A stretch of DNA of 64,000 nt from Bartonella taylorii 8TBB (GTDB lineage Bacteria > Pseudomonadota > Alphaproteobacteria > Rhizobiales > Rhizobiaceae): contig NZ_CADEAG010000003.1 of assembly GCF_902825155.1 (NCBI RefSeq), forward strand, positions 1 to 64,000, in the 5' to 3' direction. Shown here one piece after another: positions 1-64,000 of the stretch. Below the pieces are notes generated by a model, which worked only from the letters and a program-made list of their open reading frames with translations, ran no database searches and was not told the DNA's origin. The translations under genes and the position numbers were made by a program. Positions within the stretch are counted from its first letter, which is position 1; each line of letters begins with the position of its first letter.

Positions 1-208
1 GCTTCTCTGTTTCATATTCAACATGCGCTGTAGAAATGGTAATTCCACGTGCACGCTCTTCTGGTGCCGCATCAATTTGGTCATACGCTTTAAATTCACC
101 AAAATATTTCGTAATCGCTGCTGTTAATGAAGTCTTCCCATGATCAACGTGACCAATCGTACCAATGTTAACATGCGGCTTCGTACGTTCAAATTTGCTC
201 TTTGCCAT
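1..208 (-). CDS. tuf: Elongation factor Tu, N-terminal part (cut by window edge)
   Basis: EF-Tu is the GTPase that delivers aminoacyl-tRNA to the ribosomal A site. The first 69 codons are visible and the rest lies beyond base 1. The translation starts [20 protein letters not shown] and holds the P-loop GHVDHGKTS at about residues 18-26, then the switch I segment ending ARGITIS. The ATG at 206-208 is the only sensible start, since it gives the canonical N-terminus. Upstream on the same strand lie tRNA-Gly and tRNA-Tyr, the tRNA-tuf arrangement common in Hyphomicrobiales, so they may be co-transcribed. Family identity is certain. Whether the reading frame is intact beyond the edge cannot be seen. 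Confidence 0.97.
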
Positions 209-397
209 CGCCATCAATCTCTTGTTTTATTAGCACCTAGAAACAGAACTGCAGAACTGAATTAAGCTGAACAGCTACATCAGCCCGACCATTACAACTC
301 TTGAAGACGGTAAAACCCGCCCACTTTAATGATGGAAATATTCTCCCATCATACTCACTCGCCCAATCACTAAAACTGTTTGGCACCAACAACTATT

Positions 398-471
398 TGG
401 AGCGGGTAGCGGGAATCGAACCCGCATATTCAGCTTGGAAGGCTGCTGCTCTACCATTGAGCTATACCCGC
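398..471 (-). tRNA. tRNA-Gly (anticodon TCC)
   Basis: The minus strand gives a complete cloverleaf. The acceptor strand GCGGGTA pairs with TACCCGC. The D-arm contains AGCTCAATGGTAGAGC, the anticodon loop is CTTCCAA (anticodon TCC), and the T-arm carries GGTTCGATTCC. The CCA end is encoded (398-400). It lies between tRNA-Tyr and tuf, transcribed in the same direction. Confidence 0.96.
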
Positions 472-501
472 ATACCACACAACTAACTCTCCTTCGATGA
501 A

Positions 502-585
502 TGGTGGAGGGGGTTGGATTCGAACCAACGTAGCATACGCAACGGATTTACAGTCCGCCCCCTTTAACCACTCGGGCACCCCTCC
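502..585 (-). tRNA. tRNA-Tyr (anticodon GTA)
   Basis: Read on the minus strand this is a class II tRNA of 84 nt including encoded CCA. The acceptor GGAGGGG pairs with CCCCTCC. The anticodon arm contains GACTGTAAATC (anticodon GTA), followed by a long variable arm and a T-arm with GGTTCGAATCC. It is the upstream member of the tRNA-Tyr, tRNA-Gly, tuf series. Confidence 0.96.
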
Positions 586-791
586 ATTACATCGGCAAAG
601 TTGCGCGATAAGGCATCACTACAACCAAATCTTGACCACCTATTCAATCAAACCGGCTGCGAGGCGGTTATGCCGATTACTGTCGTATCTGTCAACAGAA
701 TAAACACGATTCTGTACAAATTTCCCGCTAATAATTTTAAATGACAGCTTTTTTCTATCCATTTCTGTTATTAAAAGAGTATAAAACACCT

Positions 792-1622
792 ATGAAAGAA
801 AAAATATCGCAAAATTCTCATTATGCTCGTTTACGTCGCCGATATCGCGATACAAAAAGCTTTTCTTCTCGTTCTGCCTCATGCCTGAAAAAAGCAGCTT
901 CACCATTACAACAAGGAACAATCCGTCTTTATGGTATCCACGCAGTTCATGCTGCTTTAAAAAATCCAAAAAGAATTTTTAACGGTCTCTATGTTACATC
1001 AAACGCCTTAAAACGATTAAATATACCCGAATCAGATTTACCTTGTGCTGTTACATTATGCTCACCAAAACAACTTGATGCATTGGTTGGAAGTGATGCA
1101 GTGCATCAAGGTATTGTTGTGGAAACTACCCCCCTCAAACCATGTCAATTGTCTGAACTTACCAATACTGATCTTGTCATCGTAATGGATCAAATTACCG
1201 ATCCACATAATGTCGGTGCTATTATGCGCTCCGCAGTTGCATTTAAAGCTGAAGCTCTCATCACCACATGTCGCCACTCCCCACAAGAAAGCGGTGTTCT
1301 CGCTAAAGCCGCTTCCGGAGCGTTGGAGCTGATTAATTATATTACTGTACGAAACCTCGCCGAAACACTCCACGAACTTCATAAAGCAGGTTTCATCAGC
1401 TTTGGACTCGATTCAGAAGGTGAATACCCTCTAGAAACAGCATTAACAGGGAGGAAAATTGCCCTTATTTTAGGAGCAGAAGGAAAAGGCTTACGTAAAA
1501 AAACACGGGAAACCGTTTGCGCATTAACACGCCTTGATATGCCTGGAAATATTAAATCATTAAATGTTTCAAACGCGGCCACAATAGCACTTTATGCGGC
1601 GCATAAATATCTTAGATCGTAG
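792..1622 (+). CDS. rlmB: 23S rRNA 2'-O-ribose methyltransferase, TrmH/SpoU family (RlmB-like)
   Basis: SAM-dependent 2'-O-methyltransferase of the SpoU family; RlmB methylates a guanosine in 23S rRNA. The 276-residue product has a basic N-terminal tail, a substrate-binding domain beginning around YGIHAVHAAL, and the C-terminal knotted SPOUT fold. All three SpoU motifs are visible: NVGAIMRSA, ALILGAEGKGL and LNVSNAATIALY. The frame is open upstream to 741, but the ATG at 792 gives the usual basic N-terminus and has an AAAGAG purine stretch about 10 nt before it. The 3' end overlaps the convergent rhomboid gene by 11 bp. The exact rRNA target is assumed from the family; another TrmH-type target is possible. 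Confidence 0.88.
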   Translation: MKEKISQNSHYARLRRRYRDTKSFSSRSASCLKKAASPLQQGTIRLYGIHAVHAALKNPKRIFNGLYVTSNALKRLNIPESDLPCAVTLCSPKQLDALVGSDAVHQGIVVETTPLKPCQLSELTNTDLVIVMDQITDPHNVGAIMRSAVAFKAEALITTCRHSPQESGVLAKAASGALELINYITVRNLAETLHELHKAGFISFGLDSEGEYPLETALTGRKIALILGAEGKGLRKKTRETVCALTRLDMPGNIKSLNVSNAATIALYAAHKYLRS

Positions 1623-2367
1623 TTTGTAATTTTTTTCGCGAAATATCAAAAAAACCAATCAACAAAAAGCCTGAAAAGAAACCACCAATATGAGCCTCCC
1701 ATGCTATTGAAACACCATCTCCTTCAAAGAGAAGAGATGAAATACCTATAATAAAATCAACACTCAGCCAGATACTCAGGTAAATAAGCACACTCCTTGA
1801 ACACAGCGCTTTTTTAATAGACAATAAAGGGCTTAAAAATCTTTTATTCTGCGTCGTAGCCTCCAAATAGCTCAAAAGGAAATCATAACGTGCAATAGCG
1901 CCCATCATTCCAGACACTGCGCCCGACGCACCGACAAGTGATATTGCACTCTCTTGGTGAAATACAAAATAAGTCAAAACAGCTATAATAGCTGTTAATA
2001 CCCAAAAAATTAAAAAACGAAAACCACCAATATGTCTTACCAAAGGAGACCCAAAAACCAAAAGCCAAGCCATGTTAATAGCAACATGTTTAAAACTACT
2101 ATGCATAAAGGAATAACTAATAATCGTATAACAAAATGCTAAAGGTTCAGTCTTAAATAACACTGGTGTAAATGCAAATAAATCAAGACTTTCAATATAG
2201 AATTGATCAGAAAAAAGGTATTGAGAAACAAAATAAATACAAAAACAAAGTGCTATCAAAACAACTATAATAAATGGAATATTCAATAATGGTTCTTTAG
2301 GCTGCTCTGGAAAAAACGATCTATTATTATATTGGTGTTTGGCATTTTTCATTGTATAAAATCTCAT
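1612..2367 (-). CDS. Rhomboid family intramembrane serine protease
   Basis: Polytopic inner-membrane protein of 251 residues that would cleave transmembrane helices within the bilayer. After a short cytoplasmic N-terminus the first hydrophobic helix (IPFIIVVLIALCFCIYFV) is followed by about five more. The catalytic serine motif appears as VGASGAVSGMMGA (GxSG) and the catalytic histidine as AHIGGFFSGF in the last helix. The conserved asparagine/histidine region reads HVAINMAWL. A second ATG six codons downstream (2352) is an alternative start. It is convergent with rlmB. Substrates cannot be inferred. Confidence 0.88.
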   Translation of the reverse strand: MRFYTMKNAKHQYNNRSFFPEQPKEPLLNIPFIIVVLIALCFCIYFVSQYLFSDQFYIESLDLFAFTPVLFKTEPLAFCYTIISYSFMHSSFKHVAINMAWLLVFGSPLVRHIGGFRFLIFWVLTAIIAVLTYFVFHQESAISLVGASGAVSGMMGAIARYDFLLSYLEATTQNKRFLSPLLSIKKALCSRSVLIYLSIWLSVDFIIGISSLLFEGDGVSIAWEAHIGGFFSGFLLIGFFDISRKKLQTTI

Positions 2368-2603
2368 ACTTTCTTTAGAATTGACAGTGCTTTACAGTTT
2401 GGTAATTTAATAGTTGGCTTTTTATGAAAACCATCATAAATGTACAATAACCAATATGCCTTTTAAATACGCAAATAAAAACATCACTGCCCCTTTCTTC
2501 AGCATCTAATCACTCTCGTTTTAAAGTTTTCTTTAGCCTCTTAGGGGAGAATTATAAAATAAACAAAGAGAATGTTTTATTTCAATACATCATTTGTAAA
2601 AAA

Positions 2604-3038
2604 TCATTGATGGGCTTGATTCTGAGAATCTTTTTTGCCTTGTTTGCAGTCTTTTAACCACACATCGTAGATAGGATGCTCTACAGCATTCAAGCCAGGG
2701 CTATCTGCAAACATCCACCCTATAAAAATACGTCGTACTTTTTTATCTAATGTAATTTCATTGACTTCAATAAAACCGGTTGTACGCGTTGGTTCATCCT
2801 TAGAGCTCGTATAACACGCGCGCGGCGTTACCTGCAAAGCACCATATCGATAAACTTCACCAAGAGAAACTTCAAAACGCGTAGTCCGACCAGTAATTTT
2901 ATCGAGACCTGAAAAAACAGCAATTCCATTGCTCACACGCTCAGCCTGTACTCCAACAACTGAAAACAAAAATATTACAACTTCTATGAGAAAAAGACAA
3001 AAAAAACGCTTCAATCCTAACAGTAAAAAAGCTCTCAT
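2604..3038 (-). CDS. DUF2155 domain-containing secreted protein
   Basis: Function unknown. The protein has about 144 residues, with a strongly hydrophobic N-terminal segment (FLIEVVIFLFSVVGVQA) that looks like a signal peptide cleaved near VQA-ER. The mature part carries the DUF2155 core: ITGRTTRFEV, YRYGALQVTPRACY and IGWMFADSPGLNA, ending DVWLKDC. The ATG at 3038 follows a GTG codon that could also start translation. It lies 80 bp downstream of the NDUFA12-like gene on the same strand; the two are commonly neighbours in Hyphomicrobiales, so an operon is likely. The role is probably periplasmic, inferred only from the signal peptide. Confidence 0.85.
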   Translation of the reverse strand: MRAFLLLGLKRFFCLFLIEVVIFLFSVVGVQAERVSNGIAVFSGLDKITGRTTRFEVSLGEVYRYGALQVTPRACYTSSKDEPTRTTGFIEVNEITLDKKVRRIFIGWMFADSPGLNAVEHPIYDVWLKDCKQGKKDSQNQAHQ

Positions 3039-3119
3039 CACATCAAATCAATCACATCTAAAAATTCTATTTATAAAATAGTACACATAAGAAAAAACAC
3101 ACGCACGCATCAAAACATC

Positions 3120-3518
3120 TTATTTTTTAGGCGACCATGCATCATAATCTTTATACAAAAAAGGACGATCATCACTGTAAGAAATAGCACCCTTCGGACG
3201 ATAGGCATCGCTTGTTCCTGTCATATTGGCAATGTGAGGCTTTTCCCATTCATAGGGCTGATAATCTTCCTGTGTTGGAGGGATATCACAGCGATGATGA
3301 ATCCAACCATGCCAACCTGGTGGAATGGTAGAAGCTTCAGAATAATCTTTATAAATGACCCAACGGCGCGGATAACCATCCTTATGAGTGCCCCCTTCAT
3401 AATAAACATTCCCAAACTGATCTTCCCCCATACGTTTACCTTTACGCCACGTAAAAAAGCGCGTATTTATGGTATTACCATTCCACCATGTAAAGATTTG
3501 CTTTAAAAAAATAGCCAT
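3120..3518 (-). CDS. NADH:ubiquinone oxidoreductase accessory subunit, NDUFA12/B17.2 family
   Basis: Accessory subunit of respiratory complex I found in mitochondria and alphaproteobacteria. It binds the peripheral arm and is not itself a redox protein. The 132-residue product shows the family pattern: RMGEDQFGNVYYEGG near residues 30-44, then RRWVIYKDYSEASTIPPGWHGWIHH, and a C-terminal region ending RPFLYKDYDAWSP. No cysteines bind metals and no signal peptide is present, as expected for a matrix/cytoplasm-side subunit. The ATG at 3518 gives the usual short N-terminus. Assignment is firm at family level. Confidence 0.92.
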   Translation of the reverse strand: MAIFLKQIFTWWNGNTINTRFFTWRKGKRMGEDQFGNVYYEGGTHKDGYPRRWVIYKDYSEASTIPPGWHGWIHHRCDIPPTQEDYQPYEWEKPHIANMTGTSDAYRPKGAISYSDDRPFLYKDYDAWSPKK

Positions 3519-3670
3519 CTTTTAGTCCATCTCTCTAAGTACCCTTGGGAAGTTAATCCTTAACAAAACTCCGCCCGTAAAGTCAATTATGTCTCCATTC
3601 GGTAAGCTTAGTTGTATTCCTCAATTATAAGAAATATCATATTTATGGACTTTCCTCTACCCCATAAAAC

Positions 3671-5170
3671 TTAATCTATGCCGAGTTTCATCTTAACCAA
3701 CTCATTAACAGTTTGAGGATTTGCCTTTCCACCTGTTGTTTTCATGACTTGTCCAACAAACCAACCAGCTAAAGCAGGTTTTTGTTTTGCTTGCGCAACT
3801 TTATCAGAATTATTAGCAACGATTTCATCAACAGCTTTCTCTATAGCCTTGATATCTGTTACCTGCTTCATATTGCGCTCTTCTACAATCTGACGTGGAT
3901 TTCCACCTTCATTCCAAATAATTTCAAAGAGATCCTTAGCAATTTTTCCAGAAATAGTCCCCTCTTTGATAAGATCAATAATTTCTCCTAATTGATCTGG
4001 TGATACCGGCGTGTCTTCAATCTCACGATTGTCTTTATTTAAAGCGCCTAGAAGATCATTAATCACCCAATTGGCAACTGTTTTTCCATCACGCCCACGT
4101 GCGACTTTTTCAAAATAGTCAGCAATGGCTCTTTCTGTCACAAGGATAGAAGCATCGTACGCTGTCAATCCCATCTCCTTGATAAAACGTGCTTTTATAT
4201 CATCAGGCAATTCAGGCAATTCAGCGACCAAAGAATCCACAAATGCTTGATCCAATTCCAAAGGCAAAAGATCAGGGTCAGGAAAATAACGATAATCATG
4301 CGCTTCTTCCTTTGAACGCATAGACCGCGTTTCACCTTTAGAAGCATCAAAAAGCCGAGTTTCCTGATCTATGACACCACCATCTTCTAAGATCGCAATT
4401 TGACGACGCGCCTCATATTCAATCGCTTGGCCAATAAAACGAATAGAATTAACATTTTTGATTTCACAGCGCGTTCCAAAACTTTCACCAGGGCGACGAA
4501 CTGATACGTTAACATCTGCACGCATAGAACCTTCATCCATATTTCCATCGCAAGTCCCTAAATAACGAACAATTGTACGCAATTTTGTCATATAGGCTTT
4601 GGCTTCATCTGATGAACGCATATCTGGCTTAGAAACAATTTCCATAAGCGCGACACCTGAACGATTAAGATCCACAAAAGACATTGTTGGATGCTGATCA
4701 TGCAACGATTTTCCTGCATCCTGCTCAAGATGCAACCTTTCAATCCCAACTTCAATATCCTCAAACTGGCCATTCGAATCTGGACCAACAGATACGATAA
4801 TCCTCCCCTCTCCTACAATCGGATAGTGAAATTGGGAAATCTGATATCCCTGCGGTAAATCTGGATAAAAATAATTCTTACGATCGAAAACAGATCTCAG
4901 ATTAATATGAGCCTTTAGTCCCAAACCAGTTCGAACTGCTTGACGAACACATTCCCTATTAAGAACAGGCAACATACCAGGCATCGCTGCATCAATAAGC
5001 GATACGTGATTGTTCGGCTCAGCACCAAATTTTGTTGACGCCCCTGAAAAAAGTTTTGAATTTGATATGATTTGCGCATGAACCTCCATACCAATGACAA
5101 CCTCCCAATCACCTGTAATTCCAGAAATGAAACGTTTAGAATCAGGAGTACGCGTATCAACGATGTCCAT
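3671..5170 (-). CDS. gatB: Aspartyl/glutamyl-tRNA(Asn/Gln) amidotransferase subunit B
   Basis: GatB is the kinase/tRNA-binding subunit of GatCAB, which converts Glu-tRNA(Gln) or Asp-tRNA(Asn) to the amidated form. The 499-residue protein has the N-terminal GatB cradle ([69 protein letters not shown]), then the helical region and a C-terminal YqeY-like domain ending [13 protein letters not shown] chose the ATG at 5168-5170. An in-frame GTG at 5203 has a poor ribosome-binding site and would add 11 residues. gatA and gatC are not in this window. tig lies about 130 bp upstream of the start, on the same strand. Confidence 0.95.
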
Positions 5171-5300
5171 TGCCAATCCACTATCAATGTTTTCTAAATA
5201 CACCTGATGGCTAACCTAAAACCACTCTCAGTGCAAGCCTAGAATAGAAATCTTATAAAAAAGCCACAACTTCATCGGGCTTCTCTTTTTAGGGTAAATA

Positions 5301-6725
5301 TTAATCTTTTTTAGGTGCCTTTTTCTTAGATGGAACTTTTTCTACGGTTTTTTTTACTGCAGATTTTTTCTTCTCTGGCTTTTTTTCTATTAAATCTGTT
5401 TCGTCATATTCCTTCATCAGCTCTTCAACCGTAACTTCTTTATCTGTGATTTTTATCCGTGCTAGCAAATGATCAATGACTTTCTCTTCAAAAATTGGGG
5501 CACGTAGATTTGCAACAGCTTCTGGAGTCTTACGGAAAAAATCCATAATCTCTTTTTCTTGTCCAGGATACTGACGCACCTGATCAAAAACTGCTGCTTT
5601 TAGCTCATCCTCACTTACTTTAACACCAACCTTCATTCCAATTTCAGAAAGCACTAAACCAAGACGAACACGACGCTGTGCAAGCACACGATATTCCTCC
5701 CGTGCCTGCTCCTCTGTAACACCTTCATCTTCAAAACTGCGACCAGCCTTTTTTAAATCGTCATTAACCTGAGCCCATATATTGTTAAATTCAATTTCTA
5801 AAAGTCCTTCAGGAATCTCAAAATCGTAATCAGCATCTAAAGCATCAAGAATTTGACGCTTAATTTTTTGACGTGTCATTGAACCATATTGATTTTCAAT
5901 CTGCCCACGAACAACTTCACGTAAGCGATCTAGAGATTCTAAACCAACTTTCCGCGCTGCTTCATCATCAATCTTTAATTCATCCGGTTTAGAGATAGCC
6001 TTAACAGTGATATCAAACTCTGCATCCCGACCCGCCAAATGCACTGCATTGTAATTATCAGGAAATTTAACAGAAATTGTTTTCGTATCACCTACTTTCA
6101 CACCAACCAACTGCTCCTCAAAGCCAGGAATAAATTGCTTTGATCCGAGAATCAGTTGCGCATCACTCTCTGTTCCACCCTCAAATGGCTCTCCCTCAAG
6201 TTTACCAAGATAATCTATTGTAACACGATCACCTTCTTCAGAAAAACCATCTTTTAGTGAATAATTCCGCGTGGAAGAAAGGACGCGCCTTACTTGATCA
6301 TCAATCTCTTGTTCAGGAATAATTGCAATTTCACGAGTAATTTCAATATGTTCAAAGTCTTTAATTTCAAATTTTGGCAAAACTTCATACTTTAAACTAA
6401 AAACAAAATCGGTTTTGCCATCCAGAATTTGTTCATCTTCATTTATATCAATTTGCGGCTGCATCGCTGAACGTTCATTACGATCAGCTAAAACAGAATG
6501 GGGTACATCACTGATAATCTCATTGAGAATTTCTGCCATAAAAGACTTGCCGTACATTTTTCTTAGATATCCAGCAGGTACCTTACCAGGACGAAAACCC
6601 TTAAGCTTGATCTTGCCCTTGGTATCATCCAACCGTTCATTCAATTTTTTTTCTAAATCTCTCGCCGGAACCACGATCTTAATTTCGCGCTTCAGTCCTT
6701 CATTAAGCGTCTCGGTAACCTGCAT
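5301..6725 (-). CDS. tig: Trigger factor, ribosome-associated chaperone
   Basis: Trigger factor binds the ribosomal exit tunnel and shields nascent chains; it has peptidyl-prolyl isomerase activity. The 474-residue protein shows the ribosome-docking signature [17 protein letters not shown] at about residues 43-59, an FKBP-type domain ([18 protein letters not shown], about 166-250) and a long helical C-terminal chaperone domain. It ends in a lysine-rich tail ([16 protein letters not shown]...) that may be unstructured. Start [10 protein letters not shown] is canonical. An ORF on the opposite strand at 6415-6786 is a shadow of this gene. Confidence 0.97.
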
Positions 6726-6858
6726 AAATAACCTTCATTTTCCTGAGGAGAGGGATAATCCCACTCTGATAATAATTACATTCTAACACTTGAGTGTTAA
6801 ATCACCATAAAGCAGAACTCTGAGCACATACATATCTATAGAGCTCAAGAAATCCCTT

Positions 6859-6941
6859 TGGTGCGGATGGAGGGACTCGAACCCCCATGGTCTCCCGCCA
6901 GAACCTAAATCTGGTGCGTCTACCAATTTCGCCACATCCGC
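6859..6941 (-). tRNA. tRNA-Leu (anticodon TAG)
   Basis: Class II tRNA on the minus strand. Acceptor GCGGATG pairs with CATCCGC, the anticodon arm is CCAGA-TTTAGGT-TCTGG (anticodon TAG), a long variable arm follows, and the T-arm holds GGTTCGAGTCC with encoded CCA. It stands alone between tig and trmFO. Confidence 0.96.
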
Positions 6942-7109
6942 TCAAACTTATAAGCCAATAACCTTACATAAGCGGCGTTTCTATAGCATTAATTAAAGAA
7001 AAAAAGCAAACAAATATATTAAAAATATTCCAGATACGTATTATTCCTAATAAATTGCAAAACAAAATCTATCCTTTTCATACAGAGTAGCTTCCGCTAA
7101 AAGCAGATT

Positions 7110-8516
7110 ATGTTAAATACATTCAATACTCCAATCCATATCATCGGCGGCGGTCTTGCAGGCAGTGAAGCAAGCTGGCAAATTGCGCAATCAGGAATCC
7201 CCGTTATTTTACATGAAATGCGGCCCCAAAAAAAATCTGATGCCCATAAAACAGATATGCTTGCAGAACTGGTTTGTTCAAATTCATTCCGTTCCGATGA
7301 TTCTTCAACAAATGCCGTAGGACTTTTACATACCGAAATGCGACTAGCAAAATCGCTGATTATGAAGGCTGCTGATACCAATAAAGTACCAGCAGGCAGC
7401 GCTCTTGCTGTTGACCGCGATGAATTTTCAAAAACCATTACAACAGCGCTTGAAAATCACCCTCTTATAACAATAGAACGTGAGGAAATTCGAGAATTTC
7501 CTGAGGATTGGCACCATATTATCATTGCAACTGGCCCCCTTACCTCACCAGCACTTGCTCAAACAATACAAGCAATAACTGGGACAGAATCTCTTTCTTT
7601 TTTTGATGCTATCGCGCCTATTGTCCATACCGATAGTATCGATTTGGATATTTGTTGGTATCAGTCTCGCTATGATAAAATTGGGCCTGAGGGGACAGGG
7701 AAGGATTACCTTAATTGCCCCCTCGATAAAGAACAGTATGAAGCATTCGTTCAAGCATTAAAAAATGCAGAAAAAATAGAATTCCGTGACTTTGAAAAAA
7801 TACCCTATTTTGATGGATGCTTACCAATCGAAATTATGGCTGAACGCGGACTTGAAACCCTCAGACATGGTCCTATGAAACCCATGGGATTAACCAACAC
7901 CCATAATCCCATAGTTAAACCATATGCCGTCGTTCAATTACGCCAAGACAATAAACTTGGAACGCTTTATAATATGGTTGGGTTTCAAACAAAGCTGAAA
8001 TATGGAGAACAAGTTCGTATTTTTAGAATGATCCCCGGACTTGAAAAAGCGGAATACGCACGCCTTGGTGGACTTCACCGCAATACTTACCTTAACTCAC
8101 CAGTTATTCTTGATCAAACCCTTCGTTTGAAACAAAAACCTCAATTGCGTTTTGCGGGACAAATTACGGGATGTGAAGGTTATGTAGAATCATCCGCGAT
8201 AGGGCTTCTTGCTGGGCGTTTTGCTGCCGCTGAGTATAACCATAGCTGCCCTTGCCTACCGCCTCCAACTACAGCATTGGGAGCTCTTTTAAACCATATT
8301 ACAGGCGGACACATCGTAATAGAAGAAACAGAAAGAAAATCCTTTCAACCAATGAATATCAATTTTGGACTTTTTCCACCTATTCCTTCTCTTCAGTACT
8401 CAGGAAAACGCTTGCCAAGCAAAGAAAAAAAAATCGCAAAAAAACAAGCTATAACTGCCAGAGCCTTAGATGATTGTATTCGGTGGCTAAAAGATGGAAA
8501 GCAAAATGGCTCTTAG
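7110..8516 (+). CDS. trmFO: Methylenetetrahydrofolate--tRNA-(uracil-5-)-methyltransferase TrmFO
   Basis: FAD-dependent enzyme that makes 5-methyluridine at tRNA position 54 using methylene-THF and reduced flavin. The 468-residue product belongs to the GidA-like family. It has an N-terminal dinucleotide-binding motif [12 protein letters not shown] (residues about 10-21), then [12 protein letters not shown] and LHTEMRL, a central [13 protein letters not shown] segment and the C-terminal FAD motif [22 protein letters not shown]. The ATG at 7110 has a weak ribosome-binding site, but no closer start fits the family N-terminus. It is a single gene; the 0.6 kb downstream spacer holds no gene. Confidence 0.95.
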
Positions 8517-9083
8517 ATCAGTTGTCGTTTCCGATTTCCACGAAAGATGTACTTACCCTTCCAATCTGCTAAATAAATTTTATTATAACTCGACAAGATA
8601 ACTTTAAGACTTGTTAATCATGCTGATTATCTGAACCAATAAATACCAATTCTACAGCCCATCATTTATCATTACAGTGTAAAGTCTGCATTTTTACTAC
8701 AAAATAATGGTTATAAGAACAGATCCCAAATATGCTTCAATCATCAAAAAATTAATCAAGACACACGAGTAAGCAAGATAACATAAAAAAATATACCACA
8801 TGCCCACATAATACAGACACCCGATCACTGCTATAGAGAGATCTTCTGCTATACAAAAACACTACCTTTCTCAACTTGAAAAAAATTAAAGGTATTCTCT
8901 CCTACATCACTCCCTGTATCCAAATGTTTTATATGAAATGCAAAATAAGCATATTTTATGCACACATTATCTCACGCACTTCCCAAAAACATCCTCAAAA
9001 ACGCGTACATTATTTGGAAAAAATACATGATTTGAAGCAAACGCTTGCAAAAAATTTCACGTTAAAAGTACACACACAATACC
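8517..9083. other. AT-rich intergenic region without recognisable gene
   Basis: About 570 bp between trmFO and the hup terminator. Stop codons are frequent in all frames on both strands. One open frame (8876-9148, plus) has a composition unlike a protein and runs through the terminator, so I do not call it. No tRNA or repeat was seen. Confidence 0.6.
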
Positions 9084-9120
9084 TTTTAAAAAACCCGGTT
9101 ATAAATAAACCGGGTTTTTT
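9084..9120. terminator. Bidirectional Rho-independent terminator downstream of hup
   Basis: A perfect 9-bp stem AACCCGGTT (9092-9100) / AACCGGGTT (9108-9116) with a 7-nt loop. It is followed by six Ts on the plus strand and, reading the minus strand, by TTTTTT from the A-run at 9088-9093. It ends the hup transcript from the right and could stop read-through from the left. Confidence 0.85.
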
Positions 9121-9134
9121 AAATGTGAAAAAAA

Positions 9135-9413
9135 TTATTTTTTATTAACAGCTTCTTTAAGAGTTTTACCTGCAGAAAATTTTGGTACAGAACGCGCTGG
9201 AATATTTATTTCAGCCCCGGTTGAAGGATTACGCCCCTTTGTAGCAGCACGATGAGAAACTTCAAAAGAACCAAAACCTGGAAGACGAACATCTCCTCCT
9301 GAAGCTAAAGCCTCTGTTACAGAAGCGATAAAAGCATCAACAACAGAGCCAGCTTGCGCTTTCGAAACACCTGCCTTTTCAGCAACGGAACTAACCAATT
9401 CACTTTTATTCAT
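9135..9413 (-). CDS. hup: DNA-binding protein HU
   Basis: Small basic dimeric histone-like protein that bends and compacts DNA. The 92-residue product has the complete HU/IHF fold: [15 protein letters not shown] at the N-terminus, the signature [21 protein letters not shown], and the DNA-contacting arm with the minor-groove proline in [22 protein letters not shown] precedes the ATG. It is the last gene of the minus-strand clpP-clpX-lon-hup series, the conserved order in related bacteria, 229 bp after lon, and it ends at a strong terminator. Confidence 0.96.
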
Positions 9414-9642
9414 AGAACATTTCCTTTCCCTATATTACCGGATAACACACTTAATCGTGTCGTCGGTCAGTTTATTGAAAAGTACAGCAAACAGAAGCCT
9501 TATTTTCATCCAAAACATTGTTTTTTTAGCAATAATCACAGTTATTCACGGAATTTTTTACTTTTTTTTCAAAAAAGTAAAAAAACAACCACGAAAATGC
9601 TTTCTGTCTCTTAGAAAATGCAACTACAAATGAGATAATGAA

Positions 9643-12066
9643 TCAGTGCGCAATCTGTATTCCTTCACTATCGTTCTCTGTCCTGATAGATACAGGTACA
9701 GTAGGAGGCTCTGTCCATTCAATAGGTTCAGGGAAACGAACTAAAGCATGCTTAAGAACTTCGCTCACGTGATTTACTGGAATAATTTCCATGTTATTTT
9801 TGACGTCATCGGGAATATCAATCAAATCTTTTGCATTTTCTTCAGGAATAAGTACTCTTTTTATACCTCCTCGAAGAGCAGCCAGTAGTTTTTCTTTTAA
9901 TCCACCAATCGGTAAAACACGTCCACGTAAAGTAATTTCGCCAGTCATTGCAATATCTTTATGTACCGCTATCCCTGTTAGCACCGAAACAATTGCCGTC
10001 ACCATTGCAATCCCAGCTGATGGTCCATCTTTTGGTGTAGCACCCTCTGGAACATGAACATGGATATCACGTTTATCAAAAAGCGGAGGCTCAATACCAA
10101 AATCAACTGCACGAAACCGTACATAAGATGCTGCCGCTGAAATTGATTCCTTCATAATATCGCGCAAATTTCCAGTTACAGTCATCTTTCCCTTGCCTGA
10201 CATCATAACCCCTTCAATGGTCAATAGCTCTCCACCAACTTCTGTCCATGCAAGCCCAGTAACAACACCAATTTGATTTTCTCCTTCAATCTGATTGTAG
10301 TGGTAACGCTTAACACCCAAGAAATCATTAATATTATCTTCTGTAATCTTTACAGATTTTTGATGTGTCTTAAGAATTTTTGTAACCGATTTACGGGCAA
10401 TCTTCATTAATTCACGCTCAAGATTACGAACTCCTGCTTCACGTGTATAGAATTGAATAATAGATTTTATAGCACCATCAGAAACGTTGAACTCTTTTTT
10501 AGACAAACAATGGTCTTTTAATGCTTTTGGTAAAAGATGCTGTTTAACAATCTCCATTTTCTCAGATTCAGTATAGCCAGCAATACGAATAATTTCCATT
10601 CTATCCATTAACGGCCCTGGAATATTAAGCGTATTGGCAGTGGTAATAAACATTACATCAGAAAGATCATATTCGACTTCCAAATAGTGATCAATAAATG
10701 TACCATTTTGTTCAGGATCAAGCACCTCTAATAAAGCTGACGAAGGATCCCCACGGAAATCTTGCCCCATTTTGTCAATTTCATCAAGCAAGAAAAGCGG
10801 ATTAGATTTTTTAGCTTTTTTCATAGACTGAATAATTTTTCCGGGCATAGAACCAATATATGTTCGGCGATGTCCACGAATTTCTGCTTCATCCCGCACC
10901 CCTCCTAATGAGATACGAACATATTCACGCCCCGTCGCTTTGGCAATAGAGCGAGCTAGTGATGTTTTTCCTACACCAGGAGGGCCCAGCAAACAAATAA
11001 TCGGACCTTTTATCTTCGATGCTCGACTTTGTACTGCTAAATACTCAACAATTCGTTCCTTAACTTTTTCAAGACCAAAATGCTCATTATTCATGACTTT
11101 TTCAGCAAAGTCTAAATTGTTTTTAATCTTCGATTTTTTGCCCCAAGGCATTGCTAACAACCAATCAAGATAGTTACGTACAACTGTCGCCTCTGCAGAC
11201 ATGGGGGACATATTCCGTAACTTTCTCAATTCTGCCCCAGCCTTTTCATGCGCTTCCTTCGAAAGTTTTGTCTTCTTGATACGTTCTTCTAATTCAGAGA
11301 GCTCATCACGGCTATCATCACCCGCTCCTAACTCTTTCTGAATGGCCTTCATTTGCTCATTGAGATAATATTCCCTTTGGTTTTTTTCCATCTGCCGTTT
11401 AACATGCGAACGAATACGCTTTTCAACCTGTAAAACAGAAATTTCTCCTTCCATGAAAGAAAGAACACGTTCAAGACGCTTACGTACAGGTAATAGCTCC
11501 AATATTTCCTGCTTTTCTGAAAGTTTAATCATCAAATGGGAAGCAATAGTATCAGCAAGCTTAGAAGGATTATCAATCTGACTAATAGCATTAACAACTT
11601 CAGGAGAAATTTTTTTATTAAGTTTTACATAATTTTCAAAATAACCGATCACTGACCTTGAAAGAGCTTCAATCTCAACATCATTCTCTCTAGGCTCTTC
11701 TGTAACAGTTGCACAAGCCTGATGATAATCTTCACTCGCCATAAATTGGCTCATTTTTGCACGCGCCGTGCCTTCAACCAAAACTTTTACAGTTCCATCA
11801 GGAAGTTTTAAAAGTTGAAGAATGTTAGCAAGTGTACCTATATCATAAATATCTTCTGATTTTGGGTCATCATCAGAAGCATTTTTTTGCGTAACCAACA
11901 GTATCTGTTTATCAACCGCCATAGTTTCTTCAAGAGCACGAATTGATTTCTCGCGGCCCACAAAAAGTGGAACAATCATATGCGGGAAGACAACAATATC
12001 ACGAAGAGGTAAAACAGCATAAAACCCCTCTCTTACTTCATCTGTTTTTTCACCAATATATTGCAT
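9643..12066 (-). CDS. lon: ATP-dependent protease La (Lon)
   Basis: Cytoplasmic AAA+ serine protease for damaged and regulatory proteins. The 807-residue protein has the N-terminal LON substrate domain ([20 protein letters not shown]), a coiled region, the AAA+ module with Walker [10 protein letters not shown] (about 356-364) and Walker [12 protein letters not shown], and the C-terminal protease domain. Its catalytic dyad is Ser about 683 (DGPSAGIAM) and Lys about 724 (GGLKEKLLA). Length is typical of the family. It sits between clpX (about 180 bp upstream) and hup. Expression is often heat-inducible in relatives; no clear heat-shock promoter was identified here. Confidence 0.98.
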
Positions 12067-12209
12067 AACTTTCCTTTCTTGAGCCTATGATCTATCCACT
12101 ACACAAGCCCACCCTTAGAAAAAACCCCGGCGTTCCATAATACATGAAGTGGTAACTGCGAACGTATAAATCAAGAATCATAACTATAATATCCAGAAAT
12201 ACCCATCCT

Positions 12210-12238
12210 AAAATGAGGTTTATTACCACCTCTCATAT
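12210..12238 (-). terminator. Possible terminator downstream of clpX
   Basis: Read on the minus strand, ATGAGAGGT pairs with ACCTCAT through an AATAA-type loop, leaving one bulged A, and ATTTTA follows. The stem is short and the T-run weak, so this is a candidate only. Confidence 0.35.
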
Positions 12239-12247
12239 TATACAACG

Positions 12248-13522
12248 TCATGCCGATACATTTTCTTTATCTTCTGCACGTTCTGAGTAAATGTAAAGAG
12301 GACGCGCTTTCTCATCAACAACGTCACTCGAAATGACCACTTTTTGAACGCCTTCAAGAGCAGGAAGCTCAAACATCGTTTCAAGAAGTATCTTCTCCAT
12401 AATAGAACGTAAACCACGTGCACCGGTTTTACGCTCAATCGCCTTCTTAGCAATAACACGTAATGCATCTTCATGAAATGCTAACTCAACATTTTCCATC
12501 TCAAAAAGACGCTGATATTGTTTCACCAACGCATTTTTGGGTTGTGATAAAATTTGAACAAGGGCGTTAACATCTAAATCCTCTAAGGTAGCTACAATAG
12601 GAAGACGGCCAATAAACTCTGGTATCAAACCAAACTTTATAAGATCTTCAGGCTCTAAATCACGAAAAATTTCACCAACACAACGCTCGTCAGGTGCTTT
12701 AACGGTAGCAGAAAAACCAATAGAAGTTTTTTCACCACGTCCCGAAATAATCCGTTCCAACCCTGCAAAAGCACCTCCACAAATAAATAAAATATTTGTT
12801 GTATCAACCTGAAGAAACTCTTGTTGTGGATGCTTACGCCCTCCTTGAGGAGGAACAGAGGCAATTGTTCCTTCCATAATTTTTAACAATGCCTGCTGCA
12901 CACCTTCTCCTGAAACATCTCTTGTAATAGAAGGATTGTCAGCTTTACGAGAAATTTTATCAACCTCATCAATATAAACAATACCACGCTGTGCACGTTC
13001 AACATTATAGTCAGCAGCTTGAAGAAGCTTTAGAATAATATTTTCAACATCTTCACCCACATATCCTGCCTCAGTCAAAGTGGTCGCATCAGCCATCGTA
13101 AAAGGTACGTCGATAATACGCGCCAATGTTTGTGCGAGATAAGTTTTACCGCACCCTGTTGGACCAACAAGCAGAATATTCGATTTTGCTAACTCAATAT
13201 CATTGCTCTTAGACTGATGCGCAAGTCGCTTATAATGATTATGGACAGCAACAGAAAGAACACGCTTTGCATGTTGCTGACCAATAACGTAGTCATCAAG
13301 AACTGTTATAATTTCCTGTGGAGTAGGAACACCATCACGCGCCTTAATCCCAGAAGATTTATTTTCTTCACGAATAATATCCATGCAAAGCTCTACGCAT
13401 TCATCACAAATGAATACCGTAGGCCCCGCGATGAGCTTACGCACCTCATGCTGACTTTTGCCGCAGAACGAGCAATAGAGAGTATTTTTTGATTCGCTCC
13501 CACTATTGCCAATTTTGCTCAT
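12248..13522 (-). CDS. clpX: ATP-dependent Clp protease ATP-binding subunit ClpX
   Basis: AAA+ unfoldase that feeds substrates to ClpP. The 424-residue protein begins with the zinc-binding domain: CSFCGK (Cys pair), then [10 protein letters not shown]. It continues with Walker [13 protein letters not shown], Walker [11 protein letters not shown], the conserved RYQRLFEME segment, and the sensor 2 region [16 protein letters not shown] pore loop with [10 protein letters not shown] and an IGF-like ClpP-docking loop in the [10 protein letters not shown] region are consistent with the family. It lies directly downstream of clpP on the same strand, with lon following, the standard block. Confidence 0.97.
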
Positions 13523-13707
13523 TTCTCTTTCCTTTCACCACGCTATATGAATACTTTGTCTTTTCAAAGGAAGTTTCTCATAACGAAAACTAAAAGACAT
13601 ATAAAAAAACCTGCGTATCATAATACTCTTTAGGTGTTTTTCCGTTATTTTCGTGATACTCTTACAAAACTCTCTCTTTAAAGTAGCTCTTTTTTCTATA
13701 AAAACTC

Positions 13708-14331
13708 TTAATCTTTTTCAGTTTCTGCACGATATTGTATAACATCATCAACTAGGCCAAATTGCTTGGCCTCTTCCGCCGTCATAAAATGATCGCGATC
13801 GAGAGTTCTCTCAATGACCTCATAGTCCTGACCTGTATGCTGAACATAAATTTCATTTAAACGCTGTTTCATCTTTATAATATCTTGTGCATGCCGTTCA
13901 ATATCTGAAGCCTGACCTTGAAAACCACCAGATGGTTGATGTACCATAATACGTGCATTCGGCAATGTAAAACGGTGACCTTTCGCTCCAGCCGTTAAAA
14001 GTAATGACCCCATAGACGCAGCTTGCCCCATGCAAAGTGTAGAAACAGGAGGGCGAATAAACTGCATAGTATCATAAATTGCCATACCGGATGTCACAAC
14101 TCCACCAGGAGAATTAATATAAAGACTAATCTCTTTCTTAGGATTCTCAGCTTCCAAGAAAAGCAATTGTGCACAAACAAGCATTGCCATACCATCTTCA
14201 ACCGGACCATTAATAAAAATAATCCGCTCTTTTAAAAGACGAGAAAAAATATCATAGGCCCGCTCACCGCGATTGGTTTGTTCAATAACCATAGGCACAA
14301 GGCTTAATGCTGTTTTTATTAGATCACTCAT
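13708..14331 (-). CDS. clpP: ATP-dependent Clp protease proteolytic subunit ClpP
   Basis: Tetradecameric serine protease of 207 residues. The catalytic serine is S106 in MGQAASMGS and the histidine is H131 in IMVHQPSGG; the aspartate lies near residue 180 in TLDRDHFM. The N-terminal loop ([20 protein letters not shown]) and the handle region match typical ClpP. It is the first gene of the clpP-clpX-lon-hup series, with about 185 bp between it and clpX, so clpX may also have its own promoter. Confidence 0.97.
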
Positions 14332-14475
14332 GTTTTTACTTTCCGTTCATATACAATCGCTCTTTACGCATTCAATGCTTTTCTCCATAGGCTAACAATA
14401 CTCTCTTACGCAAGCTACAATCAATGTTCTTTAGGAAAAATTAAAATCCCAGTGGTTAAAATAGCAATAATAACT

Positions 14476-15285
14476 CTACCTGAAAAAATCATGCGCATGA
14501 GAAATACGAGATACTGCCCAATGATAAAAGCTTCCTTCCTGGGGTTTTTGAATGGTTTTTGTTTTTCTATGAATATGAAACCCTATCAAACGTGGATCTG
14601 CAAGTGGCTCAATACCAAAAGCTGAATCAAAAATGTATTCAGTTTTTCGCCCTGTCCAATAATAAAAAGTTTCCTTTTCTTTTGCCTCATGAAAAAAACC
14701 ATATCGTTTAGCTAATCGCGAAATACCATCATTACCAAATATTGTAACTCCAAGACTTCCCGGTAAAATCGGCATCTTTTTCCTCTTTAACCAGAATGGC
14801 TTCCACACACGACGTTTAAACCCAAGCCAATCAGGAATCATTTCTGTGCCGGTCCAATAATCTTCAAACACTTTTATAATAGGGTTATCAGACGGAAGAT
14901 AAAGTGCAGAGACACCTACTCTCATAGCATTTTCTTTTGCAAGCCAAACTTTATCCGCATCTGGATGAAATTGTTTAACCAAGTAAACATCTGTATCTAA
15001 CCAAACACCTTGCTGATATTTCATCAACATAACACGAAAAAAATCCGAAAACTGAACAATTGTACATCCTAGTTTATCATCAAAAAAATTAGGATCAAGG
15101 CGATAAATTGCTGAACGTGGTAGAATTGATTCGGCATCACACAACTCAACACCAACAGGTAGATTTTCTATTTTTTTATCATAACTGAAAAGCTTAACGC
15201 GTTGCCCCGTTTTAACCATTGAGGATAAACAAAGTCTATCAACCAGTCTTAATTGTCCACTATACCAAAAAGTGCAAATATCCAT
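14476..15285 (-). CDS. Glycosyltransferase with DXD sugar-binding motif (capsule/LPS-type)
   Basis: Likely a nucleotide-sugar-dependent glycosyltransferase of the 'sugar-binding region containing DXD' group (GT32-like). The 269-residue product shows the metal-binding DXD as GVWLDTDVYLVK near residues 92-103, preceded by the helical FSDFFRVMLMKY segment; the C-terminal half is rich in aromatic residues. No signal peptide or membrane span is obvious, so it is presumably cytoplasmic and acts on a surface glycan. It starts 10 bp after the trkA stop on the same strand and may be co-transcribed with ntrY-ntrX-trkA, although the functions are unrelated. The acceptor and sugar are unknown. Confidence 0.78.
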   Translation of the reverse strand: MDICTFWYSGQLRLVDRLCLSSMVKTGQRVKLFSYDKKIENLPVGVELCDAESILPRSAIYRLDPNFFDDKLGCTIVQFSDFFRVMLMKYQQGVWLDTDVYLVKQFHPDADKVWLAKENAMRVGVSALYLPSDNPIIKVFEDYWTGTEMIPDWLGFKRRVWKPFWLKRKKMPILPGSLGVTIFGNDGISRLAKRYGFFHEAKEKETFYYWTGRKTEYIFDSAFGIEPLADPRLIGFHIHRKTKTIQKPQEGSFYHWAVSRISHAHDFFR

Positions 15286-15295
15286 AGGTAATATA

Positions 15296-16672
15296 TCAAA
15301 AATATTCTAAACTTACACGAAATAGCTGCTCAACATCACGTACACATTCAGAAAGAGCAAAAATTACTATCCGATCACCAGACAAAATACGCGTATCTGC
15401 TGAAAGTTGTATTATTGTCTTGTTACGGTAGATTGCACCAATTCTTAAACCATCTGATAAATTAAGCTCTGACAATGATTTACCAACCAATGAAGACGTT
15501 TGCATAACTTCAGCCTCAATAATTTCTGCTCGTCCATTAAAAACTGAGTGAACAGCACGAATACGACCACGGCGCATTTGTTGCAAAATTCTCGATATAG
15601 TAACACTATGCGGATTAAGATATGCATCCACACCAACTGCACGGCTAAAGTCTTGATAAGCAACATTATTGATCAATACCATGTTAGCTTTGCATCCCAA
15701 TCTTTTAGCAATAATAGCACTTAAGAGATTGACCTGATCTTGATTGGTCAATGTAATCATTAAATCGGCCTGATCAATTCCAGCATCCTGAAGAATCACT
15801 GGATCTAATACATTACCATATAAAACAGTCGTTTTTTCGAGTTGGTCAGCAATTGTTAGCGCTCTCTCTCTCTGCGATTCTATAATCTTCAATCTTAATT
15901 TATGGAGGCGCTTTTCAATAGCTTGAGCAACATAAAGACCAATATGACCACCCCCTGCAATAATCATGCGATGGGTATCTTGTTCTTTATGACCAAAAAG
16001 CCCAACTGCACGGCGCATCTGATCACGAGCGGCAACAAGATAGGTTACATCACCAACGCGTAATTGCGTCTCTGAGTGCGCAACCAATAATTCTGAACCA
16101 CGCTTAATAGCGATAACCGTCGTACGAAGATCTGGAAAAAGCTCTGTTAATTGACGCAAAGGTGTATTAATAACTGGACAATCTTCCATACACTCCAAGG
16201 CTAACGTAACGATATCATCATTACAAAAATAAAGAACATCTATTGCACCAGGTAAAGCAATACGACGTAGAACCATTTCCCCAACTTCAACTTCTGGCGA
16301 AATAACCACATCAATGGGAATATTCTCTCTAGAAAAAAGCGTTTTATAACGTGGTTCTAAATAAGATTGCGAACGAATACGTGCTATTTTTGTTGGAACA
16401 TTAAATAATGAGTGTGCCACTTGGCAAGCCACCATATTGACTTCATCAAATAAAGTTACTGCAATCAACATATCAGCTTTGTCTGCATCAGCAGCCAAAA
16501 GAACTTCAGGACGTGAACCGTGACCTACAAAACCTCTAACATCCAATGTGTCGCGAATTTTTTCAATCAATCTCGTTTCAATATCAATAACAGTAACATC
16601 ATGATTTTCAGCAGCAAGACGCTCTGCTATTCCATAACCAACCTGTCCTGCTCCGCAAATAATAACACGCAT
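15296..16672 (-). CDS. trkA: Trk potassium uptake system regulatory protein TrkA
   Basis: Peripheral NAD(H)-binding gating protein of the Trk K+ channel. The 458-residue protein is a tandem duplication of RCK units. The first Rossmann motif is CGAGQVGYGIAERL at residues about 6-19 and the second IAGGGHIGLYVAQAI at about 236-250, each followed by a TrkA-C domain. The ATG at 16670-16672 starts 4 bp after the ntrX stop and yields the canonical MRVIICGAGQ. An in-frame upstream start at 16690 would overlap ntrX. trkH/trkG is not in the window. Linkage to ntrYX is conserved in Hyphomicrobiales. Confidence 0.95.
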   Translation of the reverse strand: MRVIICGAGQVGYGIAERLAAENHDVTVIDIETRLIEKIRDTLDVRGFVGHGSRPEVLLAADADKADMLIAVTLFDEVNMVACQVAHSLFNVPTKIARIRSQSYLEPRYKTLFSRENIPIDVVISPEVEVGEMVLRRIALPGAIDVLYFCNDDIVTLALECMEDCPVINTPLRQLTELFPDLRTTVIAIKRGSELLVAHSETQLRVGDVTYLVAARDQMRRAVGLFGHKEQDTHRMIIAGGGHIGLYVAQAIEKRLHKLRLKIIESQRERALTIADQLEKTTVLYGNVLDPVILQDAGIDQADLMITLTNQDQVNLLSAIIAKRLGCKANMVLINNVAYQDFSRAVGVDAYLNPHSVTISRILQQMRRGRIRAVHSVFNGRAEIIEAEVMQTSSLVGKSLSELNLSDGLRIGAIYRNKTIIQLSADTRILSGDRIVIFALSECVRDVEQLFRVSLEYF

Positions 16673-16676
16673 AATC

Positions 16677-18035
16677 TTAAGAAACCCCAAGCGCTTTCAG
16701 CTTACGGTGTAAGGCTGAACGCTCCATACCTATAAATTCAGCTGTACGCGATATATTTCCACCCAAACGACCAATCTGCGCTACTAAATACCTCTTTTCA
16801 AACAATTCCCGTGCTTCACGCAACGGTAAATCCATTATATTCTCATCTGCATCCATTTGAATACGTGGCAGAGAATCGCTCACTTCACTAGGGAGAAACT
16901 CCGCTGTTATTGGGCCATCACCATCACGCACAAGAATGAGAAGACGTTCAATATTATTGCGTAATTGCCTTACATTACCCGGCCAAGCGTGTGTTTGTAA
17001 AATAGATATAACATCATCACTGATTTCACGCGGCTTAATACCAACCTGCTGCGATATTGTTTTCACAAAATGATGCACAAGTTCCGGAATGTCTTCACGA
17101 CGCGCTGAAAGTGGTGGAACAGTAATGGGAACAACCGAAAGACGGTGGAAAAGATCCTCCCTAAAACGCCCGTCAGAAATGAGGTTTTCAAGATTTTGCG
17201 CCGTTGAAGAAATGATACGAACATCCACCTTGACACGTTTTGTGCCGCCCACTCTCTCAAATGTTTGCCCCGTCAACACCCGAAGAATCTTACCTTGAGT
17301 CTCACGTGGCATATCAGCAATTTCATCAAGATATAATATTCCACCATGGGCTTCCTCTAATGCGCCGATCTTGCGCTCGCCCCCTTCCATTTCGTTGCCA
17401 AACAATTCTATCTCCATTCTTTCCGGAGTAATCGTTGCAGCATTTATTGTAACAAATGGTCCATTTGAACGCGTTGAAAGCGCGTGAATAGCACGTGCAA
17501 CCATTTCTTTTCCCGCTCCAGAAGGACCTGTAATCATAACACGGCTATTAGTTGGTGCCACTTTTTCTATGATTTGGCGCAAATGTTTTATAACGGTTGA
17601 TGTTCCGAGCAGTTCCAATGTTTCACTCGAGCGCTTTCGTAACTCTAAAAGCTCACGTTTTAAATTCGAGTTTTCAAGAGTCCGTTCCGCAACCAATACA
17701 AGCCGATCAGTTTTAAAAGGTTTTTCAATGAAATCATATGCCCCTCGTTTTATAGCAGAAACAGCCGTCTCAATATTACCATGACCAGAGATCATGACCA
17801 CCGGAAGGGCAGGGTATCGCGTTTTGATTTCGTCAAGCAGCGCTAAACCATCGAGACGACTTCCTTGTAACCAAATATCTAAAAAGATGAGCTTTGGAAT
17901 ACGCTCATTAATTTGTGCTAAGGCTTCATCAGAGTTACAGGCAACACGCGTTTCATAACCTTCATCATTCAAAATACCAGCAACAAGATCACGAATATCT
18001 GCTTCATCATCAACAATTAAGATATCTGATACCAT
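16677..18035 (-). CDS. ntrX: Two-component response regulator NtrX
   Basis: NtrC-family regulator paired with NtrY, linked in relatives to nitrogen, redox and envelope control. The 452-residue protein has a receiver domain with phospho-acceptor D53 (LIFLDIWLQG), an AAA+ domain with Walker A GPSGAGKEMVARAIH and Walker B GGILYLDEIADMP, and a C-terminal Fis-type helix-turn-helix (NISRTAEFIGMERSALHRKL). Where sigma-54 activators carry the GAFTGA loop, this protein reads ELFGNEMEGGERKIGAL, so direct sigma-54 activation is doubtful. It starts 1 bp after the ntrY stop, indicating translational coupling. Confidence 0.95.
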   Translation of the reverse strand: MVSDILIVDDEADIRDLVAGILNDEGYETRVACNSDEALAQINERIPKLIFLDIWLQGSRLDGLALLDEIKTRYPALPVVMISGHGNIETAVSAIKRGAYDFIEKPFKTDRLVLVAERTLENSNLKRELLELRKRSSETLELLGTSTVIKHLRQIIEKVAPTNSRVMITGPSGAGKEMVARAIHALSTRSNGPFVTINAATITPERMEIELFGNEMEGGERKIGALEEAHGGILYLDEIADMPRETQGKILRVLTGQTFERVGGTKRVKVDVRIISSTAQNLENLISDGRFREDLFHRLSVVPITVPPLSARREDIPELVHHFVKTISQQVGIKPREISDDVISILQTHAWPGNVRQLRNNIERLLILVRDGDGPITAEFLPSEVSDSLPRIQMDADENIMDLPLREARELFEKRYLVAQIGRLGGNISRTAEFIGMERSALHRKLKALGVS

Positions 18036-18036
18036 T

Positions 18037-20301
18037 TTATTCCCCTATCTTACGACTTGTGGCTTGTGTAATATTCCTCTGCTTAGCCTCATCCGCTGGA
18101 AATATCAAACGGATCATTGCACCACGACCTTCATAAAAACTCTTCGGCGCATCATGCAACTCCATGGATCCACCATGATCTTCAATAACTTTGCGTACAA
18201 TAGCTAATCCGAGCCCTGTTCCCTTTTCTCGCGTTGTTATATAAGGCTCTAATAATTTTTGCCTTTGCTCTTTAGGAAGTCCTTTCCCATTATCAATAAC
18301 ATCCACAACCACGTATCCTTCTTGACGATAAGAACGTACAAGGATATGCCCATGGGCACCTTCCTCTCGTATGATCGCGTCTATAGATTCGCTCGCGTTT
18401 TTGATAACATTGCAAAAAGCTTGCACAATAAGACGATTATCAAATGCCCCCACAAGTGGTACACTTCCTAAATCTTGCTCAAAATGAATATCATGTCGTG
18501 TCACTTCTATCAAGAAACATGCTTCACGCAGTAATCCGCGTATATCCAAAATATTCATCTGTGGTTTAGGCATACGCGCAAAAGAAGAAAACTCATCGAC
18601 CATACGCCCGATATCTCCAACTTGTCGAATAATCGTATCAATACATCGCTCAAAGACCTCTCTATCCTGTGTAATAACTTTGTTGTAACGTTTACGAATA
18701 CGTTCAGCTGATAATTGAATAGGTGTAAGTGGATTTTTGATTTCATGTGCAATACGGCGTGCAATATCTGCCCATGCCGATGTACGTTGTGCTGCAACAA
18801 GGTCTGTAATATCATCAATCGTTAGAACCCAAGATTGCCCCTGCCCATCATCTTCTTCCATCGTAATTTGCACATTACAAACGCGTTCTTGTCCTGCAAC
18901 ACTTAAAGTTACCTGCTCACGGTGATTTTTACGACCTGATGAGCGTGCAAACTGAAAAACTTGCCAAATTTCAGCACTTAACGATAAAAGACTGTGCCCA
19001 ATAACTTGTTCAGAGCGAATATCAAACATTGTTTCCATAGACCGATTGATAATTGTAATATCACCATTATCATCAATACCAGCCACCCCTGCTGTTACAC
19101 CAGATAAAACAGCTTCAGAAAAACGCCGTCTCTCATCAATTTGATCACGAACTGCAATCAACTCATTGCGCCGACTTTTTAATTCACTGACCATGTAATT
19201 AAAAGTTTTCGATAACTGCCCAATATCTCCATCCCTAGCGCGTACTGGCACAAAAACTTCCATATTCCCTGAAGCCACATCATCAGCAGCACTAATGAGA
19301 AGACGAATAGGACGTACCAGACGATCAGCAACAGCAATACCAGCCCAAATGGCTGATAAGAACAAACTAAAAAAAAGGCACAGATAAAGCATACCAAATG
19401 CGACTTGCGTCAGTAAACGATTTTCATTTAAATCACGATAACGATCTGTATTGACTTCCGTCAAACGCAAAGCAGATAAAACCTCTTTATCGACATCACG
19501 CACCAAATACAAAAATGTGTTTGGAATATTCGTAAATTTTAAAATAATGCCAAAATAATCATGAACCCCCGGTTGAAAAGAAAAAGGCCTCGCACTCGTT
19601 GCACGCCCTATAAGATGAGAAGGAGGAATCGGTAGTTTATCCTCATCACCAAGATTGCTCGATATAAAAACAGTTCCGCTAGAACTTAACAAAAACGCAC
19701 CACGCAGATTGCGTCCTATAGCGTGACGCGTCAATTGCATCCTATACTCAGCTGGATTACGCTCTAAAAGCTTTTTATTATCAAGTGCAAATGCCATAGC
19801 ATAGGATAAATTCTTCAAATTTTGCAGCATTTCATCCGCATAAGCATTTGCTAAATCGATAGAAGAACCTACAATCTGCCGTGTGGTCGTATCAAACCAT
19901 CGATCAAGTCCTAAATTCAGTGCAGGCCCTGATACAAGAGCTACAGCGACAGCCGGCATTGTTGCAACAAGTGCAAACAACGAAATAAGACGCACATGAA
20001 GACGCGAACCTGCACGCCTAGAACGCCATGCACGAATGATGGGGATCATCTCATAAAAAACAATGATCACAAGGCCTAAAACCCAAACACTATTAATCCC
20101 TATAAGAATAAGAGTTACAGTTCTACTGGGAACAACAGGCGTTAATCCAATAAGAATGATAAATGAAACAGACGCTGTAAGCAAAGACAACACAATAATT
20201 GTGATGCCTAAAAAGATATACACTTTACTTAAACGATACAACTCATCGTTATAAGTTTTTTGATCTATATCTTGGAGATTTGTTACAAATGTTGTATTCA
20301 T
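18037..20301 (-). CDS. ntrY: Sensor histidine kinase NtrY
   Basis: Membrane-bound sensor kinase partner of NtrX. The 754-residue protein has two N-terminal membrane helices, a further helix near residue 90, a large extracytoplasmic sensor region, another membrane helix (MLYLCLFFSLFLSAIWAGIAV), HAMP (LVRPIRLLISAADDVASG), PAS (GIDDNGDITIINRSMETMF), HisKA with the phospho-accepting H in RRIAHEIKNPLTP, and an ATPase domain with VIDNGKGLP and EKGTGLGLAIV. It heads the ntrY-ntrX-trkA transcript and is divergent from rirA. ntrB and ntrC, often located just upstream in relatives, are absent here. Confidence 0.96.
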   Translation of the reverse strand: MNTTFVTNLQDIDQKTYNDELYRLSKVYIFLGITIIVLSLLTASVSFIILIGLTPVVPSRTVTLILIGINSVWVLGLVIIVFYEMIPIIRAWRSRRAGSRLHVRLISLFALVATMPAVAVALVSGPALNLGLDRWFDTTTRQIVGSSIDLANAYADEMLQNLKNLSYAMAFALDNKKLLERNPAEYRMQLTRHAIGRNLRGAFLLSSSGTVFISSNLGDEDKLPIPPSHLIGRATSARPFSFQPGVHDYFGIILKFTNIPNTFLYLVRDVDKEVLSALRLTEVNTDRYRDLNENRLLTQVAFGMLYLCLFFSLFLSAIWAGIAVADRLVRPIRLLISAADDVASGNMEVFVPVRARDGDIGQLSKTFNYMVSELKSRRNELIAVRDQIDERRRFSEAVLSGVTAGVAGIDDNGDITIINRSMETMFDIRSEQVIGHSLLSLSAEIWQVFQFARSSGRKNHREQVTLSVAGQERVCNVQITMEEDDGQGQSWVLTIDDITDLVAAQRTSAWADIARRIAHEIKNPLTPIQLSAERIRKRYNKVITQDREVFERCIDTIIRQVGDIGRMVDEFSSFARMPKPQMNILDIRGLLREACFLIEVTRHDIHFEQDLGSVPLVGAFDNRLIVQAFCNVIKNASESIDAIIREEGAHGHILVRSYRQEGYVVVDVIDNGKGLPKEQRQKLLEPYITTREKGTGLGLAIVRKVIEDHGGSMELHDAPKSFYEGRGAMIRLIFPADEAKQRNITQATSRKIGE

Positions 20302-20356
20302 GATGAGCTTACGTTACTTTATCCTATTGACCCCATATAACCTCTTGTAACAAAAA

Positions 20357-20383
20357 TTGACAATACCGCATTTAAAATATAGC
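20357..20383 (+). promoter_or_regulatory. Candidate promoter for rirA
   Basis: TTGACA at 20357-20362 is followed after 15 nt by TATAGC (20378-20383). The spacing is shorter than ideal, and the -10 is imperfect. It lies about 90 bp upstream of the rirA ATG in the divergent ntrY-rirA gap. This is a sequence match only. Confidence 0.3.
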
Positions 20384-20473
20384 CAATCTATCAAAGAGAG
20401 AAAAAACTTCTACATTTTACAAAATATCTTTAAAATTAAAGTGCGTTCAGTAAGAGTTTACAAAGGAGATGAG

Positions 20474-20920
20474 ATGCGGTTAACCAAACAGACAAATTAT
20501 GCGCTCCGGATGCTCATGTACTGTGCAGATAATCAGGGATCTCTTAGTCGTATTCCAGAAATTGCCAAAGCATATGCCGTTTCCGAACTTTTTTTATTTA
20601 AAATCCTTCAGCCACTTGTTGAAGCAGGTTTTATACAAACAGTACGCGGGCGTAATGGTGGCGTTAAATTAGCTAAACCTGCAGCAGAGATTTCGGTAGC
20701 TGATGTTGTAAAAGTAACAGAAGATAACTTTTCCATGGCAGAATGTTTCGATACTGCAGAATCTAATTGCCCACTAATAGATTTTTGTGGTTTAAATACT
20801 GCACTTCAAAAAGCTTTAAATGCTTTTTTTGATGTATTATCAGTGATATCCCTTGCTGATCTTCAACGACCAGCCTTTCAAAATAAATTTAAAATTGATG
20901 ATCATAAAACAATAAACTAA
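20474..20920 (+). CDS. rirA: Rrf2-family iron-responsive regulator RirA
   Basis: RirA is the Fe-S-cluster-sensing repressor that controls iron uptake in Hyphomicrobiales. The 148-residue product has the Rrf2 winged helix (MRLTKQTNYALRMLMYCADN, then IPEIAKAYAVSELFLFKILQ and the wing VRGRNGGVKLA). The three cluster ligands fall at C91, C99 and C105 (AECF, SNCP, DFCG), the spacing expected for RirA. AAAGGAGATGAG at 20462-20473 is a strong ribosome-binding site for the ATG at 20474; the longer upstream frame is not needed. It is followed 22 bp later by ispDF, so the two are probably co-transcribed. Confidence 0.93.
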   Translation: MRLTKQTNYALRMLMYCADNQGSLSRIPEIAKAYAVSELFLFKILQPLVEAGFIQTVRGRNGGVKLAKPAAEISVADVVKVTEDNFSMAECFDTAESNCPLIDFCGLNTALQKALNAFFDVLSVISLADLQRPAFQNKFKIDDHKTIN

Positions 20921-20930
20921 GATAATAAAA

Positions 20931-20935
20931 AGGAG
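20931..20935 (+). promoter_or_regulatory. Ribosome-binding site deciding the ispDF start
   Basis: AGGAG lies 7 nt before the ATT at 20943-20945. No ATG, GTG, TTG or CTG occurs in frame between the upstream in-frame stop (20913) and the conserved IspD N-terminus, so this site supports initiation at ATT. Confidence 0.7.
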
Positions 20936-20942
20936 ATTAAGT

Positions 20943-22136
20943 ATTTCTATTGCAGCAATAATATTAGCCGCTGGACGCGGTGAAAGGGCAAAATCTCCAC
21001 ACAAAATTCCAAAACAGTACCAACTTCTAGGGCAAGAGCCGGTTATTTGTCATACTGTGCGTTGCTTTTTGCAGCATCCAGCCATCACAACGATTATCCT
21101 CGTTATTCATCCAGAAGACCGCCAAATCTGTGAGCAAGCTATCGTTGATTTTAAAGAGCACCTTATCATTGTTGAAGGAGGTAATACACGTCAAATATCT
21201 ACTTTATGTGGGCTTCATGCACTTAAAAAGTTCAAGCCGCAGTATGTGCATATTCATGATGGTGCACGCCCCTTTATCGAAAATCAACTCCTCGATCAAA
21301 TCCACACAACTGTCAATCATCAAGAAGGCGTTCTTCCCGTTCTCGCAATTTCTGATACTCTCAAACGCATAAATAGCGCATACCATGTTTTAGAAACAAT
21401 TCCACGTACTAACCTTTATAGTGCACAAACTCCACAGTGTTTTCCTTTTGAACGCATCTTAGCTGCCCATGAAAAAGCAATGCAAGCTTGTAAAAAAGAA
21501 TTTACTGATGATTCTGCAATTGCGGAATGGTTTGGAATTCCTATGCGTAGCATCCTTGGCGACCCTAATAACATAAAAATTACATGGCACGAAGATTTTG
21601 ATACCGCACATCTATATCTTCAAAAAAAAATGCAAATGTTTCCTGATATCCGCACTGGCAATGGTTATGATGTTCATTCTTTCGAGAAAGGAACTTCCCT
21701 TATATTATGTGGCATAGAAATTCCTTTTCATAAAAAATTGAATGGACACTCCGACGCGGATGTCGCGCTTCATGCACTAACAGATGCTCTTCTCGCTACG
21801 CGAGGTGCAGGAGATATCGGTACACATTTTCCTCCCTCTGATCCCCAATGGAAAAATGCATCATCAGAAATTTTTCTTCGTTACGCTCTTGATGTTGTTA
21901 AACAAGCACGCGGTCGTATTGCCAATGTTGATATCACGCTGATCGCCGAAGAACCTAAAATCGGCCCCTATCGTCATAAAATGAGAGAAAATCTTATGAA
22001 GATACTCACAATTTCACCCGATCGAATCTCCATCAAAGCAACAACAAATGAAAAGCTTGGATTTATTGGTCGTGGTGAAGGCATTGCGGCTTTTGCAACA
22101 GCGAGCGTCCTTTATCTAGGAGAAATTCCTAAATGA
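20943..22136 (+). CDS. ispDF: Bifunctional IspD/IspF enzyme of the MEP isoprenoid pathway, apparent ATT start
   Basis: Fusion of 2-C-methyl-D-erythritol 4-phosphate cytidylyltransferase (IspD) and 2-C-methyl-D-erythritol 2,4-cyclodiphosphate synthase (IspF). About 397 residues. The IspD part opens with the nucleotide-binding AAIILAAGRGERA and continues with HDGARPFI and ETIPRTNLYSAQTPQCF. The IspF part begins at RTGNGYDVHSF with metal ligands in DVH and HSDADV, then GDIGTHFPPSDPQWK. The first canonical in-frame start is GTG at 21057, which would remove the catalytic N-terminal loop; the ATT at 20943 with AGGAG 7 nt upstream is the best start. Its end overlaps the next gene by 4 bp (ATGA). Confidence 0.93.
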   Translation: MSIAAIILAAGRGERAKSPHKIPKQYQLLGQEPVICHTVRCFLQHPAITTIILVIHPEDRQICEQAIVDFKEHLIIVEGGNTRQISTLCGLHALKKFKPQYVHIHDGARPFIENQLLDQIHTTVNHQEGVLPVLAISDTLKRINSAYHVLETIPRTNLYSAQTPQCFPFERILAAHEKAMQACKKEFTDDSAIAEWFGIPMRSILGDPNNIKITWHEDFDTAHLYLQKKMQMFPDIRTGNGYDVHSFEKGTSLILCGIEIPFHKKLNGHSDADVALHALTDALLATRGAGDIGTHFPPSDPQWKNASSEIFLRYALDVVKQARGRIANVDITLIAEEPKIGPYRHKMRENLMKILTISPDRISIKATTNEKLGFIGRGEGIAAFATASVLYLGEIPK

Positions 22137-22621
22137 CATATTTTTGTGAAAAACAAGCACGTGAAGTCCTTACAGCATGTCGCCAAAAAGGTTTGCTTTT
22201 AACCACTGTTGAATCTTGTACAGGAGGGCTTATTGCTGCAAATCTTACACATATTGCAGGATCATCAGATGTATTTGATTGTGGATTTGTCGTTTATTCA
22301 AATGAATCGAAAACACACCTTGTTGGCGTATGTGCTGAACTTATAGAAAAATACGGTGCCGTTTCAAAGGAAGTTGCTCTTGCAATGGCTGAGGGTGGAT
22401 TAAAATACTCACAAGCTGGAATTGCTGTCTCTGTAACAGGAATTGCAGGACCGGGGGGAGCATGCCTTAATAAACCTGTAGGGCTTGTACATTTCGCAGT
22501 TGCTTACAAGAATCATAAAACTCTGCATACAGAAATGCATTTCGGAGATCTTGATCGCAACACTATACGCTATGCAACCGTTGAAAATGCTTTAAAAATG
22601 ATCTTGGAATCTCTCCAATGA
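22133..22621 (+). CDS. CinA-family nicotinamide-nucleotide amidohydrolase (PncC-like)
   Basis: Single-domain CinA C-terminal type protein of 162 residues. The family deamidates nicotinamide mononucleotide in pyridine nucleotide salvage. Visible motifs: TTVESCTGGLIAANLT (residues about 22-37), FVVYSNESKTHLVGV, VSVTGIAGPGG and PVGLVHFAVA, all typical of the active-site region. The N-terminal molybdopterin-binding domain of full-length CinA is absent, as usual in this lineage. It overlaps ispDF by ATGA, so translation is coupled. Confidence 0.9.
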   Translation: MTYFCEKQAREVLTACRQKGLLLTTVESCTGGLIAANLTHIAGSSDVFDCGFVVYSNESKTHLVGVCAELIEKYGAVSKEVALAMAEGGLKYSQAGIAVSVTGIAGPGGACLNKPVGLVHFAVAYKNHKTLHTEMHFGDLDRNTIRYATVENALKMILESLQ

Positions 22622-22714
22622 TATTCTTCACAGCCCAATTTCTAGATTTCACCTCATCACAATCACAGTCCACATCATACAATACTGATTATGCAACAAA
22701 ATCAACTGAATAAA

Positions 22715-23176
22715 TTATGTTCTCGGAGAACCGTAAATTCGATGCGCACGCATTTCAAAAGCATCGGTGAATTTACGAAAAGCAATATCAAACATTGATC
22801 CCATCACCAATCCAAGCATTTTGCTTTTGAACTCATAATCAATAAAAAACTCTACATTACATGCATTGGTATTCTCAATATCATGAAAGATCCAACGATT
22901 TTCAAGATATCTGAATGGGCCATCAATATATTTAACCTCTATCAGATTTTTCTTCGGCTGGAGAAGTACTTGGGTCGTGAAAGTTTCTCGGATAACCTTG
23001 TAGCCAACTATCATATCGGCAAGAAGTAATGTCTTTTCCTCATATTCCTTACGAGAACGGACTATCAACGCCTCACACATTGGTAAAAATTCAGGATAAC
23101 GCTCAATATCTGCAACAAGATCAAACATTTCACTGGCACTATGGACAATTTGCCGATGTGTTGTAAAAGACGGCAT
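22715..23176 (-). CDS. RatA/Coq10-type START-domain protein
   Basis: Small polyketide-cyclase/START domain protein of 153 residues. Homologues are named RatA (reported to interfere with ribosome subunit joining) or Coq10 (ubiquinone binding); the latter role is more plausible in alphaproteobacteria. Motifs seen: HSASEMFDLVADIERYPEFLP at residues about 11-31 and the hydrophobic cavity strands IEVKYIDGPFRYLENRW, with a C-terminal helix containing MLGLVMGSMFDIAFRKF. It starts 2 bp after the lipA stop and is likely translated from the same mRNA. No antitoxin partner is next to it, so I would not call it a toxin. Confidence 0.85.
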   Translation of the reverse strand: MPSFTTHRQIVHSASEMFDLVADIERYPEFLPMCEALIVRSRKEYEEKTLLLADMIVGYKVIRETFTTQVLLQPKKNLIEVKYIDGPFRYLENRWIFHDIENTNACNVEFFIDYEFKSKMLGLVMGSMFDIAFRKFTDAFEMRAHRIYGSPRT

Positions 23177-23178
23177 AA

Positions 23179-24141
23179 TTATCTCTGCAAGGCAAATTTT
23201 TCATCACGCGCCTTTTGCAAAATTGCAAAATCATCGCCTGCATGATGAGATGAACGCGTCAGAGGGTTGGAAGCCATATGTAAAAACCCCTTTACTTTAC
23301 CAATCTTGGCAAAAGACTCAAATTCTTCAGGAGGTACAAAACGAATAACCGGATGATGCTTTCGCGTAGGCTGTAAATATTGCCCAATTGTCATAAAATC
23401 AACATCAGCAGAGCGCAAATCATCCATCAATTGAAGTATTTCATTTCGTTCTTCCCCAAGCCCAACCATAATCCCTGATTTTGTAAAAATTGTTGGATCA
23501 AGCTCTTTAACGCGTTGTAAGAGCCGAACCGAATGAAAATAACGCGCACCTGGACGGACCTTTAAATATTTAGATGGAACTGTTTCTAAATTATGATTAA
23601 AAACATCAGGCTTAGCAGCAACAACAATTTCTAAAGCTCCATCTTTATGGCGAAAATCAGGTGTAAGAACTTCAACTGTTGTCTTGGGAGCCTTTTTACG
23701 AATAGCATAAATAACTTTTGCAAAATGCTCAGCACCGCCATCAGCAAGGTCATCACGATCAACAGATGTAATGACGACATGTTTTAATTCCATCTGTGCA
23801 ACGGCATTCGCCACACGTTCTGGCTCATTATCATCAACTGCAAGTGGAATACCTGTTGCAACATTGCAAAAAGCACATGCCCGTGTACATATTTCACCCA
23901 AAATCATAAAACTGGCATGTCGCTGACTCCAACACTCGCCAACATTTGGGCATCCCGCTTCTTCACATACGGTTACTAATTTATGAGTGCGTACAATACC
24001 GTGCGTTTCTTTATATATCTGTGATGTTGGCGCTTTTACGCGAATCCACTCCGGTTTTTTTTGAATGCTTGTATCCGGACGATGCGCCTTTTCAGGATGA
24101 CGCAGACGTCTATTTGTAACTCTATCAACCACCGTAACCAT
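23179..24141 (-). CDS. lipA: Lipoyl synthase
   Basis: Radical-SAM enzyme that inserts two sulfurs into octanoyl groups on lipoyl domains. The 320-residue product has both iron-sulfur motifs: the auxiliary-cluster cysteines [12 protein letters not shown] (Cx4Cx5C) at about residues 59-70 and the radical [11 protein letters not shown] (Cx3Cx2C). The C-terminal serine motif reads [12 protein letters not shown]. The start [10 protein letters not shown] is usual for the order. The gene follows lpdA and the pdh genes on the same strand, matching its role in activating PdhB and PdhC lipoyl domains. Confidence 0.97.
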
Positions 24142-24210
24142 CTAAGACCTCTGCTTTTTAAATATGGAATGCAAATCACATAAAAACAAGATTTTCAAGC
24201 AATCCAACTA

Positions 24211-25671
24211 TCAAGCATTTAAAACCTGACCATAAGCATCCAATACACTCTCTTTCATCATTTCTGATAATGTTGGATGCGGAAAAACGGTATGCATTAA
24301 TTCTTCTTCGGTTGTTTCAAGATTCATAGCAACAACAAAACCTTGAATTAGTTCTGTTACTTCTGCTCCTACCATATGTGCACCAAGCAGTTGCCCCGTT
24401 TTTTTATCAAAAATAGTTTTAACCAATCCCTGATCTTCTCCTAAAGCAATGGCCTTACCATTCGCTGCAAAAGAATAACGACCAACACGTATATCATAGC
24501 CAGCTTCTTTTGCTGCTGTTTCTGAAAAGCCTACAGAGGCAACTTGTGGTGTACAATATATACATCCTGGAATTTTTCTCTTATCAAGCGGATGAATATT
24601 CTCCAAACCCGCGAGATGTTCAATGCATATCACACCTTCTTCTTCTGCTTTATGTGCCAACATAGGAGGACCAGCCACATCACCAATAGCATAAATACCC
24701 TCTACCCCTGTCCAACTCCATTCATCGGTTACAATACACCCACGTTCAGTTTTTATACCCAATGCTTCTAATCCTAGATTCTCAATATTACCCTGAACCC
24801 CAACAGCTGAAATCAACCGATCAGCTGTAATTGTTTCTGTCTTACCCTTAACATCAATATGCGCAATAACAGAATCAGAAGCTTTTTCAACCTTCATTAC
24901 TTTCGCTTGCGTGAGAATTCGTATACCTTTTTTCTCTAACTGTTTACGAGCAAATGTTGAAATTTCAACATCCTCAGCAGGCATAATATGAGGCATCATT
25001 TCAACAACAGTTACTGTCGCTCCCATATCATGATAAAAAGAGGCAAATTCAATGCCAATTGCTCCAGACCCCATTACCAAAAGCGATTTTGGTATTGACT
25101 GTGGAATCATAGCTTCAAAATAAGTCCAAATAAGCTTTCCATCTGGTTCAAGTCCAAGGAGAGAACGAGGACGTGCACCCGTTGCAATAATAATGTGCTT
25201 TGCTTGATAAGTTCCTTCCCCTAATGTACCTTTAGGTACTGGATTTTGTGGTTGCATAATCGGTTTGGACGATGAAGAAACCATAATTTCCGTAAGGTGG
25301 CTCCCTTTTGCCTTCTTGGTAAGCTTTGCTTCACCCCAAATAATGTCAATTTTATTTTTTTTCATCAAAAAACCAACACCAGCATTTAAACGCGCTGAAA
25401 CTCCGCGTGAACGTGCTACAACATCTTTGATATTTGCTTCAATTGACCCGTTAAGCTTCAGTCCATAATCTTTTGCATGTTCAGCAAAATGCTTTATTTC
25501 CGCCGAACGCAAAAGTGCTTTTGTTGGAATACACCCCCAATTTAAGCAAATCCCACCAAGATGTTCACGTTCAACAATCGCAGTCTTGAAGCCACATTGC
25601 GCCGCACGAATTGCGGTTACATATCCTCCAGGACCTGATCCAATCACAATTACATCATAAAGATTCGCCAC
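24211..25671 (-). CDS. lpdA: Dihydrolipoyl dehydrogenase (E3), GTG start
   Basis: Flavoprotein disulfide reductase that reoxidises dihydrolipoamide of the PDH complex. The 486-residue protein shows the FAD motif VIGSGPGGYVTAIRAAQ, the redox-active disulfide GGICLNWGCIPTKAL, the NAD motif VMGSGAIGIEFASFY, the second FAD motif GIYAIGDVAG and the C-terminal interface HPHPTLSEMMKES (here VFPHPTLSE). I chose GTG at 25669-25671 because GGAGG (25679-25683) stands 7 nt before it and it gives the canonical ANLYDVIVIGSG start; the frame is open for 13 codons further upstream. It lies in the pdhA-pdhB-pdhC-lpdA-lipA series. Confidence 0.95.
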   Translation of the reverse strand: MANLYDVIVIGSGPGGYVTAIRAAQCGFKTAIVEREHLGGICLNWGCIPTKALLRSAEIKHFAEHAKDYGLKLNGSIEANIKDVVARSRGVSARLNAGVGFLMKKNKIDIIWGEAKLTKKAKGSHLTEIMVSSSSKPIMQPQNPVPKGTLGEGTYQAKHIIIATGARPRSLLGLEPDGKLIWTYFEAMIPQSIPKSLLVMGSGAIGIEFASFYHDMGATVTVVEMMPHIMPAEDVEISTFARKQLEKKGIRILTQAKVMKVEKASDSVIAHIDVKGKTETITADRLISAVGVQGNIENLGLEALGIKTERGCIVTDEWSWTGVEGIYAIGDVAGPPMLAHKAEEEGVICIEHLAGLENIHPLDKRKIPGCIYCTPQVASVGFSETAAKEAGYDIRVGRYSFAANGKAIALGEDQGLVKTIFDKKTGQLLGAHMVGAEVTELIQGFVVAMNLETTEEELMHTVFPHPTLSEMMKESVLDAYGQVLNA

Positions 25672-25895
25672 AGTAATTCCTCCACGGATATATACAAAAC
25701 GGATACGCACTCTTTGAGCTTAAGACTAAAAAACAACTTCACAGAATCACGTGTCTTTCATTTCAAACTTACCATATATGCCTTTATCAAATCAGAAGAG
25801 GCAGCAATATCGCCATTCAAACTCTCTCAATCTAGCCTCTACCATATTAACATATCATCCCCACACACAATTTATGTGAAGCACTTTTAAACAGC

Positions 25896-27224
25896 TCAAA
25901 TTAGCATTGCTAATGGATTTTCAATCATCTTCTTAAAAGTCCGAGCAAGCTCTGCTGCTAACGCACCATCAACAGCACGATGATCAGCAGAAATTGTAAC
26001 CGACATGACCGTCGCAACCACCAATGCACCATTTTTAACAACAGCCCGTTGTTCACCTGCTCCAATCGCAAAAATCGTCGCATGCGGCGGATTAAGAATA
26101 GCAGAAAAACTTTTTACACCATACATCCCCATATTTGATACAGCTGTTGTTCCCCCCTGATATTCTTCCATTTTTAACTTGCGCTCACGTGCACGCTTTG
26201 CAAAATCCTTCATCTCATGAGAAATAATTGATAAAGATTTTTCTTCTGCATGGCGAACAATTGGTGTAATTAATCCGTTTGCAACAGATACAGCTACCCC
26301 AACATCACAATGTTTGTGATGAAGTATTCCATCTTCAAGCCAAGATACATTTGCATCGGGAACGGACTTCAAAGAAAGTGCTACCGCTTTAATAATCATA
26401 TCGTTAACGGAAAGTTTGTAAACAGGCGCAGCCCCTTCTTGCGTCTTGACCATCGGTGCCGCAGCATTCAATTGCGCACGCAACTCTAATAACGCATCGA
26501 GTTCACAATCTAGAGTCACATAGAAATGTGGTATTTTTTGCTTTGATTCCACCAAACGTTTAGCGATTGTTTTACGCATATTATTATGGGGTATGAATGT
26601 GTATTCATCTTCTTTGAAAAGTTGCAATATCTGTTTATCAGAAGCAGCTGCCACTATCGGCTGTTCAATTTGTGATGAGCCTGAAGTCCTTAAAATACCA
26701 CTATTCACGGCTTTTTCTACATCACGCTTGATAATACGCCCATGAGGACCACTCCCAGTAACAAGTGATAAATCAAGACCTGCATGAGCCGCCAATCGCC
26801 GTGCTAAGGGAGAAGCAAAAAGGCGTATGTCCTTTTTATCTCTTTCTACTAACTGCTGACTCAGTGATACAGGAGGCACCTGTGCTGTCTTTAAATCTGC
26901 CTGTTTTACATCCTTTGATTTTTTAATTGTAAAAGAGGTAGAGATTTCTTCTGCAACCTTTGCAGCCTCGGCCAAATCTTCACCTTCTTCTGCTAAAACA
27001 GCAATTAAACTATTCACTTTAACGCCTTGCGTTCCAGCAGGAACAACGATCTTAGCAACCTTTCCCTCATCAACAGCCTCTATTTCCATTGTTGCTTTAT
27101 CTGTCTCAATTTCAGCAATAACGTCACCAGAGGAAACCTTATCTCCTACCTTAACATTCCATTTTGATAAAGTCCCTTCTTCCATCGTTGGAGAAAGCGC
27201 AGGCATTGTAATTTTAATGGGCAT
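25896..27224 (-). CDS. pdhC: Pyruvate dehydrogenase E2, dihydrolipoamide acetyltransferase
   Basis: Core of the PDH complex that transfers acetyl groups to CoA. The 442-residue protein has one N-terminal lipoyl domain with the lipoylated lysine at K43 (EIETDKATMEIEA), a linker, a peripheral subunit-binding domain (FASPLARRLAAHAGLDL... GPHGRIIKRDVE, about 135-172) and the catalytic domain ending with the active-site ISADHRAVDGALAAE. It begins 14 bp after pdhB, probably in one transcript. A 220-bp gap separates it from lpdA. Confidence 0.96.
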   Translation of the reverse strand: MPIKITMPALSPTMEEGTLSKWNVKVGDKVSSGDVIAEIETDKATMEIEAVDEGKVAKIVVPAGTQGVKVNSLIAVLAEEGEDLAEAAKVAEEISTSFTIKKSKDVKQADLKTAQVPPVSLSQQLVERDKKDIRLFASPLARRLAAHAGLDLSLVTGSGPHGRIIKRDVEKAVNSGILRTSGSSQIEQPIVAAASDKQILQLFKEDEYTFIPHNNMRKTIAKRLVESKQKIPHFYVTLDCELDALLELRAQLNAAAPMVKTQEGAAPVYKLSVNDMIIKAVALSLKSVPDANVSWLEDGILHHKHCDVGVAVSVANGLITPIVRHAEEKSLSIISHEMKDFAKRARERKLKMEEYQGGTTAVSNMGMYGVKSFSAILNPPHATIFAIGAGEQRAVVKNGALVVATVMSVTISADHRAVDGALAAELARTFKKMIENPLAMLI

Positions 27225-27238
27225 AGTGCTTTCCTCCG

Positions 27239-28612
27239 TTATGCTCTATAAGTCACAGACTTAACGGCTTCAACAATTTCAGCAATATTGGGCAAAGCCA
27301 ATTTTTCAAGATTGGCAGCATAAGGCATGGGAACATCCTTGCCAGAAATTGTAGCAACTGGCGCATCAAGATAGTCAAAAGCCTGCTGCATAACACGCGT
27401 TGCTATTTCAGTGCCAACGGATGACTGAGGATACCCCTCTTCAATTGTTACCAAACGACCTGTCTTTTTAACTGAAGCAAGAATTGTTGGAAGATCCATC
27501 GGACGAATTGTCCGTAGATCAATTAACTCTACATCAACACCAAGTTTTTCAATTTCTGGCAACGCTTGAACTGCATAATGCATCCCAATTCCACATGCAA
27601 CAATCGTAACATCTTGTCCAGATTTATGAATACGTGCCCGACCGATAGGTAAAACAAAATCATCTATTTGAGGAACGTCAAATTGATGACCATACAAAAT
27701 CTCATTTTCAAGAAAAATAACAGGATTGTCATCACGAATAGCAGCTTTTAGCAAACCTTTTGCATCTGCAGCACTATAAGGCATAACAACTTTAAGACCT
27801 GGCACATGACTATACCATGCGGCATAGCACTGAGAATGTTGAGCGCCTACACGCGCAGCCGCACCATTGGGACCACGAAAAACCATAGGAGCGGTCATTT
27901 GTCCACCAGACATATAACGCGTTTTTGCTGCTGAGTTGATAATTTGATCAATTGCCTGCATAGCAAAATTAAACGTCATGAACTCAACAATGGGACGCAA
28001 CCCTCCAAAGGCAGCACCAACAGCTAATCCTGCAAAACCATGTTCTGTGATTGGTGTATCGATAACTCTGCGTGCACCAAATTCTTCCAATAAACCTTGG
28101 CTAACTTTATAAGCACCTTGATATTCCGCTACTTCTTCTCCCAATAGAAAAACCATCTCATCACGCCGCATCTCTTCAGCCATAGCCTGATTAAGCGCCT
28201 CACGCACCGTCATTGTAACTGTTTGTGTTCCTGCTGGAATATCAAAATCAGGAATAGTAGTTAAAATGGGATACTCTAGTACTGATGAAGAAAAAGACGA
28301 AGATCCACCACTGGTTTTTTGCTGTGCATTTAAAGAATCGGAAGTTTGCGAAATATCCTCAACACTTTCACCTTCCTCTAACAACACCGCAATAACAGTG
28401 TTAACCTTCACACTTTCAGAACCTTCAAGCACGCAAATTTTACCAAGAGTTCCTTCATCGATAGCCTCTACTTCCATTATTGCTTTATCTGTTTCAATTT
28501 CAGCAATTATATCACCAGAGCTAACTTTATCGCCTTCTTTCTTGAACCATTTAGATAATTTACCTTCTTCCATCGTTGGTGAAAGCGCCGGCATCAAAAT
28601 ATCAATAGACAT
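27239..28612 (-). CDS. pdhB: Pyruvate dehydrogenase E1 beta subunit with N-terminal lipoyl domain
   Basis: Beta subunit of the thiamine-diphosphate-dependent E1. The 457-residue protein is longer than a plain E1 beta (about 330) because it begins with a lipoyl domain resembling that of PdhC, with the lysine at K43 in [13 protein letters not shown], followed by a Ser/Gln-rich linker to about residue 130. The E1 beta core starts at [17 protein letters not shown] and includes [15 protein letters not shown] and [11 protein letters not shown]. This fusion is known in alphaproteobacterial PDH. It sits 16 bp after pdhA. Confidence 0.96.
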
Positions 28613-28628
28613 ACTTGCTTCCCTCGCA

Positions 28629-29669
28629 TCAAACTAAAACATCAGTATAGAGCTCAGAAGCATCTGGCTCTTGATCACTTTGCGCAAAATCCGCCGCATC
28701 CGCAACAACCGCACGTACCTCTTTATCAATAGACTTTAAATCGTCTTCGCTCGCAAAACCTTGTTCAAGAATTCGATTCTTCACCTGATCAATTGGATCG
28801 TGATCTTCTTTTATTTTCTGAACCTCTTCTTTTGAGCGGTATTTTGCTGGATCAGACATGGAATGACCACGATAGCGATAGGTCTGCATATCAAGAATAA
28901 TCGGCCCTTTACCCGAACGCGCCCAAGAAACTGCCTCATCAGCAGCTCCTTTTACTGCGCGAACATCCATGCCATCAACAACAATGCCTGGAATTTCAAA
29001 AGAAAGACCACGACGAGAAAAATCAGTCTCTGCCGATGCACGCGCAACAGATGTTCCCATGGCATACTGGTTATTTTCAATAATATAAACAACAGGAAGC
29101 TTCCAAAGCGAAGCCATATTAAAACTTTCGTAAACCTGTCCCTGATTGGCTGCACCATCACCAAAATACACCAATGTCACATTATCTTTACCAAGGTACT
29201 GATTCGAAAACGCCAAACCAGAACCTATTGGAACCTGTGCACCAACAATACCATGTCCTCCATAAAAATTCTTTTCTTTAGAAAACATATGCATCGAACC
29301 TCCTTTTCCCTTGGAAAAGCCACCTTGACGCCCCGTTAGTTCTGCCATGACACCACGCGGACTCATACCAACCGCCAGCATATGCCCATGATCACGGTAA
29401 GATGTGATAACTTGGTCACCTTCTTTGGCTGCCTTCAACGTTCCAATAACAACAGCTTCCTGCCCAATGTAGAGATGACAAAAACCACCAATAAGCCCCA
29501 TACCATAAAGTTGCCCTGCCTTTTCTTCAAAACGACGAATTAAAAGCATCTCACGATAAGCATCAATTTCTTCTTGTGCTGTAAAACGTGCTATTGGTGC
29601 TCTCTTTGTGGTGTTTGATAATACAGTGTGCACCACCGATGCAGAGCCTTTTTTAGACTTTTCTGCCAT
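28629..29669 (-). CDS. pdhA: Pyruvate dehydrogenase E1 alpha subunit
   Basis: Catalyses decarboxylation of pyruvate with thiamine diphosphate. The 346-residue product shows the TPP-binding motif [20 protein letters not shown] (GDG...N) near residues 170-189, the phosphorylation-loop equivalent [16 protein letters not shown] and the N-terminal [23 protein letters not shown] is centred 10 nt before the ATG. It is first of the pdhA-pdhB-pdhC series and follows ftsB. A plus-strand frame at 28863-29339 is a shadow of this gene. Confidence 0.97.
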
Positions 29670-29810
29670 ACTAAACTCCCTTTTATGATTGTTTAGGAAT
29701 AACCTTTACGGACGAAAGTTACAAGCATTATCAATCAGCACAAACGCTATCATTGGCAGTTGTTTTAAAATATTTTTTGAAACCCAGTTATCTCTCATTA
29801 ACTTTTAATA

Positions 29811-30128
29811 TCATTTACAAGGAGTTAGGATTGTTAGTTCATTTGGCTTGGAAAAATTTAAATTTTTCCGTATATACTCATCCAGCATATCTCTTTCAAT
29901 ACGCCCATTTCGTAAAAGAGAAATGCGCTTTTCAATGGACATCCGTTCAGATTCTACTTTGTGAAGTTCTCCTTCTAATTCAACAATATATTGATTAACC
30001 TCACTACGTGAATATAATCCGTACTCACCATGATAAATATGATAACTGAAATAGCTCAAAACTCCTACCGTTATAAACGGTAGTACAAAGCGTACTTTGA
30101 TTGATCGACGTTTCTGCTTTGTCCACAT
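29811..30128 (-). CDS. ftsB: FtsB/DivIC-type septum formation initiator
   Basis: Bitopic division protein that in bacteria joins FtsQ and FtsL at the septum. About 105 residues: a basic start (MWTKQKRRSIK), one membrane helix (FVLPFITVGVLSYFSYHIY), the conserved HGEYGLYSRSEV segment, then a coiled coil (VELEGELHKVESERMSIEKRISLL) and the family tail RIERDMLDEYIRKNLNF. The ATG at 30126-30128 gives the usual N-terminus; an in-frame ATG at 30152 is possible. The 5' half (roughly 29991-30144) has two truncated copies upstream at 30820-30998 and 31622-31806. Confidence 0.88.
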   Translation of the reverse strand: MWTKQKRRSIKVRFVLPFITVGVLSYFSYHIYHGEYGLYSRSEVNQYIVELEGELHKVESERMSIEKRISLLRNGRIERDMLDEYIRKNLNFSKPNELTILTPCK

Positions 30129-30314
30129 AAAATAGCACAGTCTTGATAGCATAACCCTGTTAAAATTTTGCCTAACTATGCACGATTTTGATTAACACCT
30201 CATTACTTAATCTACACACGCAAACAATTTGTTATCACCAATTTACCCCCCCTCAAGACAATCAAAATAAGCTGAATGCCCCACTTTGTTATATGACAAA
30301 TATTGGATATCCCA

Positions 30315-30767
30315 CTAACTTGTGATTTTACACCCATCTTTGTCCTTAAAATTTCCTGTTAAAATGACTATAAAATCAATCAATACCCAAGGTGTAATTA
30401 TCAAAAAAATTCCTATAAGCCCTACCGGCATAAATATTACACTTATTATACTTATTACACTTATTATATTTATAAGAAGCATTGCAATGCCCGTTCCAAC
30501 TTTACCAACCATAAAACGATGAATTCCTAGTCCACCTAGAAAAAAACAAACGACCGCTAACGTCACTTTTGATTGCTGTGACTGACCTTCAGTCAAGATA
30601 GGGAAAATAGATTTAATGGTATCCCCTTCACACACAAAATCAACGACGTCACCAATCTTCGGCGGCGTTTTTCCGGACCAATCCCAATTCGCAAATTGAT
30701 AGCGCTTACCATCAGCCCCTGAAATGAAATAATCTCCTTGATCATGACCAATAATCTTACCTTTCAT
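30315..30767 (-). CDS. TM2-domain membrane protein, copy 1
   Basis: Function unknown. The 150-residue product has an N-terminal beta-rich domain (MKGKIIGHDQGDYFISGADG, then KRYQFANWDWSGKTPPKIGD and VDFVCEG) that looks like a small OB-like barrel. A TM2 domain follows: FFLGGLGIHRFMVGKVGTGI and a second helix ending TPWVLIDFIVIL, with tail NFKDKDGCKI. The ATG at 30765-30767 follows AGGTGGTGAAG and matches the paralogues; two GTG codons upstream are alternatives. The second helix is lengthened by an in-frame 9-bp repeat (30441-30467). It is the copy nearest ftsB. Confidence 0.8.
   Translation of the reverse strand: MKGKIIGHDQGDYFISGADGKRYQFANWDWSGKTPPKIGDVVDFVCEGDTIKSIFPILTEGQSQQSKVTLAVVCFFLGGLGIHRFMVGKVGTGIAMLLINIISVISIISVIFMPVGLIGIFLIITPWVLIDFIVILTGNFKDKDGCKITS
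30441..30467. repeat. In-frame 9-bp tandem repeat inside TM2 copy 1
   Basis: Three adjacent units ACTTATTAT, ACTTATTAC and ACTTATTAT. On the coding strand they specify a repeated Ile/Ser/Val pattern (ISVISIISV) within the second membrane helix, which is longer than in the two paralogues. Slippage would change helix length by three residues per unit without a frameshift. Confidence 0.8.
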
Positions 30768-30819
30768 CTTCACCACCTATAAAATTGTTATTCATAAAGA
30801 AGCTTTTCTTCTAATATGA

Positions 30820-30998
30820 TAATATGTTGAATAAACCTCACTGCATGAATACAATCTGTAGTCACCGTGATATATGACAATTTAAAAAGCTTAAAATCCC
30901 CCAACAACTTAAAATTCCCGCAATTACAAGTGGTAATACAAAGCACGCTGTTCGATTTGCACTCTTGCTTTTTTCATATGAAATAGTACAGTCTTTTT
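30820..30998 (-). pseudogene. Truncated 5' copy of ftsB (unit 2)
   Basis: Nucleotide similarity to the first ~150 bp of ftsB is obvious, for example AACCTCACT..TGAATA.AATC and AATAGTACAGTCTT on the plus strand. The minus-strand translation keeps MKKARVQ..., then after stops YHGDYRLYSCSEVYSTY. The coiled coil and C-terminus are absent, so it cannot work as FtsB. It lies just upstream of TM2 copy 1 and may supply that gene's leader. Confidence 0.8.
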
Positions 30999-31150
30999 CA
31001 ATAGTTTTATTTAAATATTCATAATTTTCTTTAATATTTCACATTTAAAGACATAGACTAAAATAATTTACATTATTAAATTAATATATTGACAACATTA
31101 AAAGTAAAGAAAATTTCTAGCTCTTTACATTTTATATTATTCTAAAATTT

Positions 31151-31561
31151 CTACCAATTTATAATTTTATCCCCATTTTCATCCCTAAAATATCCGGATA
31201 AAATAACTATAAAATCAATGAATGACCACGGTATAGTAACTAACAGCCCTATACCTGTTATCGTTATAAGAAGCATTGCAATACCCGTTCCGACTTTACC
31301 AGCCATAAAGCGATGAATTCCCAACCATCCAAAAAACCAACAAACAAGTGCTATCGCCAATCTTGATTTTTCTGACTGAGTTTTACTCACGAGAGGGAGA
31401 ACAGATTTAACAACATTATCTTCATATACAAAATCAACGGTATCCCCTACCTTTGGTGGTTTTTTTCCTAACCAGTCCCAACTCGCAAACTGATAACGCT
31501 TACCGTCAGCCCCTGAAACGAAATAATCTCCTTGATCCTGACCAATAATCTTACCTTTCAT
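31151..31561 (-). CDS. TM2-domain membrane protein, copy 2
   Basis: A 136-residue paralogue of the other two copies. The N-terminal domain is MKGKIIGQDQGDYFVSGADG plus KRYQFASWDWLGKKPPKVGD, VDFVYEDN. The TM2 domain has CWFFGWLGIHRFMAGKVGTG and LLITITGIGLLVTIPWSFID, tail GYFRDENGDKIINW. It starts with ATG after AGGTGATCAAGG. Function is unknown; TM2 proteins in bacteria are small integral membrane proteins of uncertain role. It is part of the ftsB/TM2 triplication, more similar to copy 1 at the N-terminus than to copy 3. Confidence 0.82.
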   Translation of the reverse strand: MKGKIIGQDQGDYFVSGADGKRYQFASWDWLGKKPPKVGDTVDFVYEDNVVKSVLPLVSKTQSEKSRLAIALVCWFFGWLGIHRFMAGKVGTGIAMLLITITGIGLLVTIPWSFIDFIVILSGYFRDENGDKIINW

Positions 31562-31621
31562 CCTTGATCACCTATAAAGCTATTCCTCATATGTTACTCA
31601 TAAAGAGGTTATTTTCTAAAT

Positions 31622-31806
31622 TTGATAATATGCTAACTAACCTCACGGCATAAGTACAACTCATACTCACCGTGATAACCGTAAAATTAAAATAGCTCGG
31701 AATCCCCCAATAATCTAATACTTCGCACTGCTATAAGCAGCAACAAAAAACACATCTTGATCAATTTACATTGACGTCTTGCTCATACAAAATAGTACAG
31801 CCTTTT
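31622..31806 (-). pseudogene. Truncated 5' copy of ftsB (unit 3)
   Basis: A second decayed copy of the ftsB start. The most conserved piece reads GYHGEYELYLCREVS on the minus strand (about 31640-31685), and AAAATAGTACAG near 31790-31800 matches the sequence around the ftsB start. Stops and indels interrupt it, and everything after the membrane and EVN region is missing. It precedes TM2 copy 2. Confidence 0.75.
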
Positions 31807-31953
31807 GCAATATTTCTATTCAACTACACATTATTTTTGCTAATATCTCATCATCAAATACGTATACCTAAGGTCTCTGATATTATATTCTCAGCATATT
31901 TGCCACAACAAAACTAAGCGATATTACCTACTTTTATATTACAACATACCATT

Positions 31954-32361
31954 TTACCAATGTGTAATTTGCCTCCCATCTTTGTCAGTAAATTTCCCAG
32001 CGACAATGCTTATAAAATCAACAATTGCCCAAACCCCTGTAATCATCAAACCGGCAACCGATAAAGATAGGATAAGCATTAAAGCACCAGTTCTCACTCT
32101 ACCAGCCATAAAACGATGAACACCAAATATACCAGTAAACCAACAAATGAGCGCTAACATTACTTTTGAAGGCTCTGAATCTTTTTGCAACAATGGAAAA
32201 ACAGAATTAATATTATTCCCTTCACACACAAAATCAACGGTATCACCTACTCTGGGGGGATTTTTTCCTAACCAATCCCAGGTTGCAAACTGATAACGCT
32301 TACCATCATCACCGGAGATGAGGCACTTCCCCTGATCCTGACTAATAATTATACCTCTCAT
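31954..32361 (-). CDS. TM2-domain membrane protein, copy 3
   Basis: Most diverged of the three paralogues, 135 residues. N-terminal domain: MRGIIISQDQGKCLISGDDG, KRYQFATWDWLGKNPPRVGD, VDFVCEGNNI. TM2 domain: CWFTGIFGVHRFMAGRVRTG, a second helix LILSLSVAGLMITGVWAIVD, tail GKFTDKDGRQITHW. It is the most upstream copy on the minus strand, about 100 bp after the eno stop, and eno is transcribed the same way. Function unknown. Confidence 0.82.
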   Translation of the reverse strand: MRGIIISQDQGKCLISGDDGKRYQFATWDWLGKNPPRVGDTVDFVCEGNNINSVFPLLQKDSEPSKVMLALICWFTGIFGVHRFMAGRVRTGALMLILSLSVAGLMITGVWAIVDFISIVAGKFTDKDGRQITHW

Positions 32362-32462
32362 ATTTGAACACCTATAAAATCGCTGCGTACATGTCTTTGA
32401 TAAAAGAGTTAAATCTCATAATACAAATTACATCACAATTTAAAGTTTTATACTCATAATTA

Positions 32463-33767
<1,305 letters not shown>

Positions 33768-33800
33768 TTAAATGCCATAATGATAGAATATCTTCTCTAT

Positions 33801-34637
33801 TCAATTCATCTTTTTTGACAAATAATCAAATTCCATTAAAGTCTCAAGAAGTCTTTGTAAATGATCAATTTTAACCATATTAGGTCCATCAGAAGGCGCA
33901 TTATCTGGGTCTTGATGCGTTTCTAAGAACACACCTGCCACTCCAACAGAAACAGCCGCACGCGCCAAAACCTCAACAAATTGACGCTGTCCACCAGATG
34001 AATTCCCCTGTCCCCCTGGCTCCTGAACAGAATGGGTTGCATCAAAAATAACAGGAGCCCCAAATGAACGTAAAATAGGCAATGAACGCATATCAGAAAT
34101 AAGTCGATTATAACCAAATGACGTGCCTCGCTCACAAAGCATAACATTCAGATTACCACTTTTCGTAATCTTTCTTAAAACATTTTCCATATCCCACGGA
34201 GCTAGAAACTGTCCTTTTTTAATATTGATAACACGGCCCGTTTTGGCTGCTGCTGTCAAAAGATCTGTTTGACGACACAAAAAAGCGGGTATTTGTAAAA
34301 TATCTACCGTTGACGCAACAACTTTGCATTGTTCTTCTGTATGGACATCAGCCAATACCGGACAATTAAATTCCTTTTTCAAATCAGAAAAAATAGCCAT
34401 TGCTTTTTCAAGACCAATGCCACGTGCTGCACTTATAGATGTTCTGTTGGCTTTATCGTAACTCGATTTATAAACAAACCCAATACCAATTTTATCTGTA
34501 ATTGTTTTAATCCGGCCAGCCATTTCAAAAGCATGATCTCGGCTTTCCATCTGGCACGGTCCTGCAATCAATGAAAGAGATGCTTCATTTGAAAAGACAA
34601 CATTCCCAACTCTCACAATGGCATTTGGTTTAGACAT
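33801..34637 (-). CDS. kdsA: 3-deoxy-8-phosphooctulonate synthase (KDO-8-P synthase)
   Basis: Condenses phosphoenolpyruvate and arabinose 5-phosphate for the KDO of lipopolysaccharide. The 278-residue product shows SLIAGPCQMESRDHAFEMA, FVYKSSYDKANRTS, VLADVHTEEQCKVV, LCERGTSFGYN, PVIFDATHSVQEPGG and LETHQDPDNAPSDGPNM. I chose the ATG at 34635-34637, with GAGGAA 5 nt upstream; an in-frame TTG four codons earlier is less likely. It lies between pyrG and eno on the same strand, the usual order in Hyphomicrobiales. Confidence 0.96.
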   Translation of the reverse strand: MSKPNAIVRVGNVVFSNEASLSLIAGPCQMESRDHAFEMAGRIKTITDKIGIGFVYKSSYDKANRTSISAARGIGLEKAMAIFSDLKKEFNCPVLADVHTEEQCKVVASTVDILQIPAFLCRQTDLLTAAAKTGRVINIKKGQFLAPWDMENVLRKITKSGNLNVMLCERGTSFGYNRLISDMRSLPILRSFGAPVIFDATHSVQEPGGQGNSSGGQRQFVEVLARAAVSVGVAGVFLETHQDPDNAPSDGPNMVKIDHLQRLLETLMEFDYLSKKMN

Positions 34638-34673
34638 TCTATTCCTCAAAAAGCAAATAATTCCATTTATGAA

Positions 34674-36302
34674 CTAAACCAATCGACTTTGTTCTATAGC
34701 GGCTTCAATAAAAGAAGAAAAAAGTGGATGTGGATCAAATGGACGTGATTTCAGTTCTGGATGATATTGAACTCCAATGAACCATGGATGATCTGCATAT
34801 TCTATTGTTTCTGGTAAAATACCATCGGGAGACATACCAGAAAAAATCAAACCACACTGTTCTAGCTTATCTTTATAATCAATATTTACCTCATAACGAT
34901 GACGATGTCGCTCACTAATCCTTGTCATCCCGTAAATTTTGGCAATATGGCTATTTTCTTTTAATTCAGCCTCAAAAGCACCAAGACGCATGGTGCCACC
35001 AAGATTGCTACATTGTGTACGTTTCTCAAGAATATCTCCTTTGAGCCATTCTCTCATCAAACCTACGATCGGATTTTTGGTTTTGCAAAATTCACTTGAT
35101 GAAGCATTCTCAATCTTTGCTATATTGCGTGCAACCTCTATACAAGCCAATTGCATCCCAAAACAAATACCTAAAAATGGAACTTTGCGCTCCCGCGCAA
35201 ATTGAATTGCTTGCATTTTTCCTTCTGCACCACGCACCCCAAAAGCACCAGGCACAAGAATCCCATGAACCTTTTGTAAAGTGGACGTAGGATCTTCTCT
35301 TTCAAAAAGCTCTGCATCAATCCATTCAATATTAACCTTTACTTTATTGGCTAAACCACCATGCGCAATCGCTTCGGTAAGAGATTTATAAGCATCCTTC
35401 AATCCGGTATATTTCCCAACAACAGCAACCGTCACTTCTCCTTCAGGATGGTGAATCCGATGTGTGATATCTTCCCAACGATCCATTTTAGGTTTAGTTG
35501 TCGAATTCATTCCAAAAGCAGCAAGAACTTCTGAATCTAACCCCTCTTTATGATATGCTATGGGAACATCATAAATCGTTGACATATCCAATGCCTGAAT
35601 AACTGCGCTTGGGCGAACATTACAAAAAAGTGATAGTTTGCTCCGCTCTGTTTCTGGAATAGGCCGATCTGCGCGCACCAATAAAATATCAGGAGCAATA
35701 CCAACTGATTGTAATTCTTTAACGGAATGTTGTGTTGGTTTGGTTTTTAATTCTCCAGCCGAAGGAATATAAGGCATCAATGTAAGATGCACATAAATAA
35801 CATTTTGTCTTGGCAATTCATTGCGAAGCTGACGAATCGCTTCTAGAAAAGGCATTGCTTCAATATCACCAACCGTTCCACCTATTTCACACAAAACAAA
35901 GTCAAACTCTTCGTTTCCCGTTATAATGAATCTCTTAATTTCATCGGTAACATGAGGAATAACCTGAACCGTTGCCCCCAAATAATCGCCACGCCGTTCT
36001 CGTTCAATGATATTGCGATAAATACGCCCTGTTGTAATATTATCTTGGCTATTTGCAGGACGTCCGGTAAAACGCTCATAATGACCAAGATCAAGATCGG
36101 TTTCTGCGCCATCGTCGGTCACAAACACTTCCCCGTGTTGATAAGGTGACATGGTACCTGGATCAACATTCAAATAGGGATCAAGTTTGCGAAGCCGTAC
36201 ACGGTATCCACGAGCCTGCAATAATGCAGCTAACGCCGCTGCTGCAATGCCCTTTCCAAGGGAAGAAACCACACCACCAGTAATAAAAACATAACGTGCC
36301 AT
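34674..36302 (-). CDS. pyrG: CTP synthase
   Basis: Glutamine-dependent amination of UTP to CTP. The 542-residue protein has the synthase domain ([62 protein letters not shown]-type ATP/UTP site) and the class I glutamine amidotransferase domain with the nucleophile Cys in [11 protein letters not shown] and the His/Glu in [11 protein letters not shown]. Start [10 protein letters not shown] is canonical. A terminator separates it from secG upstream. Confidence 0.98.
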
Positions 36303-36381
36303 GGGCTTATGGTGATAAGCAGTTTATCATGATTTTTCCAGCAAAAAATGCAAAAAGAAACAATTTTTCTTCTATAAAATA

Positions 36382-36406
36382 AAAAAGGTGAAGCAATCAC
36401 CTTTTT
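36382..36406 (-). terminator. Rho-independent terminator downstream of secG
   Basis: Perfect 10-bp stem AAAAAGGTGA (36382-36391) / TCACCTTTTT (36397-36406) with a 5-nt loop. On the minus strand the stem ends in a T-run (TTTTTTATTTTAT) and lies about 25 bp after the secG stop. It would end tpiA-secG transcription before pyrG. Confidence 0.8.
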
Positions 36407-36430
36407 AAATCTATACTTTGCTTAAAAAAA

Positions 36431-36877
36431 CTATTTTATACCTTTATTCGGAACTGGATTTTCATGGACCGGTGGAACTGGATTTTCAACCTCAGGACCT
36501 GTAGGCTGTTTTTGTTCGTGAGGTGGAACTCCTAGCTGTTCAAAAATAGAAGGTTGAGACTCTCCGCCTGATGATGGAACTGCTTCGGAAACCCCTTTAC
36601 TTGTAGAGTTCTGTTCTGAATTAACCGGTATACGTTTGAGAATATCAGAACTGGAATTTGATATGCTCCCCACCACAGTAAGCCCAATGGACACGGCGAA
36701 AAAACAACATGCTAAAATAGCGGTCAAACGTGTTAAGGGATTTTTGGTCCCACGCGTCTTCATCAATCCAGAACCACTACTCACACCAAGCCCGCCACCC
36801 TCCGAAGGCTGAATTAATATAACGCCAACCAAAGTAATAACAACCAAAAAATGGATAACAATAAGTACTGTTTGCAT
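36431..36877 (-). CDS. secG: Preprotein translocase subunit SecG
   Basis: Small membrane subunit of SecYEG. The 148-residue product starts with the first helix (MQTVLIVIHFLVVITLVGVILIQ), then the SecG signature PSEGGGLGVSSGSGLM and KNPLTRLTAILACCFFAVSIGLTV as the second helix. The C-terminal ~75 residues are a Pro/Glu/Ser-rich tail with repeated ENPVP motifs, which is longer than in E. coli SecG but usual for alphaproteobacteria. AGGA precedes the ATG. It lies about 80 bp downstream of tpiA. Confidence 0.94.
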   Translation of the reverse strand: MQTVLIVIHFLVVITLVGVILIQPSEGGGLGVSSGSGLMKTRGTKNPLTRLTAILACCFFAVSIGLTVVGSISNSSSDILKRIPVNSEQNSTSKGVSEAVPSSGGESQPSIFEQLGVPPHEQKQPTGPEVENPVPPVHENPVPNKGIK

Positions 36878-36958
36878 AAATCCTGCTCTTCAAATAAATC
36901 TTCATGGCTATTTACACATAAATAACACATAATCCAAGAGGGAACTAAGATTCCTCTA

Positions 36959-37723
36959 TTATAATTTACGATAAACATCGCAAATAGTTAAAAAATCAAT
37001 CGCTTTTAAGCTTGCTCCACCTATCAGAGCACCATTAACATGCGTAGTCCCCAAAAGCTCAAATGCATTGGATGGCTTAACTGATCCACCATAAAGTATA
37101 CGCATTTTGTCCCCTTCCTCACCAAAACGAGAGCGCATCTCATCACGAATAAAATTATGCACTTCTGCAACATCTGCTGAAGTAGCCGTATTTCCTGTGC
37201 CTATAGCCCATACAGGTTCATAAGCGATAATAACATTCTCTGCTGTTGCATCACTTGGCAAAGATTCCTTAAGCTGTCGTGTGAGTACATCCAGCACTTT
37301 ATTATTTTTGCGCTCCTCCAATGTTTCGCCAATACAAACAAGAGCAACAAGGCCTGCTCGCCACGCCGCCTGCACTTTAGCGCAAACAATTGCATCACTC
37401 TCCTGATAAACTGTGCGACGTTCCGAATGTCCTATAATGACATGACTTGCTCCTGCTTCTTTAAGCATCAAAGCTGAAACATCTCCGGTATAAGGGCCAT
37501 GATCATCAAAATGACAATTTTGCCCCCCTAAGAGAAGGTTTTCACCACCTAAAGTATCAGAAGCACGCGATAAAAGTGTTGTTGGAACACAAATAAGCGC
37601 TTCAAACAAACGCCCTAAGTCAGAGCTAACACCCGCAGCAATGGCACGCAATTCTCCAAGCGATTCACCAGTTCCATTCATTTTCCAATTTCCAGCAATA
37701 AAAGGCCGAATATTTGGAGACAT
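36959..37723 (-). CDS. tpiA: Triosephosphate isomerase
   Basis: Interconverts dihydroxyacetone phosphate and glyceraldehyde 3-phosphate. The 254-residue product has the active-site lysine in AGNWKMNG (K near residue 14), the catalytic histidine in VIIGHSERR and the catalytic glutamate in IAYEPVWAIGTG, plus the phosphate-binding ILYGGSVKPSN and GALIGGASL. It is divergent from the PpiD-like gene and followed by secG. Confidence 0.97.
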   Translation of the reverse strand: MSPNIRPFIAGNWKMNGTGESLGELRAIAAGVSSDLGRLFEALICVPTTLLSRASDTLGGENLLLGGQNCHFDDHGPYTGDVSALMLKEAGASHVIIGHSERRTVYQESDAIVCAKVQAAWRAGLVALVCIGETLEERKNNKVLDVLTRQLKESLPSDATAENVIIAYEPVWAIGTGNTATSADVAEVHNFIRDEMRSRFGEEGDKMRILYGGSVKPSNAFELLGTTHVNGALIGGASLKAIDFLTICDVYRKL

Positions 37724-37878
37724 ATCTTCACCTCAAGAACACTCACAACACATTGTTTATCTTTAGGTATCAAATTATAAAATGAAAGCAAGTCTTTAAG
37801 CTTGCATCTTTTGTATCTTTATTGCAAATTCCATTACTGCTTTGATAAATAATTTATGCCAAAAAATGGAATTGAACA

Positions 37879-39768
37879 ATGCTTGACATCTTAAGAAATG
37901 CTACAAAATCCTGGGTTTCTAGGGTTTTCCTTGCTATTTTACTCGTATGCTTCATCCTTTTATGGGGAATACCACAATTACATACAAAGAGTGAAAGAGA
38001 CCTTATTACTTCGGGGAAATCCACAATAACTGTCGATGATTATCGTCTCGCACTTGCTGATCAAAGCGCACGTTTAGCACTCGCATCTCATCTTGGACGA
38101 ATGTTTACACCAAATGAAATGCAGCAATATAAAATTCCCGCTTTTGTTTTCACTCAGTTGCAACAAGATGTACTGTTTGATGAACAGGTGCGTAAAATGA
38201 AAATTAGTCTTTCAAAAGATGCGGTAGCTCGTATTCTCGGTGCTGATAATATGTTTCAAATAAATGGCGTCTTTGATAAAAATTTATTTCGTAACTATCT
38301 TCAGAATTTACATATTAGCGAAAGCAATTTCCTTGATTATTACACCCAAAAAGAGAAGCGTAATCAACTCATTTCAGCTTCGCTATCCGGAATAAAGGCA
38401 CCAGATCTCTTTTATAAAGCGCTCGCTCTTTATCAAGATGAAAGCCGTATTGCTGATTATCTCATTATTGATCTCAAGGAAAAGAAAACAATTTCTGACC
38501 CCGATCAAGAAACATTGCAAAAATGGTTTGAAACGCATAGAAATGAATTTCGTACTCCGGAATACCGCACTGTTTCTTTATTATCTATGACGTCGGCTGA
38601 GATGATAAAACCCGAAGATATTTCAGCAGATGACGCTAGGGCTTATTATACACAAAATACATCGCGTTTCATGACTCCTGAAAAACGTACGATTGAAGAA
38701 TTGCAATTCCCTACACGCGAAGCTGCAGATAATGCGGCAAAAAAAATAGCCGATGGATTGAGTTTTGATACACTGGTTAAAGCTGAGAATAAGACTCTCA
38801 ATGAGATAAAAAAAGGTCCTCTCACAGAAAGTGAACTTCCTAGTCATCTAGCGTCTGAGATTTTTGAACTCAAACAAGGGCAAATCAGTACTGTAATCAA
38901 TACTATACAAGGTCCTGTTATCATTCGCGTAACACATATTGAACCTTCGGCCTCACTTCCCTTTGAAAAAGTGGAAGAAAATATTCGTCAAACACTTGCT
39001 CAAAATCGTGCTGTAGATGCTATACGCAACAATTATACAGCAATCGAAAATGCACGTTTTGAAGGAGCTTCTCTCAAAGAGCTTGCTGACCAATACAAAT
39101 TGCCTCTGCGTACAATCACTATTGATACAACAGGAAAAACGATTGAAGGCGCAATACTTACGGATTTACCCCAGAAAGATATTTTATTGAACGCCATTTA
39201 TCAATCAAACGAAGGTGTCGACCTTGATCCTCTCTCCCTTCAAAAAGGTGGATATCTCTGGTATAGAGTAGATAAAATTATTCCTGCCCGTGATAAAACA
39301 CTTGAAGAAGCCAAGCAAGACGTACTTTCCCAATGGAAAAGTGAAGAAGTTCAACGCCTTCTTGATGAAAAGGCCAAAGATGCTCTCAAACAACTCACCG
39401 AAGGGAAGACACTTGTTTCTCTTGCGAATGCACTTGGTATCATAAAACAAACAACACAAGCCCTACGACGCCAAGACTCATCGGAAATTCTTGGAGCTGA
39501 AGGTGTTAAAGCGTTATTTTCTGGACCTAAAGGTCATTATGGCATAGTAAAAGGTCCGGTGGTAACAAACCGTATCATTTATCAAATAAAGACCGTAACC
39601 ATTCCTCAAGACATTACCGCTCATACTCTTCCATCTGATATACGTACCAATATAGACATGATAATGAGAGAAGATCTAAAACTAGAAATGCTACAAATTG
39701 CTAATAAAGAACACCCTTTGGAAATTAACAGCACTCTTTATCATCAAATCTTCAACACTCTCCAGTAA
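37879..39768 (+). CDS. PpiD-like membrane-anchored periplasmic peptidyl-prolyl isomerase/chaperone
   Basis: SurA/PpiD-type folding factor at the periplasmic face of the inner membrane. The 629-residue protein has a short cytoplasmic start, one membrane helix (VSRVFLAILLVCFILLWGI, about 13-31), SurA-N-like helical regions to about 260, a parvulin domain (about 260-360; segments AREAADNAAKKIADGLSFDT and LTESELPSHLASEIFELKQG) and a long C-terminal helical part. Divergent from tpiA. In related genomes trpD and trpC commonly follow; here only non-coding sequence follows. Confidence 0.88.
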   Translation: MLDILRNATKSWVSRVFLAILLVCFILLWGIPQLHTKSERDLITSGKSTITVDDYRLALADQSARLALASHLGRMFTPNEMQQYKIPAFVFTQLQQDVLFDEQVRKMKISLSKDAVARILGADNMFQINGVFDKNLFRNYLQNLHISESNFLDYYTQKEKRNQLISASLSGIKAPDLFYKALALYQDESRIADYLIIDLKEKKTISDPDQETLQKWFETHRNEFRTPEYRTVSLLSMTSAEMIKPEDISADDARAYYTQNTSRFMTPEKRTIEELQFPTREAADNAAKKIADGLSFDTLVKAENKTLNEIKKGPLTESELPSHLASEIFELKQGQISTVINTIQGPVIIRVTHIEPSASLPFEKVEENIRQTLAQNRAVDAIRNNYTAIENARFEGASLKELADQYKLPLRTITIDTTGKTIEGAILTDLPQKDILLNAIYQSNEGVDLDPLSLQKGGYLWYRVDKIIPARDKTLEEAKQDVLSQWKSEEVQRLLDEKAKDALKQLTEGKTLVSLANALGIIKQTTQALRRQDSSEILGAEGVKALFSGPKGHYGIVKGPVVTNRIIYQIKTVTIPQDITAHTLPSDIRTNIDMIMREDLKLEMLQIANKEHPLEINSTLYHQIFNTLQ

Positions 39769-40446
39769 AAATGTTGTAAATAATTTGTAGTATTTAGGTA
39801 ATAAAATCGCAATCAGAGCTTCTATAACTAAGGAAGAAAAATAAATTTCTTTTTCGTTAGTATAATGGTAAATAGGCTCCATAAAAATAATAAGATTTTC
39901 TGCAAACTCGCGATTTTACAGAGAAATAGTGAATGCGATTTAGAAAATAGTTTTTTCAGAGCAATAAAGAATGCAACCCATGCAGAGGCTCTATGAATGT
40001 TCTGATAACAAATAGCTATTATTTATAGCCGTCTATACACGCAATATCTTACCCAACCATAGGTCTTTGTGTAACCGTTAGAAGATAATTTTTCTTACCA
40101 AATAAGAAACTGCCTTTCATTGGCAAATGATGCAGTCCTGATACATTTAAGCTCTGGATATTAAAACCTCAATCTCACCAAAAACAGCTGGTAATTTCAC
40201 AAGTTTTATCTTAGTTTTGTGTTCTCTAAATCATCTACCGATGTACGATAACGAACAACCGCTGAAAAAAATACACTATATTTGGACCGTAAATCTCATA
40301 AGTGCGATTTCTAACTGTTCTAAAACGATCCTTATCAATGCATTAGTAGCATTTCCCCAATGAGAAAAAAGGATTTTGATTTATAATATCGTAGTTACTT
40401 AACACATTTATTTATTCCCCTGTTCTTGGATAATGTCCTTTAATTC
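39769..40446. other. Gene-free junction region
   Basis: About 680 bp between the PpiD-like gene and the NDUFAF6-like gene. Stops are dense in all frames. On the minus strand a few peptide-like runs occur (for example VKLPAVFGEIEVL near 40180), which might be a gene remnant, but I cannot assign them. It marks a break in the gene order expected for the order. Confidence 0.5.
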
Positions 40447-41361
40447 TTATAATATCTTTGGAAAACTACCGCTTATTGCTGCCCTTGTTATCAACCAATA
40501 ACGATGAATCAATGGTAAAGTTGCGCTTTCTTGAAAAACTGCAGCTCCTAACTGTACCGCTTTTTGAAGAGATGCTGGTATAATTGCTAACGGAAGGAAT
40601 GCTTGTTTAAGCATGCTAGGCAAAGCACTAGAATGATCGTAAAACTTGGTATAATGATCTCGCGATAACGCTACCATAGCTTCAACAATGTGGCACTTTT
40701 GTTTGTCATTGATACGATTAGATTCCAAATCCTCCCTATCCACTCCTACAGCCTTTAGCATATCATCAGGTAAATAGTATTGATATCGTGACTGCATGAA
40801 TGATAAAAGGCGCAATATACCACTTAATCCTTGAGCAATCCCTCCATATTCATAAACATTTGTAAAATCTTGTGCCGTATCAGGATCTAATATCTGACAA
40901 GAAAGCCGTAAAATTATACTCGCTGTTTCGCTAAAATAGAATTCGAGATCATGAAGATTTTCTATCGGATTGTGGTAAAGATCTAAAATCTGCGCATCAC
41001 AGTAACGTAAAAAATCCATCTTAGGCAAATTAAAGAGAGTCATTGCTGTAAACAAATCACTTAAAATTGGATTATCTCTACTCTTTTTTCTTCCACCATT
41101 AGCGATAGAATCATGCCACCAACGTAATCGTATTTCACCAATAAGCGGATCGTGTACAGTTTCGCGAATACGAGCAATTTCCACATTAAAAGCGTAAAGA
41201 GCGGCCAGAGCTCTGCGCTTTTTTTTAGGCGCAAACAAAACCGATATATAGCGATCACGGTCTGTAGCACGTAAAATATCAAGATAGTAAGGAAGAGAAT
41301 CAATCATTCTGTGATACCTTTTAACTTCCTTTTTAGTAATTAACATTCTATTTTTATTCAT
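40447..41361 (-). CDS. Squalene/phytoene synthase-fold protein, NDUFAF6-like
   Basis: The 304-residue product has the isoprenoid synthase fold of the phytoene synthase family: RYISVLFAPKKKRRALAALYAFN, then RLRWWHDSI, NVYEYGGIAQGLSGILRLLSF and YLPDDMLKAVGVDREDLE. The first aspartate-rich motif of true synthases is not seen where expected (AFNVEIARIRETVHD), as in NDUFAF6, a complex I assembly factor. I therefore favour an assembly role over terpene synthesis. Several in-frame ATGs near the start (41361, 41346, 41307) make the N-terminus uncertain. In relatives this gene is next to the Mth938-like gene, which here is 5.8 kb away. Confidence 0.75.
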   Translation of the reverse strand: MNKNRMLITKKEVKRYHRMIDSLPYYLDILRATDRDRYISVLFAPKKKRRALAALYAFNVEIARIRETVHDPLIGEIRLRWWHDSIANGGRKKSRDNPILSDLFTAMTLFNLPKMDFLRYCDAQILDLYHNPIENLHDLEFYFSETASIILRLSCQILDPDTAQDFTNVYEYGGIAQGLSGILRLLSFMQSRYQYYLPDDMLKAVGVDREDLESNRINDKQKCHIVEAMVALSRDHYTKFYDHSSALPSMLKQAFLPLAIIPASLQKAVQLGAAVFQESATLPLIHRYWLITRAAISGSFPKIL

Positions 41362-42124
41362 ATTTTGAAATGATGAATGCGCAAATATAGCTAAGAGAAT
41401 AAAACTTTTAAATGCGCCTCTACATGTACTACAAATTAAGGATTCTTTTTCTGGGTAATTTTTTAGCTACCCTAAACACATAAAGTGTTTTTACGTCTAA
41501 AAACTTCACTTGTAGCTATAACGTATCTCTTTGAGAATAAAACTTAATAAATAGATAAACTACCATGAAAATTTGTCGCTTACATTTGCATTTATACTGA
41601 AATAAAAGAGTAAGTAGTGATCACTCTGGAACACATGAGTTCATTACATTAAATATCATTCGTATAACATCTTTATATGTAAGTGATGAAGACTCTTTGC
41701 CTTTCAATGTTAGAGTTTTTAACAGTATTACGTACAAAATTATAAAGGACCTAGATAGAGAAAAGATAAAATATCTGAAAAGTTGAGGTATTTTTAAGAA
41801 CTTGAACATCTGATATGCCCACATTGTTTTTCACGACAACTTCAAGCGCAATATGTGTAAAGTAAAAAGCATGATGATAATATCAATAAATAGCGTATAT
41901 TATTCAATCTGATTAAGTAAGGAAAAGCTGCTACCAAAAAACTCCATCACTCTCCTGCTATAAGAGATAATTTGACAGACAATTATGGCAGGCATAACTA
42001 AAATAAAACCTTTTATTGATTATTTTCTCTCTTCTTTCATCAACAAAAGTACATTCCTCACTATAATCCTTCCCCCATGTATTCAACTCCGTATCACTGA
42101 TATCTAGCTCTATATCGATTGGTT
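41362..42124. other. AT-rich spacer at island left end
   Basis: About 760 bp with no gene I can support. One minus-strand frame (41621-41824, 67 codons, ending MNSCVPE) is open but shows no recognisable family and no good ribosome-binding site. It forms the left part of the insertion between the NDUFAF6-like and Mth938-like genes. Confidence 0.5.
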
Positions 42125-42373
42125 CTAATAAGTTATTTTTTGAATATAATCTTTAGTGCATTTCTTCCAATACTGCTGTCTTATTATATTAAACTTGTCT
42201 TTATCAATATCAGATCCTATTATGTTGCGATTAATATAAATAACAAAACTATGTTTGTGATGAGTCTCTTTGGTAACCTCTGCCATGGAACTCGTTTGCG
42301 TTTGTAACGCGTAGATGTGACTTGATGGAAACACCTTCATGTCAAGAGATGTTATTTGTTGTCTTTTTTCCAA
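42125..42373 (-). CDS. Small protein, paralogue of the 46.5 kb gene
   Basis: Unrecognised 82-residue frame. Its middle, LQTQTSSMAEVTKETHHKHSFVIYINRN followed by DIDKDKFNI, aligns with the small frame at 46537-46740 (LLIQASPIAEVSQSFHQKYTSVIHIYPK, LIDRDMFER). Shared positions are A-E-V, H-x-K, S-V/F-I-h-I and D-x-D-x-F. That two diverged copies keep the same frame suggests a real, perhaps truncated, protein. It lies 47 bp after the stop of the four-repeat gene on the same strand. Function unknown. Confidence 0.4.
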   Translation of the reverse strand: MEKRQQITSLDMKVFPSSHIYALQTQTSSMAEVTKETHHKHSFVIYINRNIIGSDIDKDKFNIIRQQYWKKCTKDYIQKITY

Positions 42374-42420
42374 TAAGAGTCTTTTTATTTTAAAAGCGGA
42401 ATATCCCCCAATGAGAAGTT

Positions 42421-45120
42421 CTAATTAGTTAGAAAATTCTTTGCTATCTCCTCAATCAAAGCGTAGCTGAGTTGCTTCACCTTTGCTATTTCTTTTGCCA
42501 AAACCACTGCGCATTCAAGATGAATCTGGTGAATGCTCTCGTCAAAGCCTAAATGATCACCCCCTCCAAAACTTCTGTGATAAAATTGTAAGGTTTCAAC
42601 ATCACCCAATAAAGCCAGTGCACCAATATGAAGTAAGCCATAATGTACATCATCCGTCTCACTGGTTTTGCTCGTTTTCCAAGGTGGTATACCATACCTA
42701 CAACGAAATAATCTATGAATATCAATATTTTCCATTGCCCACTCCAAAGTATCATCAAGCTCTAACTCTAAGCGGCTCGCACTGATCTTTTCTTCGACAA
42801 TTTTCAAACCTTTTTTATTAAAATAAAGCTGTAGATCTGGCAAATTTTGAGAATTTATGGGATCAATTGTCCTACAAATAGAGGAAAGAATACCCGTAGT
42901 AATCGAGAATCCAATATCAAATTCCGGACAATCTTTCGTGATTTCATCATTGTAAAGAATTTGTACCTCGCGATCTGGCAATTGATAGATTGCCAAAAGG
43001 TTTTCTTTTCCCTCTATTCCATGAACCAACCAGCCTAAGCTTTTAAAAAGTGCTATTGTGCTCTCCATAGTTAAGAAAGTCTCTTCTTTGGCTTTAAGAG
43101 GTACTGTTTCAGAATCAAAGGTTAAAAGTGAAGCGGATTTCAACAAACCTAAACGATAACGTCGTGTAAGAGTAAGAACACGATTAACGAGATCTTTTGT
43201 GATTTCCACCGCAAAACCTAAATGATCTCCTGTTCTAAAACTCTCTTTATAAAATTTGAGCTTTTTAGTATCTCCAATAAGCACAAGTGCTATAAGATGG
43301 CGCTCAACAAGTTCAATATCACTGTCTGTAGGTAAAGCAGCATAATCAGAGATGACTTGTTGCACATTTTGTTGATGAGCCCAGTTCAAAATACATTCAC
43401 AGATCTGCTTCAGTTTGCTTTCATCTATAGAAATATATGATACAGTATATATATCTTCTGCCTCTTTGATTGATGTATATTGAGATCTTGTAGGAAAAAT
43501 ATCCCGATAAGCGGTAGAGAAACTTAGTGTTGAAAGCGACGCCTTAAATATGATAATCGGCTTTTTCCCTTTAGTGTCAGAGTGATACACTATGTTAATG
43601 AGACGGTCTTTGCCTATAAAATAAGCATTATAGTTGCATTCTTTATCGCAATAGATTGTCCAACCCATCGTTTCTAATTGTTCTGTAATTGTGTTGAGGA
43701 CAACTAAATCTTGTGACCCTATACGCACACCCTCCACCTTTTGTTCACTCTGACTTTTTATCGTCCACAACCGTAGCACACTCAAAATAGATCCCATTGG
43801 TGCTTTTGTCCAAATCCAGCTGTTCACGTGTAAAAATGCTTTAGTTATAGGAAAAAAAGGCTTTATCATCATCTGATGAAGCAAAGACGATGACATGAAA
43901 TAAGATATTATACGCTGTCTTAAATTTGCTTTTTTGCGAGAATAACTTACCGTAAGGTGCTCTTCAGCAAATTCAACAGCGCGATCAACACAACTGAACA
44001 TAGAGCGGTCTGTAGAATATTGAGCAATTTTGTCTGAAGCAAGAGTATTTTGATAAGATTTTAGTGCTTCAATTTTACCTGTCAACGCTAAGCAAGCTAA
44101 ATGCCAGATCATATTTTGGCAAGAGCTAGAGGCCTGGAGATATGTTTGAATAGGTGCTCTGCTTTTTAGCTCTGCTTCAAAATTCTGGGCACGTGCCCAT
44201 TGTATCACCCGCTCGGAAATTTTGATGAGTTCTCGCTCGGTAAGCGTATCAAGACAAATATTAAGACCATTTCCAAGGCTGTTAAAAGTTTGATAAATAT
44301 TCTCAGGTCGTATGAATCTGTAGTCTCGGCCATAATGAATATAACGGCAAGCCCTAGAAATCTCTTCTGTAGACGTTATAGCATTAATATAGATATTTTG
44401 CTTATCATTGAGATTCCATAACCTAAAATGAAATTTAACGAAGCGATCAGGCAAAGCTAACCACATTTTGCCAGGTTCCTTTGCAAACCAACCATGACTC
44501 TTAAAAATATTGGTTGCAGCTGTTAAGCTCATTAGTTGTTTTTGAGGCATTTTGCGTGCCAGAATATCATCCAATTCCCTATTTTTATAGGCTCGCGCAA
44601 AAAGAAGGATACGTTCAACCCATGTTGTTGTTTTATAATCAGAAAATTCTGGTACATCCAATTTTGGAGTAGGCTTATAACTCTTTAAAGTCTCTATATC
44701 GCCGAGCACAGCCTTTGCAATAGTGGAACTCTTGGCAGAACCATTGGTAGCTTCCTGATATAATTTTTGTTCAATATCTTGTGTTTTTGCCCACGCGATT
44801 ACTTTGTCTAAAGATGCCTCGATACGACTTTGAGAAAGATCTCGAATTTTGACATCGAACACCCTATTTTTGGAAAATAGGGAACTTTCAGAAGAAAATT
44901 TCTGACCTCTAACATATTCCCAAGCAAGGAAATAGGGAAAAATGGTGAGATTTGCTTCAAGAATAAGCTTTCTATCTCTCCATTCATACTTGACCTCGTA
45001 ACCAATATCCACAAAGCGATCAGATAAATCATAACAAGCATGATGATTACCAATATCATCACGATATAGCATCCAACCAAGTTTTTTTAAAATTTTTGTT
45101 ACGTCTTTGGTCTGCATCAT
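42421..45120 (-). CDS. Large cytoplasmic protein of four divergent ~190-residue repeats, function unknown
   Basis: I do not recognise the family. The 899-residue product has no signal peptide and consists of four tandem, diverged copies of one domain, roughly residues 1-185, 198-395, 472-660 and 685-890, with a more hydrophobic linker at about 400-455. Each copy follows one plan: a start like ILKKLGWMLY / IFKSHGWFAK / QLETMGWTIY / LFKSLGWLVH; then LPDRxV-type strand; then a helix with VIAWAKTQ / VIQWARAQ / ILNWAHQQ / TLEWAMEN; then a helix with GDIETLKSY / GKIEALKSY / GDTKKLKFY / GDVETLQFY; then a final helix ending in AR, AE, TR or AK. It neighbours a SUKH-like immunity gene, so a multi-domain immunity protein is one possibility. 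ATG at 45118-45120; 45115 is an alternative. Confidence 0.8.
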   Translation of the reverse strand: MMQTKDVTKILKKLGWMLYRDDIGNHHACYDLSDRFVDIGYEVKYEWRDRKLILEANLTIFPYFLAWEYVRGQKFSSESSLFSKNRVFDVKIRDLSQSRIEASLDKVIAWAKTQDIEQKLYQEATNGSAKSSTIAKAVLGDIETLKSYKPTPKLDVPEFSDYKTTTWVERILLFARAYKNRELDDILARKMPQKQLMSLTAATNIFKSHGWFAKEPGKMWLALPDRFVKFHFRLWNLNDKQNIYINAITSTEEISRACRYIHYGRDYRFIRPENIYQTFNSLGNGLNICLDTLTERELIKISERVIQWARAQNFEAELKSRAPIQTYLQASSSCQNMIWHLACLALTGKIEALKSYQNTLASDKIAQYSTDRSMFSCVDRAVEFAEEHLTVSYSRKKANLRQRIISYFMSSSLLHQMMIKPFFPITKAFLHVNSWIWTKAPMGSILSVLRLWTIKSQSEQKVEGVRIGSQDLVVLNTITEQLETMGWTIYCDKECNYNAYFIGKDRLINIVYHSDTKGKKPIIIFKASLSTLSFSTAYRDIFPTRSQYTSIKEAEDIYTVSYISIDESKLKQICECILNWAHQQNVQQVISDYAALPTDSDIELVERHLIALVLIGDTKKLKFYKESFRTGDHLGFAVEITKDLVNRVLTLTRRYRLGLLKSASLLTFDSETVPLKAKEETFLTMESTIALFKSLGWLVHGIEGKENLLAIYQLPDREVQILYNDEITKDCPEFDIGFSITTGILSSICRTIDPINSQNLPDLQLYFNKKGLKIVEEKISASRLELELDDTLEWAMENIDIHRLFRCRYGIPPWKTSKTSETDDVHYGLLHIGALALLGDVETLQFYHRSFGGGDHLGFDESIHQIHLECAVVLAKEIAKVKQLSYALIEEIAKNFLTN

Positions 45121-45217
45121 GATGCACTTCCACTCTCCAACGGACTAATTGATGGAAGAGTTCTTGCCGATTGATCTTCCCCCATTTCTTATTTAACTGC
45201 TTTTTCAGCGCAATATT

Positions 45218-45340
45218 TTAAAAAATTGTTGAGCTCTTTTTCACGTTTTTAAACTTTATGAAATCTTCATAATATTTATCCGCATGCTCCTTGTGTTTCC
45301 TTTTTTGTCTTAAAAACTGAATGAATAATAATAACTTTTG
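45218..45340 (-). pseudogene. Short gene remnant, possibly a toxin C-terminal fragment
   Basis: The minus strand carries an open stretch without a start that reads LRQKRKHKEHADKYYEDFIK, then FKNVKKSSTIF and a stop at 45218. The KHxxHAxKYYE pattern recalls C-terminal domains of some polymorphic toxins, but the match is short and from memory of the motif type only. It lies between the SUKH-like gene and the four-repeat gene. Confidence 0.2.
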
Positions 45341-45403
45341 AGAACAAGAGAAAAATGATAACTTATCAGTAAGATCTAAAAGTAAAACTACTAATAAAGA
45401 AAG

Positions 45404-45871
45404 TTATTCAAAATTAACCTTAATTCTTTTATATAAAAATTCATAAAAATTACTTGCGTAATAATATGAAGCTCCAGATGGGAATCTGAAATAGAGTGGG
45501 CATTCATCATCTCTAAATTGAGAATAATCAAAATAGAGTATCTCACAAAAAGTATTTTCACACACAATAAGCTGTTGTGGTCTAGCAAAACCTTTTTTTA
45601 TATCTGTTAAGTGGTTATAAACAATATCACCAGCAGGAATACAAGCAGCAGGATCACTTACACAATCCCAATAAACGGTCAATATTTCATCACAACCAAT
45701 TTCTGAAATTCCATAGTTTTTCAGAAAATTTTTGTAAGAAGATGTAAATTGTAAGCCGATAGTTTCTTCAGCCTTTTTAATCTGTATATCATCAATCGTT
45801 GGACCAAAATTAATATCGTCGCTATACTTATCAATTAATTTTTCCATGTCAGATAACATAAAATTTTTCAT
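45404..45871 (-). CDS. SMI1/KNR4 (SUKH) family protein, probable immunity protein
   Basis: The 155-residue product fits the SUKH superfamily, whose bacterial members mostly neutralise polymorphic or contact-dependent toxins. Typical pattern: an N-terminal helix with DIQIKKAEETIGLQFTSSYK and FLKNYG (I..AE..lg..lP..y..FL..yG), the strand CDEILTVYW, a central LIVCENTFCEILYFDYSQ and the C-terminal aromatic YYYASNFYEFLYKRI. GGGGGA stands 7 nt before the ATG at 45871. A decayed copy lies 150 bp upstream. No intact toxin gene is visible beside it, so it may be an orphan immunity gene. Confidence 0.78.
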   Translation of the reverse strand: MKNFMLSDMEKLIDKYSDDINFGPTIDDIQIKKAEETIGLQFTSSYKNFLKNYGISEIGCDEILTVYWDCVSDPAACIPAGDIVYNHLTDIKKGFARPQQLIVCENTFCEILYFDYSQFRDDECPLYFRFPSGASYYYASNFYEFLYKRIKVNFE

Positions 45872-46021
45872 GAATTATCCCCCATTAAATCACTATTCTT
45901 TATACGTTCTAGCTTGTTTCCGACAATAGCAATGTTAGTAATTAAAAAATAAGAGAAAAATGCCGGCTTAGTGTTTACACTTTGAAAATGAAAATATTAC
46001 ACAAAAAAATATCCTAGATTA

Positions 46022-46469
46022 TCCATAATCTTTTTACAGAGAAATTCATAACAATTACTTGCATAATAAAGGGGATCTCCAGATATTACCTCAAAATAGA
46101 GTGAGCATTCACCATCTTAACACTGAGAGTAATCAAAGTAAAATGTCTCACCAAAATCAGTTCTACTCACAACAAGCTGTTGTGGTTTTGCCAAACTATG
46201 TTTTATCTCTGTTAAGCGGTTATAAACAATATCAACACCATAAACAGTTTCAAAATCCACACTATAAATGCTAAAATTCTTTCAAACTAATTTCCCTTAC
46301 TCCGTAATTTTAAAAAAACTCTTATATGATGATGTGAATTGTAAATCTAAGGTTTCCTCAGCTTTCTTTATCCATATATCATCAGCTGCATCCTCTGCAG
46401 TTCCAAAGTTAATATATCACTATATTTGTCAACTAATTCTGCAACATCAGCTAAAGCTTAAGTTTTCAT
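46022..46469 (-). pseudogene. Decayed tandem copy of the SMI1/KNR4 gene
   Basis: The minus strand aligns along its whole length with the intact gene at 45404-45871 but has several stops and indels. Readable pieces: ELVDKYSD near the start, then KKAEETLDLQFTSSYKSFF, IVYNRLTEIKHSLAKPQQLV, TFYFDYSQ followed by a stop, DGECSLYFE and YYASNCYEFLCKKI. The fourth codon after ATG (46469) is already TAA. It is clearly non-functional and records a past duplication. Confidence 0.85.
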
Positions 46470-46536
46470 AATTTGTTCTCCATAAATTGTTGTTTTTTTA
46501 GTTCACCTTTCATTCTATAATCTTAGCGCGTTTCTT

Positions 46537-46740
46537 CTAATATTTAGGTATCCGCCTCTCAAACATATCTCTATCAATAAGTAATTTTTGTGTTTTAGGA
46601 TAAATATGAATAACCGAAGTATATTTTTGATGAAATGACTGGCTAACCTCTGCTATAGGACTAGCTTGTATTAGAAGCATGTGATGTAACAGATCTGCCA
46701 TGAGAGCCAACAGAAGCTCTTTTTGATAGGATTCTGCCAA
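46537..46740 (-). CDS. Small protein with TTG start, paralogue of the 42.1 kb frame
   Basis: A 67-residue frame starting at TTG (46738-46740) with AGGAG (46747-46751) 6 nt upstream. Sequence features: LLALMADLLHHMLLIQASPI, then AEVSQSFHQKYTSVIHIYPK and a tail LIDRDMFERRIPKY. It matches the frame at 42125-42373. It ends 67 bp before the decayed SUKH copy, the order expected of a small gene followed by its immunity gene, although nothing in it identifies a toxin activity. It could be a remnant of a larger gene. Confidence 0.4.
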   Translation of the reverse strand: MAESYQKELLLALMADLLHHMLLIQASPIAEVSQSFHQKYTSVIHIYPKTQKLLIDRDMFERRIPKY

Positions 46741-46752
46741 TATTTTCTCCTA

Positions 46753-47130
46753 TCACTTTTTCTCTTCTTTCTTCATAGAAAAAATCAAATAGATAACTTT
46801 TTTGATAAAATTTTTCTTATCAAACTTGAAACATTCATTCGTAATAAAATCAGCTCTTATTTTATAATATTTGTCTCCAGCAGATATAAAAAAAATCAGA
46901 AATGCAATTCAAAAATTAGCAACAACAGGCACAGCGAACTTAAGCTAAACAATATCACAACTTAAAACACTTTTTTACTAAATAGATAATATAACAGTAT
47001 GAGATCCTTTTACATAAGATGTATTGATTATAAAAGATTCGTTTTGAAGTGATTAAAGAAAGTAACAATATTTAATAATCATATAATTTCTTTATGTTAT
47101 ATCAATATATTGATTTTATTGAATAAACTG
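46753..47130 (-). other. Island right end; unassigned remnant frame
   Basis: No gene I can name. A minus-strand frame ending at TGA 46753-46755 reads ISAGDKYYKIRADFITNECF, then KFDKKNFIKKV and SMKKEEKK, preceded by a stop and lacking a start. It looks like the C-terminal end of a lost gene just upstream of the small TTG-start gene. The rest, to 47130, is AT-rich with no open frame. Confidence 0.35.
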
Positions 47131-47517
47131 TCATTCCACCGCAAACAATAACGCAGCAACTGCCCGATCCTCAGCTAACAAAACATTAAATGTACGCACT
47201 GCTGCCCCCGTACTCATTGTATCTGATGAAATACGCTTTTCCCATAAGAGTATCCGTAACTCTTCGGGTAATCGCAACAATTCAACTCCAGTTCCTATGA
47301 GAAAAATTTCAATTTCAGATGCTTCTTCTAAAACACGAGACATATTCTCTTGAGTAGGGAGAGGGCCTATCATATCGATACCATAAATACCTGATGGTAC
47401 ACAAATAATAGAACCTTTGTGTGACATATCAGCAAAACGAAAACCACCATTTCCATAGGCATCAATAGGTGCACGCCCTGGAAAATGCGCTTCACGAATT
47501 TGAATTGCATGAAACAT
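47131..47517 (-). CDS. Mth938-like (DUF498) domain protein, NDUFAF3-type
   Basis: The 128-residue protein belongs to the DUF498/Mth938 family, whose mitochondrial member NDUFAF3 helps assemble complex I. Motifs: IDAYGNGGFRFADMSHKGSI (residues about 18-37), VPSGIYGIDMIG, EIEIFLIGTG, then the strand-helix segment with MSTGAAVRTFNVLLAEDRAV and AALLFAV at the end. The ATG at 47515-47517 is preceded by AAAGGA; a TTG just before it is an alternative. In relatives it stands between secDF and the phytoene synthase-like gene; here both neighbours are displaced. Confidence 0.88.
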   Translation of the reverse strand: MFHAIQIREAHFPGRAPIDAYGNGGFRFADMSHKGSIICVPSGIYGIDMIGPLPTQENMSRVLEEASEIEIFLIGTGVELLRLPEELRILLWEKRISSDTMSTGAAVRTFNVLLAEDRAVAALLFAVE

Positions 47518-47520
47518 CAA

Positions 47521-47997
47521 TAAGTATCCTTTATTTTTGAAAAGCCAATTGCGTTTTCTTCTCTCTCTTAAAAACCAGAAAAAAGCTTGAATATTTATGT
47601 ATTAACCATAACCCGTATAGCAATATTGATGCAAAATCTTTTATACAAAATACTGCCCTAGTAATACAACAATTATATAAAAAGTTTGCAGTAAGCCGCA
47701 GTTAAATGCTATGTTTGTTTAAGTAGATCTATCTCGAAAAGAAAAAACTGCCCCACCCTATTCACTTAAAAATAAGAGAATTCTGCCATACAAAATAATG
47801 ATATTATTTAAAGGATAAGGAAATTCGCTGTGATACTCCAAAATATATATTTTTTTTAATAGTCTGCAGAAAATAAATAAAATACTATGTTCTTTATCGA
47901 CTATGATAACTACCTCTACAACGCAATATCTTTTACACAAAATACCTATTTTTATAAAAATATGTTGTAAAAGAACGTGATAAGCTGCAATTATACT
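47521..47997. other. AT-rich spacer where secDF would be expected; diverged direct repeat
   Basis: No gene is supported. Two diverged copies of about 80 bp in direct orientation are visible: near 47629-47712 (GCAAAATCTTTTATACAAAATAC ... GCAGTTAAAT) and near 47917-47997 (GCAATATCTTTTACACAAAATAC ... GCAATTATAC). They may be the scar of a duplication or deletion between yajC and the Mth938-like gene. Confidence 0.45.
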
Positions 47998-48450
47998 TTA
48001 AGATTCTTTTTCCTTTGATATAGTTTTCTTCTCCTTGGATGCACTCACACTTTCCTTCGTTGTAGTTTTAGATTTAGATTTTTGTGGTACTTTTGTTCTA
48101 GCATTAAGTTTTGATTTTTTTTCTGAAATAGGTTCGCCTTTAACGCGCACATCAGCTAATGTTGAGCGGATAACACGAACACGAATATCATCACCAATTT
48201 CCACCTCTAGTTCACCACTCTCATCGTAAACTTTCGTTACCTTGCCAATTATACCACCACCCGTTATCACTGTATCACCACGACGCACAGCATCAAGCAT
48301 CTCCTGCCGCTTTTTCATTTGCACACGTTGTGGGCGAATCATAAAAAAATACATAATTGCTAAAATCAAAATGAACGGGACATAGCTAACAAATGAGGTC
48401 CCGCTGGAAACACCACCTGCAACTTGAGCATAAGCGTTAGTAATAAACAT
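47998..48450 (-). CDS. yajC: Preprotein translocase accessory subunit YajC
   Basis: Small inner-membrane protein that associates with SecDF and the Sec channel. The 150-residue product has one membrane helix (VPFILILAIMYFFMI, about residues 25-39) followed by the family signature RPQRVQMKKRQEMLDAVRRG and GDTVITGGGIIGKV. The C-terminal ~40 residues are a Lys/Ser/Thr-rich tail. In related genomes secDF follows directly; no secD or secF is present here. Confidence 0.94.
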   Translation of the reverse strand: MFITNAYAQVAGGVSSGTSFVSYVPFILILAIMYFFMIRPQRVQMKKRQEMLDAVRRGDTVITGGGIIGKVTKVYDESGELEVEIGDDIRVRVIRSTLADVRVKGEPISEKKSKLNARTKVPQKSKSKTTTKESVSASKEKKTISKEKES

Positions 48451-48874
48451 TTTTATCTCCTATAGGTTAAACTTCAGGTATTTTCCACTCTTCTAAAATA
48501 AACTTTCCGCTCAGAAAAAAGCCTTCCCAGAAATCTATCATACAGACAGAAAGGCTCTCATACAAAGCGATAACTACACAATGTAATCACAACTTTATAG
48601 AAAGGAAATAAATCCTTAAGAAACAGAAGGCAATGAGAAAAAACTTTTGAAAAACAGATTTATGTTCCTTTTTACATATCATAAATATGCGCATTAAAAT
48701 TAACTGGAAAAATTAATGATACAAAATAATTTGCTTTCCCTTCCAACGCACCTTACTGATAACTCTTCTCAAATATATGATCTTTTTCACTGCGATATTC
48801 TTAATTTAAGCAAATTGATTGTTTTGCTTGAAATCCAAGTCAACTATAGACTTTCAAAATCAAGTCATTATAAA
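48451..48874. other. Intergenic region without visible feature
   Basis: About 420 bp between the LysM/LytM lipoprotein gene's stop and yajC's start, both minus strand. It is AT-rich, with stops in all frames. I see no RNA gene or strong hairpin. It presumably contains the yajC promoter. Confidence 0.5.
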
Positions 48875-50065
48875 TTAGTTTTCTAAATATTTTATCGGAT
48901 CAACAGGTAACGAATTCTTACGTACTTCAAAATAAACACGTGGCGTTTTAACATTTCCTGAAACACCCGATTTAGCAATCTCATCACCACGTCGTATCCG
49001 TTGTCCCTTATTAACAACAAGCTTACTGTTACATCCATAAATAGTAATAACATTGTCTTCGTGTCGAATCATAACAACATTACCAAGCTCTTTTAACCCA
49101 TCACTCGCATAGATAACGACACCATTTTCCGCAGCTTTTACCGATGAGCCTTCAGGCACAGCAATGTCTATTCCTCGATTAGTTGCTGTTCCTTTTTTCT
49201 GACCAAACTGACTCAACAAACGCCCTCGTACTGGCCAACGCATTTTAGAAATTCCTGTGGTTTGCGGAGTAATGATATTATCTGTATTCGTAATAGCATC
49301 TGGTAAACCAGTTTGATGGCTCAATTGGGTCATCTGTCTGGAAGAATTCTTCTCAATATTTGATCTGTTCATTTTTGTAGAAGGGACAATTGTTACAGGA
49401 GTTTTATATATAGGTGGAGCCTTCTTGTGTTTTATGGAAGACGTAACTTGAGACCGGAATGAAGAATCCTTTGTTGATGATCCCCAATTATCACTGTGAG
49501 CATTTGAAGCTGCCATTGTACGCCTACTTGGGATCATCAGTACCTGACCAATATAAATGGAATTACTGCCTATACCATTTGCTAATTTTAATGCCTCAAC
49601 ACTGACCCCTATTTGCTGTGCAATGCTTAACAGTGTATCCCCACTTTGAACAATATAAGAGTTTCGCCGAAAAATAGGAGAATTATACACTTGTGAACGG
49701 GAAAGTGTTCCAAGATTGCGTGGCGGTGTCCCCATAACTCGACTATCCGGAGAAGGTATCCCACCTTGTTGTAAAGAATTAGTGTACGAAATATTGTCAT
49801 CGGTCCATGAATCATCACTCGGATCCACAGGTGGCAATTCAGCGCTTTGTATCATGCCATCATACGATAGCATTTGCGGATTTGCAGGCATAGTCGTAGT
49901 CATATTTGAACCAGTAGATACCCCACGATGAGAAAAAACATTAGAGAAGCGCTGTGTGCCGGAACTACACCCTGCAAAAACCGCTATCATCGTTAGAAAA
50001 GCCATTCTCTGAAAATTATGCCGGAAAATATTACCCAAAACTTTTAAACACATAGTTTTGCTCAC
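48875..50065 (-). CDS. LysM/LytM (M23-like) lipoprotein, NlpD/EnvC-type, degenerate metal site
   Basis: Probable envelope lipoprotein that regulates cell-wall amidases. The 396-residue product has a hydrophobic leader ending in a lipobox (VFAGC, Cys about 33). A LysM domain follows at about 134-178 (YIVQSGDTLLSIAQQIGVSV, NSIYIGQVLMIP), then a Ser/Thr/Lys-rich linker and a C-terminal LytM domain (about 280-396; GRLLSQFGQKKG). Zinc ligands of active M23 peptidases are replaced: HxxxD is NRGID, the HxH motif is RVY, and the third site reads YGCNSKL. It is therefore likely non-catalytic, an amidase activator as in NlpD and EnvC. Confidence 0.85.
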   Translation of the reverse strand: MSKTMCLKVLGNIFRHNFQRMAFLTMIAVFAGCSSGTQRFSNVFSHRGVSTGSNMTTTMPANPQMLSYDGMIQSAELPPVDPSDDSWTDDNISYTNSLQQGGIPSPDSRVMGTPPRNLGTLSRSQVYNSPIFRRNSYIVQSGDTLLSIAQQIGVSVEALKLANGIGSNSIYIGQVLMIPSRRTMAASNAHSDNWGSSTKDSSFRSQVTSSIKHKKAPPIYKTPVTIVPSTKMNRSNIEKNSSRQMTQLSHQTGLPDAITNTDNIITPQTTGISKMRWPVRGRLLSQFGQKKGTATNRGIDIAVPEGSSVKAAENGVVIYASDGLKELGNVVMIRHEDNVITIYGCNSKLVVNKGQRIRRGDEIAKSGVSGNVKTPRVYFEVRKNSLPVDPIKYLEN

Positions 50066-50217
50066 TCGTCAACACTCAACTCACTCTATTAAAGCTTTCT
50101 AATATTACCTAAGAGTTAAAATTAGATATTTTATTCATAAATATCTTTATAATAAGATCAAAATGAATTTATCATAAAAAATAGAATAACTTGCGCAGTA
50201 CCTTAAAATCTAAAAAG

Positions 50218-50877
50218 TTAAAGTATTTCCGCAATGCCTTTAATAAAAGGCTGATAACGTACTTGAAACATTTCTAAACACTCAAATCGACTGCCAATTT
50301 TCGTATAGCGCGACACTTTTTGTACCCCTTCATCAGGCCCTATAGCTTGAATGAGAATTCCATTTTCAGCTAGAAGTTCTAAAAATTCCTTTGGTTCATC
50401 AGAACGTGATGGCCAAATAAGAATACGATCAAATGATCCCAAACCTGTAACAGTACAACTTCCATCAATTTGCCGTACAACAATATTTTCAAGTCCCAAA
50501 CTTTGAAATCTCTGGCGTGCCAAATCAACAAGTGTTTTATAACGATCAACTGTTGTCACACGGTCACTCAAACACGCCATAAGAGCAGTACAAAAACCAG
50601 ATCCTGTACCAATTTCTAAAACACGATGCTTTTTTTTCAACGATAACGCAGAAAGAATCAAGAGTTGCTCTTCCAAACGCTCAATATATTCACCACATTC
50701 AATAGGAATAACTTTATTATCATAAGCACTGTTGATCCAAGGAACAGCAACGAATTGCTGACGCGGAATTTTCTCGAATGCCGAAAAAAAGCGAACATCA
50801 TCAATTCCTTTGCTACGCATTTTAAGCACAAGGCTGGCTAATTCCTCACGAAATCGTAAAATACCCTTTTGCCCCAT
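50218..50877 (-). CDS. pcm: Protein-L-isoaspartate O-methyltransferase
   Basis: SAM-dependent repair methyltransferase for isomerised aspartyl residues. The 219-residue protein has the PCMT motif I VLEIGTGSGFCTALMA (about 83-98), the VTTVDRYKTLVDLARQRF region and the preceding QLLILSALSLK helix. The active-site Ser/Thr stretch that usually reads TISQP is replaced by GEYIERLEEQ, so activity is not certain. It lies 130 bp downstream of serS. surE, often between these genes in relatives, is not here. Confidence 0.82.
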   Translation of the reverse strand: MGQKGILRFREELASLVLKMRSKGIDDVRFFSAFEKIPRQQFVAVPWINSAYDNKVIPIECGEYIERLEEQLLILSALSLKKKHRVLEIGTGSGFCTALMACLSDRVTTVDRYKTLVDLARQRFQSLGLENIVVRQIDGSCTVTGLGSFDRILIWPSRSDEPKEFLELLAENGILIQAIGPDEGVQKVSRYTKIGSRFECLEMFQVRYQPFIKGIAEIL

Positions 50878-51005
50878 AGTATCATTTGTTCTCCAATGAA
50901 ATAGCCCCTTTGTCGTAGATATAACTCATTTAAAAATGCAAAATCTTGCATTTGTACAGCATCATCTTTCAATAAAAAAAACATACCGGTTATCCTTTTG
51001 CAAAA

Positions 51006-52283
51006 TTAAGCAGTAATACAACGTATGCCTTTCATATAGGGTTGTAAAACATCTGGAACAATAATTGATCCATCAGCTTGCTGATAATTCTCAAGAATAG
51101 CGATAAGGCAACGTCCAATAGCTGTACCAGAACCGTTAAGACTATGAACGAAATGTAATGCTTTATCACCTTCTTTACGATACCGTGCATTCATACGTCG
51201 CCCCTGAAAATCTCCACAAACTGAACAGCTGGAAATTTCACGATAACATCCTTGACCTGGGAGCCAAACTTCAATGTCATAAGTTTTACGTGCTGCGAAT
51301 CCCATATCACCCGTAGAAAGAACCACTGTACGAAAAGGCAAACCAAGACGCTTCAATACATCTTCTGCACATTCTGTCATACGTTCCAGTTCCATTAAAG
51401 ACTGTTCTTCAGTGGTAATTGATACCATTTCTACCTTCCAAAACTGATGCTGACGCAACATGCCGCGCGTATCACGGCCTGCAGCTCCCGCCTCCGAACG
51501 AAAACAGGGAGTTAAAGAAGAAAATCGCAGTGGTAAATCTGATATCTCAAGAATTTCATTGTTTACCAAATTTGTTAACGGTACTTCGGCTGTAGAAATA
51601 AGCCATCGCCCATCTGTTGTTTGAAAAAGATCATCAGCAAATTTCGGCAATTGAGCCGCTCCGTAAACAATCTCCTCACGAACGAGAAGAGGTACCGACA
51701 TCTCTGTATAACCATGCTCCTCAACATGTACATCAAGCATAAATTGGCCCAATGCACGTTCAAGCCGTGCCAATGCCCCTGAAAGTACTGTAAAGCGTGT
51801 CCCTGATAAACGACTTGCGCGCTCAAAATCCATCTTTTTGAGATTTTGACCAAGATCAAAATGCTCCTTTGCTGTAAAATCAAATGTTGGGGGAGTACCA
51901 AAATGTCGAATAACAACATTGTCGCTTTCATCTTTGCCTTTGGGAACATCATCCAATGGAATATTCGGGAGTTCTGAAAGAGCTTTCTCAAAACTTTCAG
52001 TCAACCGCTTTTCCTCCACTGTAGCAGAAGAAAGAAAAGTTTTAATCTCTTCAACCTCAGCTCTAAGACGCTCAGTCTTTTTCTGATCACACGCAGCTAA
52101 AGCCTGTCCTATTTCTTTTGAAGCCGCATTGCGACGCTCCTGTGCTGATTGTACTTTAGCAACATGCGAGCGACGCTCAAGATCAAGTTTTATTAATCTT
52201 TCCGCTTGCGGCTCAATACCTCGATTCTCCAGCGCTTCATCTAATTTCTTAGGGTGTTCACGAATCCACTTAATATCTAGCAT
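51006..52283 (-). CDS. serS: Serine--tRNA ligase
   Basis: Class II aminoacyl-tRNA synthetase. The 425-residue protein starts [18 protein letters not shown] and has the long antiparallel coiled-coil arm (about 30-100). Class II motif 2 is [20 protein letters not shown] and motif 3 is [23 protein letters not shown] at 52281-52283 with GAGGAA 5 nt before its preceding TTG; a TTG one codon earlier could also serve. It follows tatC on the same strand. Confidence 0.97.
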
Positions 52284-52343
52284 CAAAATTCCTCATTTTC
52301 ATCGTTTTTATTCGTTTCCTATTACACAAGATATACACTCCTC

Positions 52344-53126
52344 TTAAGAGGATTTTTTTCTTTTTTCTATACAGTAAGCGATTAAAATGGAGATCTCATA
52401 AAGAGCTATCGTTGGTAAGGCTACTGCAAACATAGTAAAAAAATCTGATGGGGTTACTATCGCTGCAATTATAAAAGAGGTGAGGATAGCCCACTTTCGC
52501 TTAGATACCAAATCATGAAAAGTTAAAAGTCCAACTTTCGTTAAAAGACTAGTCACAAGAGGTAATTGAAAAATCAAACCAAAAATCAGAATAAATGATG
52601 TCATAAAACTTAAATAATCGGCAATACGGACTATAAACTCTATTCTTAAATGGACATCTGGGAGAAATTGCTGAGAAAGACTAAACCAAAGCATTATTGG
52701 TGCTAACAGAGCGTAAACAAATGCCCCTCCAATACAAAATAAAATCGGTCCACCAATGAGAAATGGTAAAAAAGCCATGCGTTCATTTTTATAAAGTCCT
52801 GGTGCTATAAAGCTATAAAATTGAAAAGCTGTATAGGGAAAGGATAAAATAACCGCTCCAAAAGCAGCAAGTTTCATTTTCGTTAAAAAAGTTTCCCATA
52901 CTTGCGTTGATTGCAGACGAATACTCTCAGGATTACCGCCTGATATTTTCATTGCCCATTGATAAGGCCATATTAAAAAATTTAAAATATAATCTTTGAC
53001 AAGAAAACACAGAATAAAAGCTATCAAAAATGCGAACAGAGCAGAAATAATTCGCTGACGGAGTTCAATCAAATGTTCTAAAAGTGGTGCCATATTGGCA
53101 TCAACTTCGTCTTTCTTAACATTCAT
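52344..53126 (-). CDS. tatC: Twin-arginine translocase subunit TatC
   Basis: Six-helix receptor of the Tat export system. The 260-residue product shows the N-terminal MAPLLEHLIELRQRIISALF signature, the first helix AFLIAFILCFLV, the conserved AFGAVILSFPYTAFQFYSFI and APGLYKNERMAFLPFLIGG, and later helices through FIIAAIVTPSDFFTMF. It overlaps tatB by 4 bp (ATGA), so the genes are translationally coupled in the order tatA, tatB, tatC. Confidence 0.97.
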   Translation of the reverse strand: MNVKKDEVDANMAPLLEHLIELRQRIISALFAFLIAFILCFLVKDYILNFLIWPYQWAMKISGGNPESIRLQSTQVWETFLTKMKLAAFGAVILSFPYTAFQFYSFIAPGLYKNERMAFLPFLIGGPILFCIGGAFVYALLAPIMLWFSLSQQFLPDVHLRIEFIVRIADYLSFMTSFILIFGLIFQLPLVTSLLTKVGLLTFHDLVSKRKWAILTSFIIAAIVTPSDFFTMFAVALPTIALYEISILIAYCIEKRKKSS

Positions 53127-53521
53127 GACACATCTTCTCTCTCTTTAGAAACTAGAGGGATGTTCCCAGAATCCTTAGGATCTACAGATAAGGTTAAATC
53201 TTCATTCGCTTTGTTCTGATCATATTGCAAAATTTCTTTCTCTTTCTCTGATTTATGATGTGTTGTCTCTATATCAAAATTATAGTGGATATCCTCCACC
53301 ACACCATGAATGGGATTATCTGATAATGTCTTTTGTAAATCATCAAGCTCGACTTGTCTCATTGCGTCATCAAACTGGCGACGAAATTCATTTGCCGTTG
53401 AACGTACATACCCCATTGCTTTTGCTATCGTCTTTAGCATTTTAGGTAAATCTTTTGGTCCAACAACGACGATGAGAACAAGTAAGATCACAAGAAACTC
53501 TGGCCCATCAATCCCAAGCAT
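53123..53521 (-). CDS. tatB: Sec-independent translocase protein TatB
   Basis: Single-helix subunit that with TatC forms the twin-arginine receptor. The 132-residue protein starts MLGIDGPEFLVILLVLIVVVGPKDLPKMLKT, with the membrane helix then the amphipathic helix (IAKAMGYVRSTANEFRRQFD); a charged C-terminal tail follows. The GPKDLP hinge is typical TatB. It lies 57 bp after tatA and overlaps tatC. Confidence 0.95.
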   Translation of the reverse strand: MLGIDGPEFLVILLVLIVVVGPKDLPKMLKTIAKAMGYVRSTANEFRRQFDDAMRQVELDDLQKTLSDNPIHGVVEDIHYNFDIETTHHKSEKEKEILQYDQNKANEDLTLSVDPKDSGNIPLVSKEREDVS

Positions 53522-53578
53522 CGTTTATACTCAACTTTCTCATTAAAAAAATAATGTACTATTATGATTGCGTCTTTA

Positions 53579-53890
53579 TCATTTCACATGCTTTTTTTTG
53601 ACAACAGATGCCTTCCCCCCTTTAGAAGAAGAAGTTTTTTTTTTGCGTGCTGATGAACGCTTCACCGATAACGGTTCAGATTGTTGAGGTTCAATATCAA
53701 TTGTTTTGGAAGTATCAATCATTTCAAACTTATTCTCGATACCCTCCTCTTCTTCTTTCATACTCTTTTTGAAAGTTTTAATCCCCTTAGCAACATCACC
53801 CATTAATTCAGAAACCTTGCCACGCCCAAAAAGCACAAGGATAATCAATAAAATTATAATTAAATGCGTTGGTGAAAAAATATTACCCAT
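53579..53890 (-). CDS. tatA: Sec-independent translocase protein TatA
   Basis: Pore-forming subunit of the Tat system. The 103-residue product has the N-terminal helix and hinge [20 protein letters not shown], then [20 protein letters not shown] as the amphipathic helix. The C-terminal half is a Lys/Ser-rich tail longer than in E. coli TatA. It is the first gene of tatABC. In many relatives scpB lies directly upstream; here about 400 bp without a gene leads to a decayed nagZ. Confidence 0.95.
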
Positions 53891-54300
53891 TACTCTCTCT
53901 CATTGCTTTTCAATTTGATTTCATTTTTTCATGTTTACTCTGAGAAATATATCAAATATAATGGAGTTTTACTTGTATATTTTCTTCCCAAGTTAGAGGC
54001 AATCGTATGTTTTTTATTGTAAGCTGGCTTTTTAACCTCTTTTTCCTTTTACTTAGCGTATTATAATAAACGCAAATACGTTAAAAATAATAAACCGCTT
54101 CAAACTAAATTCAAAATGCTTGAAAACTCTTTTCTTAAAGCAGATTTATCTGGTTTGTCGGGTTACGAAATCCTCCTGTAAGCACTATGCGTATGTTCCA
54201 AACTTTACCTTTTAAAAACAGTACCATCCGTGCAATCGCGCACCTCTCTTGTAAATTACCGTTAAGTGCAAGATAATATCACAACCTGATGCAAAAAACT
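53891..54300. other. Gene-free spacer (scpA/scpB position)
   Basis: About 410 bp between tatA and the nagZ remnant. All frames are interrupted and I recognise no peptide of ScpA or ScpB, the genes commonly found here in Hyphomicrobiales. The tatA promoter presumably lies at its left edge. Confidence 0.5.
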
Positions 54301-54908
54301 TTACGTGTTAAATCTGAGAAATTTTCCGAAAACATAATCCCTGAGAACTTTCATTGATACATCATCTGACGTTAAAAGCCTGTTAAAGCCTATCTTCTTA
54401 CGGATAATATTCTCGATAGCTCCCTTAGACAAGGTTACAGAAACTGTATCATCAATCGCTTCATAAACAACAATATGCGCAATCATTGCACAGCTGATAA
54501 ATCAACCAAATTTTTAAAAGGCATAAAATCGTACTTTTTCAAAATATCAAGCGGGACATCAAGATGTGTTAACGCAAATGCACATCAGAAAGCGCTCATC
54601 CATGTCCGAGAATATGTTTTCATTACTGGTGAAGCACCCCCATCCACAAGTGCTTGAAATGATGCAGATCTCTAAAGCTGTAACTATTTCCTTCTCCTGA
54701 GCATACGCGTTCCAATCATATCACGTGCTCCCCTTATAGGAATATCTAAAACAGGAAGATAATTGGCATTAAAGCCACCTTTTATTAAATCAAAAACATG
54801 AAGTCGAGACATACGTTGCACCCTCCCCTCTTCTTGATCAATAAAAATAAAAACATCATCACACCCACTTCCCTTGACATAAAGAGATGATAAGCGTTTT
54901 GACATCAT
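54301..54908 (-). pseudogene. nagZ: Decayed beta-N-acetylhexosaminidase gene (nagZ)
   Basis: NagZ (GH3 family) removes GlcNAc from anhydromuropeptides in peptidoglycan recycling. Pieces of its sequence remain in order on the minus strand but in different frames: FIFIDQEEGRVQRMSRL and NYLPVLDIPIRGARDMIGTR (54684-54908), EALVDGGASPVMK and the catalytic-loop remnant KHILGHG in a shifted frame (about 54600-54660), LDVPLDILKKYDFMPFKNL (about 54500-54570), then MIAHIVVYEAID and IGFNRLLTSDDVSMKVLRD (54301-54486). Segments between the DQE-GRVQR motif and the LPVLD motif, and the N-terminus, are deleted. Full-length NagZ is about 340 residues; about 200 codons of sequence remain. Confidence 0.9.
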
Positions 54909-55736
54909 TTGCTGTCCCTATATTGCACGTAAACAAAACAAAAACCCAAAGCCTTATGTTCCATCATGAAGGCTTTTGTTTCAGCTCTTAGAACAACGTT
55001 CGAAATACCAATAATTACAGTCTTTATTTACGAGATTATTGCAATACCTTGGTGTTATTTTTATCAACAATCTCTCATTTTGTTGACATGGATCGTATAT
55101 CTTATGTCAATTTTTTTAAGCTATATTTCAATATTATGCATAATAACCTAGCTATTTTACACATAAACATACAACTTGCGCTCTTACTAATAAAAATTAC
55201 TCTTAAATTCTCGCGTTGGAAATCAGTTTGCACACAACGATCGTGTTCTTACTGTTCTTTCTCATAGTGTCATAGTAACTTTGTTAAAGAAAGAAACTAT
55301 TAATCTCATAGTATTTTTATCAAGCATCTAATTTTATCAGGCATTTAATAATGTGTAAATTTTCAAATCGTTGATAAGCTTATTAATCAATGTGAAAATT
55401 ACTTTTAAATTCTTAGTTATTTTCGCTTGTTTTTCAGTTAATTTGTACTCTCTATGATTTCTCCTTTTTAAGGCAAAAATAATAAAAAATTCTTTCACAA
55501 AGATAAATGACAAAGGCTTCAATTGAAGTCTTTTCTCTCTTCCTGTTCGTATCCTGGTAAAAGATTCAAAATATAGCAAATAATTGCTAAAGCCATTATA
55601 TTAGCATTTTTCACTAGATATATATGCTCTTTTGATTGTTTTAACTCTACATAGAGAATGTTTATTGATATAAAGGTCATTATCTATGTTCAGAGTCAAA
55701 TTTAGTAAGCAGTTGTATATAGGGTAGAATTTATTC
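54909..55736. other. AT-rich gene-free region
   Basis: About 830 bp between the nagZ remnant and rlmJ. Small open frames exist on both strands (for example 54966-55151 plus and 55337-55579 minus), but none has a convincing start or family. In relatives a SPOR-domain gene and argS lie upstream of nagZ; I see no trace of either. Confidence 0.5.
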
Positions 55737-56600
55737 ATGAATTATCGGCATATTTATCATGCTGGCAATTTTGCTGATGTTTTTAAACACATTATTGTCA
55801 CCCGCATTGTAGAATATCTCAAGCACAAAGAAAAAGCTTTTCGTGTTATAGATACGCATGCTGGAATCGGCATTTATGATCTCTCTTCTTTGGAAGCACA
55901 CAAAACGGGAGAGTGGCGCGAAGGTATCCAACGGCTTTTTTTAGCTCCTATCCCAGAAGATTTAAAAACACTCCTTTGCCCATGGTATGATATTATTGAT
56001 GCACTCAATAAAGGGGAAAAAGAAATCCTATTCTATCCTGGCTCTCCTGTTGTTATTCGCCAATTATTGCGTAAACAAGATAGACTAACCGCAATTGAAT
56101 TGCATGATGAAGATTACCATATTTTAGCAAAAAATTTTGCCGGTGATTATCAAACAAAAGTCTTGCATTTAGATGGTTGGCTTTCTTTAAATGCGCATTT
56201 ACCACCAAAAGAAAAACGTGGATTTATCCTCGTTGATCCTCCCTTTGAAAAGCCTGGCGAATTTTCTCGCCTTGTTGAAGGATTGGTGAAAGCGTATCGC
56301 CGTTTTCCCAGAGGAATCTACGCTTTATGGTATCCTATTAAATATGACAAAGAAATTGAAAATTTTCTTTATGCACTTTATCAAACAGGAATTCCAAAAA
56401 TTCTACAACTTGAAATGCGTATTCGAAAAAGCTCACTACCACCTACAATGAATGGAAGTGGTATGATTCTTATAAATCCTCCCTACCTTCTTGAAGAAGA
56501 AGTGAAAAAACTGAGTCCCTTTCTTCTCGCTCGTCTGGGACAAGATAAAAATGCACAAATAACGCATAAATGGATACAGAAGGAACGTTCATTATGCTAG
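55737..56600 (+). CDS. rlmJ: 23S rRNA (adenine(2030)-N6)-methyltransferase RlmJ
   Basis: SAM-dependent N6-adenine methyltransferase of 23S rRNA. The 287-residue protein begins with the family N-terminus MNYRHIYHAGNFADVFKHII, then the SAM-binding RVIDTHAGIGIYDLSS (about residues 38-53), the tail of the fold ELHDEDYHILAKNF and the catalytic motif FILVDPPFE (DPPF). The conserved LWYPIKYDKEIE and GSGMILINPPYLLEEE segments are also present. It stands alone between gene-poor regions. Confidence 0.93.
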   Translation: MNYRHIYHAGNFADVFKHIIVTRIVEYLKHKEKAFRVIDTHAGIGIYDLSSLEAHKTGEWREGIQRLFLAPIPEDLKTLLCPWYDIIDALNKGEKEILFYPGSPVVIRQLLRKQDRLTAIELHDEDYHILAKNFAGDYQTKVLHLDGWLSLNAHLPPKEKRGFILVDPPFEKPGEFSRLVEGLVKAYRRFPRGIYALWYPIKYDKEIENFLYALYQTGIPKILQLEMRIRKSSLPPTMNGSGMILINPPYLLEEEVKKLSPFLLARLGQDKNAQITHKWIQKERSLC

Positions 56601-57020
56601 AGTTTTTCATTTAATGTCCACCTTAAATTAAAATCTTCTTCATAAAAATCAAAGATGTGAAACAGCTGAAAAATATTGCAACACTAGAATATCAGTTTCC
56701 TTGAACTTTAATTATGCTCCTTAATGTACATCATAGTCAGCAGCACGAATTTGCCTTTTGAAGTAAAACCTATTTTAATGTAGTTTTTCATCATCATAGA
56801 TTTACTCTTCTTATCCGCAATAGACAAGCGTTGGCAAACTCATAAAACTTTTTTAGACCACCCTTATGCTTTTATGAAAAGTAAAATAACTCCAAAATTG
56901 AATGATCTCATGTCATAATGCGTTATTTATAGGAAAAATGACTATCATTACATACATGATAGGACTTGATAGATAAGAGCATTTCATATGAAAAACAGAA
57001 AACACTTCCGGATAAACTGA
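56601..57020. other. Intergenic region without visible feature
   Basis: About 420 bp between rlmJ and uvrC, AT-rich, with all frames interrupted. No RNA gene seen. The uvrC promoter must lie here. Confidence 0.5.
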
Positions 57021-59006
57021 ATGATCCTGAAAAACAACACAGCTCGTCCCCAAAATGAAAGGGAAAAGCTTCCTTTTCTCTCTCACATTACGTGGGACAA
57101 TGCTAATCAAGGAAATTATAAAAATCAATTGAAAGGTAGCAAACTCATACAAGAGTTTGTCAAACACCTTCCGCATAAGCCAGGCGTTTATCGAATGATT
57201 GATGAGAAGGGTGATGTTCTCTATGTTGGCAAAGCACGTAATCTTAAAAAACGCGTTTCAAACTATACGCGTGAACAAGGGCACAATAACCGTATTGCCC
57301 GCATGATTCATGCGACATATCATATGGAATTTGTCGTGACTCATACAGAAACAGAAGCGCTCCTCCTAGAAGCTAATCTCATAAAAAGGTTACATCCACG
57401 TTTTAATGTTTTACTACGTGACGATAAGAGTTTTCCTTATATCATTATCACGGATGATCATCAGGCACCTGCACTTTACAAACATCGTGGTGCCCGCACA
57501 AGAAAAGCCCATTATTTTGGCCCTTTTGCCTCTTCCGGTGCTGTAACGCAAACAATCAATGTTTTGCAACGCGCCTTTTTATTACGAACCTGTACCGATG
57601 CAGTCTTTGAAAACCGTACGCGCCCCTGTTTACTTTATCAAATTAAGCGATGTTCTGCGCCTTGTACAGATGAAATTAGTAATAGTGATTATAGAGAATT
57701 GGTGAAAGGAGCAAAAACTTTCCTTTCAGGTAAAAGCCAATCTGTTAAAAATGATATGGTTCAAGCTATGCATCACGCCGCAGAAAACCTTGATTTTGAA
57801 CGAGCAGCAGCCTATCGCGACCGCTTATCGGCTCTCTCTCACATACAAAGTCATCAAGGCATTAACCCACAAACAATACAAGAAGCAGATGTATTTGCGA
57901 TTGCGCAACAAGAGGGAGCGACCTGTATTCAAGTGTTCTTTTTCCGTATGGGACAAAATTGGGGAAACAGAGCCTATTTCCCCAAAGCAGATCCATCTTT
58001 TTCTCGTACTGAAATTTTAGCGAGTTTTCTTGCCCAATTCTATGATGATAAGCCTCTTCCAAAACTTATCCTTTTATCTGAATCAGTTGAAGAAAAAGCG
58101 CTTCTTGCGGAGGCATTTAGTCTAAAAGCAAACCGAAAAATACTTCTCTCTTTACCCAAACAAGGTGAACGTAAAACCCTTGTTAATCACGCCTATATCA
58201 ATGCGCATGAAGCACTTGGACGCAAGCTTGCTGAAACAGCTACACATATAAAATTATTTCAGGGGCTTGCTGAAATATTTCAACTGCCTCATATTCCATA
58301 TCGTATAGAAGCCTATGACAATTCTCATATTATGGGGACAAACGCGGTAGGTGTGATGATTGTCGCGGGCCAAATGGGTTTTATTAAAAATCAATATCGT
58401 AAATTCAACATTCGCTCGACCGATATTACACCTGGTGACGATTTTGGAATGATGAAAGAAATCATGAGACGAAGATTTTTACGTCTTATCAAGGAACATA
58501 ATTTACCTAACAAATGCGATGATGTAAAAGGGCAAAATAGTGATTCTTTCCCTATGTGGCCTGATCTCATATTAATCGATGGTGGTGAAGGACAAATAAA
58601 CAGTGTACATACAATACTCTCTGAATTAAAATTGGACGATCTTATCACAGTCGTTGGTATAGCTAAAGGTGCTGATCGTAACGCGGGACGTGAACGGTTT
58701 TTTATAAAAGGTAAAACACCCTTTACACTTTCCCAACGTGATCCTATCCTTTATTTCTTGCAACGTCTTCGCGATGAAGCGCACCGTTTTGCAATTGGAA
58801 CGCACAGAGCAAAACGGAAAAAAGCAACATTCAAAAATCCACTTGATGAAATCGCCAATATTGGTCCAACAAGAAAGCGTGCGTTGCTTCATCATTTTGG
58901 AAGCGCCAAAGCCGTTGCCAATGCTTCACTTGAGGATTTAACAAAAGTTACGGGAATTTCGGTCACCATTGCAAAAAAAATTCATAACTATTTTAATGAA
59001 AAATAA
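57021..59006 (+). CDS. uvrC: Excinuclease ABC subunit C
   Basis: UvrC makes both incisions in nucleotide excision repair. The 661-residue protein has the GIY-YIG nuclease domain ([20 protein letters not shown], about 53-130), the [14 protein letters not shown] segment, a UVR domain binding UvrB (about 245-280; [14 protein letters not shown]), the RNase H-like endonuclease domain with [13 protein letters not shown] and [13 protein letters not shown], and C-terminal helix-hairpin-helix motifs ([20 protein letters not shown]). The start at 57021 gives an N-terminal extension of about 50 residues; later ATGs are possible. Confidence 0.96.
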
Positions 59007-59079
59007 GCTTGTTTCATTATCTTTGCCTTGTTACGTTTATAAAATGAACCATCTCTTACAAAGAATTGAAAATAGCTCT

Positions 59080-59661
59080 ATGAAAAATCATACTTTTTCT
59101 TTTCCAAATATTCTGACTTATGCACGGATTATCGCAGTGCCAATGGTTGTTGCGTGCTTTTTCTTAGAAGGACGGCTGCAATCAAGCGATATCGCACGTT
59201 GGACCGCTGCTTCTATTTTTGTTATTGCATCTATTACTGACTTTCTTGATGGCTACCTTGCCCGTATTTGGGAACAAACATCCAATATCGGTCGCATGTT
59301 AGATCCAATTGCAGATAAGCTTCTCGTATCTGCTTGTTTGCTCTTACTTGCCGCCGACAGTACTATCGCTGGGTGGACACTATGGGCAGCTATTATTATC
59401 CTTTGTCGGGAAATTCTTGTATCAGGACTACGTGAGTACTTGGCTGAATTGAAAGTCAGTGTTCCCGTCTCTCGTCTTGCAAAATGGAAAACTTTTGTAC
59501 AGATGATAGCCATTGTCCTTCTCTTAGCAGGACCGGCCGGTAATAAAATTTTCATTTACACAGTGGAATTCGGCATTACCATGCTATGGATTTCTGCTCT
59601 TCTCACATTGTGGACAGGATGGGATTATTTTCGAGCTGGCTTAAAACACGTTATCACATGA
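59080..59661 (+). CDS. pgsA: CDP-diacylglycerol--glycerol-3-phosphate 3-phosphatidyltransferase
   Basis: Membrane enzyme making phosphatidylglycerol phosphate. About 193 residues with the CDP-alcohol phosphotransferase signature DGYLARIWEQTSNIGRMLDP followed by IADK (D..DG..AR......G..lD...D) at about 52-75 and about five membrane helices. I chose ATG 59080, which gives MKNHTFSFPNILTYARIIAV; the frame is open upstream through the end of uvrC, with an alternative ATG at 59044. It follows uvrC by 73 bp, the usual uvrC-pgsA pair. moaD and moaE, often next in relatives, are not here. Confidence 0.93.
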   Translation: MKNHTFSFPNILTYARIIAVPMVVACFFLEGRLQSSDIARWTAASIFVIASITDFLDGYLARIWEQTSNIGRMLDPIADKLLVSACLLLLAADSTIAGWTLWAAIIILCREILVSGLREYLAELKVSVPVSRLAKWKTFVQMIAIVLLLAGPAGNKIFIYTVEFGITMLWISALLTLWTGWDYFRAGLKHVIT

Positions 59662-59712
59662 AAAGTTATGCACTTTATACACTCTTTTAAAAAATTTAAA
59701 CCTTATAAGATA

Positions 59713-59739
59713 AATCCCAAAATGGTATATTTCGGGATT
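59713..59739. terminator. Weak bidirectional hairpin between pgsA and ndk
   Basis: AATCCC (59713-59718) pairs with GGGATT (59734-59739), with an inner AAAT/ATTT extension. It lies between the convergent pgsA and ndk stops. T-runs are poor on both sides, so termination is uncertain. Confidence 0.35.
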
Positions 59740-59763
59740 CTCTACTTTTCATACATGCTTTTA

Positions 59764-60186
59764 TTAACCAACAATTTCCATTTCTGAAAACCAAAAAGCA
59801 ATTTCTATTTTTGCGGTTTCAGAGCTATCAGAACCATGAACAGAATTTTCACCAATCGACAAAGCATGAACTTTACGAATTGTCCCTTCTTGTGCATCCA
59901 TAGGATTCGTAGCGCCCATCACTTCACGGTTCTTGGCTATTGCATTCTCACCTTCTAAAACTTGCACAACTGTTGGACCAGAAGACATAAACTCAACCAA
60001 CTCACCAAAAAATGGGCGTTCTTTGTGAATAGCATAAAACCTTTCAGCCTCACGCTGACTCATCCACACTCGCTTAGATGCAACAACATGCAGTCCTGCA
60101 TCTTCGAGCATTTTTGTAATTGCTCCTGTCAAATTACGACGTGTTGCATCTGGTTTAATCATTGAAAAAGTACGTTCTACAGTCAT
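59764..60186 (-). CDS. ndk: Nucleoside diphosphate kinase
   Basis: Transfers phosphate from ATP to NDPs through a phosphohistidine. The 140-residue product starts [20 protein letters not shown]. The catalytic histidine is in the [20 protein letters not shown] segment (NxxHGSDS). ATG at 60184-60186 with AAGGTGG 6 nt upstream; the open frame extends 23 codons further but without a good site. Convergent with pgsA. Confidence 0.97.
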
Positions 60187-60582
60187 TTGACCACCTTTAT
60201 TTGCATTTATAATATTATCTGGGCGTTCTATAGCGAGCGAGAAGCATTTTGCCAAGAGATTGTAGAAAAATCCGCACCAATTTTCAAAAATGCGTAATCA
60301 ATTGTCAAGAAAACTTTAATAAAAAAGAAATTTCGCAGTTATTCATCTCATCACAAAGGAGTATATCCTCTTTTAAAAAGGTTAGATCGCTTTTTTTAAT
60401 TAATAAAAGCCTCTCATAAAAGTGCTCTTCAAAAGATAGAAAGCTACAAGAAAAAAATCCAATACGTGGCAACATATACAGCTTTTACAAAAGCTCTCTC
60501 CTCTAAAAAATGCTCTGAACATCGTGCGTCTAACCCACAAAATCTCCCACATGTTAAAGCAAATAAAAGAGAAAATACATAG
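60187..60582. other. Intergenic region without visible feature
   Basis: About 400 bp between ndk's start and the autotransporter pseudogene's 3' end. AT-rich, all frames interrupted. It holds the ndk promoter; no RNA gene seen. Confidence 0.5.
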
Positions 60583-63074
60583 TTAGAAACTATCGTGCAC
60601 CCCTAAAATGCCTTGGAGTGACTGCTTTGTCTTATACCCTTTGACATAATGTGCTTCCGCATAAAGCTTTAATCTATCACTGACTAAACTGCTCAAACCA
60701 ATTCCTACTTTATCAGCATTCCCTGATAAGTCAGTGGCAAATTGATGCCATTGATTAATTGTCGTGTGGTTATCATCTTTATTCTCGCACAACCATGCTA
60801 CCGTAATGTAAGCAAGAGATGATGAAACCGCCCCCAATCCGAATTCATACCCTAACGACAAACCAATCTCACTGTGTAATGACGTAAAGGGATTTATATC
60901 ACCTGTCATTGGAATGTACGGTAACCAGCTTCAAATGATGATCTACCGACTACTGATGGTAATTTCCTTCAATCGCTAAACCGTTCGTGGAAATAGCATT
61001 TAAGGTGTTTTGATAACGATTATATTTTAAAATACCGTCTAGATACCACCCATTATGACCAAAATAAGTCGCACAATCTCCAACGCTATAAGTATTTATA
61101 CACTGATACCACCTCAGGCATGTGCAACGCGTGCTTGATCATAACTGCCAAAACCACTTATATAAACATCTCCATTCATTAGCTCATTTAAACCATTGAT
61201 ACTTAGAACTATACCCGTCTGTTCAAGTTTAAAATCTGTATGACCTGTAGCAATGTTTTCTTTACTTTTGATCACATATGTCCAAAAAACTGTATTTTTA
61301 TTACTTCTGTCTAAAATTCCTCTCCTAGCATATATAGCTCGCAGTTCATTATAAAAAACAAGCCCAGATATTATAGCTATAGACAACGCTGCATCCATAG
61401 AGGGGGTAGTCAGAAAATGAGAAACTGATATTTCCTTACGCAATTGAGGAGAAAGTTGATCCTGATCACTTAAGCGCACAATCATCTGATCAGCTAACAA
61501 TGAAGTATCTGCAGAAACAAAAAATTGCTGTTGCTCATCAGAAAGATGATCCTCGACCAGCTGAACCTGATATCTGATCTTCCAAAAATAAAACAGTTAA
61601 AGAAATAGAAACATGCTGAACCTCTCTCAAGTACCGAGGGGATCTTGATTTTGGCCTGCTATTTTGCCCATAAGTAGCCGTCTGAGAATGAGAACCTTGC
61701 TTTCGAAAAGAAGATGGTCTCTGTTAAAGGTGTGTATTCACTTCACTAGATGAGAACCCTAAAAAAGTAGTAACCTTTGATCTCTTATTCATACGTAAAG
61801 GGAGAGTGACTAAACATTCTGAGTTTTCAGTGCCTATACTTAAATACCAAGCTGTATAATTGCTACTCAAATCAGCACTTCTTTCTTTTTTGTTTAAATA
61901 TATATATAGGCCTTACCATCAACAGCTTCACCTGCCATGCTAGCACTATTTGTCAGCGTAAAATTGGCTCCTCCGTTTGAGCTTCTACCCGTAATTAACT
62001 TAACTGCAATAACAAAACTACTCTTTTGTGAAAGAGGTCCTGTAATTTCACGACCAGAATCAGAAACGCTTATTTTATGATTTCCTATACTATCTCCAAT
62101 CGATAAGTAATCACTCCCATCACCTCTAGCCCTAATATTGAACCGAAAATGTAAATTACCTGAAAGTTCATCAACATGAAGCGAAATATGACGTGGAACA
62201 TACAAAATAGAAGTAAAAAATAACAGCTCTCTCATCACCACCTAAATTTTCAATATTAATCTGAGCTCTTACTACGATATTCCGCTCACCAACAAAAAAT
62301 AGTGTTTCATCACTTCTTCCCTCTATCAAAATCTTTTTCTTAGTGATATAGTTTGTGACATCATCAGCGAGTAAATAAAGGCGTCCATTATTATTAATTC
62401 TTACTTCTCGGGCTATGTCCTTTACACCAATATGTAGCCACGAGCTAGCAGAATCGTTGATCATTAACTATCTATAAATCCACTAGGATACACGACTTGA
62501 ATAGCAGTAACACTCAAAGTGATCCCATAAGGCTCTTCTAACACCAAGACGTGCTATCTACCACTCCCAGAGCCCACAGGTATACATCGCTTTCCCACCA
62601 TCTTGCCTCCGTTCCGCATAAAGATTTTGCTCTCCATTTTTCGTAATTTTCGTATTCCAAACCCACGCCCCATCATATACACACCCTGTTGCCCTATTGC
62701 TCCGCTCCCCCCAGAAACTGTAGTGCTATATACACTGCTTTTTCTCTCCACACATGTAAGATCAAAATTCTTCTCTTCGTGAACAAACTGCTTACCACCA
62801 AGGATTTTAGCATTCACCGCATGTCCTGCACGTGTAACTATTCGCATTCCCCCCCCTTTTCAGTAGTAAAATCTACACAATTTCCTCAATTCTCAACAAT
62901 CTCTACGCCACCACCTTCGATCGTAATATTACTGTTAAAAGGATTACCAATCATTGCAGAACCTTTTGATACACTTCCTTCATCCGTTATATTTTTTAGT
63001 GCACCATTCTTGTTCTCAGTTGCACCTGCAACTTGCACGAGGCAGTTACTGATCATCAACACTAAAAACCCCAA
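60583..63074 (-). pseudogene. Broken autotransporter adhesin gene
   Basis: Remains of one type V secreted protein in several frames. N-terminal piece (62886-63074): hydrophobic leader FLVLMISNCLVQVAGA, then ITIEGGGVEIVEN and a TGA stop; the frame continues GNCVDFTTEKGG to a G8 tract (62849-62856), after which the frame is shifted. Next (62554-62847): GHAVNAKILGGKQFVHEE, VYSTTVSGGSGAIGQQGVYM, typical beta-helix repeats. Further passenger pieces lie at 62171-62464, 61894-62241 and 61114-61500. The barrel starts near 61065 (GWYLDGILKYN-like, broken) and ends with an intact strand set at 60583-60909, finishing in Phe (LQGILGVHDSF). At least five disruptions. The adjacent gene at 63430 is a paralogue. 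Confidence 0.85.
62849..62856. repeat. Poly-C/poly-G tract of 8 in the autotransporter pseudogene
   Basis: Eight Cs on the plus strand (G8 on the coding strand). The frame before it (DFTTEKGG) and the frame after it (MRIVTRAGHAVNAKILGGKQ) would join with nine Gs. Such tracts can slip, so this could have been a phase-variation site before or during decay. Confidence 0.7.
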
Positions 63075-63315
63075 TCTGCATTATCCACCTCCACTCATCA
63101 GTTATTAGATAAATATCCTACTATTACGTAAGTAACGCATTTTAATTTGTATCATAGTGTACTTTATTGTTATACAATCATAGATTGTAATTTTGTGAAT
63201 CGTACAAAAACTATTCTGGTTTTAAGCCGTATAACTTCACAAAACGCAAATTATGCCTTTGTATTCAAGTCATAATTTACAATATTTATAATAATAAATG
63301 AGAAAATGATTTTGC
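63075..63315. other. Promoter-side spacer of the broken autotransporter
   Basis: About 240 bp with no open frame, between the leader of the broken autotransporter and the terminator of its upstream paralogue. No clear promoter consensus was picked out. Confidence 0.4.
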
Positions 63316-63359
63316 TTTTTTAAAAAATATAAGACCTCTCGATATCTCAAGAGATCTTA
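63316..63359 (-). terminator. Terminator downstream of the autotransporter at 63430
   Basis: TAAGACCTCT (63330-63339) pairs with AGAGATCTTA (63350-63359) apart from one mismatch. On the minus strand the stem is followed by TATATTTTTT. It lies about 70 bp after the stop of the autotransporter gene. Confidence 0.6.
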
Positions 63360-63429
63360 GCTAAACATTGAAGGTTTGACCTATATGATAATTACATTTT
63401 TAAAGTTAATCAACACGAGAAACACGTAT

Positions 63430-64000
63430 TTAGAAACTATAGCGTAGCCCTAAAATACCCTGAAGTGACTGCTTAATCTTATGCCCTTTTAGATAACGTG
63501 CTTCCGCATAAAGCGTTAGTTTATCATTGACAAAACTGTTTACACCAATTCCTAATTTACCGGCATTTCCAGACAAGTCTGTGATAAACTTATACTGGTT
63601 ATTAATTTTCGTATGATTATTATTTACATTCTCACGTAACCAAGCTGCCGTAATGTAAGCCGTTAATGAAGTTTCTGCATCAAAAATAAATTCATGCCCT
63701 GCAGTTAACCCAACTTCACTACGGAACGAAGTTAATGGACTTATATCACCTGTCATTCCATTAGAAAGTTTGATTTTTCTACCCTGAGCTTGCAAACCTG
63801 TTAGCTTGATATAAGGCTGCATCCAAGTGCTTTGTGCTGGCTCAAAACGACAGCCAATCTCAAATGCCCCACCTATCGCCCACTGATTATAATTGCCTTG
63901 AATGGCTAAACCGTTCGTTGAAACAGCTTTCAGATTATCTCGGTAATAGTTATATTTCAAAACCCCATCCATATACCACCCACGATTATCAAAGTAAGTC
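63430..64000 (-). CDS. Autotransporter, C-terminal beta-barrel (cut by window edge)
   Basis: The last 190 codons of a type V secreted protein; the frame is open to base 64000, so the passenger lies outside. The barrel shows the usual strands: TYFDNRGWYMDGVLKYNYYR, AIQGNYNQWAIGGAFEIGCR, STWMQPYIKLTG, then FVNDKLTLYAEARYLKG and the last strand SLQGILGLRYSF ending in Phe, the signal for outer-membrane insertion. It is closely related to the barrel remnant at 60583-60909 (shared TDLSGNAxKxGIG, LYAEA, KQSLQGILG). Transcription is toward the broken copy, with a terminator between. Confidence 0.92.
   Translation of the reverse strand, partial: TYFDNRGWYMDGVLKYNYYRDNLKAVSTNGLAIQGNYNQWAIGGAFEIGCRFEPAQSTWMQPYIKLTGLQAQGRKIKLSNGMTGDISPLTSFRSEVGLTAGHEFIFDAETSLTAYITAAWLRENVNNNHTKINNQYKFITDLSGNAGKLGIGVNSFVNDKLTLYAEARYLKGHKIKQSLQGILGLRYSF

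Follow-up and report, generated by a model that had tools for sequence, protein, structure and literature searches.

The stretch of DNA analysed here (the window) comprises 64,000 nt of Bartonella taylorii 8TBB and carries, on its reverse strand, a gene for an 899-aa protein (positions 42421-45120, ATG start) set among toxin and immunity genes. In the direction of transcription, the decayed tail of an LHH nuclease toxin domain (46513..46686) comes first, then a decayed SUKH gene (46012..46469) and an intact SUKH immunity gene of 155 aa (45404..45871; PF14567, PF14568 and PF09346). Next is the decayed C-terminal tail of a second toxin domain, of predicted PD-(D/E)xK type and termed CT below (45152..45301), directly upstream of the gene for the 899-aa protein; downstream of that gene lies another LHH nuclease toxin domain remnant (42134..42352; PF14411, E 2.2e-7). 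All of these are on the same (-) strand. The intact SUKH gene and its decayed copy had been recognised in a preliminary description of the sequence, which also suggested that the 899-aa protein belongs to a conflict system; the loci of its relatives, which are polymorphic-toxin loci of the FhaB/CdiA type, support that suggestion.

The 899-aa protein was initially read as four diverged tandem repeats, and this reading is borne out. Pfam family PF22499 (DUF6990), an entry that carries no function, matches it over four stretches (E 8.8e-77, 257.6 bits), and each repeat singly exceeds the curated cut-off of 27 bits. The repeats, all encoded on the (-) strand, are D1 (44551..45120, residues about 1-190), D2 (43945..44547, residues about 192-392), D3 (43135..43725, residues about 466-662) and D4 (42433..43077, residues about 682-896). 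Their pairwise identity is 21-25%; profile-profile comparison relates them at a probability of 96.0-98.9% in six of six pairs, where column-shuffled profiles (10 shuffles per pair) reach a maximum of 2.8%. The motifs named at the outset are real as well: across 40 repeats the invariant residues are W in GW, DR in LPDR, W in WA, and both G and L in the G-(D/K)-xxx-L helix. In a tree of the repeats from 26 proteins, D1, D2 and D3 form one clade each and 19 D4 rows fall within a clade of 20 tips; because the repeats form position-specific clades, the four-repeat build probably predates the split of these versions. The dN/dS of the gene is 0.28-0.37 against 21 relatives, a rough value since dS is near 1.

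Between D2 and D3 lies an insertion of 65 residues (43729..43923 on the (-) strand, residues about 400-464) that is missing in 25 of 25 aligned relatives and is modelled with low confidence (pLDDT 25-43). We considered a mobile insertion as its origin and rejected this because its DNA has a single occurrence in the genome. Searches with the 899-aa protein gave no SUKH Pfam match at E up to 1, nothing above cut-off in NCBIfam, no match in PADLOC, and no meaningful match in a PDB sequence search with the full alignment (best E 0.31). A literature search found no paper naming DUF6990.

We found DUF6990 in 30 of 61 Bartonella genomes, and 15 of 15 loci from a scan of genome contigs came from this genus. 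In one of the FhaB/CdiA loci (L043), FhaB has TPS, DUF637, PT-VENN and an LHH nuclease C-terminus. In the relatives FhaB is succeeded by SUKH genes and these by the DUF6990 gene, behind which an orphan piece of LHH and a further SUKH gene are often found, and the window presents a worn version of this layout (LHH tail, decayed SUKH, intact SUKH, DUF6990 gene, LHH remnant). At two loci (L064 and L075) the region upstream of DUF6990 holds a C-terminal domain distinct from LHH, namely CT. One CT query gave 19 matches in 11 of the 61 Bartonella genomes; DUF6990 is present in all 11 genomes with CT, compared with 19 of the 50 others. A search of literature listings found no paper on FhaB toxin-immunity pairs in Bartonella; work on other Bartonella toxins exists (PMC5675462), and PMC4927057 mentions a B. 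henselae genomic island that carries cdi genes.

CT carries the signature RxD...(E/D)xKTG...QK, in which R, D, K, T, G, Q and K are invariant in 12 of 12 aligned sequences and which contains the D ... (D/E)xK ... Q of the PD-(D/E)xK group. No Pfam family scores above cut-off within CT. The CT profile matches the RhsA toxin domain of Pseudomonas protegens (PDB 7q97) at E 5e-4, over a shared PD-(D/E)xK stretch; a single Sinorhizobium meliloti CT sequence gives a non-significant E of 0.55 against the same entry. The RhsA domain, described as a predicted DNase (PMC8765631), is carried by an Rhs protein of a T6SS, whereas CT is carried by FhaB/CdiA. From these sequence features we predict that the partner toxin is a nuclease of the PD-(D/E)xK (restriction-endonuclease fold) type.

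Homologues of the 899-aa protein do lie beside toxin genes, a point that the preliminary description had proposed to check. Among 18 distinct CT copies that reach the C-terminus, 14 have a DUF6990 start next, at a downstream distance of 6-18 nt that includes the stop codon, and all 14 directly paired toxins belong to the one CT family. In the other four a second CT comes next, with a decayed DUF6990 start in between (by eye) that is clear at two loci (L075, L104) and badly worn at two others (L068, L097). SUKH comes next after LHH in 32 of 33 copies (8 within 60 nt, 24 at 72-295 nt), and the one further LHH copy runs past the end of the available stretch. The two partners segregate at a DUF6990:SUKH ratio of 14:0 after CT versus 0:32 after LHH, with no cross-pairing in the set (Fisher p 4e-12, assuming independent loci, which is not fully true). 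Only CT and LHH matches scoring 60 bits or more and ending within 25 residues of the query end entered this count, after deduplication by sequence. The SUKH neighbourhood had at first been taken as the context of the 899-aa protein, and SUKH is often found upstream of DUF6990, in some Bartonella copies without a recognisable CT; we nevertheless reject a SUKH-DUF6990 partnership, since SUKH genes come after the LHH toxin. Imm-SUKH with Tox-LHH, a pairing listed in PMC3482391, shares these loci but is an unrelated Pfam family with a different toxin partner.

The window retains a trace of the CT partner. Exactly between the SUKH gene and the DUF6990 gene, at 45152-45301 on the (-) strand, the CT profile scores higher (20.0 bits, i-E 1.2e-5) than anywhere else in the window's six frames; the next place scores 2.0 bits and five shuffles reach at most 6.2. 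A separate whole-genome search recovers the same remnant at E 2.6e-4. Because this tail remains beside it, the 899-aa gene was probably once paired with a toxin of its own that has since decayed. A CT query from L050 found no CT in the genome at E 0.001, and the other FhaB ORF of the genome (contig C5) matches none of CT, LHH and SUKH. We call the 899-aa protein an orphan because only the decayed CT tail was found, and no intact cdiA with a cognate toxin, in an assembly that consists of 236 contigs and may be incomplete.

The pairing extends beyond Bartonella. Single-repeat members of DUF6990 occur in Sinorhizobium, Pseudomonas and Fuscovulum. In a collection of 72,556 plasmid records, the window protein matched two, the S. 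meliloti DUF6990 protein five and the S. meliloti CT two, the last being Ak57 pSymB and USDA1021 psymB, both of S. meliloti. In both of these records CT is directly followed by a single-repeat DUF6990 gene: in Ak57 the two genes overlap by 4 nt, and in USDA1021 (L123) the CT stop is at 5962 and the next ATG at 5968. Against the Bartonella CT profile, the Ak57 CT scores 36.6 bits (i-E 6.7e-13) and the USDA1021 CT 15.5 bits (i-E 5e-4). The DUF6990 start in A. tumefaciens lies ~1.4 kb behind an FhaB-like gene, near an IS3 transposase, and P. aeruginosa has a DUF6990 gene together with an annotated cdiI on one record of 1.8 kb. By eye, short upstream tails in P. aeruginosa (L118) and A. tumefaciens (L124) resemble the end of the S. 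meliloti CT; the profiles missed them. The CT profiles found no CT for the DUF6990 genes of Fuscovulum or of two further genomes (G816 and G667), and in these two we saw no FhaB-like ORF beside DUF6990 (by eye; part of L120 is masked).

The distribution of the family is patchy. DUF6990 was found in one of 385 genomes of a class sample (B. taylorii 8TBB itself) and in three of 398 genomes of a phylum sample (itself, G816 and G667); in the same phylum sample, the S. meliloti DUF6990 protein found only G816, at 25% identity. The CT profile, applied to 297 genomes of the order, matched B. taylorii 8TBB only. Viral contigs yielded no CT relative, and the S. meliloti DUF6990 protein had no match among phages and only DpdK (E 0.036) in PADLOC.

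We consider it highly probable that the 899-aa protein is an immunity protein against a PD-(D/E)xK toxin of the contact-dependent inhibition (CDI, FhaB/CdiA) type. Points against it include the DUF6990 copies that lack a recognisable CT (SUKH-preceded ones in Bartonella, those of Fuscovulum, G816 and G667) and the group B proteins described below, most of which have just half a CT. The likeness to CdiI lies in the position of the relatives' genes directly downstream of a CdiA-type C-terminal toxin and on the same strand, in the exchange of part of the protein together with the toxin, and in the keeping of orphans. CdiI proteins are usually one small domain, whereas DUF6990 proteins are mostly about 820-900 aa with four repeats, of which the first is the best tracker of the toxin. 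Orphan CdiA-CT/CdiI modules have been described (PMC4927057).

The evidence that D1 tracks the toxin comes from co-divergence. We compared CT identities with the identities of each repeat over 13 Bartonella toxin-immunity pairs; the window gene is not among them, and L068, with its broken DUF6990, was left out. The correlation is strong for D1 (r 0.89, rising to 0.91 when its first 120 residues are taken; none of 2000 permutations reached this level), weaker for D2 (r 0.44; 1 of 2000 permutations), and r is 0.03 for D3 and -0.10 for D4. For the FhaB pre-toxin region ~280-890 nt upstream of CT, r is -0.03 over 12 loci, with L068 and L099 outside this control. Since D1 correlates so highly while the flanks further out on both sides do not, we conclude that toxin and D1 travel together. 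This is co-variation of the kind expected of a CdiI, with linkage as a possible cause: the correlation with the toxin declines along the gene (0.91, 0.67, 0.26-0.55, 0.03), which close linkage plus recombination would equally produce, and binding specificity of D1 is putative. The D1 sites that distinguish four toxin types are concentrated in strands and loops (37/66, versus 24/122 elsewhere; Fisher p 6e-7). On balance we favour D1 as the carrier of toxin specificity, and propose it as the toxin-binding part. The D1 of the window shares no more than 45-55% identity with any of the 13 D1s linked to a toxin, which puts the window's own toxin type outside the sampled set.

The preliminary description had proposed a multi-valent immunity protein. 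Immunity remains the most likely function, but polyimmunity in the strict sense, in which each of the four repeats would neutralise a different toxin, we judge unlikely. Polyimmunity proteins are polyvalent and are encoded in operons usually without toxin genes or cassettes (Zhang et al. 2012, PMC3482391); the tandem arrangement of immunity domains in one polypeptide is a known architecture, and the four repeats here, with their position-specific clades, resemble it, as does the in-frame fusion of SUKH to DUF6990 repeats at one locus (L044). Against this, DUF6990 has a cognate toxin as its direct neighbour: 14 relatives carry it upstream, and the window keeps a remnant of it. The toxin is tracked by D1, only weakly by D2, and not by D3 or D4; a single CT family accounts for every direct pair, and the single-repeat relatives in S. 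meliloti pair with that same family.

A different function is raised by the predicted structure. The full-length model is of moderate quality (mean pLDDT 65.9, pTM 0.31), and a model of D3 by itself, with the 40 repeats as alignment, reaches pLDDT 90.6 and pTM 0.83. In this model the N-terminal half of the repeat is alpha-beta(4)-alpha-beta-alpha, followed by a helical tail. Model residues 1-121 align in VIA with SycT (Z 8.8, rmsd 3.3, 92 aligned), and further matches of the single repeat include SchA, SycH, ExsC, CesT and SycE, the chaperones spanning Z 6-8.8, together with DR_1245 (8.0) and YbjN (6.8). The top VIA row is an unrelated Mediator chain (8ceo, Z 9.5), and Z values under 8 may reflect a common arrangement. 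Foldseek against the PDB gave no match at E 0.001 with either the full-length model or the single repeat. We therefore treat as a lead, resting on the model, that the N-terminal 120 residues of the repeat may share the fold of class I type III secretion chaperones (SycT, CesT, ExsC) and of YbjN; identities are 6-12% in the rows listed, and DUF6990 differs in adding a helical tail and in occurring in tandem in one chain.

This likeness, and the location of most toxin-type-specific sites in the sheet region, would also suit a chaperone that aids folding, holding or export of the toxin domain rather than conferring immunity. We regard such a role as very unlikely: the gene is intact where the toxin has decayed, a state more in keeping with immunity than with a dedicated chaperone, the gene order is that of the CdiA-CT/CdiI modules in PMC4927057, and the lower Z values carry the caveat just given. 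That an ordinary cellular protein sits in the locus by chance, as the copies lacking an adjacent toxin might suggest, is scarcely credible given the partner segregation (subject to the stated dependence among loci), the recurrence of the same toxin/DUF6990 pair in another genus and the patchy distribution.

If the 899-aa protein is an immunity protein, DUF6990 proteins would bind CT in the cytoplasm and block it, which would shield the cell against both the toxin it makes itself and sister cells. Repeat 1 would be the toxin-matched part, swapped together with the toxin, and repeats 3 and 4, and largely also repeat 2, would form a constant body. Toxin binding through the sheet seems likely because half of the modelled repeat resembles the class I chaperones, with a helical tail added. 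In the window, where the toxin has decayed to a tail and the immunity gene is open and constrained, the protein may give orphan protection against neighbours that still make the toxin. CDI-type toxin cassettes occur in many Bartonella genomes, and the immunity reading provides a Pfam family of unknown function with a testable role, and with a partner toxin named in two genera. It would also tie a chaperone-like fold, as modelled, to the likely neutralisation of a toxin, and it points to an uncommon way of gaining new immunity, in which one of four repeats, and not the whole protein, is changed with the toxin.

A set of single-repeat paralogues (group B), found in B. taylorii 8TBB and in other genomes, combines a hydrophobic N-terminus (by eye) with one DUF6990 repeat that is 45-55% identical to D4. 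Several of their genes stand in arrays with small hydrophobic proteins. Most of the proteins end in the first half of CT, with the cut close to the (D/E)xK position, and several have changes at that position; the CT profile matches 13 of 15 at E 1.3e-4 or better and one at 0.012, leaving one unmatched. We offer tentatively, as something short of an even chance, that repeat 1 may be a toxin-specific cartridge that can be exchanged while the further repeats stay as a constant, chaperone-like body, such that a new nuclease toxin could be acquired by swapping only the toxin and repeat 1, and that the same family also gave rise to these proteins of one immunity repeat plus the first half of the nuclease domain behind a hydrophobic N-terminus, which might serve as decoys bound to the membrane or as pre-loaded sentinels. 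Three single-repeat proteins from other genera show yet another affinity, their N-terminal half being closest to D1 and their C-terminal half closest to D3.

The 899-residue protein of four DUF6990 repeats carries, between repeats 2 and 3, an insertion of 65 residues (window 43729-43923, minus strand), which is partly hydrophobic, is present in one copy in its own genome, and was found in none of the 25 relatives compared.

Other builds of the repeat gene occur at related loci (L numbers). At L044 a single open reading frame (1334-3613) joins a SUKH immunity domain to three DUF6990 repeats in an in-frame fusion. Repeat 4 has its own reading frame, directly after that of repeats 1-3 and in some cases overlapping it, at L044, L049, L053, L054 and L055. 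Downstream of several DUF6990 loci, on the opposite strand, lie type ISP restriction-modification proteins, assigned by Pfam at L042 and L043 and by sequence cluster at L044, L046 and L048.

Contig C5 of the same genome carries another open frame of FhaB type, 2752 aa long (L112 599-8857), whose C-terminus is neither of the nuclease toxins LHH and PD-(D/E)xK; no SUKH or DUF6990 gene was found adjoining it.

Proteins with one DUF6990 repeat and an N-terminus that is hydrophobic as judged by eye (group B) occur at L057 (9905-14922), L060, L061, L063, L067, L072, L074 and L076, several of them arrayed with small hydrophobic proteins. Most of the one-repeat proteins at these eight loci are fusions that include the PD-(D/E)xK domain's N-terminal half.
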